From Acidobacteriota bacterium (lineage in GTDB: Bacteria; Acidobacteriota; Blastocatellia; Pyrinomonadales; Pyrinomonadaceae), in NCBI GenBank assembly GCA_018269075.1, contig JAFDVJ010000012.1:191187-255186 (forward strand): a stretch of DNA of 64,000 bases, written 5' to 3'. Within the stretch, counting starts at the first letter, position 1; each line of letters begins with the position of its first letter. This document shows positions 1 to 64,000 of the stretch, piece after piece. The notes beneath the pieces were generated by a model. It was given only the letters and a program-made list of their open reading frames with translations, was not told the DNA's origin and made no database searches. The translations under genes and the position numbers were made by a program.

Positions 1-365
1 CCGGCGGCGCTTTCCGTTTCGCCGCGGACGACGCCTTCGACCTCGACCGGCTCGCCGGATTTGAGGCGGTTTTCATCGTAGATCCGTCTGATCCGGTCGT
101 CCCGAACGGGCTGATTTCCGGTCTGAAAGCAGAACGTGCCGGCCGCGAAAAAGGCGAGCAGCAAAAACAGCGGGGCGGATTTTTTCCGGATGAAGACGAG
201 CGCCGAAGCGGCGCCGAGCGCGGAAACCGCCGGCGCGATCCGCCAGTCGGTCGGAAGCTGCGCGCCGGCCACAACGCCGGCCGCAAAGGCGGCCGCCAGC
301 CAGAAAAGCGGGTGGAGCGAAATTGTCGGGGAAGCGCTTTCCCCGCGTGAGGTTCGTTTGTCCAT
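1..365 (-). CDS. ComEC/Rec2-like competence protein, N-terminal fragment
   Basis: The reading frame opens at an ATG (363-365) and runs off the left edge, so only about 121 residues are visible. They contain a short polar N-terminus, then hydrophobic segments at about residues 18-35, 45-60 and 66-80 (HPLFWLAAAFAAGVVAG, then LFLLLAFFAAGTF), then a soluble stretch with GEPVEVEGVVRGE. This matches the start of ComEC/Rec2 proteins: two or three membrane helices followed by the DUF4131 OB-like domain. ComEC forms the inner-membrane channel for single-stranded DNA uptake. The Competence domain and any C-terminal beta-lactamase-like domain would lie outside the window, so the name rests on the N-terminus only. 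It reads away from the AT-rich gap at 366-812, which must contain its promoter. Confidence 0.6.
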   Translation of the reverse strand, partial: MDKRTSRGESASPTISLHPLFWLAAAFAAGVVAGAQLPTDWRIAPAVSALGAASALVFIRKKSAPLFLLLAFFAAGTFCFQTGNQPVRDDRIRRIYDENRLKSGEPVEVEGVVRGETESAA

Positions 366-599
366 AGCAGATATTTTTGGTGAAGTTTCTTCTGCCTTGA
401 TTTTTTATTTTTCGGAACCGACGGCCGTCGAAACCGGCCGCATTCCGATCGCGCGGGCCGGCGTTTCAGGCGTCGGAATTTTACCGGTAATCAGCGTTTT
501 CGGAGCGTTTCCGGATCGATTTTGACGGCGGTGCGGCCGTTTTTTCGACTTTTTCAGCGGTAAAATTCGCCTTTTAAGGTTTCGTCCCGTGATCAGCGA

Positions 600-812
600 A
601 CAAAAAGTCCTCGATCACTAAAGCTAATGGATTAATAAGCAAACGATAAATGTTGAAATAACGTGAGTTAATAATCCTCTTTCGATTTTGCATTAATTAT
701 GTGCAAAATGCTAAAAGTTCATTAAATTGCAACATTTAGCTATGTGGAAAAGCAGTTTTCCACAGGTTTTTCCACCGTTTTCTGTGGAAAACTGTGGAAA
801 ACTTTCGAGCCG
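600..812. other. AT-rich gap with clustered DnaA-box-like sites (candidate oriC or DnaA-regulated promoter)
   Basis: The 450-base gap between the ComEC-like gene and ftsK contains a strongly AT-rich stretch (about 615-740) in an otherwise GC-rich window. It is followed at once by five 9-mers: TTTTCCACA on the plus strand at 756-764, its complement at 743-751, 783-791 and 793-801, and a one-mismatch copy TTTTCCACC at 768-776. TTTTCCACA differs by one base from the classical DnaA box TTATCCACA. Boxes in both orientations next to an AT-rich unwinding-like tract are typical of a bacterial replication origin. No dnaA, dnaN, gidA or rpmH lies nearby, so a DnaA-controlled promoter for the comEC-like gene is the alternative. 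Bases 366-600 show nothing recognisable. Confidence 0.5.
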
Positions 813-3314
813 TCAGTTGTTCATTTCTTCCATCTCCTGCAAATCCTCGTAAGCCTTTTGCAGAATGGGCCGCGCGCGCGTGCTGCCGTCCATTTCGCCG
901 ATGTAGCCCTCGCGAACCATCGCGTCGAGAATGGCGGCGGCGCGGCCGTATCCGATCCGCAGATGACGCTGCAAAAGCGAGGTCGAGGCGCGCTTGGCGC
1001 TGACGACGCTGCGGACGGCGTCCCAGAAAAGCGGATCCTTACGGCCCGGCAGATCGCCCGAATCGTCGAGTTCTTCCTCGGTCTTCGTGATCGTCGTGTC
1101 GTATTCGGGATTGCCCTGCGATTTGATGTGCTCGACGATCTTGTGAATCTCTTTTTCGTCGACGAACGCGCCGTGGACGCGGATCAGGTTCGACGTCGCC
1201 GGCGGCAGAAACAGCATATCGCCCTTGCCGAGCAGGCTTTCCGCGCCGTTCGAATCGATGATCGTCCGCGAGTCGACCTTCGACGAAACGCGGAACGAGA
1301 TGCGCGACGGGAAATTCGCCTTGATCAGGCCGGTGATGACGTCGACCGACGGCCGCTGCGTCGCGAGCACGAGGTGAATGCCGACGGCGCGCGCCATCTG
1401 CGCGAGCCGCGTGATCGATTCCTCGACCTCCTTGCCGGCGATCATCATCAGATCGGCGAGTTCGTCGATGATGATCACGATGTACGGCAGCTTTTTCCAC
1501 GGCTCGCCGTTGTCATCGAACTGTTCGACCTCGTTGCGGCGCTTGACCTCGGCGTTGTAGCCGTCGATGTTGCGGACGCCCCAGCCGGCGAGATCGCGGT
1601 AGCGGAGCTCCATCTGCGAGACCGCCCATTTGAGCGCGACCGACGCCCGTTTCGGGTCCTTGATGATCGGCGTCGCGAGATGCGGAATATCGGCGTAAAT
1701 CCCGAGCTCGACCTGTTTCGGGTCGACCATGATGAACTTCACCTCGTCGGGCTTCGCCTTGTAAAGAACCGAGATGATGAGCGAGTTGACGCCGACCGAT
1801 TTGCCGGTGCCGGTCGCGCCGGCGATCAATAAATGCGGCATCTTCGTCAGATCGGCGACGTAGTTCAGCCCGTCGATGCTCTTGCCGAGCGCGATCGTCA
1901 GGAGCGACGGCGATTCCTTGAACTTCTTCGATTCGACGACCTCGCGCAGGTGAATGACCTCGCGCTCGCGGTTCGGGACCTCGATGCCGACGAAGGCCTT
2001 GCCCGGAATCCGGTCGATGCGGATCGATTCGGCCTTGAGCGCGAGACAGAGATCGTCGGCGAGGCCCGTCACGCGCGAATATTTGACGCCCGGATCGGGT
2101 TTGAACTCGTAAGTCGTCACGACCGGCCCCTGACAGATGTGCATCACGCGGCCGGTGACGTTGAATTCCTTGGTCTTGTCGGTCAGTTCCTGCGCGATCG
2201 CGAGCAGCTCTTCGTCCTTCTGCTCGATCCGGGCGGCGGCCGGCGTCAGAAATTCGGGCAGCGGCAGAATGTAATTCTCGAACGTCTGCGGCTTGCGCGG
2301 CGGCTCGACGGGCGGTTCTTCGTCCTCGATCTCGTCGAGCATTTCCGGGTCGAGCTCGCCCGTCTGCTGGATCGGCGTGATCGGGATCTTTTCGCCCTCG
2401 GCGACGAGATCGACGAACGGATTTTCGCGCGGCGCGGGCAGCTCAAGCGGTTCTTCGGAACCGGAAATCGTCGGCCGCGGGATTTCCTCCTCTTCGGGCA
2501 GTTCGAGCGGGCTTTCCTCCTCGACGAAAACCGGCCGTTCTTCCGGTTTGTCGGGCGCTTTCTTCAGTTCTTCGAAGAGCGCCGAGACGGTGTCGCGGAT
2601 CTTGACCGATTTCGTTTCGGCGGCCGGCACGGCGTCGCCGGTCGAGATCGTCGGCTTGGCCTTTTCCGGTTTGATCGGTTTGGCCAGCGGCTCCGGCTCT
2701 TCGACGATTCGGTTCTTTCGCTCGGCGCTGCGCGCGCGGCGCTTCGTCAGCCATTCGCTCAGGTGAATCCCGGCGTTTTCGAACGCCATCCCGAAACTGC
2801 CGAAGATCGACGACAGCGAAAGACTCGTGATCAGCAGAAGCGAAACGGCCGTCAGCGCCGCCAGCAGAATCGCCGCGCCGATCGTCCCGAGCAGTCCGAA
2901 AAATATCTTCTGGAAGAAGACGCCGAGAATTCCGCCCTGAAAACCGAACAGCGCGGCGAGACTCGACACCGCGGCGACGAACAGAAAATAGCCGAAAAGC
3001 TGGACGAGCGACAGCTGCAGGTCTTTCGCGCGAAAGACGCGGTAGGCCATCAGGACGATCAGCGCCGGCAGCAGATAGGCGGTCAGCCCGACGATCGAGA
3101 TCAGAAACTCGGCGAAATTCGCGCCGACGACGCCGATCCAGTTCTGCACCTTCTGCGACGAGGCCGTGTTGAAGGTCGGGTCCATCGGGTTGTAGGAGAC
3201 GAGACACAGAAAAACCAGCACCGCCAGCGCGAGCAGGATCACCGCGATGATCTCGTTGCTCCGCGAATTGTTTTTGGCCGTGATCTGTTTTTTTCTTGCC
3301 GCTGTCGTCGCCAT
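813..3314 (-). CDS. ftsK: DNA translocase FtsK/SpoIIIE
   Basis: This 833-residue septum-anchored DNA pump moves chromosome ends through the closing division septum and activates XerCD recombination at dif. Four hydrophobic helices fill about residues 22-165, followed by an acidic, proline-rich linker (about 200-350). The motor domain carries a Walker A motif near residues 495-503 (GATGTGKS), a Walker B region (YIVIIIDELADLMM) and the conserved ATQRPSVDVITG segment. The last 70 residues form the winged-helix gamma domain that reads KOPS sequences (SLLQRHLRIGYGRAAAILDAM). Walker A has Thr where many FtsK proteins have Ser (TGSGKS), a conservative change. The ATG lies 20 bases after the prfB stop codon, so the two genes are probably co-transcribed. 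Length and domain order are normal. Confidence 0.95.
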   Translation of the reverse strand: MATTAARKKQITAKNNSRSNEIIAVILLALAVLVFLCLVSYNPMDPTFNTASSQKVQNWIGVVGANFAEFLISIVGLTAYLLPALIVLMAYRVFRAKDLQLSLVQLFGYFLFVAAVSSLAALFGFQGGILGVFFQKIFFGLLGTIGAAILLAALTAVSLLLITSLSLSSIFGSFGMAFENAGIHLSEWLTKRRARSAERKNRIVEEPEPLAKPIKPEKAKPTISTGDAVPAAETKSVKIRDTVSALFEELKKAPDKPEERPVFVEEESPLELPEEEEIPRPTISGSEEPLELPAPRENPFVDLVAEGEKIPITPIQQTGELDPEMLDEIEDEEPPVEPPRKPQTFENYILPLPEFLTPAAARIEQKDEELLAIAQELTDKTKEFNVTGRVMHICQGPVVTTYEFKPDPGVKYSRVTGLADDLCLALKAESIRIDRIPGKAFVGIEVPNREREVIHLREVVESKKFKESPSLLTIALGKSIDGLNYVADLTKMPHLLIAGATGTGKSVGVNSLIISVLYKAKPDEVKFIMVDPKQVELGIYADIPHLATPIIKDPKRASVALKWAVSQMELRYRDLAGWGVRNIDGYNAEVKRRNEVEQFDDNGEPWKKLPYIVIIIDELADLMMIAGKEVEESITRLAQMARAVGIHLVLATQRPSVDVITGLIKANFPSRISFRVSSKVDSRTIIDSNGAESLLGKGDMLFLPPATSNLIRVHGAFVDEKEIHKIVEHIKSQGNPEYDTTITKTEEELDDSGDLPGRKDPLFWDAVRSVVSAKRASTSLLQRHLRIGYGRAAAILDAMVREGYIGEMDGSTRARPILQKAYEDLQEMEEMNN

Positions 3315-3334
3315 CTTTTACTCGAATACCATTT

Positions 3335-4445
3335 CTAGACGGAAGCCTGCGCGCCTTTTTTGAAAAGCAGAAACTCCTTGATAAAGTCGTCGATGTCGCC
3401 GTCGAGAACCGCTTCGACGTCCGTCACCTCGAATTTCGTCCGTGTGTCCTTGACCAGCCGGTACGGGTGCAGGACGTAGTTGCGAATCTGCGAGCCGAAC
3501 GAGATGTCCTGCTTGTTGGCTTCGAGCTCGGCCGTTTCCTCGCGGCGCTTTTCGAGCTCGAGCTCGTAGAGTTTCGAGCGCAGGACCTGCATCGCGACGG
3601 CGCGGTTCTGGATCTGCGAGCGCTGGTTCTGGCACGTCACGACGATGCCGGTCGGCAGATGCGTGATCCGGACGGCCGAATCGGTCGTGTTGACGTGCTG
3701 GCCGCCCGCGCCGGTCGAGCGGTAGGTGTCGATCCGCAGGTCTTTTTCCTGAATGTCGACCTCGATGTTCTCGTCGATCTCCGGCGAGACGAAAAGCGAC
3801 GCGAACGACGTTTCGCGGCTCCCGCCCGAATTGAACGGCGAGATCCGGACCAAACGATGGACGCCCGCTTCGTTGGCGAGCAGACCGTAGGCGTATTCGC
3901 CCTCGACGCGAAACGTCGCCGATTTGAGGCCCGCTTCGCTGCCGGCCTGCTCGTCGAGAATCTCGACCTTGAAGCCCTTGCGTTCAGCCCAGCGCAGGTA
4001 CATCCGCAAAAGCATCTGCGCCCAGTCCTGCGCGTCGGTGCCGCCGGCGCCCGACTGGATCGAGCAGATCGCGTTGTTGGCGTCCGTTTCGCCGGACAAT
4101 AAACTCTGCGTCTCGGCCGCCGCGACTTCCCTTTCGAGCCGCTCGATCAGCACGTTCAGCTCGTTCAGGGAGCCTTCGTCCGATTCGGCGAACTCGATCA
4201 GCACCTCGGCGTCGGACACGGCCGTTTCGAAGCCTTCCTGCCGGTCGAGCGCCTTTTCGAGACGCGCGCGGTGCTGGACGATCTTCTGCGCCTTTTCCGA
4301 GTCGTTCCAGAAATCCGGTTCGGAAATCTGTTTTTCTAAATTTTCAAGTTCCTGCCGCTTGCGAGGAGCGTCAAAGAAACCTCCCAAGTTGTACAACTTT
4401 AACTTTTATTTCTTCGTATTTTGTCTGTAAATCTGTTAATTCCAT
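3335..4445 (-). CDS. prfB: Peptide chain release factor 2, with programmed +1 frameshift
   Basis: RF2 recognises UAA and UGA stop codons and triggers peptide release. The main frame contains the SPF tripeptide that reads stop codons (RISPFN) and the catalytic GGQ loop (STGAGGQHVN). The gene starts in another frame: an ATG at 4443-4445 opens 24 codons that end at an in-frame TGA (4371-4373). The sequence there is GGGAGG, TTT, CTT, TGA, C: a Shine-Dalgarno-like element just before a CTT-TGA-C slip site, the classical autoregulatory shift of prfB. Slipping +1 on CTT continues into DAPRKRQEL and yields about 369 residues, the usual RF2 size (365 in E. coli). A start read from the main frame alone (TTG at 4396) would miss the first coding segment. 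Confidence 0.95.
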
Positions 4446-4449
4446 TTTT

Positions 4450-4668
4450 TTACCGATGCGGCCCGAGATGGCAGTCGATTCCCGTGATTTTGTTGTCCGC
4501 CAGGCTCAAAGGGCGAAATAAATAAAATAAAAACCGGTCTTCGGGAAAGATCACATAGGTCTTTCCGTCTTTTTCTCACGTTTCCGAGCGACTCTGCCGA
4601 AGCCAAATATAACCTAAAAAGTATAGCGAGAAAAGAAGAAATGCTCCAATCAAAAATTTTCGTTTCAT
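4450..4668 (-). pseudogene. Small membrane-anchored protein gene interrupted by an in-frame TGA
   Basis: An ATG at 4666-4668 overlaps the lnt stop codon (ATGA), a typical translational-coupling junction. The frame runs 73 codons to a TAA at 4450-4452 but carries a TGA at codon 31 (4576-4578). The first 30 codons encode an N-terminal membrane helix (MKRKFLIGAFLLFSLYFLGY...). After the TGA the frame still looks coding (EKDGKTYVIFPEDRFLFYLF, ending GIDCHLGPHR). A Trp codon at the TGA position would give a natural-looking reading (SRSET-W-EKDG), so a TGG to TGA change is the simplest explanation; readthrough or an assembly error cannot be excluded. No family was recognised. It lies directly before prfB. 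Confidence 0.5.
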
Positions 4669-6227
4669 TCTTCGAGGCCTTTCCTTTTTAATAAGGCGGA
4701 AAGGATCAGCCCCAAACTCGCGATCGAACAAAGCCACGCGAACCATTCACCGAATCTGACGTAGATCGTCGGCTTTTTGTCGGGCGGCGCGACCGTCCAG
4801 ACGCGCGTCGCCTCGGCGTAGACGTCGGCCGCGTCGTGGACGCCGCCGTTTGCATCGATCAGCGCCGTCACGCCGACGTTCGTCACGCGGACGAGCGGTC
4901 GGTTCGTCTCGACGGCCCGAAAGACCGAGTTCGCGAGATGCTGCCGGAGAACGGGCGTTTTCCCGAGATAGCCGTCGTTCGTCATCTCGACGAGGAGGTC
5001 CGCGCCGCGACTCGCGTACTCGCGCGAGAGGTCGCCGAAATGCGATTCGAAACAGATCATCACGCCGCCCTTCAGACTGCCGAACGGCAGCAGATCGTAC
5101 TCGTCGCCGAACTGAAAATTGCCGACGAACGCCGGCATCGCGCTCGCGAGCGGCTCGGGAAACGGGATGTATTCGCCGAACGGCAGCAGATGGATCTTGT
5201 CGTACTGGCCGACTTTGCGGCCGGCCGCGTCGATCATCACGGCCGAATTCATCACGCGTTTGCCGTCGCGCGTCGGTTCGGCCGAATTAAAGAGCAGCGC
5301 GGCGTGATTGCGGACGGCGAAATCGCCGAGGACTTTCTGCAGCTCGTCGTCGCGGCCGTATTGAAAGATCATCGGCGATTCGGGAAAAACGATCGTCGTT
5401 TGATCGTCGGCGCTGACGGTTCGCTCTTTGAGCGCGTTTTCGGCGAGCTCGAAATGACGCCGCAGGAGCCGTTCGTATTTTTCGTAGGTCAGCCCGTCCA
5501 TCGGCACGTTCGGCTGGACGGCGACGATCCGCGGGCATTCTTTGCACGAAAGATCGGGATTCGGATTCGCCAGTCGGCCGGCGACCAGAACGCCGGCGAC
5601 GACGACCGCCAGACCGATAATCAGCTTCGCGCTTTTCGGCGCGGAGCGGTTGAAGACGATCGAGTAAAACAGCGTGTTGCCGCCGACGACCAGAAAAGAG
5701 ATCAGCAGCACGCCGCCGAATTCGGCCCCGTAAATGACGAACGGGTTAAAGGCCTGCGAATAGCCGATCGCGTTCCAGTTGTTGCCGGTCAGCCACATCC
5801 GCAGAAATTCCGTGAACGTCCAGAGAAAAGGCGCGAAGATAATCGCGTAACCGCCGCGGCGTTTGAGCAGAACGGAAAGCAATGCGGCAAATATACCCGG
5901 AAAAACGCCCACCGTCGCGGCCACGCAGACCATAAAAAAATAAACGAGCGGCCACGGCATCGCGGCGTAGGTGATCGGCGCGAAAGTCAGCCACCAGCAG
6001 GTTCCGAAAAAGAAAACAAGCCCGAAAAGCCAGCCCGTGAGAAAGGATTTGACGACCGAATCGCGTTCCCGCTCGACGGCGAAAAAGAGCGGCCCGAGCG
6101 CGATCCAGGCGAGCGGCCAGAGCTCGAAATCGGGGAACGCGAGAACCAGCAGCAGCGCCGAAACCACGGCCAGCACTGCGCTGGACGGCGAGAGCAGATT
6201 TTTTCGGAGGCGCGAAAATTTTCTCAT
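4665..6227 (-). CDS. lnt: Apolipoprotein N-acyltransferase
   Basis: Lnt adds the third acyl chain to the N-terminal cysteine of lipoproteins in the inner membrane, the last step of lipoprotein maturation before Lol-dependent export. The 520-residue protein has about six N-terminal membrane helices (to about residue 220), then a carbon-nitrogen hydrolase domain, then a final C-terminal helix. The triad region is visible: Glu in VFPESPM, Lys in YDKIHLLPFGEYIPF and Cys in GVMICFESHFGD. The essential NDGYLG segment follows. A likely Shine-Dalgarno GGTGGGA precedes the ATG. The gene is translationally coupled to the small interrupted gene and heads an apparent lnt-small ORF-prfB-ftsK transcript. 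Confidence 0.93.
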   Translation of the reverse strand: MRKFSRLRKNLLSPSSAVLAVVSALLLVLAFPDFELWPLAWIALGPLFFAVERERDSVVKSFLTGWLFGLVFFFGTCWWLTFAPITYAAMPWPLVYFFMVCVAATVGVFPGIFAALLSVLLKRRGGYAIIFAPFLWTFTEFLRMWLTGNNWNAIGYSQAFNPFVIYGAEFGGVLLISFLVVGGNTLFYSIVFNRSAPKSAKLIIGLAVVVAGVLVAGRLANPNPDLSCKECPRIVAVQPNVPMDGLTYEKYERLLRRHFELAENALKERTVSADDQTTIVFPESPMIFQYGRDDELQKVLGDFAVRNHAALLFNSAEPTRDGKRVMNSAVMIDAAGRKVGQYDKIHLLPFGEYIPFPEPLASAMPAFVGNFQFGDEYDLLPFGSLKGGVMICFESHFGDLSREYASRGADLLVEMTNDGYLGKTPVLRQHLANSVFRAVETNRPLVRVTNVGVTALIDANGGVHDAADVYAEATRVWTVAPPDKKPTIYVRFGEWFAWLCSIASLGLILSALLKRKGLEE

Positions 6228-6470
6228 ATTCCCACCAGTTTACCAGAAAATTCCGCGCCCGGTGAGCGGTTTCGTTCAATTTCGTTCAATTTGAAAGACC
6301 ATCATTCAGATTGAACGGTCAGCCTGAACGGGCACACAAAATTTGTCAGCCGAAAATGACGTTTTTTGTCAGTCGGTCACAATTTGCGAGACCTGTTCTG
6401 TCAAATTGAAATCCCCTGACAGAGACTGCGGAAAATTTTCGCGGTTGTTTGCCCCAAACCCCTGATTTTA

Positions 6471-6670
6471 TTGGATTATATGATAAATGAAGGCTTTAAA
6501 AGCGGGAGAGCCCGGTCGGTTTCGACCGGGCTCATAATCGGAAGGACAACTGAAGGAACGCTCGGAAGGTGGTCAAGCACAGTAGCAAACCGCGCTCGGA
6601 GAAGAGTTGGCGGCGGGGTCTTGATAAATCTTATCAAGCTAGCCGCTTTCTCTATTGCACGTAGCGTGCC
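6471..6670. ncRNA. Candidate structured RNA in a 590-base gap
   Basis: The gap between lnt and the TPR gene holds a run of strong inverted repeats. At 6508-6533 there is a perfect 11-bp stem (GAGCCCGGTCG) with a four-base loop. At 6610-6646 there is a compound hairpin: GCGGC, an internal loop, then an 8-bp stem CTTGATAA with a 3-base loop, closed by GCCGC. At 6657-6669 there is GCACG-TAG-CGTGC. CAACT (6547-6551) can pair with AGTTG (6605-6609), enclosing the middle. No U-run marks any of these as simple terminators. A 79-codon frame across the region has no protein-like character. Strand and class are unknown. The remaining bases of the gap (6228-6470, 6671-6775) show nothing clear. Confidence 0.35.
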
Positions 6671-6775
6671 AAAGGATTTTCAAAATGAAAAATTAAAAAT
6701 TAAAAACTAAAAAATTTCGTTAAACTCAACTAAATCAAACTTTTATGCAAAAGCCAGACATTTTGCGCGGCGTAC

Positions 6776-6810
6776 AATCCGCAATCCGCAATCCGCAATC
6801 CGCAATCCAC
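6776..6810. repeat. Tandem 7-bp repeat AATCCGC, five units
   Basis: Five head-to-tail 7-mers (AATCCGC, the last AATCCAC) lie seven bases beyond the 3' end of the TPR gene. The unit is the complement of GCGGATT, a variant of the GATTTCG unit in the inverted elements at 16711, 41684 and 41877. This copy looks like a single arm with no partner nearby. Confidence 0.75.
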
Positions 6811-6817
6811 AGTTACA

Positions 6818-8572
6818 CTATTTGGTAGAACATCGCTCGACCATCCGCTGAAGACCCTGAACTTCCTGATTTTCGGCGTCGATTTCGGCCACCGAGCGGT
6901 AATAATTCTGAGCCTGCAGGCAGTCGCCTTTCTGCAGATAGATCTTCGCCAGCGAAATATAGGCGTCGACCAGCCGGTTGTCCCAGAAGAGCGCCGTCTT
7001 CAGACTGCTGACGGCCTGATCGAGATCGCCGCGCCGCAGATAGATCATACCGAGCAGATAATAGCTCTCGGCGCTCATCGGCTCGCTGACGAGCACGCGG
7101 CGCAGCACCGTCACGGCCTCGTCGTCGCGGTTCTCCCGGTAAAGCTGCCGCGCCTGGATGAGCATCGCTTCGGTCTCGTTGACCGGCGCCTGGACGGTCC
7201 GGTTCTGCCGGTTCTTGAGCAGGATCACGCCGACGAAATCCTTGCGCGGCGGCTGGACGACCCGCAGGCCGATCGCCTCGGTCGTGCGCGCCCGCGTCCA
7301 TTCGGTCTGGAGCTTCGCGTAGCGGTCGCCGTCGGTCAGAAAGCGCCGCGCCTGATTGTCGAAATCGGCGGCCGCGCCGTCTTTGAGCAGCTCGAGCGAT
7401 TTCGCGAGCAGAAAATAGCTTTCGCCGTCCTTCGGGTTCGTCGCGAGCACCGGCCGCAGCTGCGTCGCCGCTTCCGGATAGTTCAGATTGAGAAAGAGCG
7501 CGTAGCCGTAATTGAACCGCACGTCGGCTTCTTCGGGCGCCGATTCCGAGGCTTTTTTCAAAAGCTCGATGCCCTCGTTCAAAAGCGCGGCCGATTTGGC
7601 CTTGTTCTTCTTCTCGGCGCGCGAGGCCTGCACGGCGATCGCGCCGATCGTGTTGTAGACGCTCGTCAGTTTGAGATCTTCGGCGAGCGGCCGGAGCACG
7701 GCGAGCGCCTGTTCGAAATTCTGCTGCTGCCAGTGAATCAGTCCCGAATAAAAAGCCGCTTCCGGGTACAGCGCCGACTCGGCCGGCACACGCGAGAAAT
7801 AATCGATCGCTTCCGGATAGCGGCGCTGGTTCAGAAACAAATGCCCGAGTTCGAGCGCCGCATCGGCGTAAACCGCGCCGGCTTTTTCCTCGGCGAAGAT
7901 CCGCATCGCGTTCTTGAAATAGTTTTCGCGCGTCTGAACGTCGCTGTCGGGCACCAGCAGTCCCTTGATATAAGCCTCGAAAGCGCGCGCCGGCACCTTG
8001 TTGGCGGCCTCGACGAACTGGCTCTGCGAAAACGGCAGCCGGTTCTTGTCGCGCTGGTACAGAATCTGATAGGCCATCTGGCCGTGGACGGTCTGCAGGT
8101 TGAGCAGCGCGTCGTTGATGACGACGTCGATCCGTCTTTTCCCGTCGGCGAAATCCTCGCTCAGAAAACGGCCCTCGTTGACGCGGATGATCTTCGCCGT
8201 CACGCGGATGGTCGCGGCCGTTTCGCCCTGCGCCGGCACGATGTCGTACTTGCCGGCGATGAGCAGCGTCGCCTTGCCTTCGCGGGCCAGCTTGAGCGAG
8301 GTCGCGAGACTCGGCAAAGTGGTCAGGGGAACGCGCAGCCTCTGCTGAATGAGCTTGCGCTCGTCGTTCGACACGACGTTCAGGCTCGGCACCTTCAGTA
8401 AATCGGAAAGCGCGTCGGCGAAGCTTTCGCCGACCCAGTTGAATTCGGCCTTATTCGACGTGTTTTCAAACGGCAGAACCATCACCGTATCGGTATTGTT
8501 CGGCGTCTGCGCGCTGACAAACAGGCCGGTCGACAATACGACAACGATTGTAATTAAAATCTTTTTCAGCAT
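6818..8572 (-). CDS. Secreted or periplasmic TPR-repeat protein
   Basis: The chosen ATG (8570-8572) follows AGGGATGAA and gives a clear signal peptide (MLKKILITIVVVLSTGLFVSA-Q). An upstream start at 8647 would add residues with no signal character and reach towards the tRNA. Residues 30-190 resemble periplasmic TolB-N-like or FlgO-like domains (VMVLPFENTSNKAEFNWVGESFADALSDLL), which in other proteins sense or bind envelope components. The rest is TPR helical repeats (about 240-420 and 500-580), including NEGIELLKKASESAPEEADVR and MSAESYYLLGMIYLRRGDLD. Partners are unknown. The gene lies downstream of tRNA-Glu on the same strand, possibly sharing its transcription. Confidence 0.7.
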   Translation of the reverse strand: MLKKILITIVVVLSTGLFVSAQTPNNTDTVMVLPFENTSNKAEFNWVGESFADALSDLLKVPSLNVVSNDERKLIQQRLRVPLTTLPSLATSLKLAREGKATLLIAGKYDIVPAQGETAATIRVTAKIIRVNEGRFLSEDFADGKRRIDVVINDALLNLQTVHGQMAYQILYQRDKNRLPFSQSQFVEAANKVPARAFEAYIKGLLVPDSDVQTRENYFKNAMRIFAEEKAGAVYADAALELGHLFLNQRRYPEAIDYFSRVPAESALYPEAAFYSGLIHWQQQNFEQALAVLRPLAEDLKLTSVYNTIGAIAVQASRAEKKNKAKSAALLNEGIELLKKASESAPEEADVRFNYGYALFLNLNYPEAATQLRPVLATNPKDGESYFLLAKSLELLKDGAAADFDNQARRFLTDGDRYAKLQTEWTRARTTEAIGLRVVQPPRKDFVGVILLKNRQNRTVQAPVNETEAMLIQARQLYRENRDDEAVTVLRRVLVSEPMSAESYYLLGMIYLRRGDLDQAVSSLKTALFWDNRLVDAYISLAKIYLQKGDCLQAQNYYRSVAEIDAENQEVQGLQRMVERCSTK

Positions 8573-8654
8573 TTCATCCCTATAAAATAAAAAATTCGCT
8601 TCTGATGAAAGCGAATCGGGTTTACTGATTAGATGCGAATTATCCAAAAAAAGA

Positions 8655-8730
<76 letters not shown>

Positions 8731-9055
8731 ACAAAAGGTTTGTGATGAAATTTTTCCTTTAACTGCAGGAAATCTTTTTCAAATAACTACTCAAATAACA
8801 AACCTCGTTTCGAAAAACGAATTGTTAGAATATCGCAACAACTTTTTTTTTGTCAAACGGCCTCGGGAAAATATTCACATAAAACGCGAATTTCGGAATT
8901 TCGGCCGGTTTTAGTAAAAATTTCGGGTCAATCGACGTTTTCTGCCGTCGAAAGGGCTTTATCGATTTTTTTGTGGGGAAAATACTGCTAATATGGTCAA
9001 TTGCCATCAAGCAGAAAATTTGTTTCGGCCGCGTGTTCGGCGGATGTTTTGAAGT
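8731..9055. other. AT-rich intergenic region between tRNA-Glu and the CHAT gene
   Basis: This 325-base stretch separates divergent transcription units and must hold the promoters of both. It is markedly AT-rich (poly-T tracts near 8846 and 8970). No convincing small gene is present; a 79-codon minus-strand frame here has no protein-like composition. GGCGGA near 9041 may serve as the ribosome site for the CHAT gene. Confidence 0.5.
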
Positions 9056-12000
9056 ATGCATCAAAAACCGACTATCTTTATCCTTTCGGCTCTGTTACTG
9101 ATCTTATCAAGCGCCCTCGCGTTCGGCCTCGAACCGACCGAAAGCGTGCCGCTCAGCCTCAACGCCCCGCTCACACGGGATTTTCGGAACGACGAGCGTC
9201 ACTCGTACACGGTCGACGCGCGCGCGAACGAAATCGTCGAAATCACCTGTGAACGAAAAGGCGTCGACATCGGTCTGGCGGCGTTCGCGCCGGACGGCGG
9301 AAAAATCGCCGTCTCGAACGCGCCCGCCGGTTTTTCCGGCTTCGACCGCCTGATTTTCCAAACCGAAAAAGCGGGCCGCTACCGCATCGAGATCGCTTCG
9401 CGGCGGCCGGGCGACATTCGCGGCGGCTATACGATCCTGCTCCGCGACGAACGCCCGGCCGACGAGCAGGACCGGACGCGCGCCGCCGCCGCCAAAGCGC
9501 TCGGCGAAGCGCGGGAAATTCTCTTCGGCGCGGAAAACCGGCTCGAAAAAGCGGCGCGCGCGCTCGAACGGGTCGAAACGGCGCGCGGTCTTTTCGAAAA
9601 AGCCGGCGACCGGACGGGCGTCGCCCACGCGCTCTTTCAGCTCGCCTTCATCAACGGCAGCGAGTTCGGCGACAAGACCAAAGCGCTCGGGCTCTACGAA
9701 AAGGCGCTCGAAGTCTGGTCGGAGCTCGACGACGAGGCCGGCAAAGCCGTTTGTCTGACGCATTTCGCCGACGAGCTGCGCGATTACGACAATCCGGCCC
9801 ACGACCGCGAATATTACACCGGCCGCAGTCTCGGCTATTTCAACGAGGCGCTCGCGCTCGTCCGAAAATTGAAAAGCGCGTCCGACGAGGCGATCGCGCT
9901 CTCGTTTTTGTGCCGCCAGTATAACGACACCAACAGCTTTCAGAAGGGCTTCGAGGCCTGCCGCGAGGCGCAGCGGCTCGAAACCAACGACAACCCGCTG
10001 ACCGATTACCGGATCTACACGAACCTCGCCTCGCTCTACAGCAATTCGGGCGACACCGACAATGCGCTGAAATACAACCGGATCGCGCTCGAACGGCTCG
10101 CGCTCGTCCGGGATTACCTGTCGCCGATGCGCTACGCCTTCGTCAAAAGCAATCTCGGCAGTCTGCTCGCGACGCGCAAAGAATTCAAGGCGGCCGAGGA
10201 CGAGCTGACCGAAGCGCTGAAAATCGCCGAAAGCATCCGGCGCACCGTCTATACCGGCTATATCAAAGTCCGCCTGAGCAGCGTCTATTTCGAGACCAAT
10301 CAATATCAGAAGGCGCTCGCTTACGCCCAAGCCGGGCTCGACGATTACCGGAAAGTCGATCCGGTCAAGCGCCAGGCGGCGCTCAACATCCTCGGCAAAA
10401 GCCAGTACGCGCTCGGCTTTATCGACGAAGCGCGGAAGTCGTTCGCCGAGGCGGTCGAAGTCAACCGCCAGACCGGCGACCATTATGCCGAAGCCGAGTC
10501 GCTTTTTAATCTGTCGAATCTCGAATATAAGAACGGCAATCTCGAAACGGCGCACCAGAACATCGATCAGGCGATCAAAAATCTGGAGATTCTCCGCGCT
10601 CAGCTGCTCGGAAAAAATCAGCGGACGTCCTTTCTCGCGATCCTGAAAAAATATTACGAGCTCGAAATCGAGATGCTCGTCCGGCTTTACGACCGGACGG
10701 GCGAAGCCGGCCTGCTCGACGCGGCGTGGCAGAAGCACGAAAAAATGCGCGCCCGGAGCCTGATGGAAAACCTGCTCGAAAGCGGTTTCAACCTGAGCGA
10801 GATCGCGCCGCCGGGCTTTTTCGATAAGGAGAAGAGTCTGCTCGAAGCGATCGCCGCCGCCGAGTTCAAGCGTGCCGAAGGCTTAAAGGCCAAAAACGCG
10901 GCGCTCCAGAAAGACGCCGAAAACGAGCTCCACCGGAATCTCGACGAATACCAGCTCCTGCAGGAAACCGTGCGCCGCAACAACCCGCGCTTTTCGGCGC
11001 TCAACCAGCCGGCCGATTTCACGATCGCCGACGCCGAAAAGATGCTCGACGGCGAGACCGCGATCATCGAATACGCGCTCGTCGAAAATCAGAGCTACGT
11101 CTGGGTGATCCGCAAAAACACTTTCTCGCTCGTCAAACTGCCTTCGGAAACGGCGATCAACCAGACCGCCCGCGATTTTTACAAGGCGCTGACCGACCGC
11201 GAGGCCAAAAACGACCAGACCGTCGTCGAAAAATCCCGCGCTCTGAGCCGGCTGATCCTGCAGCCGCTCGCGGGCGAGCTTCAAAACCTCAAGCGAATCA
11301 TCGTCATCAGCGACGAATCGCTGCAGCTCGTGCCGTTTTCGGCGCTGACGCTGGCCCCCGACGCCGAGTATAAACCGCTCGCCGAAACGACCGAGATCGT
11401 CAACGCGCCGTCGTTTTCGAGCCTCGCTTTTATGCGGGAAAACAAAACCGTCCGGCTGAAAATCCCGGATAAAACGCTGGCGATCTTCGCCGATCCGATC
11501 TTTCAGGACGACGACGAGCGGATCGCGCTCAACAAACCGAAAAATCCGCCGGCCCCCGTCAAAGTACCCGACAAGCTGGCGATGGCGCTCCGCGATTTCG
11601 GCCTCGAACGGCTCGCGCGGCTGCCGTTCAGCGGCTACGAAGCACGCGAGATCGAGAAATTCGCGCCCGAGCAGACCTATCTCGCGCTCGGCGCGAAGGC
11701 CTCGCGGCAGACCTTCCTGCGCGGCGATTTCAGCTCGTACCGGATGCTGCATTTCGCGACGCACGGCTTTCTGAACCAGCAAAACCCCGAATTGTCGGGC
11801 CTCGTGCTCTCGCTCTACGACGAAAACCGCCGGCCGCAGAACGGTTTTCTGCGGATGATCGATCTTTATTCGCTGCGGCTCAACGCCGATCTGGTGGTGC
11901 TGAGCGCGTGCCAGACGGGACTCGGTAAGGAAACCGACGGCGAAGGCATCGTCGGCCTGACGCGCGGCTTTATGTACGCCGGCGCGGCGGGCGTCGTGTC

Positions 12001-12187
12001 GAGCCTCTGGAAGGTCGAGGACGCGGCGACGGCCGAATTGATGAAGAATTTTTACCGGGCGATGCTCGTCAACAAAATGTCGCCGGCGGCGGCCCTGAGC
12101 TGGGCGCAGAACGAGCTGCGGAAAACCGCGAGATTTAAAAACCCGCGCTACTGGTCGGGCTTCACGCTCAACGGCGAAGGCCGTTAA
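9056..12187 (+). CDS. CHAT-domain protease-like protein with TPR repeats
   Basis: The 1043-residue protein begins with a signal peptide (ILSALLLILSSALAFG). Next comes a beta-rich domain at about 30-125 resembling bacterial pre-peptidase C-terminal domains. TPR repeats fill about 130-560, an alpha-helical or coiled-coil part spans about 590-670, and a C-terminal CHAT domain covers about 680-1043. CHAT domains belong to the caspase/separase clan. The two catalytic residues are present: His903 in HFATHGF and Cys952 in LSACQTG, followed by the conserved GLTRGFMYAGAAGVVSSLW segment. The export signal places the protease outside the cytoplasm. It converges on an ECF sigma/anti-sigma-like pair on the opposite strand, an arrangement suggesting a shared signalling role. 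The substrate is unknown. Confidence 0.85.
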   Translation: MHQKPTIFILSALLLILSSALAFGLEPTESVPLSLNAPLTRDFRNDERHSYTVDARANEIVEITCERKGVDIGLAAFAPDGGKIAVSNAPAGFSGFDRLIFQTEKAGRYRIEIASRRPGDIRGGYTILLRDERPADEQDRTRAAAAKALGEAREILFGAENRLEKAARALERVETARGLFEKAGDRTGVAHALFQLAFINGSEFGDKTKALGLYEKALEVWSELDDEAGKAVCLTHFADELRDYDNPAHDREYYTGRSLGYFNEALALVRKLKSASDEAIALSFLCRQYNDTNSFQKGFEACREAQRLETNDNPLTDYRIYTNLASLYSNSGDTDNALKYNRIALERLALVRDYLSPMRYAFVKSNLGSLLATRKEFKAAEDELTEALKIAESIRRTVYTGYIKVRLSSVYFETNQYQKALAYAQAGLDDYRKVDPVKRQAALNILGKSQYALGFIDEARKSFAEAVEVNRQTGDHYAEAESLFNLSNLEYKNGNLETAHQNIDQAIKNLEILRAQLLGKNQRTSFLAILKKYYELEIEMLVRLYDRTGEAGLLDAAWQKHEKMRARSLMENLLESGFNLSEIAPPGFFDKEKSLLEAIAAAEFKRAEGLKAKNAALQKDAENELHRNLDEYQLLQETVRRNNPRFSALNQPADFTIADAEKMLDGETAIIEYALVENQSYVWVIRKNTFSLVKLPSETAINQTARDFYKALTDREAKNDQTVVEKSRALSRLILQPLAGELQNLKRIIVISDESLQLVPFSALTLAPDAEYKPLAETTEIVNAPSFSSLAFMRENKTVRLKIPDKTLAIFADPIFQDDDERIALNKPKNPPAPVKVPDKLAMALRDFGLERLARLPFSGYEAREIEKFAPEQTYLALGAKASRQTFLRGDFSSYRMLHFATHGFLNQQNPELSGLVLSLYDENRRPQNGFLRMIDLYSLRLNADLVVLSACQTGLGKETDGEGIVGLTRGFMYAGAAGVVSSLWKVEDAATAELMKNFYRAMLVNKMSPAAALSWAQNELRKTARFKNPRYWSGFTLNGEGR

Positions 12188-12282
12188 AGCAAATTTCAGA
12201 TAAATGTTCGGGAAATACCTTCAGTCCGGTCGCGCGGTTTCACACCATTGAAACGCGGCGGCCGGACGGACGCCGTCCATCT

Positions 12283-13248
12283 TTAGCGGCGGACGCGAAA
12301 GCTGTATTCGGAGACGGATTCGAAGTCCGACCGGGCGTTTTGACCGTCGAGGAGAATCAGATAAGTGCGGTTTTCGAGCTTATCGGCGGCGATCGTCAGT
12401 TCGAGCGTCCGCGTCGCCGGCACGGCCAGCACCTCGTCGCCGTCGGCCGTCTTCAAAACGATCCGGTAAACTTCGTACTTCGCGGCATCTTTGGGCAGCG
12501 TCAGCTGCAGTTTGACGTTCTTCAGGTTCGGGAGGATATTGATGAACTGCTCGCCCTCGTCGCGCAGCATTCCGGGCGCAAGCCGGAAATCGGCGGTCGC
12601 CGGCGGATTCGCGCCGGCGCTTTTCGGCGTCGAGACGGGTTTTACTTCGGTCGGGATTTTCGGCTGGACGTTGGCGGCGGCCCTGTTGGAGTCGCGGACC
12701 GGAACCGCCGAATTGGCGGCCGGGCCGGTTTGCGCGGGGTTTTGATCGGCTTCGGATCTGACGACGCCCGGTCTTTCGATCTTGACCGGCTCGGTTTTGT
12801 CGCGAACCTCGGCGACGTCGTTTCGATCGACGCTATAGAAAAACACGAAAAAGACGAGGCCGAACCCGAGCAGCAATAGGGCGAGTCCCGAAAACACGAG
12901 CTGAAAACGATAGCGTCGATTGAATATCGACTGCCAGAACGAACCGCCCGCCACCGCGCCGGCCGCGCCTTTCGCGCGCCGTTCGTCCGCCACCCGCCAG
13001 AGGCTTTCGGCGATCGCCAGCCGGCGCGCCCGCGCTTCGGTGATCAGATAATTCGTTTCGAACAAAGCGGCGTCCGCTTCGGTGAGATTGCCCCGCAGAT
13101 AATCGTCGATCAGTTCCCTTTCGCTCAACTGCGCCGCGGCTTCCATTTCGGCATCCGAGGCGCAGGAGATTTCGAAATTTTCCGCTTCCGTTTCCGGCAG
13201 TTTGCCGAGAAAATAAGCCCTTGATTGTTCGTCATTGACAAGGTTCAT
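12283..13248 (-). CDS. Single-pass membrane protein, anti-sigma-factor-like
   Basis: The 321-residue protein has a helical cytosolic N-terminus (about 1-105), one membrane helix (about 115-137, LVFSGLALLLLGFGLVFFVFF), an extracytoplasmic proline/alanine-rich linker (about 150-215) and a C-terminal beta-type domain ending in FRVRR. The N-terminus has repeated acidic helices (SERELIDDYLRGNLTEADAALFE) as in zinc-free anti-sigma proteins; the zinc-binding HxxxCxxC motif is absent. It lies 66 bases after the sigma factor gene on the same strand, the usual order for a sigma factor and its membrane regulator. GAGGGG precedes the ATG. The anti-sigma role is inferred from position and topology, not from a recognised family. 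Confidence 0.6.
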   Translation of the reverse strand: MNLVNDEQSRAYFLGKLPETEAENFEISCASDAEMEAAAQLSERELIDDYLRGNLTEADAALFETNYLITEARARRLAIAESLWRVADERRAKGAAGAVAGGSFWQSIFNRRYRFQLVFSGLALLLLGFGLVFFVFFYSVDRNDVAEVRDKTEPVKIERPGVVRSEADQNPAQTGPAANSAVPVRDSNRAAANVQPKIPTEVKPVSTPKSAGANPPATADFRLAPGMLRDEGEQFINILPNLKNVKLQLTLPKDAAKYEVYRIVLKTADGDEVLAVPATRTLELTIAADKLENRTYLILLDGQNARSDFESVSEYSFRVRR

Positions 13249-13314
13249 AGTTGGCCCCTCTATATAATACGTGCAGTTTTTCGGTCAAAAATCACGAAAA
13301 CCGGGAATTTTTTT

Positions 13315-13866
13315 CTACTTTTTTTTGTCGACGCAGTCTTCCAGACGCTTTCTGATGCGCGAAACTCTGTTTCTCAGAACATTTAGCGAAACTTTTTGCT
13401 TTTTTGCGAGCGCCTGTCGATGCTCGTAAAGCTGATCGGCCGGCAGGTCCTCGTAGTATCTCGTCAGCAGTTCCTGCTCGTCTTCGTACAAGCCGTCGAA
13501 GCAGCGCCGCAGCGGTTCGAGGTAGGTCGTGTCGTTCGTCCGGCGGGTCTGACCGCTCTTCTCGTAGAACTTGACGACCGCCCGGCCCTCGACGCGGGAC
13601 GCGCGCAGTATTTCCCGGAAAACGTTTTTGGCGACGCCGAAGGCGTATTTCGTCAGATCGGCGATCTCCTCCGCCTGACGGACTTTTTCCGCCAGCCGGT
13701 CGAGCGTCAGATCGGCCGCGTCGTCGGCTTCCGAAAGCCCTTTGATCCGAAAATACCGGACCAGTTTTTCGCGGAGTTCCGTATACGCGCGGGCGGCCTC
13801 CTCTTCGTTGGAAGAAAAGCGTTTCAGCAGCCCGGATAAAGAATCTGAGGTTAAAGAATTCGGCAT
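13315..13866 (-). CDS. ECF-type RNA polymerase sigma factor
   Basis: The 183-residue protein has sigma-70 region 2 features in the first half (RYFRIKGLSEADDAADLTLDRLAEKV, then YAFGVAKNVFREILR) and a region-4-like helix-turn-helix at the end (LAKKQKVSLNVLRNRVSRIRKRLEDC). The size fits an ECF sigma factor with no extra domains. The region 4 spacing is somewhat unusual (AKKQKVSLNVLRNRV instead of the common GxSxxxVKxRLxRAR), so it may belong to a divergent acidobacterial ECF group. It is followed by the membrane anti-sigma-like gene, and the CHAT gene converges on this pair. It diverges from polA across 123 bases that hold both promoters. Confidence 0.8.
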   Translation of the reverse strand: MPNSLTSDSLSGLLKRFSSNEEEAARAYTELREKLVRYFRIKGLSEADDAADLTLDRLAEKVRQAEEIADLTKYAFGVAKNVFREILRASRVEGRAVVKFYEKSGQTRRTNDTTYLEPLRRCFDGLYEDEQELLTRYYEDLPADQLYEHRQALAKKQKVSLNVLRNRVSRIRKRLEDCVDKKK

Positions 13867-13989
13867 AAACCAGCTAAAACAATGCCCCGAAAAAAAATTA
13901 CCGCATAATTATATCTTTTATTTGGCTTTCGGCAACTTTCGACGCCGGTCACTTGTCACGGTTTCGGACATTTTTTATCATCGAACCAA

Positions 13990-16713
13990 ATGTCAAAAGA
14001 AAACGAATCCAAACCCGAACGCGTATTTCTGATCGATACGATGTCGCATATCTTCCGCGCCTTTTTCGCACCGATGGGCGCGCGGCAGGAACCGCTCCGC
14101 AACTCCAAAGGCCAGGTCACGCAGGCCGTTTTCGTCTTCACGAATATGCTGCGCAAGCTGCTTGCCGACGAAAAGCCCGACTACATCGCGGCCGTTTTCG
14201 ATTCGCCCGAAAAGACCTTTCGCCACGATTCGTTCGCCGATTACAAGGCCAACCGCGCCGAGATGCCCGAGGATCTCTCCGCGCAGATGCCCTACATCGT
14301 CCGCGTCTGCGAAGCCTTCAACATCCGGATTTTGCGCGAGCCGGGGTACGAAGCCGATGATATTATCGGCACGCTCGCGCAGAAAGTTGCCGAAAAAGGA
14401 ATGCAGGCCGTGATCGTCTCGAACGACAAGGATCTGTGCCAGCTCGTCCGCGATCCGCTGATCGTCTGTATGCGCCAGAACTCGCAGAACGTCAAACGCA
14501 AGACGCCCGCGCCGCCGGTCGAATACTGCGACGAGGAATGGGTCAAGAACAAATTCGGCGTGCCGCCCGCGCAGATCATCGATCTGCTCGGCCTGATGGG
14601 CGATTCGATCGACAATATTCCCGGCGCGCCGGGCATCGGCGAGAAGGGCGCGCTCAAGCTCGTCACCGAGTTCGGCTCGGCCGAGGGCGCGATGGCGAAC
14701 GCCGACAAGGTGACGCACAAGACCTACCGCGAATCCTTGCAGAACAATCAGGAGATCATCCGCCAGTCGGTCGAGCTCGCGACGATCCACACGACGATGC
14801 CGATCGAGCTCGATCTCGAACGGCTCAAGCACCGCGATCCCGACCGCAAGCTCGCCTACACGCTCTTCCGCGAGCTCGAATTCACGGCGCTGACGCGCGA
14901 GTTCGCCGACACGATGCCGCTCTTCGCCGGTCTCGACGACGGCCCGTCGCCGCAGACGACGCGCAATTATCACCTGATCCGGACGCGCGCCGAGCTCGAC
15001 CGGCTCGTCCGCCGGCTCTGGGAAACCGAATACTGGTCGTTCGACGTCGACAGCTCGAATTCGCCGCCGAAAGCGAGCAGCTTCGACAAGCTGCCGCCGC
15101 TCGGGATCGCGATCGCGACCGCCGCCGGCGCGTCGTACTACGTCGATCTCGAAAATTTCGAGGACGACCGCGAAGGCACGATCGGCTCGCTGCGCGATAT
15201 TCTGTCGAACGGCTTTCTCGAAAAAGTGTCCTACGATCTGAAGACGAACCTCGCCGTCCTCGACCGGCTCGGCATTATGCCCGAAGCCGTCAAGGACGAC
15301 GTCTGCATCGCGTCATACCTGATCGATTCCGGCCGCAAGAACGATCTCGACTCGCTCGCGCAGGTGCAGCTCGGCGCGGACATCGTCATCGAGCCGCCCG
15401 AAGGCTGGACCGAATCGCAGTACCGGACGGCCGAGCGCGCCGATTTCACGGTTCAGCTCGCGCCGATGTTCCGGAAAAAGATCGAGGAGGACGGGCTCGA
15501 AAAGGTCTACGCGGAAATCGAGATGCCGCTGATCCGGCTGCTCTTTGATATCGAGATGGCCGGGATGAAGGTCGACGTCGAGGCGCTCCGCGGCTTTTCG
15601 GATTTCGTCTCGACCGAGCTCGACACGCTGCGCGAAAAGATCTACGCGCTCGCCGGCCGCGAGTTTAAGATCAATTCGCCGAAACAGGTCGGCGAGGTGC
15701 TTCAGGAACTGAACATCGACACCGGCCGCAAGACCGCGACCGGCCAGATCTCGACGAGCAAGGACATCCTGACCGAGCTCGCCCAGAATTACGAGATCGC
15801 GCAGCTGATCATCGACTACCGCGAGCTCGACAAGCTCAAGGCGACCTATTCCGACGTGCTGCCGACGCTGATCGCCGCCGACGGCCGGATCCACGGCAAG
15901 CTCAACCAGACGATCGCCGCGACCGGCCGGCTCTCGTCGACCGACCCGAACCTTCAGAACATCCCGGTCCGCACCGAGCTCGGCCAGCAGATTCGCCGCG
16001 CGTTCATTCCCGAAGAGGGCAAAAAGCTGATCTCGGCCGATTACTCGCAGCTCGAACTGAGACTTTTGGCCTACGTCACGCGCGACGAACGGATGCTCGA
16101 AGCCTTTAAGAACAATGAGGACATCCACGCACAGACGGCGCGGCTCGTCTTCGGCGCGCAGACCGACACCGAGCTGAAGATCGCGCGCCGGCAGGCGAAG
16201 ATCGTCAATTTCGCGATCGCCTATGCGGTCGAGGCGTTCGGGCTCTCGCAGCGCGTCGGGCTGACGCGGGCCGAGGCGAAAAAGGTCATCGAGGATTATT
16301 ACGAAACCTACAAGGGCGTCAAGAAGTTTATGGACGAAACGCCCGAAGTCGCGCGCGAAAAGGGCTTCGTGACGTCGATCTTCGGCCGCCGCCGCTATTT
16401 CCCGTCGATCAACGACCGCAATTTCTCGGTCCGTTCGCGGGCCGAACGCGAGGCGATCAATATGCCGCTGCAGGGCAGCGCGTCGGACATCGTCAAGCTC
16501 GCGATGCTCAAGGTCGACGCCGCGCTCCGCCGCGAAAACCTCGAAACGCGGATGATTATGCAGATCCACGACGAGCTGCTCTTCGAAGCCCCCGAAGCGG
16601 AAGTCGAAAAAGCGATCCCGCTCATCAAACAGGCGATGGAAACCGCCGTCGAGCTCGACGTCCCCTTAACGGTCGAGATCGGCGCCGGCGACAACTGGAT
16701 GAATGTCAAGTGA
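13990..16713 (+). CDS. polA: DNA polymerase I
   Basis: The 907-residue enzyme removes RNA primers and fills gaps in repair. Residues 1-300 form the 5'-3' exonuclease/flap domain (EADDIIGTLAQK, VSNDKDL, GAPGIGEKGALKL). Residues 340-490 form a 3'-5' exonuclease-type domain, and the rest is the family A polymerase: motif A ISADYSQLELR, motif B RRQAKIVNFAIAYAV, motif C MQIHDELLFE. Two proofreading residues are altered. The DxE motif reads D352-V-D354, and the position of E. coli Asp424 is Asn420 (KTN); Asp437 is kept. Proofreading is therefore probably weak or lost, as in several other bacterial Pol I enzymes. Motif B has Ala where NFG and YG glycines are common. The stop codon TGA is also the first bases of the repeat element at 16711. 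Confidence 0.95.
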   Translation: MSKENESKPERVFLIDTMSHIFRAFFAPMGARQEPLRNSKGQVTQAVFVFTNMLRKLLADEKPDYIAAVFDSPEKTFRHDSFADYKANRAEMPEDLSAQMPYIVRVCEAFNIRILREPGYEADDIIGTLAQKVAEKGMQAVIVSNDKDLCQLVRDPLIVCMRQNSQNVKRKTPAPPVEYCDEEWVKNKFGVPPAQIIDLLGLMGDSIDNIPGAPGIGEKGALKLVTEFGSAEGAMANADKVTHKTYRESLQNNQEIIRQSVELATIHTTMPIELDLERLKHRDPDRKLAYTLFRELEFTALTREFADTMPLFAGLDDGPSPQTTRNYHLIRTRAELDRLVRRLWETEYWSFDVDSSNSPPKASSFDKLPPLGIAIATAAGASYYVDLENFEDDREGTIGSLRDILSNGFLEKVSYDLKTNLAVLDRLGIMPEAVKDDVCIASYLIDSGRKNDLDSLAQVQLGADIVIEPPEGWTESQYRTAERADFTVQLAPMFRKKIEEDGLEKVYAEIEMPLIRLLFDIEMAGMKVDVEALRGFSDFVSTELDTLREKIYALAGREFKINSPKQVGEVLQELNIDTGRKTATGQISTSKDILTELAQNYEIAQLIIDYRELDKLKATYSDVLPTLIAADGRIHGKLNQTIAATGRLSSTDPNLQNIPVRTELGQQIRRAFIPEEGKKLISADYSQLELRLLAYVTRDERMLEAFKNNEDIHAQTARLVFGAQTDTELKIARRQAKIVNFAIAYAVEAFGLSQRVGLTRAEAKKVIEDYYETYKGVKKFMDETPEVAREKGFVTSIFGRRRYFPSINDRNFSVRSRAEREAINMPLQGSASDIVKLAMLKVDAALRRENLETRMIMQIHDELLFEAPEAEVEKAIPLIKQAMETAVELDVPLTVEIGAGDNWMNVK

Positions 16714-16828
16714 TTTCGGATTGCGGATTTCGGATTTCGGATTTGCTTCTAATCGACGGCTATCCGCTTTAACTGGAACTTCCGAACTGGAGACCAATCC
16801 GAAATCCGAAATCCGAAATCCGAAATCA
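16711..16828. repeat. Inverted tandem-heptamer element between polA and the kinase gene
   Basis: The left arm is TGATTTCGG followed by GATTTCG-type 7-mers (to about 16745). A 50-base spacer follows, then the inverted arm AATCCGAAATCC... (16796-16828). Each arm begins, read towards the spacer, with TGATTTCGG, and each TGA is used as a stop codon: polA ends at 16711-16713 and the kinase gene ends at 16826-16828 on the other strand. The arms could form a hairpin of about 30 bp in transcripts from either side and may act as a bidirectional terminator. Confidence 0.85.
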
Positions 16829-19429
16829 TTTGTATTTATCGCGGCGTTCGGCTGCGGCCCGGGTCTGGTCGTGGGCGGGGCCGAGTTTTTCGAGCAGGAC
16901 TTCGCAGCTCTCGCGCAAAAGCCGCTTTCCTCTTTCCGTTTCGCCGAGCAGCAGGAGACATTCGCCGTAAAAGCTGTTGGCGGTCGCGAGCAGCCAGTGG
17001 TTCGCGTTCAGGGTTTTCCGGCGCAGGGCGAGACATTCTTCGAGCGCCGGCCGCGCCGTCTCGGGTCGGCCCTGCGCGAGCAGGCTCCGGCCGAGCGTCA
17101 AAAGCGCGCTGCTGACGGCCGGATGCTCGTCCGTCAGACCGCGCCGCCGCATCGCCAGAACCTCGCGCGCCAGGCGTTCGGCCGCCGCGTAATCGCCGCG
17201 CTCGGCGTTCAGAAAAGCGAGATCGTAGAGCGTCCACGCGACGTCCGGGTGATTTTCGCCGAGCACCGTCCGCCGCAGACGCAGAACCTTTTCGAAGAGC
17301 TTTTCGGCTTCCGTCTTGTCGGCGAACATCAGCACCGACGCGAGCCGCGCCATCGCCGTGATCACGTCCGGATGCGTTTCGTCGTAAAACGCGCGCAGGA
17401 TTTCGAGCGCCCGCCGTTGCAGCGATTCGTTCTTGCGGCGCTCGCCGAGCACGCCGAAGACGTTGGCGAGACTGCCGATCGTTTTCGCGACCTTCGGATG
17501 ATTTTCGCCGTACAGCGCGCGGCGGATTTCGAGCTCTTCCGCGTGCGCCGCGAGCGCCTCGCGGTTCTTGCCCTGAAACGCCAGCAGATACCCGAGATTG
17601 TCGAGCACCTCGGCGACGTCGTCCGGCCTGCGCAGCCGGCGAAAGATTTCGAGCGCCTCGCGATAGAGCGGCTCGGCGGCTTTGAGATCGCCTTTCGCCT
17701 TCAACAAAAGCCCGAAATTATTGAGGCTCGCCGCGACTTCCGCCGTCCGGCGCGGAAAACATTTCAAACGCAGATCGAGCGCCCGGCCGAGATGATCTTC
17801 GGCCGGTTCGAGCAGGCCGAGATTCAGATAGGTCGTGCCGATCGTCGTATGGAGCGCGGCCTTGATGTCGGGCTGATCGGCGAAATCCATTTCGATCGAC
17901 CGGCCGGCCTCGCCGAGGACTTCGAGAACCCGGACGTCGCGGCCCCGTTCGCGCGGATCGGCCGACGCGAGCATCTTCTGCAGAAACTGATTGATTCTTT
18001 CGGCTTTTTCCGTTTCGCGGAGCGCGCGGTCGCGCTGGCCGCGGGCGATCTTCGCCTGCCGCGACGCAGCGATCAGCCCGCCGACCAGCGACAGCGCGAT
18101 GCCGACGCCGGCCGCGACGCCCGCCTTGTTGCGCTTGACGAACTTTTCGGCGCGGTACGAAAAGCTGTCCTCGCGCGCGATTACCGGCCGGCCGTCCAGA
18201 TAACGGCGAATATCCTCGGCAAACTGCTCGACCGACGAATACCGCCGCTCGGGCTCCTTGCGCATCGCCATCAGGATGATGTTGTCGAGATCGCCTTTGA
18301 GGGCAGAAGAGGAGAAAAGGAGAGGAGGAGACGCGCTGACGCGGCGACGCGGCGACGCGGACGAGTCTTCAGCTTCGAGGGAAGAGATTTCCCTCTTCTC
18401 CCCTTCTCCCCTTCTCCTCTTCTCCCCTTCTCCCCTTCTCCCTTTCTCCCCTTCTCCCTTTCTCCCCTTCTCCCCTTCGACACTTCTCAGCGAATCGCTC
18501 GGCCGCGTCGGCGCGGTTTCGGTGATGATCCGCGAGATTTCCTCGGCGCGGTTGGTGCGCAGGCGAAACGGGCGCTGGCCGGTCAGCAGCTCGTAGAGGA
18601 TCACGCCGAGCGAATAAACGTCGCTCGCGGTCGTCACCGGCTGGCCGCCGACCTGTTCGGGGCTCGCGTATTCGGGCGTCATCACGCGAAATGCGGTCGA
18701 CGCGTCGCCGTGCGTCTGGAGCGAATTGGGCGACGTCAGCTTGGCGATCCCGAAATCGAGCAGCTTCGGCTCGCCGTCTTCCGAGACGAGAATGTTCGAC
18801 GGCTTCAGGTCGCGGTGGATGATCAGGTTCCGGTGCGCGTAATTGACGGCCGCACAGATCTTGAGAAAGATCGCGAGCCGTTCTTCGAGCGAGACCGAGC
18901 GCGTCGCGCAGTAGCGGCCGAGCGGCAGCCCCTCGACGTAATCCATCACCAGATACGGCAGCCCGTCTTCGGTCGAGCCGCCGTCGATCAGCCGCGTGAT
19001 GTTCGGATGTTCGAGCGCCGCGAGGATCTGCCGTTCGTGGCGAAACCGCTCGATGATCTCGTCGGTGTCGAACCCGCGTTTGATGAGCTTGATCGCGACT
19101 TTCTTGTCGAACTCGCGGTCGGCGCGCGAGGCAAGATAAACCGCGCCCATCCCGCCCTTGCCGAGCTCTTTCTCGATCCGGTAAGCGCCGATCTGGCGGC
19201 CGAGGAAGGACGGCGTTTTCTCGGCCGTGACGAGCCGCGAAACGCGCGTCAGCGCCGGCGTTTCGATAAAATCCTCGGCCTCGTCCGCCGAATCGAGCAG
19301 CGCGACGACCTCGGCGCGCAGAGCCTCGTCGGCGCATTTTTCCGCGATAAACGATTTACGCGCCGCCGCCGGCAGATCGAGCGCGGCGTTGAAGATCTCT
19401 TTCACTTCGAGCCATTTTTCCGGAGACAT
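16826..19429 (-). CDS. Serine/threonine protein kinase with C-terminal TPR repeats
   Basis: The ATG at 19427-19429 (MSPEKWLEVKEIF) is chosen because an upstream start at 19528 would overlap the sigma gene by 52 bases. The 867-residue protein has a helical N-terminus (to about 75), then a Hanks-type kinase domain: glycine loop LGKGGMGAVYLA near 88, VAIKLIK lysine, HRDLKPSN near 205, DFG near 224, TPEYASPE activation segment. A membrane helix lies near 435-455 (AGVGIALSLVGGLIAA), followed by TPR repeats to the end. About 60 residues at roughly 314-376 are low-complexity (EGEKGRKGEGEKGRRG, then SASPRRRVSASPPLL). They are encoded by a repeat element inserted in frame within the kinase C-lobe, before LKGDLDNIILMAM. 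It is probably co-transcribed with the ECF sigma gene 47 bases upstream. Confidence 0.9.
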   Translation of the reverse strand: MSPEKWLEVKEIFNAALDLPAAARKSFIAEKCADEALRAEVVALLDSADEAEDFIETPALTRVSRLVTAEKTPSFLGRQIGAYRIEKELGKGGMGAVYLASRADREFDKKVAIKLIKRGFDTDEIIERFRHERQILAALEHPNITRLIDGGSTEDGLPYLVMDYVEGLPLGRYCATRSVSLEERLAIFLKICAAVNYAHRNLIIHRDLKPSNILVSEDGEPKLLDFGIAKLTSPNSLQTHGDASTAFRVMTPEYASPEQVGGQPVTTASDVYSLGVILYELLTGQRPFRLRTNRAEEISRIITETAPTRPSDSLRSVEGEKGRKGEGEKGRRGEGEKRRRGEGEKREISSLEAEDSSASPRRRVSASPPLLFSSSALKGDLDNIILMAMRKEPERRYSSVEQFAEDIRRYLDGRPVIAREDSFSYRAEKFVKRNKAGVAAGVGIALSLVGGLIAASRQAKIARGQRDRALRETEKAERINQFLQKMLASADPRERGRDVRVLEVLGEAGRSIEMDFADQPDIKAALHTTIGTTYLNLGLLEPAEDHLGRALDLRLKCFPRRTAEVAASLNNFGLLLKAKGDLKAAEPLYREALEIFRRLRRPDDVAEVLDNLGYLLAFQGKNREALAAHAEELEIRRALYGENHPKVAKTIGSLANVFGVLGERRKNESLQRRALEILRAFYDETHPDVITAMARLASVLMFADKTEAEKLFEKVLRLRRTVLGENHPDVAWTLYDLAFLNAERGDYAAAERLAREVLAMRRRGLTDEHPAVSSALLTLGRSLLAQGRPETARPALEECLALRRKTLNANHWLLATANSFYGECLLLLGETERGKRLLRESCEVLLEKLGPAHDQTRAAAERRDKYK
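18300..18489. repeat. Purine/pyrimidine tandem-repeat element inserted in the kinase gene
   Basis: On the plus strand, a purine arm (about 18300-18331, GAGGAG-type) is followed by a spacer with CGCGGCGACGCGG repeats. A long pyrimidine arm (about 18386-18489) of CTTCTCCC-type 8-mers follows. The arms are roughly inverted copies, the same plan as the intergenic heptamer elements, but here inside a coding region whose frame stays open. The mirror-like polypyrimidine tract might also adopt triplex DNA. Confidence 0.8.
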
Positions 19430-19476
19430 AAATTTAACGGGGGACGGATATGTTTCAAAGGCGGCTGCCGGTTCCG

Positions 19477-20046
19477 TCAGCCGTCCGCTCTGATCCTTCG
19501 AAAAAGCCAGGCTTTGGCCATCGTCCATTCGCGCTTGACGGTCGCCGGCGAGACCGCGAGCACGTGCGCCGTCTCGTCGACCGTCAGGCCGCCGAAAAAC
19601 CGGAGCTCGACGATCCGCGACTGCTGTTCGTCGAAGCCGGCGAGCTGTTTCAGCGCCTCGTCGAGCGCGAGCAGATCGACGTCCGGCGGATCGGAAATCT
19701 CGCCGGCGTCCTCGAGCGCGATCCGCTGCGCGTCGCCGCCGCGCTTGTCGGTCGTCCGGGCGCGGGCGTGGTCGACGAGAATCCGCCGCATCACGTTCGA
19801 CGCGACGGCGAAAAAATGCGCGCGGTCCTGCCAGGAAACGTCCGAGATATCGATCAGTTTCAGATAAGCTTCGTGGACGAGCGCCGTCGGCTGCAAGGTG
19901 TGATCGGAACGCTCCCGGCGCAGATACCGGCGGGCGATCCGGCGCAGTTCGTCATAGACGAGCGACAGAAGCAGATCGGCCGAATCGCGTTTCCCGCCGC
20001 CCCAATCCTTTAGAATCAAAGATATTTCCCGCTGTTCGTCGCTCAC
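19477..20046 (-). CDS. ECF sigma factor of the kinase-linked type
   Basis: The GTG start at 20044-20046 (VSDEQREISLILKDW) is preferred over an upstream ATG at 20136 because AAAGGGC lies seven bases before it. The 189-residue product has region 2 (LVYDELRRIARRYLRRER, then LQPTALVHEAYLKLID, WQDRAHFFAVASNVMRRILVDHAR) and region 4 (ELRFFGGLTVDETAHVLAVSPATVKREWTMAKAWL). These are the exact hallmarks of the ECF group often encoded beside Ser/Thr kinases in Acidobacteria and Planctomycetes. The kinase gene follows after 47 bases, so the kinase probably controls this sigma factor, a relation known for related ECF-kinase pairs and inferred here. A TATAAT-like sequence lies just upstream. Confidence 0.9.
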   Translation of the reverse strand: MSDEQREISLILKDWGGGKRDSADLLLSLVYDELRRIARRYLRRERSDHTLQPTALVHEAYLKLIDISDVSWQDRAHFFAVASNVMRRILVDHARARTTDKRGGDAQRIALEDAGEISDPPDVDLLALDEALKQLAGFDEQQSRIVELRFFGGLTVDETAHVLAVSPATVKREWTMAKAWLFRRIRADG

Positions 20047-20179
20047 GTTTTGCCCTTTATTATACGCTCCGAAAAAAAATTTTGAAATTTTTTGAGCCGC
20101 TTTTCGAAAATATCTCGCTAAACCGGATAGAAGCAAAAATTTTCAGATTTCAGTCAACAAGGGAGAGATTAAAACGATT

Positions 20180-21286
20180 ATGGGAAACGACAGATTTAAG
20201 GGATTCTTTTTACTGGTTATTTTTATCGTGACGACCGGGCTTTCGGGCGTCTTCGCGCAGAGCGCGCCGGCGACGCCGCATAAAACGGTCGTCGATTTCA
20301 ACGGCGACGGCAAAACGGATTTCGCGATCCTCCGGCCGGCGGCCAACGCGCCGGGCGCGCAGTATACGTGGTGGATCCGGAACAACGGTGCGGCGGACGG
20401 CGAGTTTACGGCCCTGCCGCTCGGCCTGCGCGCGATCGACGTCCCGGTGCCGGCCGATTTCGACGGCGACGGCAAATCCGACATCGCCGTCTTTCGCTTT
20501 CAGAACACCGGCGCGGGCGGCGCCAACAACGACGCCGGAACGTGGTACATTCTCGAAAGCTCGACCAATCGATTCCGAATCGAAAAATTCGGTCAGACCG
20601 GCGACAACGCGACCGTCGTCGACGATTTCGACGGCGACGGCAAGGCCGATCTCGCGGTTTACCGCATCAACAGCGCGGCGCAGGGGCCGGGACAGGCTTA
20701 TTTTATGTATCGCGGCTCGCTCAACAATCCGGAGGGCAAAGTCACGGTCGTGCCGTGGGGGATGCGCTACGGGGCGCAGAGCGAACAGGCCGACGATCCC
20801 TACACGGGCGATTTCGACGGCGACGGCCGTGCGGATTTCGCCGTCCAGCGGCAGTCGGATCTGACCTCGACGAACTCGAACACGCCGGCCGAATTTCATA
20901 TCCTGACCGCCGCCGGCAATTATTCGGTGCAGTACTTCGGCTGGAAGAGCGACCGCGTCGTGCCGGGCGACTACGACGGCGACGGCAAGACCGATCTCTG
21001 CGTCGTCCGCGGCTTCAACGTCAGCCCGTCGCAGATCACCTGGTATATCCGCTATTCGGGCGGCCAGCCCGACGAGGCCGTCCCGTTCGGTCAGGGCATC
21101 AACACCGGCTTCGCGCAGGGCGATTACGACGGCGACGGCAAGACCGACATCGCGTTTTTCGTGGCGAGCCGCGGCGAGTTCTGGTTCCGCTCGTCGGCCG
21201 ATTCGAACAGCGTCAAGGCCTATCGCTGGGGCAACGCGGCGACGATTCCCGCCGATCTGCCGGTCGCGGCCTATAACAACCGCTAA
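20180..21286 (+). CDS. Secreted FG-GAP/VCBS-repeat protein
   Basis: The 368-residue protein has a signal peptide (FLLVIFIVTTGLSGVFA-Q) and then six repeats each built around a calcium-type loop: DFNGDGKTD, DFDGDGKSD, DFDGDGKAD, DFDGDGRAD, DYDGDGKTD and DYDGDGKTD. Their spacing of about 50-60 residues suits a seven-bladed beta-propeller like those of integrin alpha chains. No enzymatic motif or C-terminal sorting signal was seen, so it may be a free secreted or periplasmic binding module. GGGAGAG lies upstream of the ATG, and an 18-bp terminator hairpin follows the stop codon. The 133 bases before it hold the divergent promoters shared with the ECF sigma gene. Confidence 0.85.
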   Translation: MGNDRFKGFFLLVIFIVTTGLSGVFAQSAPATPHKTVVDFNGDGKTDFAILRPAANAPGAQYTWWIRNNGAADGEFTALPLGLRAIDVPVPADFDGDGKSDIAVFRFQNTGAGGANNDAGTWYILESSTNRFRIEKFGQTGDNATVVDDFDGDGKADLAVYRINSAAQGPGQAYFMYRGSLNNPEGKVTVVPWGMRYGAQSEQADDPYTGDFDGDGRADFAVQRQSDLTSTNSNTPAEFHILTAAGNYSVQYFGWKSDRVVPGDYDGDGKTDLCVVRGFNVSPSQITWYIRYSGGQPDEAVPFGQGINTGFAQGDYDGDGKTDIAFFVASRGEFWFRSSADSNSVKAYRWGNAATIPADLPVAAYNNR

Positions 21287-21306
21287 AAAATTCTCCCGCC
21301 TCTAAA

Positions 21307-21352
21307 CGGACGAAAAACGGCTTCTCGATTCAGGGAAGCCGTTTTTCGTCCG
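21307..21352 (+). terminator. Strong hairpin terminator after the FG-GAP gene
   Basis: A perfect 18-bp inverted repeat (CGGACGAAAAACGGCTTC and its complement) with a 10-base loop begins 21 bases after the stop codon. The stem contains internal A/T runs, so transcripts from either side would carry U-rich arms. Confidence 0.85.
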
Positions 21353-21454
21353 TCTGCGCCCGTTTTTTTCGGCGCGTTCGCCCCCGCCCGATTGCCGTCG
21401 CCTTTGCGGTGCGCTAAAATCTTAGGCATTTCAAACCCGTTGGAGAATCAATCG

Positions 21455-22744
21455 ATGAAAAAAATCCTTTCCCTGCTCGTCCTGCTCGTCGTCTGCGCGC
21501 AGGCCGTCGCGGCCGTCGACCTGAGCGGCGAGATCGACGCGGCGACCGCGAAGATTATGCCGAAGGTCGTCGAATGGCGGCGGCATCTGCACCAGTATCC
21601 CGAGCTTTCGAACCGCGAATTCAAGACCGCGAAATTCGTCGAGGAGCATTTGCGCGCGCTCGGCCTCGAAGTCCGCACCGGCGTCGCGCGAACCGGCGTC
21701 GTCGGGATTCTCAAGGGCGCGCTGCCCGGCCCGGTGCTCGCGCTGCGGGCCGATATGGACGGGCTGCCGGTCACCGAACGCGTCGCGCTCCCGTTCGCCT
21801 CGAAGGAAAAAGCCGAGTTCAACGGCCAGACGGTCGGCGTGATGCACGCCTGCGGGCACGACACGCACGTCGCGATGCTGCTCGGCGCGGCCGAGGTGCT
21901 GACGTCGATGAAAAACAAGCTCAGGGGCACGGTCGTCTTCATCTTTCAGCCGGCCGAGGAAGGCCCGCCGGCCGGCGAAACGGGCGGCGCGGAGGTGATG
22001 GTCAAGGAAGGCGTGCTCGACAATCCGAAGGTCGACGCGGTCTTCGGCATCCACATCAACGCGCAGACCGAGATCGGCCAGATCCGCTACAAATCCGGCT
22101 CGTTTATGGCTTCGAGCGACTGGTTCACGATCAAAGTTAAAGGCAAGCAGTCGCACGGCGCGTATCCGTGGCTCGGGATCGACCCGATCGCGACGGCCGC
22201 GCAAATCATCAACGGGCTGCAGATGATCGTCTCGCGCGAATCGGAGCTGACGAAATCGCCGGTCGTCATCTCGGTCGGCCGGATCAACGCCGGCGTCCGC
22301 GAAAACATCATTCCCGAAGAGCTGACGATGTCGGGCACGATCCGCACGCTCGACGCGGCGATGCAGAAGGACGTCCACGAAAAAATCCGCCAGACGGCCG
22401 TCAAGATCGCCGAAAGTATGGGCGCGACGGCCGAGGTCTCGATCGAGACGAAAACGCTCGTCACCTACAACACGCCCGAGCTGGTCAGAAAAATGGTCCC
22501 GTCGCTCGAAAAAGCGGCCGGTTCAGGCAACGTGCAGGAAACCGAATGGGTCACCGGCGCCGAGGATTTTTCGTTTTACGGAACGAAAGCGCCGACGTTT
22601 TTCTTCTATGTCGGCGGGATGCCGAAAGGCAAGGACGTCAAAGAGACGGCCGCCCATCACACGCCCGATTTCTTTATCGACGATTCGCGCCTCGACGTCG
22701 GCGTCAAAGCGTTCTGCAACATCGTTTTCGACTACGGGAAATGA
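21455..22744 (+). CDS. Secreted M20-family amidohydrolase
   Basis: The ATG at 21455 follows GGAGA at a good distance and gives a signal peptide (MKKILSLLVLLVVCAQAVAA). The 429-residue product belongs to the M20 peptidase/amidohydrolase family that hydrolyses N-acyl amino acids such as hippurate. Visible signatures are the DMDGLPV metal region, HACGHDTHVAMLLGAA, QPAEEG(PP) with the acid pair, an internal dimerisation domain (QSHGAYPWLGIDPI) and the final HHTPDFFIDD. The export signal suggests a periplasmic deacylase or peptidase; the substrate cannot be read from the sequence. A repeat element starts immediately at its stop codon. Confidence 0.88.
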   Translation: MKKILSLLVLLVVCAQAVAAVDLSGEIDAATAKIMPKVVEWRRHLHQYPELSNREFKTAKFVEEHLRALGLEVRTGVARTGVVGILKGALPGPVLALRADMDGLPVTERVALPFASKEKAEFNGQTVGVMHACGHDTHVAMLLGAAEVLTSMKNKLRGTVVFIFQPAEEGPPAGETGGAEVMVKEGVLDNPKVDAVFGIHINAQTEIGQIRYKSGSFMASSDWFTIKVKGKQSHGAYPWLGIDPIATAAQIINGLQMIVSRESELTKSPVVISVGRINAGVRENIIPEELTMSGTIRTLDAAMQKDVHEKIRQTAVKIAESMGATAEVSIETKTLVTYNTPELVRKMVPSLEKAAGSGNVQETEWVTGAEDFSFYGTKAPTFFFYVGGMPKGKDVKETAAHHTPDFFIDDSRLDVGVKAFCNIVFDYGK

Positions 22745-22871
22745 GTGGAGAGTAGAGAGTGGAGAGTGGAGAGTTCGGGGAATTTTTTATTCTTTTGACT
22801 CTCGCTCTCGACTCTCGACTTTTAACTCTCCACTCTCCACTCTCCACTCTCCACTCTCCACTCTCCACTCT
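22742..22871. repeat. Inverted tandem-heptamer element (GTGGAGA type)
   Basis: The stop codon of the amidohydrolase runs directly into GTGGAGA-type 7-mers (22743-22774). A spacer with CTCGACT units follows, then six copies of the inverted unit CTCTCCA (about 22826-22871). It has the same arm-spacer-inverted arm plan as the elements at 16711, 29202 and 31556, with a different unit. Confidence 0.85.
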
Positions 22872-22960
22872 TTTGATACCTTTGCCCAAATTTCCGCGCG
22901 TTAAACGGTGAAGGCGAAATTTCCTTCAATCTATTAATAGCAAAACAATTAGGAGATTCT

Positions 22961-23311
22961 ATGTTGAAGAGGTTCATTTCCGTATTTTTAACCGCGCTGA
23001 TTTTGATCGCGTCTTCGGGCGTCGGGGCTTTCGCGCAGACCGGCGCGCCGCGCGCGAGCGCCGGCTTCATCAAAACCGAGCGCCGGGCCGATGCCGGCGA
23101 TCTGAAATCGCTGCTCCGCGCGCAGAACGATCGGAGCGCGCCCGTCGTTTCCGGCAAAAGCACGCTCGCCGATTACGAGCAGGCCAAAAAACAGGGCCGC
23201 AAATTTTCGACGGCGACCAAAGTGCTGATCGGCGTCGGGATCGCCGTCGCGGTCGTCGCCGTGATCTTCGCCGTCGGACGCAACGATCTGGAGTCGAACA
23301 TTCTGAGGTAA
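22961..23311 (+). CDS. Small exported membrane protein of unknown function
   Basis: The 116-residue product starts with a signal peptide (FISVFLTALILIASSGVGAFA-Q), has a charged middle (RRADAGDLKSLLRAQNDR; KSTLADYEQAKKQGRKF) and ends with one membrane helix (VLIGVGIAVAVVAVIFAVG) before a short tail. AGGAGATTCT precedes the ATG. No family was recognised. The next gene begins six bases after the stop codon, so the two are probably translated from one message. Similar small proteins with a C-terminal glycine/valine helix are common in acidobacterial genomes, but this gives no function. Confidence 0.65.
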   Translation: MLKRFISVFLTALILIASSGVGAFAQTGAPRASAGFIKTERRADAGDLKSLLRAQNDRSAPVVSGKSTLADYEQAKKQGRKFSTATKVLIGVGIAVAVVAVIFAVGRNDLESNILR

Positions 23312-23316
23312 CCGCG

Positions 23317-23976
23317 ATGAAACTCGAAGTTCCCGAGCCGCTCCCGATCGAGTGGTTCTGCAAGCCCGTCGGCAGCGCGCGGGCGGGCGTCGAAAATCTC
23401 GACGACGGCCGGATTTACTGCTGGATCGAGCACGAAACCGTAAAAAACGTGACGCCGGAAATGCTCGTCTGGTGGTTCGGCCATCTCGAGGGCACGGTCG
23501 AGATCGACGGCGTCGAATACGACCGCTACCGCGTCTGGCACCCGCGCGATCATTTATTCGCCGAATACGCGCGGCGCGGGGCGGACGGCCGCGTCGGCGT
23601 CGGCTCGGTCATTCATCTGGCCGAGATGTTCGGCGCGAACCCGCGCTATCTGATCCATATTTTCACCGAGATCAAAAAGCTCGACGAGACCGGCTACGAG
23701 CATCACCCGCGGATTCACGGGCTGAGGCTGGCCGTGATGAAGTATTCGTTCGAGAGCGTCCCGGAAGGCACGTTTTACCGCAACAGTCTGACGATCGGAC
23801 TGAAGGGATTCTGGGGGAAAATCTTCAATCCGCTGATCCGGCGGTTCGTTTTCGACGAACGGCGCGGCGCGGCGTGGATCCGGCATAACGTCGAGGAAGT
23901 CGGCAATTTCGAATTCTTCCTGCCGGCGCTGTTCGCCGCCGAAAACGAAAAATTCAGAGTTCGGGCCGCCGCCTGA
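23317..23976 (+). CDS. DAPG-hydrolase (PhlG)-like protein
   Basis: The 219-residue product resembles the DAPG hydrolase family, zinc enzymes that cleave a carbon-carbon bond in acylated phloroglucinols. Indicative segments are EHETVKNVTPEMLVWWF, YDRYRVWHPRDH, and a histidine/glutamate-rich part around HIFTEIKK and YEHHPRIHG, with NVEEVGNFEFFLP near the C-terminus. The candidate metal ligands (His in HPRDH, Glu in HNVEEVGN) cannot be confirmed without a structure alignment. Many distant family members act on unknown substrates. It lies six bases after the small membrane protein gene and converges on dps. Confidence 0.6.
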   Translation: MKLEVPEPLPIEWFCKPVGSARAGVENLDDGRIYCWIEHETVKNVTPEMLVWWFGHLEGTVEIDGVEYDRYRVWHPRDHLFAEYARRGADGRVGVGSVIHLAEMFGANPRYLIHIFTEIKKLDETGYEHHPRIHGLRLAVMKYSFESVPEGTFYRNSLTIGLKGFWGKIFNPLIRRFVFDERRGAAWIRHNVEEVGNFEFFLPALFAAENEKFRVRAAA

Positions 23977-24004
23977 ACTCTGAATTCCCTTTTATTTTGA
24001 ATGA

Positions 24005-24487
24005 TTAAGCCTGCAGATGCGCCTCGACGAACCAGAGGAGTTTGTCGATCGCGCGCGAGATGCCGGTAAACAGATCGGCCGTGTCCTTGTCGCCGAGCTC
24101 GTCCGTCGCGTCGATGTCGGCGCGCACTTTTTTGCCGAAATCGGCGAGCGCGTTCGAAAGCGCGTCGACGTGGGCCGCGCCGTCGGTGATCTCCAGCGGA
24201 TATTCGCTCAAAGAAGAATTCTGCGCGGCCGTCCGGACCGTGCCGAGCGCGACGCCGCCGAGCGTCGTGACCCGTTCGGCGATGTCGTCGATATGCGTTT
24301 CGACCTCGGTCGCGACCTGATCGAAGAGCTCGTGCAGGGCGATGAAATTCATTCCCTTGACGTTCCAATGCGCCTGTTTGGCCTGCGATTTGAGATCGCT
24401 CGCGTCCGCCAGACGCTGGTTCAAAATGGCGATGACCTGTTCCCGTGTTCCTTTTTCGATGTCGATTTTCGTGTTATGCAGTTCCAT
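24005..24487 (-). CDS. dps: Dps family DNA-protection ferritin
   Basis: The 160-residue product is a Dps mini-ferritin that forms a dodecamer, oxidises iron with hydrogen peroxide and protects DNA in stress or stationary phase. The intersubunit ferroxidase residues are visible in AHWNVKGMNFIALHELFD and VETHIDDIAERV (His, Asp, Glu pattern). The length is normal. GAGGT lies about eight bases upstream of the ATG. A perfect 7-1-7 palindrome of Fur/PerR type occurs 16 bases upstream of the start, so peroxide or iron control is likely. Confidence 0.92.
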   Translation of the reverse strand: MELHNTKIDIEKGTREQVIAILNQRLADASDLKSQAKQAHWNVKGMNFIALHELFDQVATEVETHIDDIAERVTTLGGVALGTVRTAAQNSSLSEYPLEITDGAAHVDALSNALADFGKKVRADIDATDELGDKDTADLFTGISRAIDKLLWFVEAHLQA

Positions 24488-24502
24488 AATTTTTACCTCG
24501 AT

Positions 24503-24517
24503 TTAGAATTATTCTAA
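24503..24517 (-). promoter_or_regulatory. Fur/PerR-type operator upstream of dps
   Basis: TTAGAATTATTCTAA is a perfect 7-1-7 inverted repeat, the same architecture as PerR boxes (TTATAATNATTATAA). A further half-site TTCTAA continues to 24523, giving overlapping dyads. It sits between the dps ATG and the mscS gene, where it could block the dps promoter. Confidence 0.65.
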
Positions 24518-24604
24518 TTCTAAAAAGTTCGAATGTCAACCCGCAAAGGATAAAATTTCCAACCTTTTCAGTTTCGGTCGCATATAGTTAAAATAAAGGT
24601 TTTT

Positions 24605-25552
24605 ATGATGCTGCTGCAAAACACGAACTCAAACGCTTCCTCCCGGGCCGTCGAAAACGTCAAGACGATCTATGACGTGACGCGCCAGTCGATCGATCGT
24701 CTGATCGATTCGATCTTCGACCGGCTGCCCTACATCGTCGCCGGAATCATCGTACTGCTGCTTTTCTGGCTGCTCGCGCAGCTCGTCAAAAAGGGCTTCT
24801 GGTCGGCTTCGGGCCGAACGCGGCTCGACGGCCGGCTGCGGATCCTGTTCAGCCGCCTGATCTTCGTCGTCGTGATCGTGCTCGGCATCTTCACGGCGCT
24901 GACGGTCGTCATCCCGTCGTTCGGCTTCGGCGACCTGATCACCGGTCTCGGCTTCACCTCGTTCGTCATCGGTTTCGCGACCAAAGACATTCTCAACAAT
25001 CTGCTGTCGGGCGTGCTGATTCTCTGGCAGCAGCCGTTCCGGATCGGCGACTATCTGTTCGTCGGGAACAATCAGGGCAAGGTCGAATACATCGGCGTCC
25101 GCGCGACGCAGCTCCGCAAGGACGACGGCGAGCTGATCCTGATCCCGAACGGCGATATGTATTCGAGCGCGATCACGATTCGCGGCGCCGGCGCCGAGCG
25201 ACGGATGATCCTCAAGATCAGCATCGGCTACGACTCGGACATCGGGCAGGCGAAGGACATCATCACCGGCGTTCTGAACGGGACGGACGGCGTCGTCGGC
25301 GAGCCGAAACCGAGCGCGGTCGTCACCGACCTGAGCTCGGACGGCGTCAACATCTCGATCTATTTCTGGCTCAACACCAACACGCACAAGCCGATGCAGG
25401 TCTTCGACAGCGTCGCGACGGCGATCAAAAAGTCGCTCGACGACGCCGGGATCGAGATGTACCCGCCGAGCTCGGTGATCGTCCAGACGCCCGAAAAGGA
25501 CGAAATCCCGTCGGGAAATACGGAAACGAAGAAAAGAAAGGAAGACTTCTGA
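24605..25552 (+). CDS. Small-conductance mechanosensitive channel (MscS family)
   Basis: The 315-residue protein has three membrane helices (about 43-62, 85-105 and 113-140). The pore-lining third helix carries a Gly/Ala-rich pattern (GLGFTSFVIGFATKDILNNLLSGVLIL), followed by the beta domain (FRIGDYLFVGNNQGKVEYIGVRATQLR, then LIPNGDMYSSAI) and a C-terminal alpha/beta domain. MscS-type channels open under membrane tension to release solutes after osmotic downshock. It diverges from dps; the 117-base gap contains the operator described there. The tail is short and lysine-rich (ETKKRKEDF). Confidence 0.9.
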   Translation: MMLLQNTNSNASSRAVENVKTIYDVTRQSIDRLIDSIFDRLPYIVAGIIVLLLFWLLAQLVKKGFWSASGRTRLDGRLRILFSRLIFVVVIVLGIFTALTVVIPSFGFGDLITGLGFTSFVIGFATKDILNNLLSGVLILWQQPFRIGDYLFVGNNQGKVEYIGVRATQLRKDDGELILIPNGDMYSSAITIRGAGAERRMILKISIGYDSDIGQAKDIITGVLNGTDGVVGEPKPSAVVTDLSSDGVNISIYFWLNTNTHKPMQVFDSVATAIKKSLDDAGIEMYPPSSVIVQTPEKDEIPSGNTETKKRKEDF

Positions 25553-25554
25553 GC

Positions 25555-26280
25555 CTACCGCTCCGGAATGCTTTCCTGCTCCTGCTGAAGCTGTTCTTCC
25601 TGCTGTTTGCGGGGATTGATCGCGCTCGTGCCCGAGCCGCGGAAAAGCGGCGTGAAGATCCATTTCGAGTGGTTCTCGATGCCGTAATAGGAAATGATCG
25701 ATTTGCTCTTGCTCTGGCTGGCGACGCCGATGAAGGGCGTGTTTTCGGTCGTAGTTTCGATCTCGGTGTCGTCGGCCTCCTCGGTGTCGCTCTCGCTTTT
25801 CGTGTTGATGATGTTGACGAGCGGCAGCGCGAACCGGTCGAACACCTGGCTCGGGCTCGACGGCAGCAACCCGTTGTTGTAGGTCTGGACGCGTTTGCCG
25901 AAATTGATGAAGGCGCGGCTTTCCGGCTTGATGAGCCGCCATTTGCCGTCCTCGCTTAAGGGATCGATCGCCGCCGACGGCCGCAGGATCATCCGTTTCT
26001 TCGTGCCGTAGGGCAGACCTTCGAGCAGGTCGTCCATCGAATTCGGGAGCTTCGCGCCGTTGTAGAACAGGACGTACTGCTTGATCGCGTCGGCCACTTC
26101 CTCGCCGCGCCGGATCGTTTCGAGCTCTTTTTCGCGCTGGACTTCGATGTAAACCGTCGGCGCGACGGCCATCAGCGCGACCGCGAAGAGCGTCATCGAC
26201 GCCATCACCGCGAGCAGCGACATCCCGCGCTGCGACGAGCGGCGGGCGGGAAGCGAAGTTTTCGGGTCATCGGCTTTCAT
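25555..26280 (-). CDS. Type II/IV pseudopilin-like protein
   Basis: The 241-residue protein has a positively charged leader ending in RRSSQRG, then MSLLAVMASMTLFAVALMAVAP, a pilin-type hydrophobic helix that prepilin peptidase would cut after the glycine. The helix lacks the usual Glu at position +5 (Ala here), a feature of some minor pseudopilins. A GspG-like region follows (DAIKQYVLFYNGAKLPNSMDDLLEG). The rest is low-complexity, ending in Gln-rich residues. It is the last gene of the pilN-pilO-TIG-pseudopilin run, 18 bases after the preceding gene. Confidence 0.7.
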   Translation of the reverse strand: MKADDPKTSLPARRSSQRGMSLLAVMASMTLFAVALMAVAPTVYIEVQREKELETIRRGEEVADAIKQYVLFYNGAKLPNSMDDLLEGLPYGTKKRMILRPSAAIDPLSEDGKWRLIKPESRAFINFGKRVQTYNNGLLPSSPSQVFDRFALPLVNIINTKSESDTEEADDTEIETTTENTPFIGVASQSKSKSIISYYGIENHSKWIFTPLFRGSGTSAINPRKQQEEQLQQEQESIPER

Positions 26281-26298
26281 CTGCTGTCTCCTCGCGGC

Positions 26299-27408
26299 TC
26301 AGTTATCGTCGTCGTTGTCGTCGTTGTCGTCGACGTCCTTCTTGTTGTCCGGCGGCCGCACCTGCTGGATGTTGCCGCACGGGATGCCGGGCGGGCACGG
26401 CTGGTTGTTCGGATTATACTGCGGGTTATTCGGGTTGTTCGGATTGTACTGCGGCATATTCGGATTGTAAATCACCCCGTTTGGCGGAAAATTCGGGTTG
26501 ACCGGCTGCGACGTCGTCGAAGTCGTCTGCGCGCCGCCCTTGACCAGCTCGATCGGATGCTGGAATCCGAGATTGATGTCCTGCACGATGAGCCGCGTCG
26601 GCGAGATGCTCACCAGCCGGAAACGGCCGCCGAGAATGTCGTTCAGCCGGACGCCGGTCGGCGAGGTCTTGCCCTGTTCCTGAATATAGGCCGTGTCGTT
26701 GTTGCCGCGTTTGCGCGCGACGACGCCGACATACTGAAACTGCGGCGTCGGCGGCGCCTGAATGGAAAAGTTGACGGGGTTCGAAAACCATTTGCCGTCG
26801 GGCGATTTGACCTCGACCCGCTGCATTCCCGGCGTCGCGATGAAGTTCGCCGGGATCTCGACCGACAACTGCTGCGGACTGACGTAATTCGTCGGCAGCT
26901 GCGACCCCGACCAGTAAACATATGTGCCGGGCGAAAAATTGCTGCCGCCGAGATCGAGCTTGAAGCCCTTCTCGCCCGCGTACGCGCTCTGTTTGCTGAT
27001 ATAGCTGACGATCACGTTCGGCGTCGGCGCGGGCGTCGGCGTCGGCGGCGTCTTGATCGGCGTCACCGGCACCGGCGTCGGGCTGTACGGCGTCGGGACC
27101 GGCGGCTCGTAAAACGCGAAGATGTTCCGGCCGGCGTCGTTCGCGCCCGGCGGATACTGCATCGAGACCGGCGTGATGACGTAATCCCGGTCGACGTCTT
27201 CCGCCTTCGGCAGCGCGGTGACGGTCTGCGCGGCGACCGTCGACGAGGCCGACGGCGTCGGCGAAACGCTCACCGTGACGGTCTTTTTGCCGCCCGGGAA
27301 AAAGCCGATGAGGTTGTAGCCGATGGCGAGCAGCGCGAGCGCGCCGAGCACGATCGCCGCGATGATCTTGTTTCTTTCTTCCGGACTTTTGCCTGCGAAA
27401 ATACTCAT
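26299..27408 (-). CDS. Membrane-anchored TIG-domain protein of the pilus/secretion cluster
   Basis: The 369-residue protein has one N-terminal membrane helix (IIAAIVLGALALLAIGYNLIG), a proline/threonine-rich linker (VPTPYSPTPVPVTPIKTPP), then an IPT/TIG-like beta domain (about 130-215, YVYWSGSQLPTNYV; PGMQRVEVKSPDGKWFSNPVNF). A second beta region (about 225-290, GGRFRLVSISPTRLIVQD) recalls PilP/GspC HR domains. The tail is Asn/Pro-rich with an acidic end (KKDVDDNDDNDDDN). By position after pilN and pilO it could replace PilP/GspC and link the inner-membrane platform to the secretin. This role is inferred. Confidence 0.6.
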   Translation of the reverse strand: MSIFAGKSPEERNKIIAAIVLGALALLAIGYNLIGFFPGGKKTVTVSVSPTPSASSTVAAQTVTALPKAEDVDRDYVITPVSMQYPPGANDAGRNIFAFYEPPVPTPYSPTPVPVTPIKTPPTPTPAPTPNVIVSYISKQSAYAGEKGFKLDLGGSNFSPGTYVYWSGSQLPTNYVSPQQLSVEIPANFIATPGMQRVEVKSPDGKWFSNPVNFSIQAPPTPQFQYVGVVARKRGNNDTAYIQEQGKTSPTGVRLNDILGGRFRLVSISPTRLIVQDINLGFQHPIELVKGGAQTTSTTSQPVNPNFPPNGVIYNPNMPQYNPNNPNNPQYNPNNQPCPPGIPCGNIQQVRPPDNKKDVDDNDDNDDDN

Positions 27409-27427
27409 TGTCTTAAAAATCCGCTCC

Positions 27428-28441
27428 CTATCGCGGCGCGCTCGTGTTCAGGGCGGCCGTCTGCGTGCTGCTGAGGCCGTTCGGACGACGAAAATAGGCG
27501 GCCAGCTCGATCCGCAGCGTGACGGTCTCGCCGCGCGTCTTGCCGCGATCGGCCTTTTCCGGCGCGGCCGTCGGCACCGGGCCCGGCTGCTTGTAATTGA
27601 CCGGGTTGCCGATCGGATTGACCGGCTGGTTCTGGGCGACGGCCGGCGGCGCGTTTTGCTCGGCTTCCTTTTTATCCTTTTCCTCGGACGGTTCGAGCTC
27701 GACCGAGCTGATCACGACGAACTGGTTGCCGGTTTCGATCTCGCGGATGAACCGGCGCAGGTTCTGATACGGCCCGTCGACCGTCATCGACACGTAAACG
27801 CCCGGATAGATGCTCAAAAATTTCGAGCGGCCTTTCTGGGCTTCGGACTGCTGCTGGTTGCGGTTCTGGTCGTTGATTTCGAGCGGCGCGTAATCGGGTC
27901 CCGACGTGTTGGTCAGATTATAGGCCGCGAGCAGGCCGTTCAACTGCTGGTAAAGCGCGGCTTTGCCGACGGTTTCGTTCGACAGAAAGCGGCTTTCGAA
28001 ATCATCGACGCTCTCGATCAGCCGGCCGACGCGCTCCTTCGTGGTTTTCGCCGTTCCGGCCCGCCGGACTTCGGTTTCGCGCTTGGCGGCGAGCTCGTCG
28101 CGCCGGGCGATGTCGTCGGACAAACCCTTCTGCGCCGGCAGCACGAGCAGGACGAACACGACGACGGTCGCGAGGATCGCCAGCAGGCCGAGTCCGACCG
28201 AGACCATTTCGGCCGTGCCCCACATTCCGCCGTAGACTTTGCGCGCGCGGTTTTTCGGCGGCACGTCGATCGTCGGCTCCTTCGGGATGATGATCGTTTC
28301 GTTCTCGGTCAGCAGAACGGTCCGATCCGGTTCGTCGACGACGACGGTCGGATCTTTCGTCGCGCCGTATTCGTTGACGTGAATCTGCGTTTTGGTTTCG
28401 ATTTCGTCGCCCGCGCCGGGTTTGAGATTATGATCGTTCAT
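27428..28441 (-). CDS. PilO-like pilus assembly protein
   Basis: The 337-residue protein has a long cytosolic N-terminus (about 75 residues), one membrane helix (MVSVGLGLLAILATVVVFVLLVLP), a coiled-coil stretch (LAAKRETEVRRAGTAKTTKERV), and a periplasmic ferredoxin-like domain containing GVYVSMTVDGPYQNLRRFIREIE. This is the standard pattern of PilO. PilO pairs with PilN in the inner-membrane alignment complex of type IV pili and related type II secretion. Its ATG overlaps the pilN stop by one base (TAATG). The C-terminal third is Pro/Gln-rich. Confidence 0.75.
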   Translation of the reverse strand: MNDHNLKPGAGDEIETKTQIHVNEYGATKDPTVVVDEPDRTVLLTENETIIIPKEPTIDVPPKNRARKVYGGMWGTAEMVSVGLGLLAILATVVVFVLLVLPAQKGLSDDIARRDELAAKRETEVRRAGTAKTTKERVGRLIESVDDFESRFLSNETVGKAALYQQLNGLLAAYNLTNTSGPDYAPLEINDQNRNQQQSEAQKGRSKFLSIYPGVYVSMTVDGPYQNLRRFIREIETGNQFVVISSVELEPSEEKDKKEAEQNAPPAVAQNQPVNPIGNPVNYKQPGPVPTAAPEKADRGKTRGETVTLRIELAAYFRRPNGLSSTQTAALNTSAPR

Positions 28442-29070
28442 TACTCGTTTCCTCCCGTTCCGTTCTGCGCCAGCTGCGACGGGTCGGTCGTCGGCTGCGC
28501 GAGCGTGTAATTCGGCGAGTAGAGCAGATGCAGCGTGTATTCGGTAAAGGTCAGCCGCTCGTTCTTCTGCAGGTCCTGCCCGCGAAGCTCGGCCCGGAAA
28601 ATACCGGAGCCGTTCAGATTGTCGATCAGCGCCGCGACGCCCTGATAATCCCGGCTCAGCACCGCCAATGTCAGCTCGCCCTTCAGCCGGTCGCCGTCGC
28701 GGACGACGTTTTCGACCGTGATCCGCGAGACGCTGACGCTGCCCGGCAGTCGCTCTTCGAGATCGGAAAACAGCCGCGACCAGCCGAATGCCTTGTTCGC
28801 GACGAGTTTATGCGCGCCGATCAGCAAAGCCTTTTGTTCGGGCGTCAGCTCCTGCTGCACCTGCTCGTTGTCGGCATTGAGCTGGTCGAGCCGGGTCTGA
28901 ATATCGGCGATTTCCCTTTTCACGCGATCGTCGTTTTGTCGGATGTCGTTCAGTTTCGCAAAACATAAAACCGCCCCGCCGACCGCGAACGCCAGTAAAA
29001 CGAGCGTCAACAGATACGGCAGAGTCCGGTTGCGAAACGGGCGGCTGGCTAGATTGAGTTTGGTAATCAC
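28441..29070 (-). CDS. PilN-like pilus assembly protein
   Basis: The 209-residue protein starts with MITKLNLASRPFRNR, close to the PilN N-terminal motif (INLLP/NLASRP) that binds PilM. One membrane helix follows (YLLTLVLLAFAVGGAVLCFA), then a coiled coil (VKREIADIQTRLDQLNADNEQ) and a periplasmic domain with SRLFSDLEERLPGSVSVSRI. It is the first gene of the minus-strand run pilN-pilO-TIG-pseudopilin. No pilM or secretin gene lies next to it in this window; upstream is a repeat element and then an FHA-GGDEF gene. Confidence 0.75.
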   Translation of the reverse strand: MITKLNLASRPFRNRTLPYLLTLVLLAFAVGGAVLCFAKLNDIRQNDDRVKREIADIQTRLDQLNADNEQVQQELTPEQKALLIGAHKLVANKAFGWSRLFSDLEERLPGSVSVSRITVENVVRDGDRLKGELTLAVLSRDYQGVAALIDNLNGSGIFRAELRGQDLQKNERLTFTEYTLHLLYSPNYTLAQPTTDPSQLAQNGTGGNE

Positions 29071-29201
29071 TATTTTATGTTTCAGATTTCGTGTTTCGGG
29101 TTGCCGGCGCCGGGCTTCCCGAACAAAAAAGTTTTTGAAATTCTACCACGAAAAAATTTCCTTGTCTTTCACGAGCCGCCCGGCGGGAAAGTTGCAAAAA
29201 A

Positions 29202-29319
29202 AGTCTTGAGTCTTGAGTCTTAAGTCTTAAGTCAGAGTTTTCGGGCTTTTCGGCTTTTGTCGATTCAGGATTTCAGACTCAAGACTCAAGACTTAAGACT
29301 CAGGACTTAAGTCTTAGGT
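29202..29319. repeat. Inverted tandem-heptamer element (GAGTCTT type)
   Basis: The left arm has GTCTTGA/GTCTTAA 7-mers (29202-29234), followed by a 38-base spacer. The inverted arm of GACTCAA/GACTTAA units runs to about 29319. The right arm overlaps the stop codon of the FHA-GGDEF gene (29314-29316). Bases 29071-29201 upstream of pilN show no gene. Confidence 0.85.
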
Positions 29320-30246
29320 CTCCTGCCGCGACGGGAGCGGTTTGATCGTTTCTTCGGGTTTCAGATCGCGGTAGGCGCAGATCCGGTTGCGGCCCTCGCG
29401 TTTGGCGCGGTAGAGCGCGGAATCGGCCATCTCGACGAGCTCGATGACGTCCGAGGAATCGGCCGGAAACGAGGCGACGCCGATGCTGATCGTGACGTGA
29501 TGCTTTTCGGCCGGCTTGCCCTGCCGGATCACGGTAAATTCCGTATTCTCGATCTCGGAACGGATCCGTTCGGCGGCGACGAGCCCCTGCCCGATCTCGG
29601 CGTGGAGCAGAAAGGCCGCGAATTCCTCGCCGCCGAAGCGCGACGCGACGTCGCCGCTCCGGAGATTCTGCATAATGCAGTAGCCGATCTCTTCGAGCGT
29701 CTTGCTGCCGGTCAGATGGCCGTAGGTGTCGTTGACGTTCTTGAAAAAATCGACGTCCATCATCAGCACGCAGAACGGCCGGCCCTCGGCCTTGGCGCGC
29801 GCCGATTCGCGGCGCAGTTCGGAAAAGAACGAGCGGCTCGACAACAGTCCGGTCAGATCGTCGTGCGAGAGCAGCCGGTGAATCTGCCGGTGAAATTCGC
29901 GGTCGATCTCGTCGAGAAACTCGAACCGCAGGATATGCTCGCCGATCGTGATCTTGTCGCCGTTCTGGAGAATTTCCTGACGAACCCGCTCGCCGTTGAG
30001 CAGCGTCCCGTTGCGCGAGCTGAGATCGGTCAGAATATAGGTCGTGTTGTTTTCGCCGTCGGTGACGGCATTGATGCGGGCGTGCTTGCGCGAGGTCTTC
30101 GCGTCGTTGACGCGGACGTCGGCTTCGAGCGCGCGGCCGAGGATGACCTCTTCACGCTCGAGCGGAATCGGCACGGCCAGCAGGTCGCCGTTTAAAAAGA
30201 CGAGTGCGGGACGCAAATCTTCGAGGGGACGTTTCGATTTGTTCAT
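29314..30246 (-). CDS. Diguanylate cyclase with FHA domain
   Basis: The 310-residue protein has an N-terminal FHA domain (about 25-110, with GRALEADVRVNDAKTSRKHARI and LSSRNGTLLNGERV), which binds phosphothreonine. A GGDEF domain follows (about 135-295). The active loop reads RFGGEEFAAFL (GGEEF, a functional variant) preceded by DDLTGLLSSRSFF and MMDVDFFKNVNDTYGH, so it should make cyclic di-GMP. No RxxD inhibitory site is seen in the usual place. FHA input suggests control by a Ser/Thr kinase such as the one encoded at 16826-19429. The ATG at 30244-30246 is chosen over a TTG three codons upstream. Confidence 0.88.
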   Translation of the reverse strand: MNKSKRPLEDLRPALVFLNGDLLAVPIPLEREEVILGRALEADVRVNDAKTSRKHARINAVTDGENNTTYILTDLSSRNGTLLNGERVRQEILQNGDKITIGEHILRFEFLDEIDREFHRQIHRLLSHDDLTGLLSSRSFFSELRRESARAKAEGRPFCVLMMDVDFFKNVNDTYGHLTGSKTLEEIGYCIMQNLRSGDVASRFGGEEFAAFLLHAEIGQGLVAAERIRSEIENTEFTVIRQGKPAEKHHVTISIGVASFPADSSDVIELVEMADSALYRAKREGRNRICAYRDLKPEETIKPLPSRQET

Positions 30247-30344
30247 AACCAGCAAGGCAGGAGAGTGTCAGAGCCAAAGCAACTCTAACTTATACAATAG
30301 CTTATTTTAGACATAGATTTCCAGAAATTTTTAAAGAGTTTTGG

Positions 30345-30471
30345 GTCTTGAGTCTGAAGTCCTGAGTCCGTGGAATGAAACGTTAAACCTTTTCTCTCGC
30401 CGGCCGCCGGCCGCCGATTCCGGCCAAAAGACTCAGGACTTAAGACTTAAGACTCAAGACTCAAGACTCAC
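30345..30471. repeat. Inverted tandem-heptamer element upstream of the heptosyltransferase
   Basis: The left arm has GTCTTGAGTCTGAAGTCCTGAG-type 7-mers (about 30345-30368). An ATG-containing spacer follows, then a right arm of GACTCAG/GACTTAA units (about 30429-30471). The unit matches the elements at 29202 and 54076. It lies in the 290-base gap between divergent genes. Confidence 0.8.
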
Positions 30472-30538
30472 CGTCGCCGCCGGTTTACAGCCCGCGGCCG
30501 CATCATTTAATATTGACGATTCGAGAAAAAGCGCGTCA

Positions 30539-31606
30539 ATGAAAATTCTCTTCGTCAAACTCAGCAGCATCGGCGACGTCATCCACACGCTGCCCGCGCT
30601 CGCCGCCGTCCGCCGGGCGCTGCCGGACGCCGAAATTTCGTGGGCGGTCGAGCAGTCGTCGGCCGAGATCCTGCGCGGCAACACGCTGATCGATCATCTG
30701 ATCGAGCTCGACACGCGAAGCCTGCGCGGCGGCAAGATCATCGAGGAGATTCTCTTCGGCATCGGCCGCCAGATCAAGGAGATCCGGCGCTTCGACTACG
30801 ACGTCGCGCTCGATTTTCAGGGGCTTTTCAAATCCGCCGCGATCGCCCGGCTCTCGAAAGCCGGCCGGAGTTACGGTTTTTCGAAAGACGCGCTGCGCGA
30901 GCCGGCGAGTCGTTTCCTGTTGACGAAGACCGTCGAGACGCCCGAAAAAATACACGTCGTCCGTAAAAATCTGTCGCTCGCCGAAAAAGCCCTGAATATC
31001 GAGGTGCCGGCGGCGGATTTCGAATTTCCCGTCTTCACCGACGAAGCGCACCGCGCCGAGGCCGAAAAAATCGTCGCCGAAACCGGTCCCGATTTCGCGA
31101 TCCTCAACCCGGCCGGCGGCTGGGTGACGAAGCTCTGGCCGGCCGCGAGATTCGGCGCGCTGGCCGACCGCCTGTGGGAAGAAAACGGTCTCGTCTCGGT
31201 CGTCTCGGTCGGCCCGAACGAAACGGAGCTCGCCGAAAAGGTCCGTCAAAACAGCCGGACGAAAAAGATCGTGCCCGCGCAGACGAGCCTCAAGGGCTTT
31301 TACGAGCTCGCGCGGCGGGCGCGCGTCTACGTCGGCGGCGACACCGGCCCGACGCATCTCGCGGTCGCCGCCGGCGCGCCGATCGTCGGCATTTTCGGCC
31401 CGACCGAATGGTGGCGCAACGGCAGTCCCGACCCGCGCGACGTCGCCATCGAGCGGACCGACATCGGCTGCCGCGTCGACTGCCACCGCCGCACCTGCGG
31501 AAATTGGATCTGTCTCGACATTTCGGTCGAAACGGTTTTCGAAGCCGTCCGGAAAAGAGTCGAGAGTCGAGAGTCGAGAGTCGAGAGTCCGAGGTTGGAT
31601 CTTTGA
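30539..31606 (+). CDS. Lipopolysaccharide heptosyltransferase I-like glycosyltransferase
   Basis: The ATG at 30539 gives a 355-residue GT9-family enzyme beginning MKILFVKLSSIGDVIHTLPAL, the hallmark start of WaaC/WaaF proteins. The ADP-heptose binding segment (GGDTGPTHLAVAAGAPIVGIFGPT) and NPAGGWVTKLWP are present. It would transfer heptose to lipid A-Kdo during LPS core synthesis. A cysteine-rich tail (GCRVDCHRRTCGNWIC) precedes a terminal run, ESRESRVESPRLDL, encoded by the repeat element at 31556. The native C-terminus therefore probably ended near FEAVRK. Starts further upstream would translate the repeat at 30345. Confidence 0.88.
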   Translation: MKILFVKLSSIGDVIHTLPALAAVRRALPDAEISWAVEQSSAEILRGNTLIDHLIELDTRSLRGGKIIEEILFGIGRQIKEIRRFDYDVALDFQGLFKSAAIARLSKAGRSYGFSKDALREPASRFLLTKTVETPEKIHVVRKNLSLAEKALNIEVPAADFEFPVFTDEAHRAEAEKIVAETGPDFAILNPAGGWVTKLWPAARFGALADRLWEENGLVSVVSVGPNETELAEKVRQNSRTKKIVPAQTSLKGFYELARRARVYVGGDTGPTHLAVAAGAPIVGIFGPTEWWRNGSPDPRDVAIERTDIGCRVDCHRRTCGNWICLDISVETVFEAVRKRVESRESRVESPRLDL

Positions 31607-31648
31607 TTTCTTCCGACTCTCGACTCTCGACTCTCGACTCTCGACTCA
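31556..31648. repeat. Inverted tandem-heptamer element (GAGTCGA type) at the 3' end of the heptosyltransferase gene
   Basis: Five GAGTCGA units (31556-31590) are followed by a 25-base spacer. The inverted arm GACTCTC... has five units (31615-31648). The left arm supplies about the last 16 codons and the TGA of the preceding gene. Confidence 0.88.
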
Positions 31649-31675
31649 ATTCCCGGCTTGGGTTAAAATTTCCCG

Positions 31676-32224
31676 GTGGTTTCCAAAAATAAAAGACTTT
31701 TGCAGCGATTGCGGGTGCCGCTCGGATTTTTGTTCGCGGTCGTTTTTCTCGTTTTCGCCAAACCGGCGCTCGCGACGCTCGTCGTCGGCTCGATCGTCTC
31801 GATTCTCGGCATCCTGATCCGCGGCTGGGCGTCAGGCCATATCCGCAAAAATCAGAATCTGGCGATCTCCGGGCCTTACGCTTACACGCGCAACCCGCTC
31901 TATCTCGGCAGCTTCCTGCTCGGCGTCGGCTTCACGATCGCGTCGGGCGTCTGGTGGCTCGCGCTCGTCTTCGTCGTTCTCTTCCTGGGCATCTATTTGC
32001 CCGTAATGCGCGTCGAAGCCGAGGATCTGGTGCAGATTTTCGGCGCGGAATTCACGGAATACACCGAAAACGTGCCGCTGTTTTTCCCGCGCCCGACGCC
32101 GTGGAGGAAGTCTGTCGAAAAATTCGATTTCGAGTTATACTTGCGTTACAGAGAATATCGCGCCGCCTTCGGGCTGATCGTCGCGTGGAGCGTGCTGGCC
32201 GCCAAAGCCTGGTTTTTTCAGTAG
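31676..32224 (+). CDS. Isoprenylcysteine methyltransferase-like membrane protein
   Basis: The 182-residue protein (GTG start at 31676) has several membrane helices. It carries the conserved segment SGPYAYTRNPLYLGSFLLGVG, followed by EAEDLVQIFGAEFTEYTENVPLFFP, the signature of the ICMT/PEMT-type methyltransferase superfamily. In eukaryotes ICMT methylates prenyl-cysteine; the bacterial relatives have mostly unknown substrates, some acting on phospholipids or isoprenoid groups. The start codon is uncertain because no strong ribosome site precedes it. The next gene begins five bases after the stop codon. Confidence 0.7.
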   Translation: MVSKNKRLLQRLRVPLGFLFAVVFLVFAKPALATLVVGSIVSILGILIRGWASGHIRKNQNLAISGPYAYTRNPLYLGSFLLGVGFTIASGVWWLALVFVVLFLGIYLPVMRVEAEDLVQIFGAEFTEYTENVPLFFPRPTPWRKSVEKFDFELYLRYREYRAAFGLIVAWSVLAAKAWFFQ

Positions 32225-32229
32225 ATTTT

Positions 32230-33006
32230 ATGAAACACAAATTTTTCGCCTTTCTGTTCGCTGCGCTGCTGTTGACCGCCTCGGCCGTCGTTCCGGCGCA
32301 GACCAAACCGTTCGCCCCCGGCGAGGTGCTGAACTACGAAGGCAAGGTCAGCAAGATCATTCAGGGCATCGCGGTCGCCGACCTGACCTTTACCTTCACC
32401 AGCGCGCCGAACGGCGTCGATTACCTGATCAAAACCGAAGCCCGTTCGAAAGGCAGCCTGCTCAAGCTTTTCCGCTACAGTTTTCTCCAGCAGTACGAAT
32501 CGACCGTCGAAGCACAGGGGTTCCGGATCCTGAAGACCGTCAAGCACGACGAGCAGAAGGAACGCGTCCGCGATTCCGAGGCCGTCTTCGATTACGGCGC
32601 GAAACAGGTCACGTTTTCCGAAACGAACCCGAAAGAGCCGATGCGGCCGCCGCGCAAGATCGCCTCGGAGATCAAAGAGGACATCCACGATATGGTTTCC
32701 GGCATCTACGCGCTGCGGATGCTGCCGCTCGCCGTCGGTAAGGTCTTCGAGCTGACGGTCAGCGATTCGGGCCTCGTCTACAAGGTGCCGATCCGCGTGA
32801 CCGCGCGCGAGCAGCAGAAAACGGCGCTCGGCAAGATGATGTGCTTCCGCGTCGAGCCCGAAGTCTTCGGCGTCAACCGGCTGATCGAACAGGAAGGCAG
32901 TATGACGATCTGGATCTCCGACGACCAGCGCCGCATCCCCGTCCGCGCCCAGATCAAGACCAACATCGGCAAGATCGAGGTCAAAATCAAAAAAGACAGA
33001 GTTTAG
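32230..33006 (+). CDS. DUF3108-domain exported protein
   Basis: The 258-residue protein has a signal peptide (FFAFLFAALLLTASAVVPA-Q), then a DUF3108-type beta domain: PFAPGEVLNYEGKVSKIIQGIAVADLTF, SLLKLFRYSFLQQYEST, DIHDMVSGIYALRMLPL and WISDDQRRIPVRAQIKTNIG. DUF3108 proteins are periplasmic and of unknown function, related to lipoprotein-localisation-like folds. The stop codon TAG is part of the repeat GTTTAGGAA that begins the element at 33003. Confidence 0.75.
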   Translation: MKHKFFAFLFAALLLTASAVVPAQTKPFAPGEVLNYEGKVSKIIQGIAVADLTFTFTSAPNGVDYLIKTEARSKGSLLKLFRYSFLQQYESTVEAQGFRILKTVKHDEQKERVRDSEAVFDYGAKQVTFSETNPKEPMRPPRKIASEIKEDIHDMVSGIYALRMLPLAVGKVFELTVSDSGLVYKVPIRVTAREQQKTALGKMMCFRVEPEVFGVNRLIEQEGSMTIWISDDQRRIPVRAQIKTNIGKIEVKIKKDRV

Positions 33007-33234
33007 GAAGTTTAGGAAGTTTGGGAAGTCTGGGAAGTGATTGAATTCTTCCCGAACTTCCTGTTTTTTTTGCCGAGTTTCCCGAACGTACAATCGGCTG
33101 TCAGCCGGTTGACAGGCGCCAGCCTGTAAAAACGCTTCAAACCCGCGCGGCGCGGTGACCGAACTAACAGTCCGTCGTCCGTAAATCCCAAACTTCCCAA
33201 ACTTCCCAAACTTCCTAAACTTCCCAAACTCCGC
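33003..33234. repeat. Inverted 9-bp tandem element (GTTTAGGAA type)
   Basis: Four GTTTAGGAA/GTTTGGGAA units (33003-33040) are separated by about 145 bases from five inverted TTCCCAAAC units (33187-33232). The first unit supplies the stop codon of the DUF3108 gene. A smaller hairpin, ACAGGC-GCCA-GCCTGT, lies in the spacer near 33112-33127. Confidence 0.8.
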
Positions 33235-33299
33235 CCCTTGTCGTTTTGTGAAAAAAAGCGCATAATGCGTGTTTATCAAATAATTTTTTGGATAATGCT

Positions 33300-34418
33300 A
33301 TGAGCGAAAACGACAAGAACGACGAATTACCGGAAACCGCCGGAACGGAAAACGAGGAAATTTCGGAGACATTCGAGCTGAGCCCGATCTCGTCGGCCGA
33401 GATGATCAAAGCGGATGCCGACGAGGAAAACGGGGAAACGATCGCCGAGCCGCGCGCGCCGCAGTTTTTGATTGCCGAGCCGCCGATCGAGATCGATGAG
33501 ACCGAAGAGGTCGATCCGATCTTCGCCGAGCTCGCCGCGCCCAAACTGCCCGAGCTGCAGAAGGAAAACCGCGCGCGTCTCCAGATGCAGTCGCCGACGC
33601 GGCTTTATTTTTACTGGTCGGTCAAAAACAACCCGTTCCGGACGCTCCAAAAAGTCTTTTCCGGCAACACCGGCAGCTACCGGCTCGTCGCCCGGTTCGT
33701 CAATCTGAAGACCGGTCGCGAGGAAATGTATCCGGTCGAGGCCGAAGGCAATTTCTGGCTGAGGGCCGAACCGGACGCCGTCTATCGCGCCGAGATCGGT
33801 TTTTACGCGCCGAACCGCCCGTATATCCGCGTGATCCATTCGAACACGATCGAAACGCCGCGCCGCGCGCCGAGCCGCCGCGCCGCGACCGACGCCGACT
33901 GGGCCGTCAACTCGCGGACCTTCGCGCAGGTCCTCGATAATTCCGGCTTCCGGCAGGACGCCTTCGAGGTCGCGCTCGCCGGCGACGACCGCGTCACGGC
34001 CGAACAGGCGACGCAGAGCGCGCTCGACACGCTGATCAGCCGGCCGCTCGATTTCAGCGAGGTCGACGCCGACGAGGTCCGTTTCGCGCTGCTCGCGCTC
34101 GCTTCGGGCGTCGCGCTCGAAACGCTCCGCGGCCGGATCAGCGAGGCGCTCTTTATCGTCCTCGAAGAGCACACCGCGCAGCTCAGCGCCGAAAACGCGT
34201 TCGCCGCGCTCAAAGACAATTTCGAGATCTTCGACGAGGAGATTTTCGAGGAAGAGGAAACCGGCCCGGCCGTGTTCGGCGCGAGTCTCATTAATTTCCC
34301 GAAAACGCTCCGGAAACGCACCGTCAAGCGTGCCGGCGAGCCGAAGGAACAGTCGCCGGACGGCCCGCAGTTTCTGCCGAAGCTCGCGCCGCTCAGCTCT
34401 TTCAGCTTGAGAAATTAG
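33300..34418 (+). CDS. DUF4912-domain protein
   Basis: The ATG at 33300 (MSENDKNDELPETAG) is preferred over a TTG four codons upstream. The 372-residue protein has an acidic N-terminus (1-95), then the DUF4912 core: SPTRLYFYWSVKNNPF, SYRLVARFVNLKTGRE, NFWLRAEPDAVYRAEIGFY and VIHSNTIETPR. A helical region follows, then a basic tail. DUF4912 proteins are frequently encoded next to GH57 glucan branching enzymes, as here; the pairing suggests a carbohydrate-storage role, which is inferred. A hairpin GGCGTT-TTTT-AACGCC starts at its stop codon (34418-34433). Confidence 0.75.
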   Translation: MSENDKNDELPETAGTENEEISETFELSPISSAEMIKADADEENGETIAEPRAPQFLIAEPPIEIDETEEVDPIFAELAAPKLPELQKENRARLQMQSPTRLYFYWSVKNNPFRTLQKVFSGNTGSYRLVARFVNLKTGREEMYPVEAEGNFWLRAEPDAVYRAEIGFYAPNRPYIRVIHSNTIETPRRAPSRRAATDADWAVNSRTFAQVLDNSGFRQDAFEVALAGDDRVTAEQATQSALDTLISRPLDFSEVDADEVRFALLALASGVALETLRGRISEALFIVLEEHTAQLSAENAFAALKDNFEIFDEEIFEEEETGPAVFGASLINFPKTLRKRTVKRAGEPKEQSPDGPQFLPKLAPLSSFSLRN

Positions 34419-34435
34419 GCGTTTTTTAACGCCAG

Positions 34436-34519
34436 GACGCGAAGCCGCAAAGACGCGGAGATTTCATAAGATTTCGGAGAAAAGAAGAAGAAATTTTATG
34501 AAATCCCCGCGTCTTCGCC
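34436..34519. repeat. Inverted repeat of the GCGAAG/CGCAAAGACG type
   Basis: CGCGGAGATTTCATAA (34454-34469) pairs with TTATGAAATCCCCGCG (34496-34511) with one mismatch. Flanking GCGAAGCCGCAAAGACG is mirrored by GTCTTCGCC. The same unit type occurs at 46531-46681 and half-formed near 54325. It lies between the DUF4912 and GH57 genes. Confidence 0.75.
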
Positions 34520-34585
34520 TTTTGACGAACGGTTAATAAAATCTGTCGCCTTGCGTCTCGGCGACTTTACGCTAAAATCCTTCTT

Positions 34586-36181
<1,596 letters not shown>

Positions 36182-36202
36182 GCCGGCGAAATCATTCAAA
36201 CG

Positions 36203-36238
36203 GAAAAGGGCGCGCCGCCGCAACGACGCGCCCTTTTC
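36203..36238 (+). terminator. Hairpin terminator after the branching enzyme gene
   Basis: GAAAAGGGCGCG (36203-36214) pairs perfectly with CGCGCCCTTTTC (36227-36238) around a 12-base loop. It starts 21 bases after the stop codon, and U-rich ends flank both sides. Confidence 0.8.
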
Positions 36239-36762
36239 TCCGTGGTGGCCGGGGAAAGATTTGTAACCGCTTTCACGCAGGAAATTCAGAAAACCTGCTC
36301 TTTACTTTCCGCCGGCCGATCAGTAATTTTTTCGAAAATAAAACGGCGGTTCCCGGATTCAACCGTTTTGACAACAGAGATTAAAACCTTCCCGTCCATT
36401 GGCTTGCTTTATGCTTTAATCGTCTGTCCGGGAACCGCCGGCCCTCGACCGTCTCTGACTTCGAAACCGGTCGAATTCTTTTATCGAACGCCTGCCCATA
36501 CCCGTTCTTTTCATCCTCCGCCGGTCGTCCGGCGTCTGGCGTCTGCCTCCAATCTTTTGCAACCGCGATGCCACGCCGCCCGCGCGGCATCATTCGTGCT
36601 TTCGGAAAAATGGCGAAAAGCCTGTAAAATATGAAAACATTCGGATTTTCGCTGATTTCGAGAGGTTTTTCGACGGCGCCCGGCGGATGGCGCCCGGCGC
36701 GGCCGGTGTCGCAATTTTCAACAGCCTGTCGAATCCGGCGACAACCGGTCGGATTTTTTTTG
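36239..36762. other. Gene-free region before the histidine kinase, with a long-range inverted repeat
   Basis: No supported gene was found in about 520 bases. A perfect 14-bp inverted repeat (CGGCGGTTCCCGGA at 36344-36357, complement at 36427-36440) encloses 69 AT-richer bases with TTGACA near 36369. Near 36689-36748 there are short copies of GCGCCCGGCG and GGTGTCGCAATTTTCAACAG. A frame leading into the kinase gene is open here, but its residues lack membrane or signal features. Confidence 0.4.
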
Positions 36763-38228
36763 ATGAGCATCGGAACGAAATTGATTTTACTCCTGACGCT
36801 GACGGTCGGCGCGGTGATGTTTCTGGCGAGTTTTCTCTCGCTGCGCCTGCGCGAGGCCGCGCTCGAAACCGCGCTCCGCGACGAGCTGCGCGCGCACGCC
36901 GTCACGCTGCAGATCGCGCTCGAGGAAAACTACGCCAACGGCCAGACGATCGAATCGCGCCGGCTGATCGACCGCCTGCGCGAAAACAGCCGCGTTTACG
37001 CCGTTCTTTTGTTCGACGAAAACGGCGAGCTGACGACGATCTCGCAGCCGGCCACGAACGACGTCTTCCGCCGCCTGCCCGAGATTTCGGACGTGCTCGC
37101 GAACGGCCGAACGGTCGAAACCGTCCGCGAGATCGAATCGGGCAAGTACCTGTCGATCGTCCAGCCGCTCCAGCTGGACGCCGGGCGGCGCGGCGCGCTC
37201 GAAATCGTCAAGCCGCTCGCGCTGATCGAGAGCGACATCCGCCGCGACCGCGTCAACTGGCTGACGACGACGCTGTTTCTGCTGGCGGTGATCTTCGCGG
37301 TCGTCGTCGTCGTGCTCCGGCGAAGCCTCACGAAACCGTTTCAGGAGCTTTTGCAGGGCGCTTACGCGCTCGGCCGGGGCGATCTCGAACACCGCGTCGC
37401 GGTCCCGGAAACGCGCGACGAGCTCGCCTTTCTGGCGGCCGAATTCAACCGGATGGCCGATAACCTGACGGCCCAGCGGCGGGTCGCCGAAAACGAGGCC
37501 GAAAACCGGCTCGCGCTCGCCCGCGAGCTCCGCCATTCGGAGCGGCTGGCGGCGGTCGGCCGGCTCGCCGCGGGCGTCGCCCACGAGCTCGGCGCGCCGC
37601 TCAACGTGATCGACGCGCGCGCCGAACAGCTGCTCGAAAACCCGGCGACGCCGCCCGAAAAAAGCGCGCGCAACCTCTCGATCATCCGGGCGCAGACGGC
37701 GCGCATTTCGAGCCTCGTCCGGCAGCTGCTGACGCTCGCGCGGCCGTTCGATTTCCGGCCGGTGCCGATCGAGCTCGGCGCGCATCTCGCCGAAACGCTC
37801 GACCAGTTCGAGCAGAACGCCGCCCGCGCCGGCGTCGTCACGGAATTTCCGGCCGCCGCCTCCGAAATGACGGTGACGGCCGACCGCGAGTTTCTGCGGC
37901 AGGTCTGGCTGAACATTCTGCAGAACGCGCTGCAGGCGATGCCGGACGGCGGAAAGCTGCGCGTCGAACGATTGCTCGAAACGCGCCACGAGCGCGCCTA
38001 CGCCGCCGTCCGGTTCGCCGACACCGGTCACGGCATCGCGCCGGAGCACCGCGACAAGATCTTCGACCCGTTCTACACGACCAAGGACGTCGGCCAGGGC
38101 ACGGGTCTCGGCCTCGCGATCGCGCACCGCATCGTCGAGGAAATGGACGGTTTCATCGAAGCCGAAAACAATCCGGCGGGCGGCGCGACCCTGACGGTCG
38201 GGCTGCCGCTCGTCGAACGCGAAAATCA

Positions 38229-38232
<4 letters not shown>
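36763..38232 (+). CDS. Membrane sensor histidine kinase
   Basis: The ATG at 36763 gives a 489-residue kinase with two membrane helices (about 7-27 and 165-185), enclosing a periplasmic sensor part of about 135 residues. A HAMP domain follows ([23 protein letters not shown], then [20 protein letters not shown]), then a dimerisation domain with phospho-acceptor His274 in [13 protein letters not shown]. The ATPase domain has the N-box ([12 protein letters not shown]), G1 ([10 protein letters not shown]), F ([19 protein letters not shown]) and G2. Its stop codon overlaps the next ATG (ATGA). It is the sensor partner of the NtrC-type regulator; the signal is unknown. Confidence 0.92.
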
Positions 38233-39590
<1,358 letters not shown>

Positions 39591-39601
39591 AAGCCGGCGA
39601 T

Positions 39602-39618
39602 TGTCGGATTTTGCGACA
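39602..39618 (+). promoter_or_regulatory. Candidate activator-binding dyad upstream of the sigma-54 promoter
   Basis: TGTCG-N7-CGACA forms a 17-bp dyad starting 12 bases after the regulator stop codon and about 110-125 bases upstream of the -24/-12 promoter. That distance is typical for an NtrC-type enhancer. Only one copy is seen. Confidence 0.45.
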
Positions 39619-39729
39619 GCGCCGCCGGCTTCCGGCACCCGAGCTTTTCCCGGTCGCGGTCGGCCCGATCGCCGCAAACATCGACGGCACCTGCTTTTAC
39701 GGCCGATTTCCGGCGCCGGCGCGCGAAGC

Positions 39730-39743
39730 GGCACGCGCCTTGC
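39730..39743 (+). promoter_or_regulatory. Sigma-54 (-24/-12) promoter
   Basis: GGCACGCGCCTTGC matches the consensus TGGCACG-N4-TTGC, with the GG and GC elements separated by exactly 10 bases. Transcription would start near 39755, about 50 bases before the ATG of the small membrane protein gene. Confidence 0.7.
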
Positions 39744-39804
39744 GAGTTTTCCGGCCGGCGCGCCGGCGAATCGGCCGGCGCGCCGACGAGGAGAAGGAAT
39801 TCCG

Positions 39805-40047
39805 ATGAAATTTTTACTGCTGATTTTGACGCTGGCGGCGGCCGCGACCGCCGTCTGGTACATCGCCTTCCACGAACCGGCGACGCCCGGCGTGGGCTAT
39901 CAAAACACCTACGCGCTGATCAGCCTCGCGGCCGCGCTCATCTTCGCGACGCTGATGCGTTTTCGGGCCTCGGACTTCGGATTTCGCCTCTCCCGTTTTT
40001 CGCGCCGGAAAGGCCGGCCCGAGCGCGACGGCGCCGATTCGCAGTAG
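39805..40047 (+). CDS. Small two-helix membrane protein under a sigma-54 promoter
   Basis: The 80-residue protein has two hydrophobic helices (about 2-20, FLLLILTLAAAATAVWYIAF, and about 36-50, LISLAAALIFATLM) and a basic C-terminus (RFSRRKGRPERDGADSQ). GAGGAGAAGG precedes the ATG. No family was recognised. The candidate -24/-12 promoter and dyad make it the probable target of the adjacent NtrC-type regulator. The roughly 320-base gap after it is GC-rich and shows no gene. Confidence 0.6.
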   Translation: MKFLLLILTLAAAATAVWYIAFHEPATPGVGYQNTYALISLAAALIFATLMRFRASDFGFRLSRFSRRKGRPERDGADSQ

Positions 40048-40366
40048 TAATCCGAACCGGCGGCGAATTTCCCGAAACCGTTCCTTCCGGCCGGCGTCTT
40101 CGCCCGAAAAACCGGCTCCGGCGGCGACTGCCGGCCGGAACCCGATTTTCGATAAAAGCCCGGCTTCCCTTCGGATAACAAGCCCCGCCGACTCCGCCGA
40201 CGACCGCCGCGCGCCCCGTCGCCGACCGTTTTCCGGGCGGCCGGCGAGGCCCGAAACGCGAAACTGATAATTTATAAAAAACCATCTCTGATAAATCGGT
40301 ATTTGCCTAAACATCTGCGGAAAGTTATCATCTTGCTTTCACTTCTTGGAGGAAATAGAAAAAACA

Positions 40367-41686
40367 ATGGTAGAACAAAGCGTGGAGATCGCTCCCGCAA
40401 CAGGTAAATTAGGTATTTTGCTCGTCGGTCTGGGCGCGGTCAGCACGACCTTCGTCGCCGGCGTCGAAGCGGTTCGCAAGGGAACGGCGAAACCGATCGG
40501 TTCTTTAACGCAGATGGGCACGATCCGGCTCGGCAAACGGACGGAACACCGGAGCCCGCTGATCAAGGATTTCGTGCCTCTCGCCAGCCTCGACGACGTC
40601 GTTTTCGGCGCGTGGGATATTTTCACGGATTCGGCCTACGAGGCCGCGCTGCACGCCGGCGTGCTCGAAAAAGGACTCGTCGAAGAGCTCCGCGAACAGC
40701 TCGATTCGCTCAAGCCGATGCCGGCCGTTTTTTCGCACAATTACGTTAAGCGTTTAAACGGCACGAACATCAAGGAAGGCGCCAACAAGATGGAGCTCGC
40801 CGAGCAGCTGATGGCCGACATCGCCAAATTCAAGGCCGACAAAGGCTGCGACCGGCTCGTCATCGTCTGGGCCGCTTCGACCGAGATCTATCTCGAACCG
40901 TCGGAGATTCACCAGTCGATCGAAGCCTTCGAAAAAGCGCTCTACGACAACGACGAGCGGATCGCGCCGTCGATGATCTACGCCTACGCGGCGATCAAAT
41001 CGGGCGTCCCGTTCGCCAACGGCGCGCCGAACCTGACGGTCGACATCCCGGCGCTCACCAGGCTCGCCGAACAGAACGGCGTCCCGATCTGCGGCAAGGA
41101 CTTCAAGACCGGCCAGACGCTGATGAAGACGATCCTCGCGCCGGGCCTCAAAGCGCGGATGCTCGGTCTCGACGGCTGGTATTCGACGAACATCCTCGGC
41201 AACCGCGACGGCGAAGTGCTCGACGATCCCGAAAACTTTAAAACGAAGGAGGAATCCAAGCTCTCGGTGCTCGAAACGATTCTCCAGCCCGACCAGCATC
41301 CCGATCTCTACGGTCAGTTTTCGCACGTCGTCCGGATCAACTACTATCCGCCGCGCGGCGACAACAAGGAAGGCTGGGACAACATCGACATCTTCGGCTG
41401 GCTCGGCTACAAGATGCAGATCAAGATCGATTTTCTGTGCCGCGACTCGATTCTCGCCGCGCCGCTCGTGCTCGATCTCGCGCTCTTTATGGACCTCGCC
41501 CAGCGCGCCGGTCTGAAGGGCGTCCAGGAATGGCTCTCGTTCTATTTCAAAGCCCCGCAGACCGCCGAAGGGCTTTACCCGGAACACGATATCTTCATTC
41601 AGCTCAAGAAATTGAAGAACACGCTCCGCTACCTGATGGGCGAAGAGCTGATCACCCATCTCGGCCGCGAATACTACAGTGAATGA
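40367..41686 (+). CDS. Inositol-3-phosphate synthase
   Basis: The ATG at 40367 follows GGAGGAAA and gives 439 residues. The enzyme converts glucose 6-phosphate to 1L-myo-inositol 1-phosphate with NAD, the first step to inositol lipids or compatible solutes. NAD-binding LGILLVGLGAVSTTFVAGVEA is at the start, NGAPNLTVDIPALTRLA is in the middle, and catalytic-region segments GKDFKTGQTLMKTILAPGLKAR, STNILGNRDGEVL and KIDFLCRDSILAAPLVLDLA follow. The stop codon TGA is the first bases of the repeat element at 41684. Confidence 0.92.
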   Translation: MVEQSVEIAPATGKLGILLVGLGAVSTTFVAGVEAVRKGTAKPIGSLTQMGTIRLGKRTEHRSPLIKDFVPLASLDDVVFGAWDIFTDSAYEAALHAGVLEKGLVEELREQLDSLKPMPAVFSHNYVKRLNGTNIKEGANKMELAEQLMADIAKFKADKGCDRLVIVWAASTEIYLEPSEIHQSIEAFEKALYDNDERIAPSMIYAYAAIKSGVPFANGAPNLTVDIPALTRLAEQNGVPICGKDFKTGQTLMKTILAPGLKARMLGLDGWYSTNILGNRDGEVLDDPENFKTKEESKLSVLETILQPDQHPDLYGQFSHVVRINYYPPRGDNKEGWDNIDIFGWLGYKMQIKIDFLCRDSILAAPLVLDLALFMDLAQRAGLKGVQEWLSFYFKAPQTAEGLYPEHDIFIQLKKLKNTLRYLMGEELITHLGREYYSE

Positions 41687-41798
41687 TTTCGGATTTCGGA
41701 TTTCGGATTTCGGATTGCGGATTTCGGATTGGTTTAAAGCGGCAGCGAAATTTCCGCTTTTGACAAATCCGCAATCCGCAATCCGAAATCCGAAATCG
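41684..41798. repeat. Inverted tandem-heptamer element (GATTTCG type) after the inositol-phosphate synthase gene
   Basis: TGATTTCGG, whose TGA is the stop codon of the preceding gene, leads into six 7-mers (to about 41731). A 35-base spacer and the inverted arm AATCCGC/AATCCGA follow, to 41798. Confidence 0.88.
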
Positions 41799-41876
41799 AA
41801 TTTCGTTCAACTGTCTGAACAGATTTTCCGCCCCTGCCCTGCGTCGGCGTTTCGCCATTAAACAAAAGAGCTATAA

Positions 41877-41993
41877 TGATTTCGGATTTCGGATTTCGGA
41901 TTTCGGATTATTTCCTGTATTTCGACTTTCGATTTTTCTCGAATCTAACTTCTTTAAACCAATCCGAAATCCGAAATCCGAAATCCGAAATCG
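41877..41993. repeat. Second GATTTCG-type inverted element, just upstream of the polyphosphate enzyme
   Basis: TGATTTCGG and three further 7-mers (41877-41910) are followed by a 50-base AT-rich spacer and the inverted arm (41961-41993). It ends 14 bases before the ATG at 42007, so the hairpin lies in the 5' leader of that gene and may sit over its ribosome site. Confidence 0.88.
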
Positions 41994-42006
41994 AACGGGG
42001 TTTTTT

Positions 42007-43479
42007 ATGTTTGAAACGGCGGAACTCGGGCGCAAGATCAGCAAGGAAGATTACCGCGCGCAGGAACCCGAACTGCGGATGAATCTTCTCAACATTCAGG
42101 AAGACCTGAAACAGGCGAATTTTCCGGTCATCATCCTGATCGGCGGCGTCGACGGCGCGGGCAAGGGCGAGACGGTCAATCTGCTCCACGAATGGATGGA
42201 CCCGCGCTATCTCGAAACGCACGCCTTCGGCCCGCCGACCGACGAGGAGCGCGAGCGGCCCGAAGCGTGGCGCTTCTGGCGCGTGCTGCCGCCGAAAGGC
42301 CGGATCGGCATCTTTTTCAGCTCGTGGTACACGCGGCCGATCGTCGACTGCGTTTTCGGCCGGATCAACGAATTCGAGCTCGACGCCGAGCTCGCGCTGA
42401 TCAACGCCTTCGAAAAAGAGCTCTCGGACGACGGCGCGCTGATCATCAAATTCTGGTTTCACCTGAGCAAGAAAGCACAGAAAAAACGGCTCGAGCTGCT
42501 CAGCGAAAACCCGAAAACGCGCTGGCGCGTGACCAAGATCGACTGGAAGCATTTCAAGATGTACGACACGTTTCGCCGCGTTTCCGAGCGCGCGCTGCGC
42601 GAGACGAGCACCGGCGAAGCGCCGTGGACGATCGTCGAGGGCGCCGACAACCGCTACCGCAGCATCACCGTCGGCAATCACATCCTCGAACAGATCGAAA
42701 AGCATCTCGCCGCCTCGAAACAGCCGAAAAAATCGCCGCCGAAGAAAAAAGTTCATCCCGCCGACGCCTACACGCTGCTCGACACGCTCGATCTGACGCA
42801 GTCGCTGACCGACGAAAAATATAAACTATTGCTCGAAAAATATCAGGGCAAGCTGAACCTGCTCTACCGCAAGGCGAAGACCAAAAATCTCTCGGCGATT
42901 CTCGTCTTCGAAGGCTGGGACGCGGCCGGCAAGGGCGGACTCATCCGGCGGATCACGCCGGCGATGGACGCGCGCGACTACCAGATCATCCCGATCGCCG
43001 CGCCGACCGACGAAGAGCGCGCGCAGCATTATCTCTGGCGGTTCTGGCGGCAGCTGCCGCGCGCCGGCCGGGTGACGATCTTCGACCGCAGCTGGTACGG
43101 CCGCGTGCTCGTCGAGCGGGTCGAGGGCTTCGCGCGCGAGGACGAATGGAAGCGGGCCTACTCGGAGATCGTCAATTTCGAGGAAAAACTCTACGATCAC
43201 GGCATTCTGCTCCTGAAATTCTGGGTGCATATCGATCAGGACGAGCAGATGAAACGGTTCGAGCTGCGGCAGAACACGCCCTACAAGCATTACAAGATCA
43301 CCGCCGAAGACTTTCGCAACCGCGAAAAATGGAACGATTACGAGCTCGCCGCCAATGAGATGATCGAACGGACCGCGACCGAATTCGCGCCGTGGCATCT
43401 GATCGAAGCCAACGACAAGAAATTCGCGCGGATCAAGGCGCTCAGGATCTTCTGCGAAACGCTCAAAAAAAGGCTGTAA
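42007..43479 (+). CDS. Polyphosphate:AMP phosphotransferase (double PPK2 domain)
   Basis: The 490-residue enzyme has two tandem PPK2 kinase-like domains. The first has Walker A GGVDGAGKGETVNLLHEW and the second EGWDAAGKGGLIRRI; each is followed by a lid region (PPTDEERERPEAWRFWRVLP; APTDEERAQHYLWRFWRQLP). Double-domain PPK2 (class II) proteins use polyphosphate to turn AMP into ADP. The second domain also has FDRSWYGRVLVERVEG, the active-domain motif, while the first has the weaker SSWYTRPIVDCVFG; in known class II enzymes only one domain is catalytic. It is preceded by a repeat hairpin and followed by a terminator. Confidence 0.9.
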   Translation: MFETAELGRKISKEDYRAQEPELRMNLLNIQEDLKQANFPVIILIGGVDGAGKGETVNLLHEWMDPRYLETHAFGPPTDEERERPEAWRFWRVLPPKGRIGIFFSSWYTRPIVDCVFGRINEFELDAELALINAFEKELSDDGALIIKFWFHLSKKAQKKRLELLSENPKTRWRVTKIDWKHFKMYDTFRRVSERALRETSTGEAPWTIVEGADNRYRSITVGNHILEQIEKHLAASKQPKKSPPKKKVHPADAYTLLDTLDLTQSLTDEKYKLLLEKYQGKLNLLYRKAKTKNLSAILVFEGWDAAGKGGLIRRITPAMDARDYQIIPIAAPTDEERAQHYLWRFWRQLPRAGRVTIFDRSWYGRVLVERVEGFAREDEWKRAYSEIVNFEEKLYDHGILLLKFWVHIDQDEQMKRFELRQNTPYKHYKITAEDFRNREKWNDYELAANEMIERTATEFAPWHLIEANDKKFARIKALRIFCETLKKRL

Positions 43480-43510
43480 ACCGGCTTTTTCCGCTTCGAA
43501 AACTATGCCA

Positions 43511-43543
43511 AAAAGGCCTCGCCCGCGCGGACGAGGCCTTTTT
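43511..43543. terminator. Bidirectional terminator between convergent genes
   Basis: AAAAGGCCTCG (43511-43521) pairs with CGAGGCCTTTT (43532-43542) around a 10-base loop. A U-run follows on the plus strand and a poly-T tract is present on the minus strand, between the convergent polyphosphate enzyme and heme A synthase genes. Confidence 0.85.
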
Positions 43544-43584
43544 ATTCGTTGAATTCCGGTTCAAAAAAAGAGGTTTCGGCGTTT

Positions 43585-44544
43585 TCAGGCGAGTCCTTCG
43601 ATCTCGCCGCGCTCGGCCAGAAAGGCAGCCGTCATCAGCACGAACGAGATCCAGATCGCGTCGGCCAGAAAAAGATGCGCGATCTGCAGGACGACCGGCG
43701 CGAGCAGCGCGAGCGTCGTCATCCCGACGGCGAACTGGATCAGCAGCAGGATCGACAAAATGTTCGACCAGCGGCCGACGACCGCGTTGGTTCGCGCCTG
43801 AAACTTGAGCCAGACGGCGATAAAAACCAGATACGTGCCGACGGCGATCGCGATCAGCGGGTGAAAGACGCGGAGCTTGAGAATATAATGCGACGTTGCC
43901 GAAAAATCCTTCGCGATGCCCTCGCTGAGCGTCGACGACGGGAAGATCATACTGCTCAGAGCGGCGATCGAACCGCTCATCCCGACGATAAAAATGCCCG
44001 CCGTGCCGAGCGCCAGCAGGATCAGATATTTTCGCGAAACCTTGAAATTGAAAGATTTGCCGCCGCCCGCGAACCACGCCGTCAGCGTCAGGACGGCGAT
44101 CAGCGTGAACGTGTTGACGAGGTGCGCGGCCATCCAGAGCGGCCGCGTCGGCGTCCAGTTGGCGGCCGTGTTGCCGGTCAGCACGAGCAGTCCGCCGACG
44201 ACGCCTTCGATGATGATGAAGACGAGCGAAGCGATCGCCATTTTGAGCAGCAGCGCGGAATGCGCGGATTTTTCGCGACGCTGCTTGATCAGCGCCCAGA
44301 CGACGAGCCCGATCACCGTGAGGCCGGCGAGCGCGCTCGTGATGCGATGAAAAAATTCAATCGAAGTCTTGAGCTGCGGGGCCGTCGGAATCACCTCGCC
44401 GCCGCAGGTCAGCCAGTGCGCGCCGCAGCCGTCGCCCGAGAGCGAAGCGCGCAGAAAAACGCCCCAGAGAATGACGAGCAGGTTAAAAACGAGCGTCAGC
44501 CACGCATATTTTGCAAATCCCGTAAGTTTTGTTTCCGTTTTCAT
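43585..44544 (-). CDS. ctaA: Heme A synthase (COX15/CtaA)
   Basis: The 319-residue membrane protein has eight hydrophobic helices. It oxidises the C8 methyl group of heme O to make heme A for cytochrome aa3 oxidases. The typical segments are GVFLRASLSGDGCGAHWLTCGG with paired cysteines, IEFFHRITSALAGL, AAHLVNTFTLIAVLTL and LRVFHPLIAIAVGTYL, giving four conserved histidines (two heme pairs). No cytochrome oxidase gene is in the window. It converges on the preceding gene across a terminator. Confidence 0.9.
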   Translation of the reverse strand: MKTETKLTGFAKYAWLTLVFNLLVILWGVFLRASLSGDGCGAHWLTCGGEVIPTAPQLKTSIEFFHRITSALAGLTVIGLVVWALIKQRREKSAHSALLLKMAIASLVFIIIEGVVGGLLVLTGNTAANWTPTRPLWMAAHLVNTFTLIAVLTLTAWFAGGGKSFNFKVSRKYLILLALGTAGIFIVGMSGSIAALSSMIFPSSTLSEGIAKDFSATSHYILKLRVFHPLIAIAVGTYLVFIAVWLKFQARTNAVVGRWSNILSILLLIQFAVGMTTLALLAPVVLQIAHLFLADAIWISFVLMTAAFLAERGEIEGLA

Positions 44545-44680
44545 TTTGGTAGATTCAAATGTAAGAATATCATTGAACGCGCCCCTGACGGAAAACGCGG
44601 CGAGATAAGAATCGCTTAACGAAAACCGGACGTTTTTTTCCGGGCCGGCCGGCGGCCTTTGATCGCCGGCCAGAATTAAA

Positions 44681-45613
44681 ATGCGGAGAGTTCAGCTTTC
44701 GATCATCATTTTTCTGCTGATGTTCGCGATCCGCGCGACGGTCGCGGCAGAGGCGCCGTTCGTCGTCGTGCTCGGCGTCGCGCAGGACGCGGGCGTCCCG
44801 CAGATCGGCTGCGAATCGCCGTTCTGCCAGCGGGCGTGGAAGGACGCGAGCCTCCGGCGGCGGGTCGCGTCGCTCGCGCTCGTCGATCCGGCCGCGAAAA
44901 AACGCTGGCTTTTCGACGCGACGCCCGACTTCCCCGCCCAGTTCGAGACGCTCAAGGAAGTGACCGGCGATTACTCGAACGGGCTCGCCGGCATCTTCCT
45001 GACGCACGCGCATATCGGGCATTACACCGGGCTGATGTATCTCGGCCGCGAATCGATGAACGCCAGAGAGATCAAGGTTTACGCGATGCCGCGGATGAAG
45101 TCGATGCTCGAAACGAACGCGCCGTGGTCGCAGCTCGTCGGTCTAAAAAACATCGCGCTCGAGCCGTTGGCCGAAAATCGCGGCGTCGAGCTCGGCGACG
45201 GTCTGGTGATCGAAGCCGCGCGCGTGCCGCACCGCGACGAATTCTCCGAAACGGTCGGCTACTGGATCGGCTCCGGCCGGAAATCGCTGGCCTACGTGCC
45301 CGACATCGACAAATGGCAAAAATGGGAGCTGCCGCTCGACGAGGTCGTCCGGTCGAACGATTACGTCCTGATCGACGGCACGTTTTACGCCGACGGCGAG
45401 ATCGCGCGGCCGATGAGCGAAGTGCCGCACCCGTTCGTTACGGAGACGATGAGCCTGCTGAAAGATCTGCCGCCGGACGAGCGCACGAAGGTGTTTTTCA
45501 TCCATTTCAACCACACGAATCCGCTCGTGCAGGGCGACCGCGAGAAGATTCGCGAGGTCGAAAAGAACGGTTTCCATATCGCCTTCGAGGGCCAGAGGTT
45601 CAGTTTGAGATGA
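44681..45613 (+). CDS. PqqB-like metallo-beta-lactamase-fold hydrolase
   Basis: The 310-residue protein has a signal peptide (LSIIIFLLMFAIRATVA) and the PqqB-like start VVVLGVAQDAGVPQIGC, then LFDATPDFPAQFETL, LTHAHIGHYTGLMYLGRE, PDIDKWQKW and FIHFNHTNP. The HAHIGHYTG motif keeps two histidines of the usual HxHxDH set, but Ile-Gly-His replaces the Asp-His pattern, so metal binding may differ. PqqB hydroxylates a tyrosine in PQQ synthesis. No other pqq genes are present, and this copy is exported, so a different substrate is likely. The stop overlaps the tlyA start (ATGA). Confidence 0.78.
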   Translation: MRRVQLSIIIFLLMFAIRATVAAEAPFVVVLGVAQDAGVPQIGCESPFCQRAWKDASLRRRVASLALVDPAAKKRWLFDATPDFPAQFETLKEVTGDYSNGLAGIFLTHAHIGHYTGLMYLGRESMNAREIKVYAMPRMKSMLETNAPWSQLVGLKNIALEPLAENRGVELGDGLVIEAARVPHRDEFSETVGYWIGSGRKSLAYVPDIDKWQKWELPLDEVVRSNDYVLIDGTFYADGEIARPMSEVPHPFVTETMSLLKDLPPDERTKVFFIHFNHTNPLVQGDREKIREVEKNGFHIAFEGQRFSLR

Positions 45614-46350
45614 AACGCGAACGGATCGACAAGCTGCTCGTCGAACGCGGTCTCGCCGATTCGCGGGCCAAAGCGCAGGCGCTCGTGATGGCCGGCGTCG
45701 TGCTCGTCAACGAAAAACGGATCGAAAAACCGTCGGAAAGCTTCGCGCCGGACGCGCCGATCCGTCTCAAGGGAAACAGCGCCGAATCGAAATACGTCGG
45801 CCGCGGCGGTCTGAAGCTCGAAAAGGCGCTGATCGAATTTAATATTCGCCCAAACGAATATGTCTGCCTCGACGTCGGCGCCTCGACCGGCGGCTTTACC
45901 GACTGCCTGCTCCAAAACGGCGCGCGGAAAGTCGTCGCGGTCGACGTCGGCACAAACCAGCTCGTCTGGAAGCTGCGGAACGATCCGCGCGTCGAGGCCC
46001 GCGAAAACGTCAACGCCCGCTATCTGGCGCGCGCCGATTTCGCCGAGTCGTTCGATCTGATCGTGATGGACGTCTCGTTCATTTCGGTCACGAAGATCCT
46101 GCCGGCGCTGACCGGGCTTTTGAGCGAAAACGGCCGGATCGTCGTCCTGATCAAGCCGCAGTTCGAGGTCGGCCGGGGCGAGGTCGGCAAGGGCGGCATC
46201 GTCCGCGACGCCGAAAAACACGCCGGGGTAATCGATAAAATCAACGAATTCGCCGCCGGGATCGGGCTGACGGCCAAAGGCCTGACCGATTCGCCGATTC
46301 TCGGAGCCGACGGCAACCGCGAATTTCTGGCCGTTTATGAAAAAGTTTGA
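45610..46350 (+). CDS. tlyA: TlyA-type rRNA 2'-O-methyltransferase
   Basis: The 246-residue protein has an N-terminal S4 RNA-binding domain (RIDKLLVERGLADSRAKAQALVMAGVVLVN). An FtsJ-like methyltransferase follows (CLDVGASTGGFTDCLLQNGARKVVAVDVG, then IVMDVSFISVTKILPAL, and VLIKPQFEVGRGEVGKGGIVRD). TlyA methylates 16S and 23S rRNA ribose at cytidines, which affects capreomycin sensitivity. It is translationally coupled to the PqqB-like gene and overlaps the following small gene by 14 bases. Confidence 0.9.
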   Translation: MKRERIDKLLVERGLADSRAKAQALVMAGVVLVNEKRIEKPSESFAPDAPIRLKGNSAESKYVGRGGLKLEKALIEFNIRPNEYVCLDVGASTGGFTDCLLQNGARKVVAVDVGTNQLVWKLRNDPRVEARENVNARYLARADFAESFDLIVMDVSFISVTKILPALTGLLSENGRIVVLIKPQFEVGRGEVGKGGIVRDAEKHAGVIDKINEFAAGIGLTAKGLTDSPILGADGNREFLAVYEKV

Positions 46351-46522
46351 ACCGCAGGAAGAAAAGATCCCGAAAAGGCCTTCGCGGCTGGTCGAAGGCG
46401 TCGATTTCTATTACGAAAACGGGCTGATGGTGCTGACCGCGCATTTTCTCCGGGAGCGCGGCTACTGCTGCGAAAACGGCTGCCGTCACTGTCCGTACCG
46501 GGCGGTTGAAGATGATGAGTAG
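46337..46522 (+). CDS. DUF5522 cysteine-rich small protein
   Basis: The 61-residue protein ends with GYCCENGCRHCPYRAVEDDE. Its CC-x4-CRHCPY cluster is the signature of DUF5522, seen in short proteins of unknown role and likely to bind zinc or an iron-sulfur cluster. The ATG lies inside tlyA, so the two are co-translated. Confidence 0.75.
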   Translation: MKKFEPQEEKIPKRPSRLVEGVDFYYENGLMVLTAHFLRERGYCCENGCRHCPYRAVEDDE

Positions 46523-46530
46523 CTGATTTT

Positions 46531-46681
46531 TAACGCGAAGGCGCGAAGGCGCGAGGCCGCGAAGATTTGTAGATTTTTTTTCCCAATGCGGCGGGCCCGG
46601 CATTTTCGACCGAATCTCTTCACATCGAAAACTATCCCGAAAATCACCTGGCGTCTTTGCGCCTTCGCGTCTTCGCGTTAA
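46531..46681. repeat. Inverted 8-bp tandem element (GCGAAGGC type)
   Basis: TTAACGCGAAGGCGCGAAGG-type units start nine bases after the DUF5522 stop codon. A 95-base spacer follows, then CGCCTTCGCGTCTTCGCGTTAA (46658-46681). The arms pair over about 20 bases. It lies between convergent DUF5522 and arsR genes. Confidence 0.85.
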
Positions 46682-46685
46682 AAAT

Positions 46686-47147
46686 TTACAAAAGATACGT
46701 CGCCAGCTCCTCTTCTTCTTCCGCCGGCGGAGAAACCGGCTCGATTACATTCGTTTCGGCAAATCTAACCGGCTTCGGCGCACGCGCGAGCGTGACGGGC
46801 GCGGCCGGCGCGCAGCAGGCGGTCGCGAAACGAGCGTACTCCTGCCGCATTTTTTCCTCGGATTCGAGCCAGCGGAGCGTGTCGTCGAGGACCAGCGCAG
46901 CCATTTCATTGATCGGCCGGACGATTCGGTAGTGCATCCATTTGCCGTCGCGGCGCGCCTCGACGATGCCGGCGCCGCGCAGATAGGCGAGATGCCGCGA
47001 GATCTTCGGCTGGCTCTCACCGAGCACTTCCGTGAAAAAGCAGACGCAGACTTCGCCCTCGCGCATCAGATTCAGCAGCCGGAGCCGCGTTTTATCGGCC
47101 AGCGCCATAAAAAAAGTCTCCATATCGAAGAGAAAATCGTCGCTCAT
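46686..47147 (-). CDS. ArsR-family metalloregulator
   Basis: The 153-residue protein has a winged-helix core (ALADKTRLRLLNLMREGEVCVCFFTEVLGESQPKISRHLAYLRGAGIVEARRDGKWMHYRI). The EVCVC motif in helix 3 matches the arsenic-sensing ELCVCDL type, where cysteines bind As(III). Two more cysteines (ATACCAPA) lie near the C-terminus, followed by an acidic tail. It diverges from the arsI operon and probably represses it through the palindrome at 47218. Confidence 0.88.
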   Translation of the reverse strand: MSDDFLFDMETFFMALADKTRLRLLNLMREGEVCVCFFTEVLGESQPKISRHLAYLRGAGIVEARRDGKWMHYRIVRPINEMAALVLDDTLRWLESEEKMRQEYARFATACCAPAAPVTLARAPKPVRFAETNVIEPVSPPAEEEEELATYLL

Positions 47148-47180
47148 ACAAAAAAAATATCATAAAAAGCGAAAAATGTC

Positions 47181-47209
47181 TTGACAAAACCATTTCCGGC
47201 CAATATATT
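47181..47209 (+). promoter_or_regulatory. Sigma-70-type promoter of the arsI operon
   Basis: TTGACA (47181-47186), a 17-base spacer, then TATATT (47204-47209). Transcription would start near 47216, at the palindrome. This is close to a consensus housekeeping promoter. Confidence 0.8.
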
Positions 47210-47217
47210 CGCTATAA

Positions 47218-47239
47218 CATATACGTATAACCGTATATG
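47218..47239 (+). promoter_or_regulatory. Palindromic operator, probably for ArsR
   Basis: CATATACG-N6-CGTATATG is a perfect 8-6-8 inverted repeat covering the expected start of transcription. A further ATACG half-site follows at 47243. It is the best candidate for ArsR binding between the divergent arsR and arsI genes. Confidence 0.7.
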
Positions 47240-47262
47240 AAAATACGTAAAGGAGAAATTAT

Positions 47263-47715
47263 ATGAAAACACATCTTTCGATCAACGTCGAAAACATCGA
47301 AAAAAGCATCGAGTTCTATTCAAAAATGTTCGGGACGGAACCCGTCAAGATCAAGCCGGGCTACGCCAAGTTCGACATCAGCGATCCGCCGCTCAATTTT
47401 ACGATGAATCAGCGGGCGGCGGCGCCGGGCGGCTCGTTGTCGCATCTCGGACTGCAGGTCGCGTCGACCGCCGAAGTATTGGCGATCGGCGGTCGCTGGC
47501 GGGAAAACGGACTGCCGACGCTCGACGAGATGCAGACCGACTGCTGCTACGCGCTGCAGGACAAGATCTGGGTCAGCGACCCGGACGGCAATCGCTGGGA
47601 AGTCTTTACGGTGCTCGAAAACACGGAAGGCACGGAAAAGGCGGCCGCCGGCTGTTGCGTGCCCGCTTCGGAAACGGTTAGTATTACACGTTCGACAAAA
47701 ACGAATTGCTGTTAG
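47263..47715 (+). CDS. ArsI/CadI-family metalloenzyme
   Basis: The 150-residue vicinal-oxygen-chelate protein begins KTHLSINVENIEKSIEFYSKMFG and contains TDCCYALQDKIWVSDPDGNRWEVF. The DCCYA vicinal cysteines and the flanking His/Glu are the features of ArsI, a non-haem iron enzyme that cleaves the carbon-arsenic bond of methylarsenite; related CadI proteins respond to cadmium. The C-terminus has CCVPASE and ends with CC, possibly for metal capture. AGGAG precedes the ATG. It heads an operon with the PLP enzyme. Confidence 0.85.
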   Translation: MKTHLSINVENIEKSIEFYSKMFGTEPVKIKPGYAKFDISDPPLNFTMNQRAAAPGGSLSHLGLQVASTAEVLAIGGRWRENGLPTLDEMQTDCCYALQDKIWVSDPDGNRWEVFTVLENTEGTEKAAAGCCVPASETVSITRSTKTNCC

Positions 47716-47727
47716 GACCGAAAACAA

Positions 47728-48906
47728 ATGACGGAAAAATCCATCGAGACTCTCGCCGTACACGCCGGCGCGGAACCGGTCGAAAGACATTTCGGAGCCG
47801 TTTCCGTGCCGATCTACAACGCCGCGCTCTTCGCCTTCGCCGACGCCGAATCGGGCGCGCAGATTCATAATTACGAGGCCGAAGGCTATTTTTACAGCCG
47901 GCTCGGCAACCCGACGACCGACGCGCTCGAAAAGGCGCTGATGGAACTCGAAAAAGGCGCGGCCGCGCTCTGTTTCGCGTCGGGAATGGCCGCGATCACG
48001 ACGACGATCCTCGCGCTCGTCGAGGCGGGCGCGCATATCGTCGCGCCCGCCTCGCACTATGCGACGACCGGCTATTTTCTCGAGTTCCTACGCGAGAAAT
48101 TCACTGTCGAAACGACTTTCGTCGATGCGACCGACGCCGCCAATTACGAGCGCGCAGCCCGCGACGAGACGCGAATCTTCTACATCGAAACGCCCGCCAA
48201 CCCGACTTTGCAGATCACCGACGTCGCGGCCGTCGCGCGGGCGGCCCGCGCGAGGGGCGTCGTCTCGATCGCCGACAACACATTCGCGACGCCGTATAAT
48301 CAGAACCCGCTCGCGCTCGGCGTCGATCTCGTCGTCCACAGCGCGACGAAATATCTCGGCGGCCACAGCGACCTGTCGGCCGGCGCGCTCGTCGGAAGCG
48401 AAGATTTGGTCGAAAAAGTCCGCCATTCGACGATGAAACTGTTCGGCGGCGCGCTCGCGCCGAACACCGCCTGGCTCGTCCTGCGCGGCCTCAAGACACT
48501 CGCCGTCCGGATGGAAAAGCATAACGCCAACGCCGCGCGGATCGCCCGCTTTCTGTCCGAAAATCCGAAGGTCGCCGCCGTTCATCACCCGTCGCTCGAA
48601 ACGCATCCGAATCACGACGTCGCGCGGCGGCAGATGCGCGGGTTCGGCGGGATGATCGCCTTCGACATCGGCACGCTCGACGCCGGAAAGACATTTCTCA
48701 ATCATCTGAAGCTCTGCCGGATCGCGACCTCGCTCGGCGGCGTCGAAACGATCGTCCAGCATTCGGCGTCGATGACCAACGCCAACACGCCGCGGGAGCT
48801 CCGCGAAAAAGCCGGCATCACCGACGGCCTGATCCGCCTGTCGGTCGGCATCGAGAACGCCGACGACCTGATCGCCGATCTCGGGCAGGCGCTCGAAAAG
48901 ATTTAG
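47728..48906 (+). CDS. PLP-dependent gamma-lyase/synthase (Cys/Met metabolism family)
   Basis: The 392-residue protein belongs to the cystathionine gamma-synthase, methionine gamma-lyase and O-acetylhomoserine sulfhydrylase family. Visible are YSRLGNPTTDALEKALMELEKG, FASGMAAITTTILAL, the aldehyde-binding ETPANPTLQITD and IADNTFATPYNQNP, and the PLP lysine in HSATKYLGGHSD. The exact reaction cannot be told from sequence. It starts 12 bases after arsI, so it shares the arsenic-responsive promoter. A role in supplying thiol or sulfur compounds is possible, and inferred. Confidence 0.85.
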   Translation: MTEKSIETLAVHAGAEPVERHFGAVSVPIYNAALFAFADAESGAQIHNYEAEGYFYSRLGNPTTDALEKALMELEKGAAALCFASGMAAITTTILALVEAGAHIVAPASHYATTGYFLEFLREKFTVETTFVDATDAANYERAARDETRIFYIETPANPTLQITDVAAVARAARARGVVSIADNTFATPYNQNPLALGVDLVVHSATKYLGGHSDLSAGALVGSEDLVEKVRHSTMKLFGGALAPNTAWLVLRGLKTLAVRMEKHNANAARIARFLSENPKVAAVHHPSLETHPNHDVARRQMRGFGGMIAFDIGTLDAGKTFLNHLKLCRIATSLGGVETIVQHSASMTNANTPRELREKAGITDGLIRLSVGIENADDLIADLGQALEKI

Positions 48907-49063
48907 CGCCGCATATATTCGCTTAAACGAATCTATCTTCTTGCGACCCGTGTCGAAACGAAGTGGCCGCACGTTTTGCGATGATTGGATGATTTGAAGA
49001 TTAAAAAGCCCTGCGTCGTTCGCGATCTTTTCCGGCATCCGGCCAGATTCGCCGGCCAGCAAA

Positions 49064-49090
49064 AAAGCGGGAACCGTCGGTTCCCGCTTT
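49064..49090 (-). terminator. Rho-independent terminator for the AAA ATPase gene
   Basis: AAAGCGGGAACC and its exact complement (12 bp) flank a 3-base loop. On the minus strand a run of six T residues follows, 24 bases after the stop codon of the AAA gene. Confidence 0.9.
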
Positions 49091-49113
49091 CGTCGGCAGT
49101 TTTTCTTTCAAAA

Positions 49114-50316
49114 CTAGCTTTCCGAGTTTTCGCCGTTGCCGGAAGCCGCGGCCTGCGCCTGCGGGAGCGGGACGCCGATGCCGCCGGATCTGCCTTCGGG
49201 CTCCTCGTCGTCCTCGAAACCGCCGGCATCGCTGACGATCATCTTGCCGGTCTGTTTGGCAAAGGTCAGCTTGTCGTTCTCTTCGTCGAAATCGACCATC
49301 ACGAGATCGCCGGTTTCGACCTGCTCGGTCGCGACCAAATTCGACAGCGGGTAGACGAGAAATCTTTCGATCGCCCGTTTCAGATGACGCGCGCCGTATT
49401 TGAGATCGATGCCTTCCTTGAGCAGGAACTCTTTGGCTTCGTCCGTGCATTCGAAGATGAACTTCGTGCCGGCCGATTCGGTGATCCGCGCCTGGACGTC
49501 GCGCAGTTCGATGTCGAGAATCTGCCGCAGATGATGCTCGCGCAGGCTGCGAAAGACGACGACCTTGTCGATGCGGTTCATAAACTCCGGCGAAAACTTG
49601 CGTTTCGCGGCTTCGAGCGCCGTCCGGTAGATCTTCGTGTCGATCTCGGTGTCCTCGGACGCCTTGCCGGTCTTGGTCGGCGCAAAGCCGATGCCGCCGG
49701 AGATCATCTCCGACATCTCGCGCGCGCCGAGGTTCGACGTCATAATGACGACCGCCTTCGAAAAATCGACGCGGCGGTTGTCGCCGAGCGTCAGCGTCGC
49801 CTTATCGAGAATGCCGAGCAGCAGCTGCCAGAGCGAATCCGACGCCTTTTCGATCTCGTCGAAGAGGACGAAAGTCAGTTTGTTTTCCTCGGTGTGCGCC
49901 TTGTCGAGATTCTCCTGCGTGAGCATCGGCGACGTCTCGCGGTGGCCGAGATACCCCGGAGGCGAACCGATCAGCTTGGCGATCTCGTGCGAATGCTGGA
50001 ATTCGGCGCAGTCGATCTTGACGACCGCGTGCGGTTCGCCGAAGAGCACTTCGGCGGCCGCCTCGACGACGCGCGTCTTGCCCGAACCGGTCGGCCCGAG
50101 AAAAAGCATCGTGCCGATCGGACGCGCGGGATTGTTCATACCGGCCAGATAGATCTGAAACAGACCGCTCATCCGGCGGACGGCGCGCTCCTGACCGACG
50201 ATCCGCGCCGAAAGCTTTTCTTCGAACTCCTTCGCGCGCGGAGATTTCTGGTCGGGATCGAGCAGAATCATTTTCCCCGTAATTTGTTTCTTTTTCGTTG
50301 CCATTTCGTTTTTCAT
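49114..50316 (-). CDS. Single-AAA Clp-type ATPase
   Basis: The 400-residue protein has one AAA+ module related to the second domain of ClpA/ClpB. Its features are RIVGQERAVRRM at the start, Walker A GPTGSGKT, the PPGYLGHRE pore-1 motif, Walker B FVLFDEIEKAS, the sensor TSNLGAREM and a D2-small domain ending KRAIERFLVYPLSNL. It lacks ClpP-binding loops and the ClpB middle domain, and its tail is acidic (GFEDDEEPEGRSGG). It may unfold or disassemble proteins as a stand-alone machine. GAGGAG precedes the ATG. Its ATG overlaps a 76-codon upstream frame by four bases (ATGA). Confidence 0.82.
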   Translation of the reverse strand: MKNEMATKKKQITGKMILLDPDQKSPRAKEFEEKLSARIVGQERAVRRMSGLFQIYLAGMNNPARPIGTMLFLGPTGSGKTRVVEAAAEVLFGEPHAVVKIDCAEFQHSHEIAKLIGSPPGYLGHRETSPMLTQENLDKAHTEENKLTFVLFDEIEKASDSLWQLLLGILDKATLTLGDNRRVDFSKAVVIMTSNLGAREMSEMISGGIGFAPTKTGKASEDTEIDTKIYRTALEAAKRKFSPEFMNRIDKVVVFRSLREHHLRQILDIELRDVQARITESAGTKFIFECTDEAKEFLLKEGIDLKYGARHLKRAIERFLVYPLSNLVATEQVETGDLVMVDFDEENDKLTFAKQTGKMIVSDAGGFEDDEEPEGRSGGIGVPLPQAQAAASGNGENSES

Positions 50317-50543
50317 TCTCGTTTCTCCTCGCCAATTGTCAAACGCTTTAAACCGTAAAAGCGTTTCACTAAATCTAAGACGAATTTGTCAAAGCCGACT
50401 TGCCGAATACCGCGAAGCAAGTTCTTGCCTTCATTGATGATTTCAATAGATTTTTCGTTGGCTGGACTTCGGCGGACGTTTCGTCCAGATTGGAATGCAG
50501 AGCCGGTCCCGAGTATTACCGGCTCTGCATTATTGTTTAACAT
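50313..50543 (-). CDS. Possible small protein upstream of the AAA ATPase
   Basis: A 76-codon frame (start 50543) ends at the AAA gene start with an ATGA overlap. The C-terminal half, GFDKFVLDLVKRFYGLKRLT, could be amphipathic helix, but the first half reads through a 14-bp perfect hairpin (50494-50531) and has no protein-like character. A 9-bp hairpin (AAACGCTTT, 50343-50367) lies near its end. It may equally be the structured 5' leader of the AAA gene. Confidence 0.3.
   Translation of the reverse strand: MLNNNAEPVILGTGSAFQSGRNVRRSPANEKSIEIINEGKNLLRGIRQVGFDKFVLDLVKRFYGLKRLTIGEEKRE
50494..50531. terminator. 14-bp perfect hairpin in the AAA gene leader
   Basis: AATGCAGAGCCGGT and its complement flank a 10-base loop. 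TATTGTTTA follows on the plus strand. It could be a terminator for plus-strand transcripts or an attenuator-like structure in the minus-strand leader. Confidence 0.55.
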
Positions 50544-51047
50544 AAAAAGGTGAGGCGATGCAAGGAAAAGTCAATGTCGAGGATGAGAATTTCCGGCAAA
50601 GCTTAACACGCCATTCTGAGGATTTAATCGAGGGGTAGCCAAGATTGTCAATCAGTTCGTAAACGAAAGTCTTTTTTACAAGAGTGAAGAGTGTCAACGC
50701 CCTTTATCTGAGCAAGCGACGTGCCAGACAATCGGGCGGCTCGAAAAGTTTTTCGCCGGTTTTTCGGAAATGCTTATATATTAGCAATTTAGGGCGTTTT
50801 TTCGAGAAAAAACCGGAGCCCGTCGCCGATTTCGCGGGCTTCAGCGGGAAAAAAAGGCGATTCTCCTTAAACCCGGCGAGGAGAAACGCCGCACAATGTT
50901 GACCGGGTGCGGATTTTCTCCCTAACGACATTCGCCGTCTTATCGAAAAACTCAATCTCTCCAGACGTTTAAATCGATTGGGGCAAATTGCCTGCGCTCT
51001 TCCCGCGCACGGCGCCGGAAATCGTGCGCCCGCCAGCCGCCGTCACC
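50544..51047. other. Gene-poor region
   Basis: No supported gene was seen. A 26-codon frame at 50558-50638 (MQGKVNVEDENFRQSL...) follows GGTGAGG and could be a small peptide or a relic. TTCGT-AA-ACGAA and a T-run at about 50656-50680 make a weak terminator. The rest is mixed AT-rich and GC-rich sequence up to the 21-bp minisatellite. Confidence 0.4.
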
Positions 51048-51278
51048 CCGTTGCCAATGCGTTTCCGACCGTTGCCAATGCGTTTCCGACCGTTGCCAAT
51101 GCGAATTCTGCCGTTGCCAATACGTTTCCGACCGTTGCCAATACGTTTCCGACCGTTGCCAGTGCGTTTCCGACCGTTGCCAATGCGTTTCCGACCGTTG
51201 CCAATGCGAATTCTGCCGTTGCCAATGCGTTTCCGGCCATTGCCGATGCGCTTCCGACCGTTGCCGATGCAAATTCCG
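51048..51278. repeat. 21-bp minisatellite, eleven units
   Basis: Eleven head-to-tail 21-mers of the type CCGTTGCCAATGCGTTTCCGA run from 51048 to 51278. Variant ends (GAATTCTG instead of GTTTCCGA) recur at units 3 and 8, indicating block duplication. Because 21 is a multiple of three, several frames stay open and encode heptapeptides (ANAFPTV on the plus strand, IGNGRKR on the minus strand). No ribosome site or start makes any of these frames credible as a gene. Confidence 0.9.
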
Positions 51279-51452
51279 GCGAGCCTCAAAGCTTTGTCGT
51301 TTCCCTTCGTCGGGCTCATCCCGAGAGCGTGTTTTCCGGCTTCGTTTTCGGGGCGTTATGTAATCCGGCTGACAGAAGAAAACCGGCCTCCCGCGGTATC
51401 CTCTTTAATAAGATAAAAATCGACGATATTCCCCTTACTCGAAAAGAGATAT

Positions 51453-51806
51453 ATGAACAAGGAAATGATCAATATGGAACCTCTGTGCGAAACGTCCGAG
51501 AAGGGCGAAAAACTGTTCGTCAAAACCGAGATCGAGCAAATCGGGCTTGAAATCGGCCGCCGGATCGTCGAGGCCTTCGGCTATCTGCCGGATTCGGAAA
51601 TCGCCGTGCTTTTGAAAACCAACACCGAAACCGTCCGGAAATTCACCGAGGACGGCAGGCTGCCGCCGACCGAGATCCTGCTCGGAATTCACAAGCTGAC
51701 CGGCGCGTCGCTCGACTGGCTGCTGACCGGCCAAAACGCGCCCGCCAAGAAAATCGTCCCGCTGAGGCGCTACCGGCACCGCAAACAGCAGAGTCTCGCG
51801 GCCTAA
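51453..51806 (+). CDS. Phage CI-repressor-like HTH protein
   Basis: The 117-residue product contains GRRIVEAFGYLPDSEIAVLLKTNTETVRKFTEDGRLPPTEILLGIHKLTGASLDWLLTGQ, matching the N-terminal helix-turn-helix of phage CI-type repressors. It lacks the C-terminal cleavage/dimerisation domain. The tail is basic (KKIVPLRRYRHRKQQ). Such short proteins can be host regulators or remnants of mobile DNA. No other phage gene was seen. The next frame begins 32 bases later. Confidence 0.7.
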   Translation: MNKEMINMEPLCETSEKGEKLFVKTEIEQIGLEIGRRIVEAFGYLPDSEIAVLLKTNTETVRKFTEDGRLPPTEILLGIHKLTGASLDWLLTGQNAPAKKIVPLRRYRHRKQQSLAA

Positions 51807-51838
51807 AGCCCGGCGAATAAAAATAAATCGATAAAATT

Positions 51839-52108
51839 ATGAGCAGAAGCGACACGATCCTACCGGCCGTCGGCGGCGGCATTCTGGAAAAATTCGTCGG
51901 TCTTTTGCGCGACCGGACGCGCGTCACGCTGATGGACGGCTCGAAAATGCAGCACAACAATCTTCCCCCGAGCAGCTAGGGCGGGCTCCTCGGGATGTTC
52001 GGCATCCAGATCCACGTCCTGCCCGCCGGTTATAAATACGATCTCAAAACCCGCCGGCCGGTCGTTCCCGGCTTCCGGCAGAGCGCGCAGACGTTAAAAC
52101 GGCGCGCC
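51839..52108 (+). pseudogene. Unrecognised small gene interrupted by an in-frame TAG
   Basis: An ATG at 51839 opens 46 codons (MSRSDTILPAVGGGILEKF..., KMQHNNLPPSS) to a TAG at 51977-51979. The same frame then continues with protein-like sequence (GGLLGMFGIQIHVLPAGYKY, then DLKTRRPVVPGFRQSAQ) until it enters the REPIN element at 52137. The intact reading may have been one protein of about 90 residues with a later stop destroyed by the repeat. No family was recognised. It follows the HTH gene on the same strand. Confidence 0.4.
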
Positions 52109-52136
52109 GGCGGCCCGGCCGGGCAAAGCGCGGCGG

Positions 52137-52278
52137 CGGACCGGAGCGCTGGCCGTCCCGGCTGCCAACGCCGCGACAGCGCGAACGAACGTTTCATTTT
52201 CTGCGATATTCTAAGCCGTTGAAGCGTTTGACACCGCTGGCGCGGCGTTGGCAACCGGGACGGTTGCGCTCCAGTCCG
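52137..52278. repeat. REPIN-like element, copy 1
   Basis: Left end CGGACCGGAGC with an imperfect hairpin (GCTGGCCG, TCC, CGGCTGC). Right end is the inverted perfect hairpin GCAACCG-GGA-CGGTTGC followed by GCTCCAGTCCG. Between them lies GAACGAACGTTTCATTTT...GAAGCGTTTGACACCGCTGG. Length 142, one base more than copies 59008, 60021 and 62031. Confidence 0.8.
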
Positions 52279-52299
52279 CTTTCGCGGCCGGCGTTCCGC

Positions 52300-54066
52300 T
52301 CAGCAGCCGAGATAGCTCATCGCTTCGTGGGCGGTCAGGAAGACGTTTTCGCGGCCGACGGCGTTGATGAAGTCCGAATCTTCGATCTTGTCCATCGTCC
52401 GGCCCTTGATCTCGGCGAGATAGACAGTGATGCCGAGCGCCTTCATCTCGACGACGAGCTTTTCGAGCGTGTCGAGCGCGCTCACGTCGATGAAGTTGAC
52501 GCCGCTCAGTATCAATACGAGATGCTGGATCTGGCCGGTCTGGAGCACGGTGTAGAAAAGATAATCCTCGAGATACTTGGTGTTCGCGAAATAGAGATTC
52601 TCGTCGACGCGGACGGCGAGCACGCTCGGAAAAGTCGTCACGTCGTAGCGCGAGACGCTCCGGAAATGCTCGGTGTTGCCGACGCGGCCGACGACGACGA
52701 CGTGCGGTTGGCTCGTCCGCCAGAGATAGAGCGTGATCGCGGCGATCGCGCCGATCAGGATGCCGACCTGAATGTCGAAGATCAGAATGCTGAAAAACGT
52801 GACGAACCACGAATAGCCGTCGGCGCGGCTGTAGTTCCAGATATGCCGGAGCCCGTGCGCGTCGAAAAGGTCCTTGACGGCGACGAGGATCACGGCGGCG
52901 AGCGTCGCCTGCGGCAGATAATAAAAGAGCGGCATCAGGAAGGTTACCGTGACGACGATCAGCACGACCGTGACGATCGACGAGAGCTGCGTCGAGGCGC
53001 CGGCCATAAAGTTGACCATCGACCGCGAAAAGCTGCCCGTCACCGAGTAGCCGCCGAGAAAAGTCGCGCCGAGGTTCGCCGCGCCGAGCGCGATCAGCTC
53101 CTGGTTCGGCTCGATCTTCTGGCCGCGCTTGCCGCCGAGCGTCGCCGCCACCGAATAGCTTTCCATAAAACCGACGAAGGCGATCGCGAAGGCGATCGGG
53201 AGCAGGCTCTGCGCGTAGCCGACCGGCGGCAGCACGAGATGCGGCAGCCCCGCCGGAATCGCGCCGACGACGGCGACTTTTTCGTTGACGTTGAGCTGCA
53301 GGAACCAGACGGCGGCGGCGCTCGCGACGACGAGCAGGAGCGGCGCGGATTTGGTCAGGATTTCGACGAGCGGTTCCGCGAGCCGCAGCCGTTTCGACAG
53401 TCTTTTGAGCAGCGTCGGGAAAAACAGCAGAAAGGCGACGCCGCCCGCGCCGAGCGCGAACGTATAATAATTGGTGTTGTAAAGCTGGCGGTAAACGCCC
53501 GGCAGCGTGACGAAAAGCTTCTCCGAATAAGGCAGCGAGAGCCCGAGCACGGTCTTGAGCTGGCTCGCGACGATGATCACGGCGGCCGCGCTCATAAAGC
53601 CCGAAAAGACCGGATGGCTGATAAAGTTGACGATAAACCCGATCCGGAAAAACCCCATAATGAACTGGATCAGACCGACGAGCAGCGAGAGCGTGACGGC
53701 GAGGCCGACGTATTCGTCGCTGCCCGGCGCGGCGAGCTGCCCGACGCCGGCGGCCGTCAGGACCGAGACGATCGCGACCGGCCCGACCGACAAAAAGCGG
53801 CTCGTGCTGAAAACCGCGCACAAAAACAGCGCGGCGATGCTCGAATAAAGCCCGAGCTGCGGCGGCAGGCCGGCGAGATTCGAATAGGCCATCGCCTGCG
53901 GCACGAGCATCACCGCGACGACCGCGCCGGCGATCACGTCGCCCGACAGATCGCGCCGCTCGTACTGACCGAGCCATTCGATCGCCGGCAGGTAATCGCG
54001 AAGCCCGCGCCGGACGTGCTTCGGCTTTTCGAGAATGCTCGGAACTAATGTGTCATCGAGGCGCAT
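52300..54066 (-). CDS. SulP-family anion transporter with STAS domain
   Basis: The 588-residue protein has 10-14 membrane helices, the SulP signature (VPQAMAYSNLAGLPPQLGLYSS), FVGFMESYSVAATLGGKRGQ and GGYSVTGSFSRSMVNFMAGA, and a C-terminal STAS domain (about 480-585, LILSGVNFIDVSALDTLEKLVVEMKALGITVYLAEIKG). It may carry sulfate, bicarbonate or other anions; bacterial members such as DauA take dicarboxylates, so the substrate is open. Two repeat elements flank it (REPIN downstream, heptamer element upstream). Confidence 0.9.
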   Translation of the reverse strand: MRLDDTLVPSILEKPKHVRRGLRDYLPAIEWLGQYERRDLSGDVIAGAVVAVMLVPQAMAYSNLAGLPPQLGLYSSIAALFLCAVFSTSRFLSVGPVAIVSVLTAAGVGQLAAPGSDEYVGLAVTLSLLVGLIQFIMGFFRIGFIVNFISHPVFSGFMSAAAVIIVASQLKTVLGLSLPYSEKLFVTLPGVYRQLYNTNYYTFALGAGGVAFLLFFPTLLKRLSKRLRLAEPLVEILTKSAPLLLVVASAAAVWFLQLNVNEKVAVVGAIPAGLPHLVLPPVGYAQSLLPIAFAIAFVGFMESYSVAATLGGKRGQKIEPNQELIALGAANLGATFLGGYSVTGSFSRSMVNFMAGASTQLSSIVTVVLIVVTVTFLMPLFYYLPQATLAAVILVAVKDLFDAHGLRHIWNYSRADGYSWFVTFFSILIFDIQVGILIGAIAAITLYLWRTSQPHVVVVGRVGNTEHFRSVSRYDVTTFPSVLAVRVDENLYFANTKYLEDYLFYTVLQTGQIQHLVLILSGVNFIDVSALDTLEKLVVEMKALGITVYLAEIKGRTMDKIEDSDFINAVGRENVFLTAHEAMSYLGC

Positions 54067-54075
54067 CGGGTTTTG

Positions 54076-54235
54076 GAGTCTGAAGTCTTGAGTCTTGAGT
54101 CTTGAGTCTTGAGTCGTTCGGTTATCGTGACGATTTTGTCATCCGTTCGTTTTTCATCTTCAAATCTTTGCCTGAAACGAAAAGCCCGCGAAATCGAAAA
54201 CGGACTCAAGACTCAGGACAAGACTCAGGACTCAA
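54076..54235. repeat. Inverted tandem-heptamer element (GAGTCTT type) upstream of the SulP gene
   Basis: Five GAGTCTT/GTCTTGA units (54076-54115) are followed by about 88 bases of spacer, then GACTCAAGACTCAGG units (54203-54235). The unit is the same as at 29202 and 30345. Bases 54236-54513 contain only a half-copy of the GCGCCTC type (near 54320-54345) and an AT-rich leader. Confidence 0.82.
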
Positions 54236-54513
54236 ATTAAGTCAGAGACGCCTACATCATAAAGACTCGGCGGCAATATTGCAAAAACAAAAGAGATATT
54301 GATACCGGACAAAGATTTCTCCGCGCCTCTGCGCCTCGACGGGAAAATTCAGGCTTCGCTTTTAACAACTCTGAAATGCTAAGGGAAATTTCCCGCCGGG
54401 GTGCGGAGCCGTCGGAAAATCGGATCCGAAAAAAAATTTCGCCGCCGATGATCCTTTTTTTCTCGCGATGTCGTTTAGTCAGATAACCCAACTTTATTTT
54501 AGGAGAAAAAGAA

Positions 54514-55080
54514 ATGTTCATTAAGAAAATTGCGATTTACGGATTGGTTCTGGCGGCGGCGTGCGGCCTGCTGGCGGCGTGCGGCGGACAGACGGACGAG
54601 GCCAATAAATTCATCAACGAAGCCAACGCGGCGCTCGATAAATCGAAGCCCGCGACCGAAAAGGCGGACACGATGATCAACGAGCTGATGGGCCCGAATA
54701 TGGTCAAGGCCGAGGACATCGAACAGTATAAAACCGACAACAAGGCGAAATTCGACGAGGTCGCCGGGCTGTACGAAGAGTCGGGAAAAGGAATGAGCGA
54801 AGCGGTCGCCAAGTTCGAGCAGGCCGGAAAGCTCAAGATCGACGATAAATTCAAGGAATATGTCAACCTCAAGGCGCAGGAATTCCGCAAGCGGGCCGAC
54901 CGGCAGAAGGCGATGGCAACCTACATCAAGGCGTTCCTCGCCGAAAAGGACGCCGCCAAATCGGATCAGATGGTCGGCGACAACAACACGAAGGACGCCG
55001 CCGCCCTCAAGGAAGCCAACGAGCTCGGCGCGAAGGCGGAGAAGATCGTCAAGGACAACCCGAGCATTTTCAAGAACTGA
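54514..55080 (+). CDS. Small lipoprotein
   Basis: The 188-residue product has a lipoprotein signal (LAAACGLLAAC-GG), with the acylated Cys near residue 23. The mature part is helical and charged (EANKFINEANAALDKSKPATEKADTMINEL, then GKGMSEAVAKFEQAGKLK). No family was recognised. The lipobox means the protein would be processed by the Lnt encoded at 4665. TAGGAGAAA precedes the ATG. Confidence 0.72.
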   Translation: MFIKKIAIYGLVLAAACGLLAACGGQTDEANKFINEANAALDKSKPATEKADTMINELMGPNMVKAEDIEQYKTDNKAKFDEVAGLYEESGKGMSEAVAKFEQAGKLKIDDKFKEYVNLKAQEFRKRADRQKAMATYIKAFLAEKDAAKSDQMVGDNNTKDAAALKEANELGAKAEKIVKDNPSIFKN

Positions 55081-55085
55081 TCGAG

Positions 55086-55291
55086 GGAGCGCCGGCATCC
55101 TGCCGGTAAACGGCGCGAAAGCGGCGTCAAAGCGCTTCATTTTCAGGAAGATTAAGTGAAATGAAGCGCTTTGACGCCGCTTGCCATAAGCGCGAAAGCG
55201 CGAACAAACTCCGCGCTTTCTTCGATATTGAAAGCCGGCGAAGCGTTTGACGCCGCTGGCGCGGCGTTGGCCGGCAGGATGCCGGCGCTCC
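55086..55291. repeat. REPIN-like element, subfamily B
   Basis: GGAGC + GCCGGCA + TCC + TGCCGGT (55086-55107) and the inverted GCCGGCA-GGA-TGCCGGC-GCTCC (55270-55291) end the element. Between them are smaller inverted repeats (GCGCTTCATTTTC and GAAATGAAGCGC; GCGCGAAAGCGCG). The stem differs from copies 59008, 60021 and 62031 but the flank and loop are the same. Confidence 0.8.
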
Positions 55292-55299
55292 GGACCCGT

Positions 55300-56973
55300 T
55301 TATTTCGCGGCGTTGGCCGGAGCCCTGGTCGTGGTCGTCACGGCCGTCGGCGCGGTGCCGTCGGACTTCCTGTACTCGATCCGGCGGTTCTTGAAGCGGC
55401 CGTCTTCGGTGTTGTTGTCGCCGACCGGATTGGCGTCGCCGTAGCCGACGGCTTTGAGCATCGTCTCTTTGACGCCGAGCGCGACGAGCGCCTTCTTGAC
55501 CGAATCGGCGCGCTGCTGCGAGAGATTCTTGTTGCGGTCGGCGTTGCCCTTGTTGTCGGTATAGCCGCCGATCTCGATGACGGTACCTTCGGATTGCTTG
55601 CTCAAAACGGCGGCCGCTTTTTCGAGGATCGGTTTCGCGTCCGCCGGGATCTCGGCGCTGCCGGATTTGAAGTTGAGGATCGAGACGTTGAGCGCCGCGA
55701 TCACTTCGTCGACCGACGCCGCCGAGCCGAGTTCCTTGAGGGCTTCGTCGTTGGCTTCCTTCGTCGCTTCCGCCTCGCCGGCGATCGAGACCGGCAGCAG
55801 CCAGCCGCCCCCGCCGAACAGCGATTTGATCTGATCGACGACCGCCGGCGGCAGACCGGCGGCCGCGGTGATCGCGTTGCCGGCAAACGCCAGCGATCCG
55901 TTCTTCCAGTCTTTCAGTCCGGGCAGCAGCTTCTGGAAGTTGTCCCACCAGCCGGCGGCGAACGGCTTCGCGTTCGCGTCGACCCTGAGTCCCGCGTAAT
56001 CGACGTTGCCCGCGCCGAACTGCGCTTCGAGCTTGGCCTTGATCTCGTCGAGCGTCTGCTGATCCGGAACGACGCCCGTCACGACGTATTTGCCGTCTTT
56101 GGCCTCGATCTTAAAGCTCGAATCGACCGTCTTCGCCGCCGGCGGCGCGCTCGTGTTCGCGGCCGGTTTGCTGACGTTCGCGTTGCCCGCCGGGACGCTC
56201 GCGATCGGCGTCGATTTCGTGTTGCAGAACCAGTAGCCGAGGACGAGCAGAATGCCGAGCAGCATCAGCGGGATCAGCCAGCGGAGAATGCCGCCGCTGT
56301 CGCCGCCGCCGTCGAGCGCGCCGCCGACGCTGCCGATCGCGCCGCCGACCTTGCCGAGCGTCGCGCCGGCCGCGTCGCCGACCGCGCCGATCGCTTTTTT
56401 GCCCGCGTCGACGGTCGCGCCGGCCGCGTCGCCGACCGCGTCCGCGCCCTTGCCGAGAACGGCCTTGCCGGCGTCGAGCGTCGCGCCGGCCGCGTCGCCG
56501 ACCTTCCCGGCCGCGCCGGCCGCCAATGCGCCGGCCGCGCCCAGTCCGCCGAGCACCGCCGCGCCGATCGCGCCGCCGTATTCGGTCAAAACGCCCCTGA
56601 TCTTCGCGATCAATCCCGCTTCGTCGGGCGCTTCGCCGTCGGGCGTCAGCGCGTCGACGACGCGCGGCGTCATAAAGCCGAGCGCTTTCGTCGCGGTCGC
56701 CCGATCGACGCCCGACTGCTCGGCGACCTGCGCGAGCGTGTCCGCGCCGAGCGCGGATTCGAGCTGCTCGTCGGAAACCGGCGCGCTGTCGCCCTTCGCG
56801 ATCCACGAATCGGCGGCGTCGCCGAGACCGGCGTCCTTAAAACGCCCGATGAAACCGGCGAAACCGCCGTTGGCCGGGTTGGCGATCAGCCCCAGCAGCG
56901 AAGCCAGCAGACCGCCGGCCTTGTCGCCCAGATTAAACTTGTCCTGTGCCTGTTTGATAATCGAATCGAACAT
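55300..56973 (-). CDS. DUF937-OmpA-like fusion protein
   Basis: The 557-residue protein starts with a YidB/DUF937-type domain (DSIIKQAQDKFNLGDKAGGLLASLLGLI; EQSGVDRATATKALGFMTPRVVDAL, about 1-130). A Gly/Ala repeat tract follows (DAAGATLDAGKAVLGKGADAVG, about 155-225), then one membrane helix (LIPLMLLGILLVLGYWF, about 232-250). A BON-like domain (FKIEAKDGKYVVTGVVPDQQTLDEI) comes next, and the protein ends in a C-terminal OmpA domain (about 440-545, ILNFKSGSAEIPADAKPIL; IGGYTDNKGNADRN; VGYGDANPVGDNNTEDGR-NRR). The OmpA part binds peptidoglycan. AAGGAGAA precedes the ATG. Confidence 0.82.
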   Translation of the reverse strand: MFDSIIKQAQDKFNLGDKAGGLLASLLGLIANPANGGFAGFIGRFKDAGLGDAADSWIAKGDSAPVSDEQLESALGADTLAQVAEQSGVDRATATKALGFMTPRVVDALTPDGEAPDEAGLIAKIRGVLTEYGGAIGAAVLGGLGAAGALAAGAAGKVGDAAGATLDAGKAVLGKGADAVGDAAGATVDAGKKAIGAVGDAAGATLGKVGGAIGSVGGALDGGGDSGGILRWLIPLMLLGILLVLGYWFCNTKSTPIASVPAGNANVSKPAANTSAPPAAKTVDSSFKIEAKDGKYVVTGVVPDQQTLDEIKAKLEAQFGAGNVDYAGLRVDANAKPFAAGWWDNFQKLLPGLKDWKNGSLAFAGNAITAAAGLPPAVVDQIKSLFGGGGWLLPVSIAGEAEATKEANDEALKELGSAASVDEVIAALNVSILNFKSGSAEIPADAKPILEKAAAVLSKQSEGTVIEIGGYTDNKGNADRNKNLSQQRADSVKKALVALGVKETMLKAVGYGDANPVGDNNTEDGRFKNRRIEYRKSDGTAPTAVTTTTRAPANAAK

Positions 56974-57109
56974 ATATTTACAATTCTCCTTAGATTCTTT
57001 TAATAAACTGTACTGAAGGGGGCTGAAGACATTCGGTCGACGCTTTCGTAAAAAATTGAAACGTCTTGATTCGGGGCAGAATAAAGGGGGGCTCGATCGG
57101 AATTTCTAT

Positions 57110-57820
57110 TTATTTAATGCTTTCTCGCCATTGTTTCCCAAGTTCGACCAGTTCGTCAAGTCGGCTTTGCAGTTCGGCGCGTTTTTCTTCGAGCTCGTCG
57201 TCGGAGGCGTCCGCGGGCACGTAAAACGGCTCGCCGTAGAAGAACTTCGCGCGCGTGAAGGGTTTTGGAATCTGCAGTTTATCCCAGCTGCCGACGGTCG
57301 TGAAGCGCTCCGCCTCGACGAGGAACGGAAGAATCGGCTGACCGGTCTTTTTGGCGAGCAGGCAGGCGCCCGACTTGGCGACGTAGCGCGGGCCTTTCGG
57401 GCCGTCGATCGTGAAGGCGGTCGCGAATCCGCGCTTGACGAGCCGGATCATCTCGACGAGCGCGCCGACGCCGCCGCGCGTCGAGCTGCCGCGCGCCGTC
57501 CCGAAGCCGAACCGCGTCAGGAAACGCGCGATGTATTCGCCGTCGAAGCTCTGCGAGGTGATGACGACGATCCGGCGGTCGCGCAGATAATAGGTGCCGA
57601 GAAAGATCCGGTCGTGCCAGACCGCGTAGATCGGCGTTTTCCCGTCGGCGCGGACGTCTTCGAGATGTTTCGCGCCCGCCGTCTCGAATTTGACGGTCCG
57701 GCCGACCGCCTTGATGAGCAGGTAAAAAGCGCCCGCCGCGAGCCGGATCGTCAGCCGCTCGCGCAGCGAATAAGCCGAAAGATCGGCGGGGCGGAAAACT
57801 TGACGGATTTTTTCTTCCAT
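57110..57820 (-). CDS. Lysophospholipid acyltransferase-like protein (DUF374)
   Basis: The 236-residue protein has YAVWHDRIFLGTYYLRDRRIVVITSQSFDGEYIARFLTRFGFGTARGSSTRGG, the DUF374 arrangement of a plsC-like His-x4-Asp motif (WHDRIFLG). A product-like GPKGPRYVAKSGACLLAKKTG segment follows. DUF374 proteins acylate lipid A or related lysophospholipids in some bacteria. One N-terminal hydrophobic stretch (LAAGAFYLLIKAVG) suggests membrane association. It diverges from the receiver-HATPase gene across 97 bases. Confidence 0.85.
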   Translation of the reverse strand: MEEKIRQVFRPADLSAYSLRERLTIRLAAGAFYLLIKAVGRTVKFETAGAKHLEDVRADGKTPIYAVWHDRIFLGTYYLRDRRIVVITSQSFDGEYIARFLTRFGFGTARGSSTRGGVGALVEMIRLVKRGFATAFTIDGPKGPRYVAKSGACLLAKKTGQPILPFLVEAERFTTVGSWDKLQIPKPFTRAKFFYGEPFYVPADASDDELEEKRAELQSRLDELVELGKQWRESIK

Positions 57821-57917
57821 CGGATAGCAAAAGTCTGCCGACTTGGTTTAAGATATGCAACTAACGGATTTATTTTAGCGTAAATCACCGCTGAGGGCTG
57901 TAAAAATCGGGAAAGAA

Positions 57918-58703
57918 ATGAAGAAAATCTTGATTGTTGACGACCACGATGATCTGGCAAGCCTTTTGAAACACGAATTTTCCAGACACGGGCACATCGT
58001 CAGGACAATTGAAAGCCGCGCCGAAGCCGTCGGCCTGATCGACGCCGAGGAATTCGATCTGGTCATCTCCGATCTCGACAACGAACAGCTTCCGCTCGAA
58101 AAAAAAGCCGACGAACCCGAATGCATCCCGGTCGCCGTCCGCAGCCCGCACACCCGCATCAAAGCCTTCAAGCTCTGCTTCTCGAATTACGAAAAAGACG
58201 AGATCGACGAGGACGAGCTGAAGTATTTCGTCAGAACGACGCTCGACTGCAAGGCCCGCTGCGTCGATCGGCGCGAGTACGTGCAGGCGATTCAGGAAAA
58301 GATCGAGTTCGAGGTGCCGAGCGTCATCGGGCTGATGAACAACATCCTCGAATACCTGATGAAACGCGTCGAAAAGGTCGGCGTCGTCAACCCGGAAACG
58401 TCCAATCTCTTCGTCGCGCTCGACGAAGCCTTCGTCAACGCCGTCAAGCACGGCAACAAATACGACCCGACGAAGCTCGTCCGGATCACGGCCGACGTCT
58501 CGCCCGAAGAGGCCCGCTTCACGATCGAGGACGAGGGCGACGGCTTCGACGTCGCCGAGATCCCCGACCCGCTCGACCCGCAGAATCTCTTCAAAACCTC
58601 CGGCCGCGGCGTCCTCTTTATCTACAACATTATGGACGAAGTCAAATACAACGAACGCGGCAACCGCCTGACGATGGTCAAGAAGCGCCGCGACGACAAT
58701 TAG
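57918..58703 (+). CDS. Receiver domain fused to anti-sigma/HATPase kinase domain
   Basis: The 261-residue protein has an N-terminal receiver-like domain (MKKILIVDDHDDLASLLKHEF; acidic residues Asp9-Asp10; likely acceptor Asp in LVISDLDNEQ). A C-terminal HATPase of RsbW/SpoIIAB type follows: N-box ALDEAFVNAVKHGNKYDP, G1 IEDEGDGFDVAEIPDP, G2 TSGRGVLFIYNIMDEV. The middle contains cysteines (FSNYEKDE, LDCKARCVDRRE). The receiver may gate an anti-sigma-factor kinase, linking two-component and partner-switching signalling; no anti-anti-sigma partner is visible nearby. The stop TAG is followed at once by a GATTTCG repeat arm. Confidence 0.8.
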   Translation: MKKILIVDDHDDLASLLKHEFSRHGHIVRTIESRAEAVGLIDAEEFDLVISDLDNEQLPLEKKADEPECIPVAVRSPHTRIKAFKLCFSNYEKDEIDEDELKYFVRTTLDCKARCVDRREYVQAIQEKIEFEVPSVIGLMNNILEYLMKRVEKVGVVNPETSNLFVALDEAFVNAVKHGNKYDPTKLVRITADVSPEEARFTIEDEGDGFDVAEIPDPLDPQNLFKTSGRGVLFIYNIMDEVKYNERGNRLTMVKKRRDDN

Positions 58704-58739
58704 GATTTCGGATTTCGGATTTCGGATTTCGGATTTCGG
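58704..58739. repeat. Single arm of GATTTCG heptamers
   Basis: Five units of GATTTCG start at the stop codon of the preceding gene. No inverted partner was found in the next 300 bases. Confidence 0.8.
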
Positions 58740-58802
58740 CCCGTCGAGGATCGCCGGGCCGCGATTTCGGAACGTCCGCCGGCGATCGGCGCTTCGCTGT
58801 GA

Positions 58803-58969
58803 CCGCAGACCGGCTCAAAGCTGCCGCAAACCGAGTCGAAGCCTCCGCAAACCGGCTCGAAGCCTCCGCAAGGCAGCTCGACGTCCCCGCAAGGCAAGTC
58901 GATGTCGCCGCAAGGCAGGTCGATGTCGCCGCAAGGCAGGTCGATGTTCCGCAAGGTAAGTCGAAGTCC
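58803..58969. repeat. 21-bp minisatellite, eight units
   Basis: Eight units of CCGCAAACCGGCTCGAAGCCT/CCGCAAGGCAGGTCGATGTCG run from 58803 to 58969; one unit is 20 bases. Period 21 is the same as at 51048, though the sequence differs. Open frames across it are a consequence of the period. Confidence 0.88.
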
Positions 58970-59007
58970 CCGCAGGCCGTCCGGATTGCCCGCCGGCGAC
59001 GCGGCCG

Positions 59008-59148
59008 CGGACTGGAGCGCAACCGTCCCGGTTGCCATGAGCGCGACAGCGCGAACAAGCGTTTCGTTTTCCCTGACGTTGAAAGCTGGTGAAACGCCTG
59101 ACACCGCTAACGCGGCGTTGGCAACCGGGACGGTTGCGCTCCAGTCCG
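59008..59148. repeat. REPIN-like element, copy 2 (141 bp)
   Basis: CGGACTGGAGC (59008-59018), hairpin GCAACCG-TCC-CGGTTGC (59019-59035), inner segment, inverted hairpin (59121-59137), GCTCCAGTCCG (59138-59148). The inner segment is in reverse orientation compared with copies 60021 and 62031. It lies about 130 bases downstream of the RAYT stop codon. Confidence 0.88.
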
Positions 59149-59171
59149 CTGCCGCGCTGATGCCGGGCATT

Positions 59172-59250
59172 ATTACCGGCGCTCCAGTCCGCTGCCGCGC
59201 TGCCGGCGGGCGGGACGGTTGCGCTCCAGTCCGCTGCCGCGCCGCCAGCG
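59172..59250. repeat. Partial REP copies between REPIN and RAYT gene
   Basis: CGGCGCTCCAGTCCGCTGCC (59178-59197) and CGGGACGGTTGCGCTCCAGTCCG (about 59213-59235) are single, truncated right-end copies. GCGGGCATT repeats near them. Confidence 0.75.
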
Positions 59251-59280
59251 GGCATTACTCACGGCGCACCGGTCGCGGGG

Positions 59281-59910
59281 TTATTTTATCGGCTCCTCCG
59301 ATTTCGCCTGAGCCTTATAATAGGCGCTCGAAAAACGCCATTCGGCGGCGCTCTCGCAGAGCCGGGCCTTGACCGGATTATTTTCGATGTATCTGACGAC
59401 GTTCGCGTAATGACGGCGGCTGCGGATATAGCGGTCGAACGGTTCGTGCTGCCAGAACTGTCCGCGCCGGCGCAGCAGTTTATTGGCCTCGTGCGCCGTG
59501 TATGACTTGATCGAATGCGCGATTTCGGCGAGTTCGACGCCGGCCCGCGGCGTCGCCAGAAAATGCAGATGGTTCGGCATCACGACCCACGCCGCCAGCT
59601 CGTATTTCGAGCCGGCGTGAAAAAACAAACCGTCCTCGATCAATTCGCCGATCCGCGCATCCTTCAGAAAACAGCTTCCGAAACCCTTATCCAGATAGTT
59701 TTCGATGTTTTTCCGAAATTTGACGCGGCCCGCTTCGTCGGCGTCGGTTTCCTCGCGCCATTTTTCGACGACCGCCGCCGGCAGCGAATCGAAAAGCCGA
59801 AAAGTTAAGAACTGGGCCGTTTCGCCGGCTTCGAAATGAGGAATATAGCCGCGATCGTACCAACCCAAACCGGAGCGGAGGCCCTTCGGTTGAAAGTTAT
59901 GGTTGAGCAT
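59281..59910 (-). CDS. REP-associated tyrosine transposase (RAYT, Y1 family)
   Basis: The 209-residue protein is a Y1 transposase-like (IS200/IS605-type) domain without other modules. It contains FLTFRLFDSLPAAVVEKW, the metal-binding HUH motif in MPNHLHFLATP, then FWQHEPFDRYIRSRRHYANVVRYIENNPVKA, a conserved RAYT block. RAYTs cut and join REP palindromes with a GTAG/GGAG-type 5' tetranucleotide. Here the gene is flanked by GGAGC-hairpin elements on both sides (59008-59250 and 60021-60161), just the arrangement expected for a RAYT and its REPs. The gene seems intact, single copy in the window, and ends in a short basic/acidic tail. Confidence 0.9.
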   Translation of the reverse strand: MLNHNFQPKGLRSGLGWYDRGYIPHFEAGETAQFLTFRLFDSLPAAVVEKWREETDADEAGRVKFRKNIENYLDKGFGSCFLKDARIGELIEDGLFFHAGSKYELAAWVVMPNHLHFLATPRAGVELAEIAHSIKSYTAHEANKLLRRRGQFWQHEPFDRYIRSRRHYANVVRYIENNPVKARLCESAAEWRFSSAYYKAQAKSEEPIK

Positions 59911-60020
59911 AGTGTTTCAGTGATACGCGATCAAAGAAAAAAAGGCAAGCACCGGAAGGCAAACCGCCCGCCGAAAACACAAAATCGGCCGGAACGCGAA
60001 GTCCGACCGGAGCGCGGCCG

Positions 60021-60161
60021 CGGACTGGAGCGCAACCGTCCCGGTTGCTAACGCCGCGTTAGCGGTGTCAGGCGCTTCGCCGGCTTAGGACATCAGGGAA
60101 AATGAAACGTTCGTTCGCGCTGTCGCGCTCATGGCAACCGGGACGGTTGCGCTCCAGTCCG
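60021..60161. repeat. REPIN-like element, copy 3 (141 bp)
   Basis: CGGACTGGAGC, hairpin GCAACCG-TCC-CGGTTGC (60032-60048), inner segment, inverted hairpin (60134-60150), GCTCCAGTCCG to 60161. A further truncated copy (GGACGGCCAGCGCTCCGGTCCG) lies at 60182-60203. It is upstream of the RAYT start. Confidence 0.88.
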
Positions 60162-60330
60162 CTTTCGCGTTCCGGCGGGCGGGACGGCCAGCGCTCCGGT
60201 CCGCTTTCGCGCCGCCGGCGGGCGGCGATCGAGATTCAAAAGACGATGAACCGGCCCAACGGCGCGCCGCTCGCCGAAGATTACCCGGAAGGATAGAATA
60301 TTTTGCGAAAATCGGCCAGAATATTTATCG

Positions 60331-62013
60331 ATGAAGGTAACAATCGGACAAATCAACACGACCAACGGCGACCTCGACGGGAATGTCGCGAAGATCGTCG
60401 GCGCGATCGAAAAGGCGAAGGCGGACGGCGCGGACCTGATCGTCTTTCCCGAGGTCTGCACGCACGGCTACACTTCGCTCGACTGGTTTCAGGACCGCGA
60501 CATCGTCGCGCACGCGCTCGACCCGCTCGCAAAGATCATCCCGGCGACCGCGGGCATCACGGCCGTCGTCGGGACGATCCGGCCGAACGAATCGCCCGAC
60601 GGACGCCGTTTATTTAACACCGCCGCCGTCATCTCCGACGGCAAACTCGTGCGCTTCGTCGACAAGAGCCTGCTGCCGGAATACGACGTCTTCGACGACC
60701 CGCGCTATTTCGAGCCCGACCAGACGCACGACGGCATCGTCGAGGTCGCGGGCCGCGACGGACGGACGCACCGCCTCGGCGTCGTCGTCTGCGAGGATTT
60801 CTGGAACGATAAGACTTTCTGGAAAGAAAGGCTTTACGCGCACGACCCGACCGACACGGTGATCGACAACAAGGCCGAGATCGTCGTCGCGGTCAACGCC
60901 TCGCCGTACAACAAGGGCAAGATCCGTTTGCGCTGCGAGATGGTCGCGCACCGCGCGCGCGCGGCCCGGACGCCGGTCGTTTTCGTCAATCTCGTCGGCG
61001 GCAACGACGGCATCGTCTTCGACGGCGCGAGCCTCATCGCCGACGCGGAGGGCGACATCATCCTGCAGGCGCCGGCGTTCGCGGAATTCGTCGAATCGGT
61101 CGAGATCGACTGCCGCAAACCCGACGCGCGCGGCATCACCGGCGGCGAAACGAGCGCGATCCACGACGCGCTCGTTTTGGGCATCCGCGATTACGCGCGC
61201 AAGAACCGCTTTTCGAAATGCGTGCTCGGTCTTTCGGGCGGCATCGATTCGGCGCTCGTCGCGGCGCTCGCGGCCGAAGCGATCGGCCCGCAAAATCTGC
61301 TCTGCGTGATGATGCCGTCGCCGTTCTCGTCCGAGGGCAGCATCAGGGATTCGGAGGAACTGGTGCGAAACCTCGGCTGCGAATCGCGGATCGAACCGAT
61401 CTCGGGCGCGTTCGAAGTCCTTTCGGCGCAATTGCATCTCGACAAACCGACGCGCGGCGGCGAGAATCTCGCGGCCGAGAATATGCAGTCGCGGCTGCGC
61501 GGCGTGATCCTGATGGCGATCTCGAACGCCGAGGGCCGGCTGCTTTTGTCGACCGGCAACAAATCGGAGCTCGCCGTCGGCTACTGCACCTTGTACGGCG
61601 ACACGAACGGCGGCCTCGCCGTTCTGGGCGACTGTCTGAAGACCGAGGTCTGGGAGATCGCCCGCGACATCAACGCGCGCGCCGGCCGCGAGGTGATCCC
61701 CGTCAAGATCATCGACAAAAAGCCGTCGGCCGAGCTCGCGCCGAACCAGTTCGACCAGGATTCCCTTCCGCCCTACGAATTGATGGACCCGATTCTCGAG
61801 CTCTATTTCGAAAACAAGTTCGCGCCGACCGAGATCGTCGCCGCCGGCCACGACGCCGCGCTCGTCTACGAGATCTTAAACAAGGTCGAGCATCCGGCGA
61901 ACGAATTCAAGCGCCGCCAGCTGCCGCCGACGATCATCATCTCGAAAAACGCGATCGGCGTCGGCCGCCGCCGTCCCGTCACGCATCGCTACCGGCGCAA
62001 TCCGGCCGGCTAA
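60331..62013 (+). CDS. nadE: Glutamine-dependent NAD+ synthetase
   Basis: The 560-residue enzyme has an N-terminal nitrilase-type glutaminase domain (about 1-260) with Glu in FPEVCTHGY, Lys in DKSLLPEYDVFDD and Cys in VVVCEDFW. A C-terminal NAD synthetase domain (about 275-550) has the P-loop GLSGGIDSALVAAL and STGNKSELAVGYCTLYGD. It makes NAD+ from nicotinic acid adenine dinucleotide with glutamine as nitrogen source. The length and order match the two-domain NadE. REPIN copies flank the gene on both sides. Confidence 0.94.
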   Translation: MKVTIGQINTTNGDLDGNVAKIVGAIEKAKADGADLIVFPEVCTHGYTSLDWFQDRDIVAHALDPLAKIIPATAGITAVVGTIRPNESPDGRRLFNTAAVISDGKLVRFVDKSLLPEYDVFDDPRYFEPDQTHDGIVEVAGRDGRTHRLGVVVCEDFWNDKTFWKERLYAHDPTDTVIDNKAEIVVAVNASPYNKGKIRLRCEMVAHRARAARTPVVFVNLVGGNDGIVFDGASLIADAEGDIILQAPAFAEFVESVEIDCRKPDARGITGGETSAIHDALVLGIRDYARKNRFSKCVLGLSGGIDSALVAALAAEAIGPQNLLCVMMPSPFSSEGSIRDSEELVRNLGCESRIEPISGAFEVLSAQLHLDKPTRGGENLAAENMQSRLRGVILMAISNAEGRLLLSTGNKSELAVGYCTLYGDTNGGLAVLGDCLKTEVWEIARDINARAGREVIPVKIIDKKPSAELAPNQFDQDSLPPYELMDPILELYFENKFAPTEIVAAGHDAALVYEILNKVEHPANEFKRRQLPPTIIISKNAIGVGRRRPVTHRYRRNPAG

Positions 62014-62030
62014 ACGCCGGCGCGGCAGCG

Positions 62031-62171
62031 CGGACTGGAGCGCAACCGTCCCGGTTGCCAACGCCGCGCCAGCGGTGTCAAACGTTTCACCGGCTTAGAA
62101 TATCGAATAAGATGAAACGTTCGTTCGCGCTGTCGCGCTCATTGCAACCGGGACGGTTGCGCTCCAGTCCG
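62031..62171. repeat. REPIN-like element, copy 4 (141 bp)
   Basis: CGGACTGGAGC (62031-62041), hairpin GCAACCG-TCC-CGGTTGC (62042-62058), inner segment containing ACGTTTCACC and GATGAAACGT, inverted hairpin (62144-62160), GCTCCAGTCCG to 62171. Orientation matches copy 3. Confidence 0.9.
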
Positions 62172-62294
62172 CCTCCGCGCCGCCGGCAAACGCTTCGCCA
62201 GCGAACGGGCGGCCCAGGCAACCGGCCGCCGCCCTCCCGCGTCCAACCGCCAGACAAACTGTACCGATTCAATCATTTATAGGAGAAGAGAAAT

Positions 62295-63005
62295 ATGAAG
62301 AGAATCTTTATCGCCCTGTTTTTACTGCTCGCCGCGACGCCGCTCGCGCTCGCGCAGGCCGCGCCCGAGCGACGGATCATCGAGGTTACGGGCTCGGCCG
62401 AAACGCTCGTCACGCCGAACGAATTCACGTTCAGGATCACGCTCGTCGAGCGGATCGAGAACAAGCAGAAGCTGACGATCGAGACTCAGGAAGCGAATCT
62501 CAAACGCGAATTGGCGGCGCTCGGCATCGACGTCGCGAAGGACCTGACGATCTTCGATCTCGAATCGGTCTACATCGCCCGCAAAAAAACGAAGGACACG
62601 CTCGCCGCGAAGGATTACCGGCTCAAGCTGCACGAACTCGACAAGATCGAAAAGCTTCAGGATCTCGCCGACCGGCTGAACATCGCGAATCTCGCGCTCG
62701 TCGAATCGACGCACACCGAGCTGACGAGACTGCGCAAAGAGACGAAGATGGAAGCGATCAAGGCCGCCAAGGCGAAGGCCGAATACCTGCTCGGCGCGAT
62801 CGGCGAGCGCGTCGGGAAAGCGGTTTTTATTCAGGAAATCCCCGACGAAACGGAATCGCGCAACTTCGGTTACACGAATTCGAACAGCAACATCCGGATT
62901 TCGGCCGGCCTCGTCGGCGTCGTCAACGAGCAGCAGGACACGACGCTCAGCTTTTCGAAGATCAAGCTGCGCTACGCCGTCCTCGCGCGGTTCGAAATCG
63001 AATGA
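62295..63005 (+). CDS. SIMPL-domain (DUF541) exported protein
   Basis: The 236-residue product has a signal peptide (FIALFLLLAATPLALAQ), then the SIMPL domain (RIIEVTGSAETLVTPNEFTFRI, then EAIKAAKAKAEYLLGAIGERVG, and LSFSKIKLRYAVLARFEI). These form periplasmic proteins of unclear function, some stress-linked. GGAGAAGAG precedes the ATG. The start is close to a REPIN on one side and another follows the stop. Confidence 0.85.
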   Translation: MKRIFIALFLLLAATPLALAQAAPERRIIEVTGSAETLVTPNEFTFRITLVERIENKQKLTIETQEANLKRELAALGIDVAKDLTIFDLESVYIARKKTKDTLAAKDYRLKLHELDKIEKLQDLADRLNIANLALVESTHTELTRLRKETKMEAIKAAKAKAEYLLGAIGERVGKAVFIQEIPDETESRNFGYTNSNSNIRISAGLVGVVNEQQDTTLSFSKIKLRYAVLARFEIE

Positions 63006-63025
63006 CCCGGAGCGCCGGCAATGAC

Positions 63026-63155
63026 GGAGCGCCGGCATCCTGCCGGCAATGCGTTTGCAAAACGCAAACAGCGCTTCATTTTCGCGTAGATTAAAAGTAA
63101 ATGAAACGTCGGTACGCCGCTTTCGCGCCGTTTGCCGGCAGGATGCCGGCGCTCC
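63026..63155. repeat. REPIN-like element, subfamily B (130 bp)
   Basis: GGAGC-GCCGGCA-TCC-TGCCGGC (63026-63047) and its inverted copy (63134-63155) flank an inner segment with GCGCTTCATTTTCGCG and AAATGAAACGTCGG. A partial GGAGCGCCGGCA lies at 63009-63020. Confidence 0.88.
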
Positions 63156-63239
63156 GGGTCATTTTTAATAAAATTTTATATTTTTCGCGAAACGCACCGT
63201 CCCGTCGTGCCGTCTAGCGGTCTGAGGAGAAACAAAAAT

Positions 63240-64000
63240 ATGAAATGCCTGCGAATACTCATCCTGCTCGCGCTGTTCTCGAACCTCGCGTTCGCGCAGA
63301 AGCCGCTCGCTTTTTACCTGCAGATCGAAAACCGGCCGATCCTGAAATTCCGCAACGAGATCGCCGTCGGCGGCTACGGCGAATACATCGTCGCCCGGAA
63401 ATTTCTCGACGACGACGACCGTCTGCTGACCGTCACCAACTTCGGAATTCAATACTGGAACACGAAAACCGGCGAAAAGATCCGCACCATCCCGCACGAG
63501 ATCGCCGGTCTCGTCAACATCGACAGCGTCGTTTCGATCAGCCCGGACGGTCGCCGGATGATCGTCGCCGACGGCTTCAATCTGAGCCTGAAAAAGCTGC
63601 TCGGGAAAAAGACGAAAAAGCCGGCCGTCGTCTACAGCCTCGAAACCGGCAAGGCGCTCGCGACGCTCCAGCGCCCCGAAGAATCGATCCGCCGCGGCGT
63701 CTGGACGGGCGACGGCCAAACGCTCGTTACGTTCAGCACGGCGTGGGGCCAGTCCTACGAGATGGAAGTCTGTTTCTGGGACGGCGAGACGCTCGAGCTG
63801 CGCGGCTCGCTGATGATCAACAAATGGAACTATCTGACGCGCCGCGGCGACCGCTTCATCACGACCGCCGGCCGCCCGAAGAACACGCTCGGCTACAAGT
63901 ACGAAAAATCGAACACGATCAACGTCTGGAACACCGCGACCGTCAAGCTCGAAAAAACCTTCGAGTTCGACAAGCAAAAAGCGCTCCGCAACATTCGCAT
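63240..64000 (+). CDS. Secreted beta-propeller-like protein, N-terminal part
   Basis: The frame from ATG 63240 (after GAGGAGAAAC) is open to the right edge, giving 253 residues. It has a signal peptide (MKCLRILILLALFSNLAFAQ) and WD40-like segments: TVTNFGIQYWNTKTGEKIRTI, VSISPDGRRMIVADG, SLETGKALATLQ, GVWTGDGQTLVTFS, CFWDGETLELRGSL, INVWNTATVKLEKTF. The spacing fits a beta-propeller of about 40-residue blades. The end lies outside the window. Confidence 0.7.
   Translation, partial: MKCLRILILLALFSNLAFAQKPLAFYLQIENRPILKFRNEIAVGGYGEYIVARKFLDDDDRLLTVTNFGIQYWNTKTGEKIRTIPHEIAGLVNIDSVVSISPDGRRMIVADGFNLSLKKLLGKKTKKPAVVYSLETGKALATLQRPEESIRRGVWTGDGQTLVTFSTAWGQSYEMEVCFWDGETLELRGSLMINKWNYLTRRGDRFITTAGRPKNTLGYKYEKSNTINVWNTATVKLEKTFEFDKQKALRNIR

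Follow-up and report, generated by a model that had tools for sequence, protein, structure and literature searches.

The RAYT locus at positions 59008–60161 of the window (the whole 64,000-nucleotide stretch of DNA that was analysed; G000:C33:191187–255186, from an assembly of 7.41 Mb in 169 contigs that is 86% complete) is, taken as a whole, probably best explained as a REPtron, in which the gene of a single-strand-specific HUH/Y1 transposase would be bracketed by non-autonomous elements of its own (types A and D) with polar ends of two hairpins each. The evidence comprises the anatomy of the locus, the copy number of the hairpins, clade-specific tags, covariation of the stem arms, unequal element halves and full-length matches between elements at related loci.

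Organisation of the RAYT locus

The features identified in the window are as follows, with the basis of each in brackets.

59281–59910, minus strand: RAYT (REP-associated tyrosine transposase), 209 aa (NF047646, PF01797, invariant residues, AlphaFold2/Foldseek)
59008–59148, plus strand: type A REPIN, 141 bp; the conserved unit reaches ca. 59000–59156 (sequence, end consensus, DNA fold z −11.4)
60021–60161, minus strand: type A REPIN, 141 bp, across the RAYT gene from the preceding copy and in opposite internal orientation (sequence)
62031–62171, minus strand: type A REPIN, 141 bp, downstream of an NAD synthetase-like gene at 60331–62013 (sequence, DNA fold z −10.9)
52251–52272, minus strand: single type A REP hairpin (pattern match)
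59206–59227, minus strand: decayed type A REP, GGAGCGCAACCGTCCCGCCCGC, in a tandem array adjoining the RAYT stop codon (pattern match, repeat scan)
60176–60197, minus strand: decayed REP on the start-codon side of the RAYT gene, beyond the second REPIN
55086–55291, no strand assigned: type B composite element, 206 bp, with two inverted B hairpins (sequence)
63026–63155, no strand assigned: type B REPIN, 130 bp, with companion hairpins ATGCGTTT... (M3) and AAACGGCGC... (M2) (sequence)

The 209 aa protein matched PF01797 and scored 87.7 bits with the curated profile NF047646 (cut-off 80). Its motifs are HUH N113-H114-L-H116, WQ at 153–154 and the catalytic Y174 within YIENNP; H114, H116 and Y174 were invariant across 38 aligned sequences, as is characteristic of an HUH enzyme with a single catalytic tyrosine. 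An AlphaFold2 model (pLDDT 85.9) was searched with Foldseek; the top PDB match (E 2.2e-8; TM 0.71 by target length) was 4er8, in which the E. coli RAYT is complexed with a REP hairpin; IS200/IS605 transposases came next, and 4er8 was also the sole match in the sequence search. One PHROGs family of unknown function was matched. The nearest RAYT relatives were found in Pyrinomonadaceae and other acidobacterial MAGs, in agreement with the acidobacterial-type genome proposed in an earlier note that was made from the sequence of this DNA. As with RAYT/TnpAREP genes, inverted hairpins flank the gene and also occur dispersed in the genome.

The anatomy outlined in the earlier note was confirmed. The gene lies between inverted-hairpin elements, and the copies at 59008, 60021 and 62031 are all exactly 141 bp long; all three start and stop with CGGACTGGAGC...GCTCCAGTCCG, their ends being inverted GGAGC-GCAACCG-TCC-CGGTTGC hairpins. 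One copy was described there as internally reversed; it is the copy at 59008, which agrees with the other two at 123–130 of 141 positions after reversal and at 97–100 in the same orientation. The second stem type (type B, GCCGGCA/TGCCGGC) was also present as described, with a terminal mismatch at 55086 (GCCGGCA/TGCCGGT) and perfect at 63026; inverted partners at 55291 and 63155, which had not been listed, were located in addition. A 42–43 bp tandem array with decayed REPs adjoins the RAYT gene (59126–59274). A 21 bp tandem repeat, CCGCAAGGCAGGTCGATGTCC, of ca. eight units was noted at 58803–58974 beside a 7 bp tandem repeat, GGATTTC (58703–58739). An Rfam search gave no family and just sub-threshold hairpin matches to microRNA models.

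A GGAG-type tetranucleotide had been presented as an established RAYT recognition tag; this could not be upheld from the literature searched, in which the published REP tag is GT[AG]G (PMC3686654, PMC6006769). GT[AG]G was absent from both RAYT flanks (58990–59280 and 59911–60240). The flanks were also compared with those of TIRtrons. Acidobacterial RAYT relatives with terminal inverted repeats (TIRs), some of them "double palindromic", were reported in 2013, in the portion of that publication accessible here (PMC3733652), and the present locus could be a TIRtron of this kind, a RAYT relative with long TIRs. This is very improbable, since the ends here consist of a tag and a short hairpin arranged in REPIN pairs and the TIR motif GGGGWSAS, which occurs in some but not all described TIRs, had no match on either strand of 58901–60350.

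Hairpin and REPIN census

The genome-wide count that the earlier note had suggested was carried out. In 7.4 Mb, 42 exact type A hairpins (50 with up to three mismatches) and about 88 exact type B hairpins (165 with up to three mismatches) were found, and the same patterns read backwards gave 0 matches. The general pattern GGAGCGCN5TCCN5GC matched 163 times versus 7 in the control. Further stem types in the genome were C (GCGGGCA), D (GCAAGCG; rare) and E (GCCGTCA). As in canonical REPs, a palindrome thus stands beside a tag, with variable sequence and high copy number.

From selected stretches of the genome, so that the counts are lower bounds, at least 61 REPINs (two inverted REPs in one short unit) were assembled, as well as at least 61 single hairpins. 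The tag-to-tag length was 128–130 bp in most REPINs, independent of stem type. Five REPINs had mixed ends (A/B in two, B/D in two, A/D in one); the two B/D elements have near-identical flanks and possibly represent one event. Three more paired a B end with an E-like end. Some B ends adjoin interiors resembling those of type A, and the separation of the types is thus incomplete. Mixed doublets are likewise rare in Pseudomonas fluorescens SBW25 (PMC3116915).

Two side observations were made during the census. Three type B REPINs (L019, L144 and L193, on contigs C3, C44 and C132) share identical outer flanks and therefore lie within larger duplicated or mobile sequence. GTAG-tagged hairpins also occur in this genome: GTAGC-CACGGGC/GCCCGTG and GTAGC-CCGCAGC hairpins are located near an IS200-like gene on contig C130 (L125:2842–3137).

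Element borders

Type A ends are conserved outward to CGCGnnnGCGGACT, which directly precedes GGAGC; because the conservation runs beyond the hairpins, the dispersed unit is ca. 157 bp long rather than 141 bp. CT stands immediately 5′ of the tag at 34 of 36 type A ends and at all five type D ends, the D flank being the same as that of A. In other RAYTs, CT is a mapped cut site, the GTAG motif has a part in selecting where cleavage takes place (CT, CA), and for group 3 enzymes the loop is important (PMC8266576). Type B ends are without the GACT flank, have mostly AC or CC, not CT, before the tag, and carry information near zero beyond it. From these border profiles, A and B ends differ outside the hairpin too, and the units are dispersed.

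A clade of GG-tagged RAYTs

The flanks of 113 RAYT loci were scanned for GGNNC-GC hairpins; the scan replaced a strict two-sided hairpin search, which had missed many flank REPs. Up to 320 bp from the gene, hairpin density was 3.04 per kb; at distances above 800 bp it was 0.11 per kb. GG-NN-CGC hairpins were present at 79 of the 113 loci, with 45 different 7 bp stems and the tags GGAGC (37), GGAAC (24), GGACC (10), GGTTC (4), GGTAC (2) and two singletons. All 79 loci have C at the sixth position of the stem arm, though the scan did not require it. When hairpins were collected with the stem requirement removed, 69% of the four variable stem positions paired, versus a mean of 41% and a maximum of 49% in 500 re-pairings of the arms.

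In a quick RAYT tree with midpoint root, all 79 tagged RAYTs fell inside a single group, which comprises 90 rows and is set on a long branch (1.06; SH-aLRT 87), and none of the 23 RAYTs outside this group had tag hairpins. The clade includes members from Acidobacteriota, Planctomycetota, Verrucomicrobiota, Kiritimatiellota, Chloroflexota, Armatimonadota, Pseudomonadota, Bacteroidota, Chlorobiota, Latescibacterota and Tectimicrobiota. Tag NN, stem and loop change along the enzyme tree, with fewer state changes observed than after shuffling (tag NN, 19 vs. 36.5; stem position 3, 21 vs. 36; loop base, 11 vs. 25), figures that are inflated by near copies and are not to be read as probabilities. 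The clade offers a natural series, in which more than 40 stems and several tags correspond to enzyme lineages and which makes RAYT–REP recognition directly testable.

One member of the clade (L284:1229–4075; G056:C2) lies in frame inside a long ORF, the outer parts of which read like acyl-CoA/acetyl-CoA synthetase, and the repeats flanking the RAYT insert are translated through. Similar frames of 900–1060 aa occur in G057, G058, G059, G061, G064, G067, G082 and G083; possibly this is a non-disruptive insertion common to several species.

Assignment of element types to RAYT lineages

REPINs of types A and D and the mixed REPINs had their best full-length matches among the REPINs at loci L039/L250 (70–71% over 131 bp), and the RAYT of these loci is the nearest relative of the window RAYT (67% protein identity). 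Type E, B/E and part of the type B REPINs matched best with REPINs at L066/L073 (74–76% over 132–139 bp), a lineage with GGAAC-GCCGTCA hairpins; type C REPINs matched best at L278. Most type B REPINs had no full-length match at other RAYT loci, and their assignment therefore rests on the stem and on intermediates. Ten Y1 genes are present in the assembly, two of which belong to the clade in the tree: the window RAYT and a second RAYT on contig C37, flanked by type C hairpins. None of these ten genes is a B-flanked RAYT, and a search of the 86%-complete assembly for relatives of the L066 protein likewise recovered no RAYT of that lineage. A weak L066 match on contig C88 (ca. 27 kb; L283:962–1651) was considered as the B-cognate RAYT and rejected, being a different Y1 gene of 229 aa with other flanking repeats, namely several copies of a GCGCTGGCGACCGGCG-type repeat, not GGNNC hairpins. 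Judged by sequence relationships, types A and D most likely belong to the window RAYT, types B and E to another RAYT lineage that is missing or unassembled here, and type C to the C37 RAYT.

The earlier note had suggested that this enzyme moves both subfamilies; a RAYT with REPINs of its own (A and D) was borne out, and the extension to the second subfamily was not, in view of the matches of E, B/E and part of B to the L066/L073 lineage. If the window RAYT read just GGAGC and the TCC loop, so that stem sequence were irrelevant, it could nevertheless move both A and B. The two types do have an identical tag and loop, REPINs joining A/B (two), B/D (two) and A/D (one) exist along with B ends on A-like interiors, the loop contributes much and the stem sequence little in other RAYTs (PMC8266576), and the assembly yielded no B-cognate RAYT. 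We regard such a shared enzyme as unlikely: full-length matches link E, B/E and part of B to another RAYT lineage and A and D to that of the window RAYT, stem and tag track the RAYT tree, B ends are without the GACT flank found at A and D, and A or D is joined to a B end in just 4 of 61 REPINs. Separate cognate enzymes for A/D and for B/E are thus preferred. REPINs with mixed ends illustrate a way in which a REP family could exchange one stem for another.

Unequal REPIN halves

A second, companion hairpin lies behind each REP of the own-genome REPINs analysed, and such a hairpin was found after 38% of flank REPs, the corresponding figures being 14% for upstream stretches and 5% for shuffles. 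Companions nearly always differ between the halves of a REPIN. Of the two halves of a type A REPIN, one carries M1 (ATGAGCGC...GCGCGAAC) and the other M2 (AACGCCG...CGGTGTC); type B has mostly M2 with M3 (ATGCGTTT...AAACGCAAAC), and type E has M4 with M6. None of the A–A or B–B REPINs assembled had equal companions. In a classification-free test on 15 type A and 28 type B REPINs, none of 1000 re-pairings gave a half-to-half similarity as low as that observed, for either type, and G016 and G112 showed the same trend (74 and 83 of 1000 re-pairings as low); related copies are non-independent, so support comes from repetition across lineages and not from these permutation counts. Unequal halves were not significant in G092 or in the mixed set from the own genome. 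Hairpins resembling M1 were also seen in G016, G092 and G112, combined there with different REP stems.

DNA folding predicts that the single strand keeps three separate hairpin arms; an artificial symmetric element folds to one long hairpin, which is a consistency check and not evidence, as symmetry forces such a collapse. We infer that unequal companions would keep the three arms apart and mark left and right ends. It is about as probable as its opposite that this applies more widely, i.e. that a RAYT clade with GG-NN-CGC tags spanning phyla moves polar REPINs with identical outer hairpins, a TGAGCGCG-type companion at one end and a different one at the other, the ends being told apart as in IS200/IS605 and the stems being swappable between families while the interior stays.

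Mobility and proposed mechanism

In G030 (same genus, different species, 98% complete), nadE (79% identical) is next to the response-regulator gene (65%), and the interval between them contains neither a RAYT gene nor tag hairpins, which fits gain in the window genome or loss in G030. Elsewhere G030 has 22 pattern matches, and G003 has 19; no clade RAYT was detected in either of these same-family genomes, and the matches in G030 may be orphans. The outcome that the earlier note had named as refuting its reading, elements abundant in genomes without this RAYT, therefore occurs in part. Of 119 genomes, all six with at least 40 matches have a clade RAYT (Fisher p=0.007, with the threshold picked after seeing the data). 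A rank test of copy number against RAYT presence over the 119 genomes was not significant (p=0.32), the effect being confined to the tail.

The matches in G003 and G030, the many single or decayed copies and the description of RAYTs as domesticated transposases (PMC8266576) would all suit hairpins that are immobile relics or host-selected sites (terminators, mRNA ends, nucleoid sites) beside a domesticated RAYT that no longer moves them. Dozens of dispersed perfect hairpins, sharp borders within unrelated flanking sequence, and tags matched to the flanking RAYT lineage at 79 genomic loci make this quite unlikely, and elements moved by their own RAYT remain the preferred reading.

On this preferred reading, the enzyme would most likely bind single-stranded DNA in its folded form, with contacts at the GG-NN-C tag, the stem foot and the C-rich loop. 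Cleavage would occur beside the tag, the probable position in type A being behind the CT that immediately precedes GGAGC (CT^GGAGC), and a REPIN with identical inverted outer hairpins would be excised or copied. As stem bases would need only to pair, they could drift in a compensatory manner together with two tag positions, each RAYT lineage evolving alongside its own elements. An element end would consist of tag hairpin plus companion hairpin, and companions that differ between ends would distinguish a left end from a right one, as with LE and RE in IS200/IS605, and would keep the middle from forming one long hairpin.

Comparison with known systems

No description of GG-tagged REPs or of unequal REPIN halves was found in the open literature, to which the search was confined; unequal ends would give REPINs a polarity that is undescribed in the literature searched. 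A 2018 survey took GT[AG]G as its search tag, and other feet (CnGA, class 3) came to light there through manual inspection alone (PMC6006769); a GG-tagged branch would therefore have been missed.

The system resembles canonical REPIN/RAYT systems (E. coli, Pseudomonas, Stenotrophomonas) in its HUH/Y1 protein with a RAYT profile, REP-flanked gene, inverted REP pairs 100–140 bp apart, many dispersed copies and a REP family of its own for each enzyme lineage. It differs from them in the tag (GGNNC, not GT[AG]G), the invariant CGC foot, C at stem position 6 and a C-rich loop, in the companion hairpin behind many REPs and the difference between the two companions of a REPIN, and in a branch that, in this sample, lies mainly outside the Gammaproteobacteria. 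TIRtrons/TIRYTs, as far as the accessible part of the source describes them (PMC3733652), are also RAYT relatives, acidobacterial ones included, with inverted repeats other than GTAG REPs; compared by motif and description only, the elements here are unlike them in having no GGGGWSAS and in being short-hairpin REPINs in high copy. With IS200/IS605 (IS608, ISDra2), the system shares the HUH/Y1 fold, a short tag 5′ of the end hairpin and unequal left and right ends; unlike those elements, the REPINs here are without an internal transposase gene, and their outer hairpins are identical and inverted, the inner ones alone being different.
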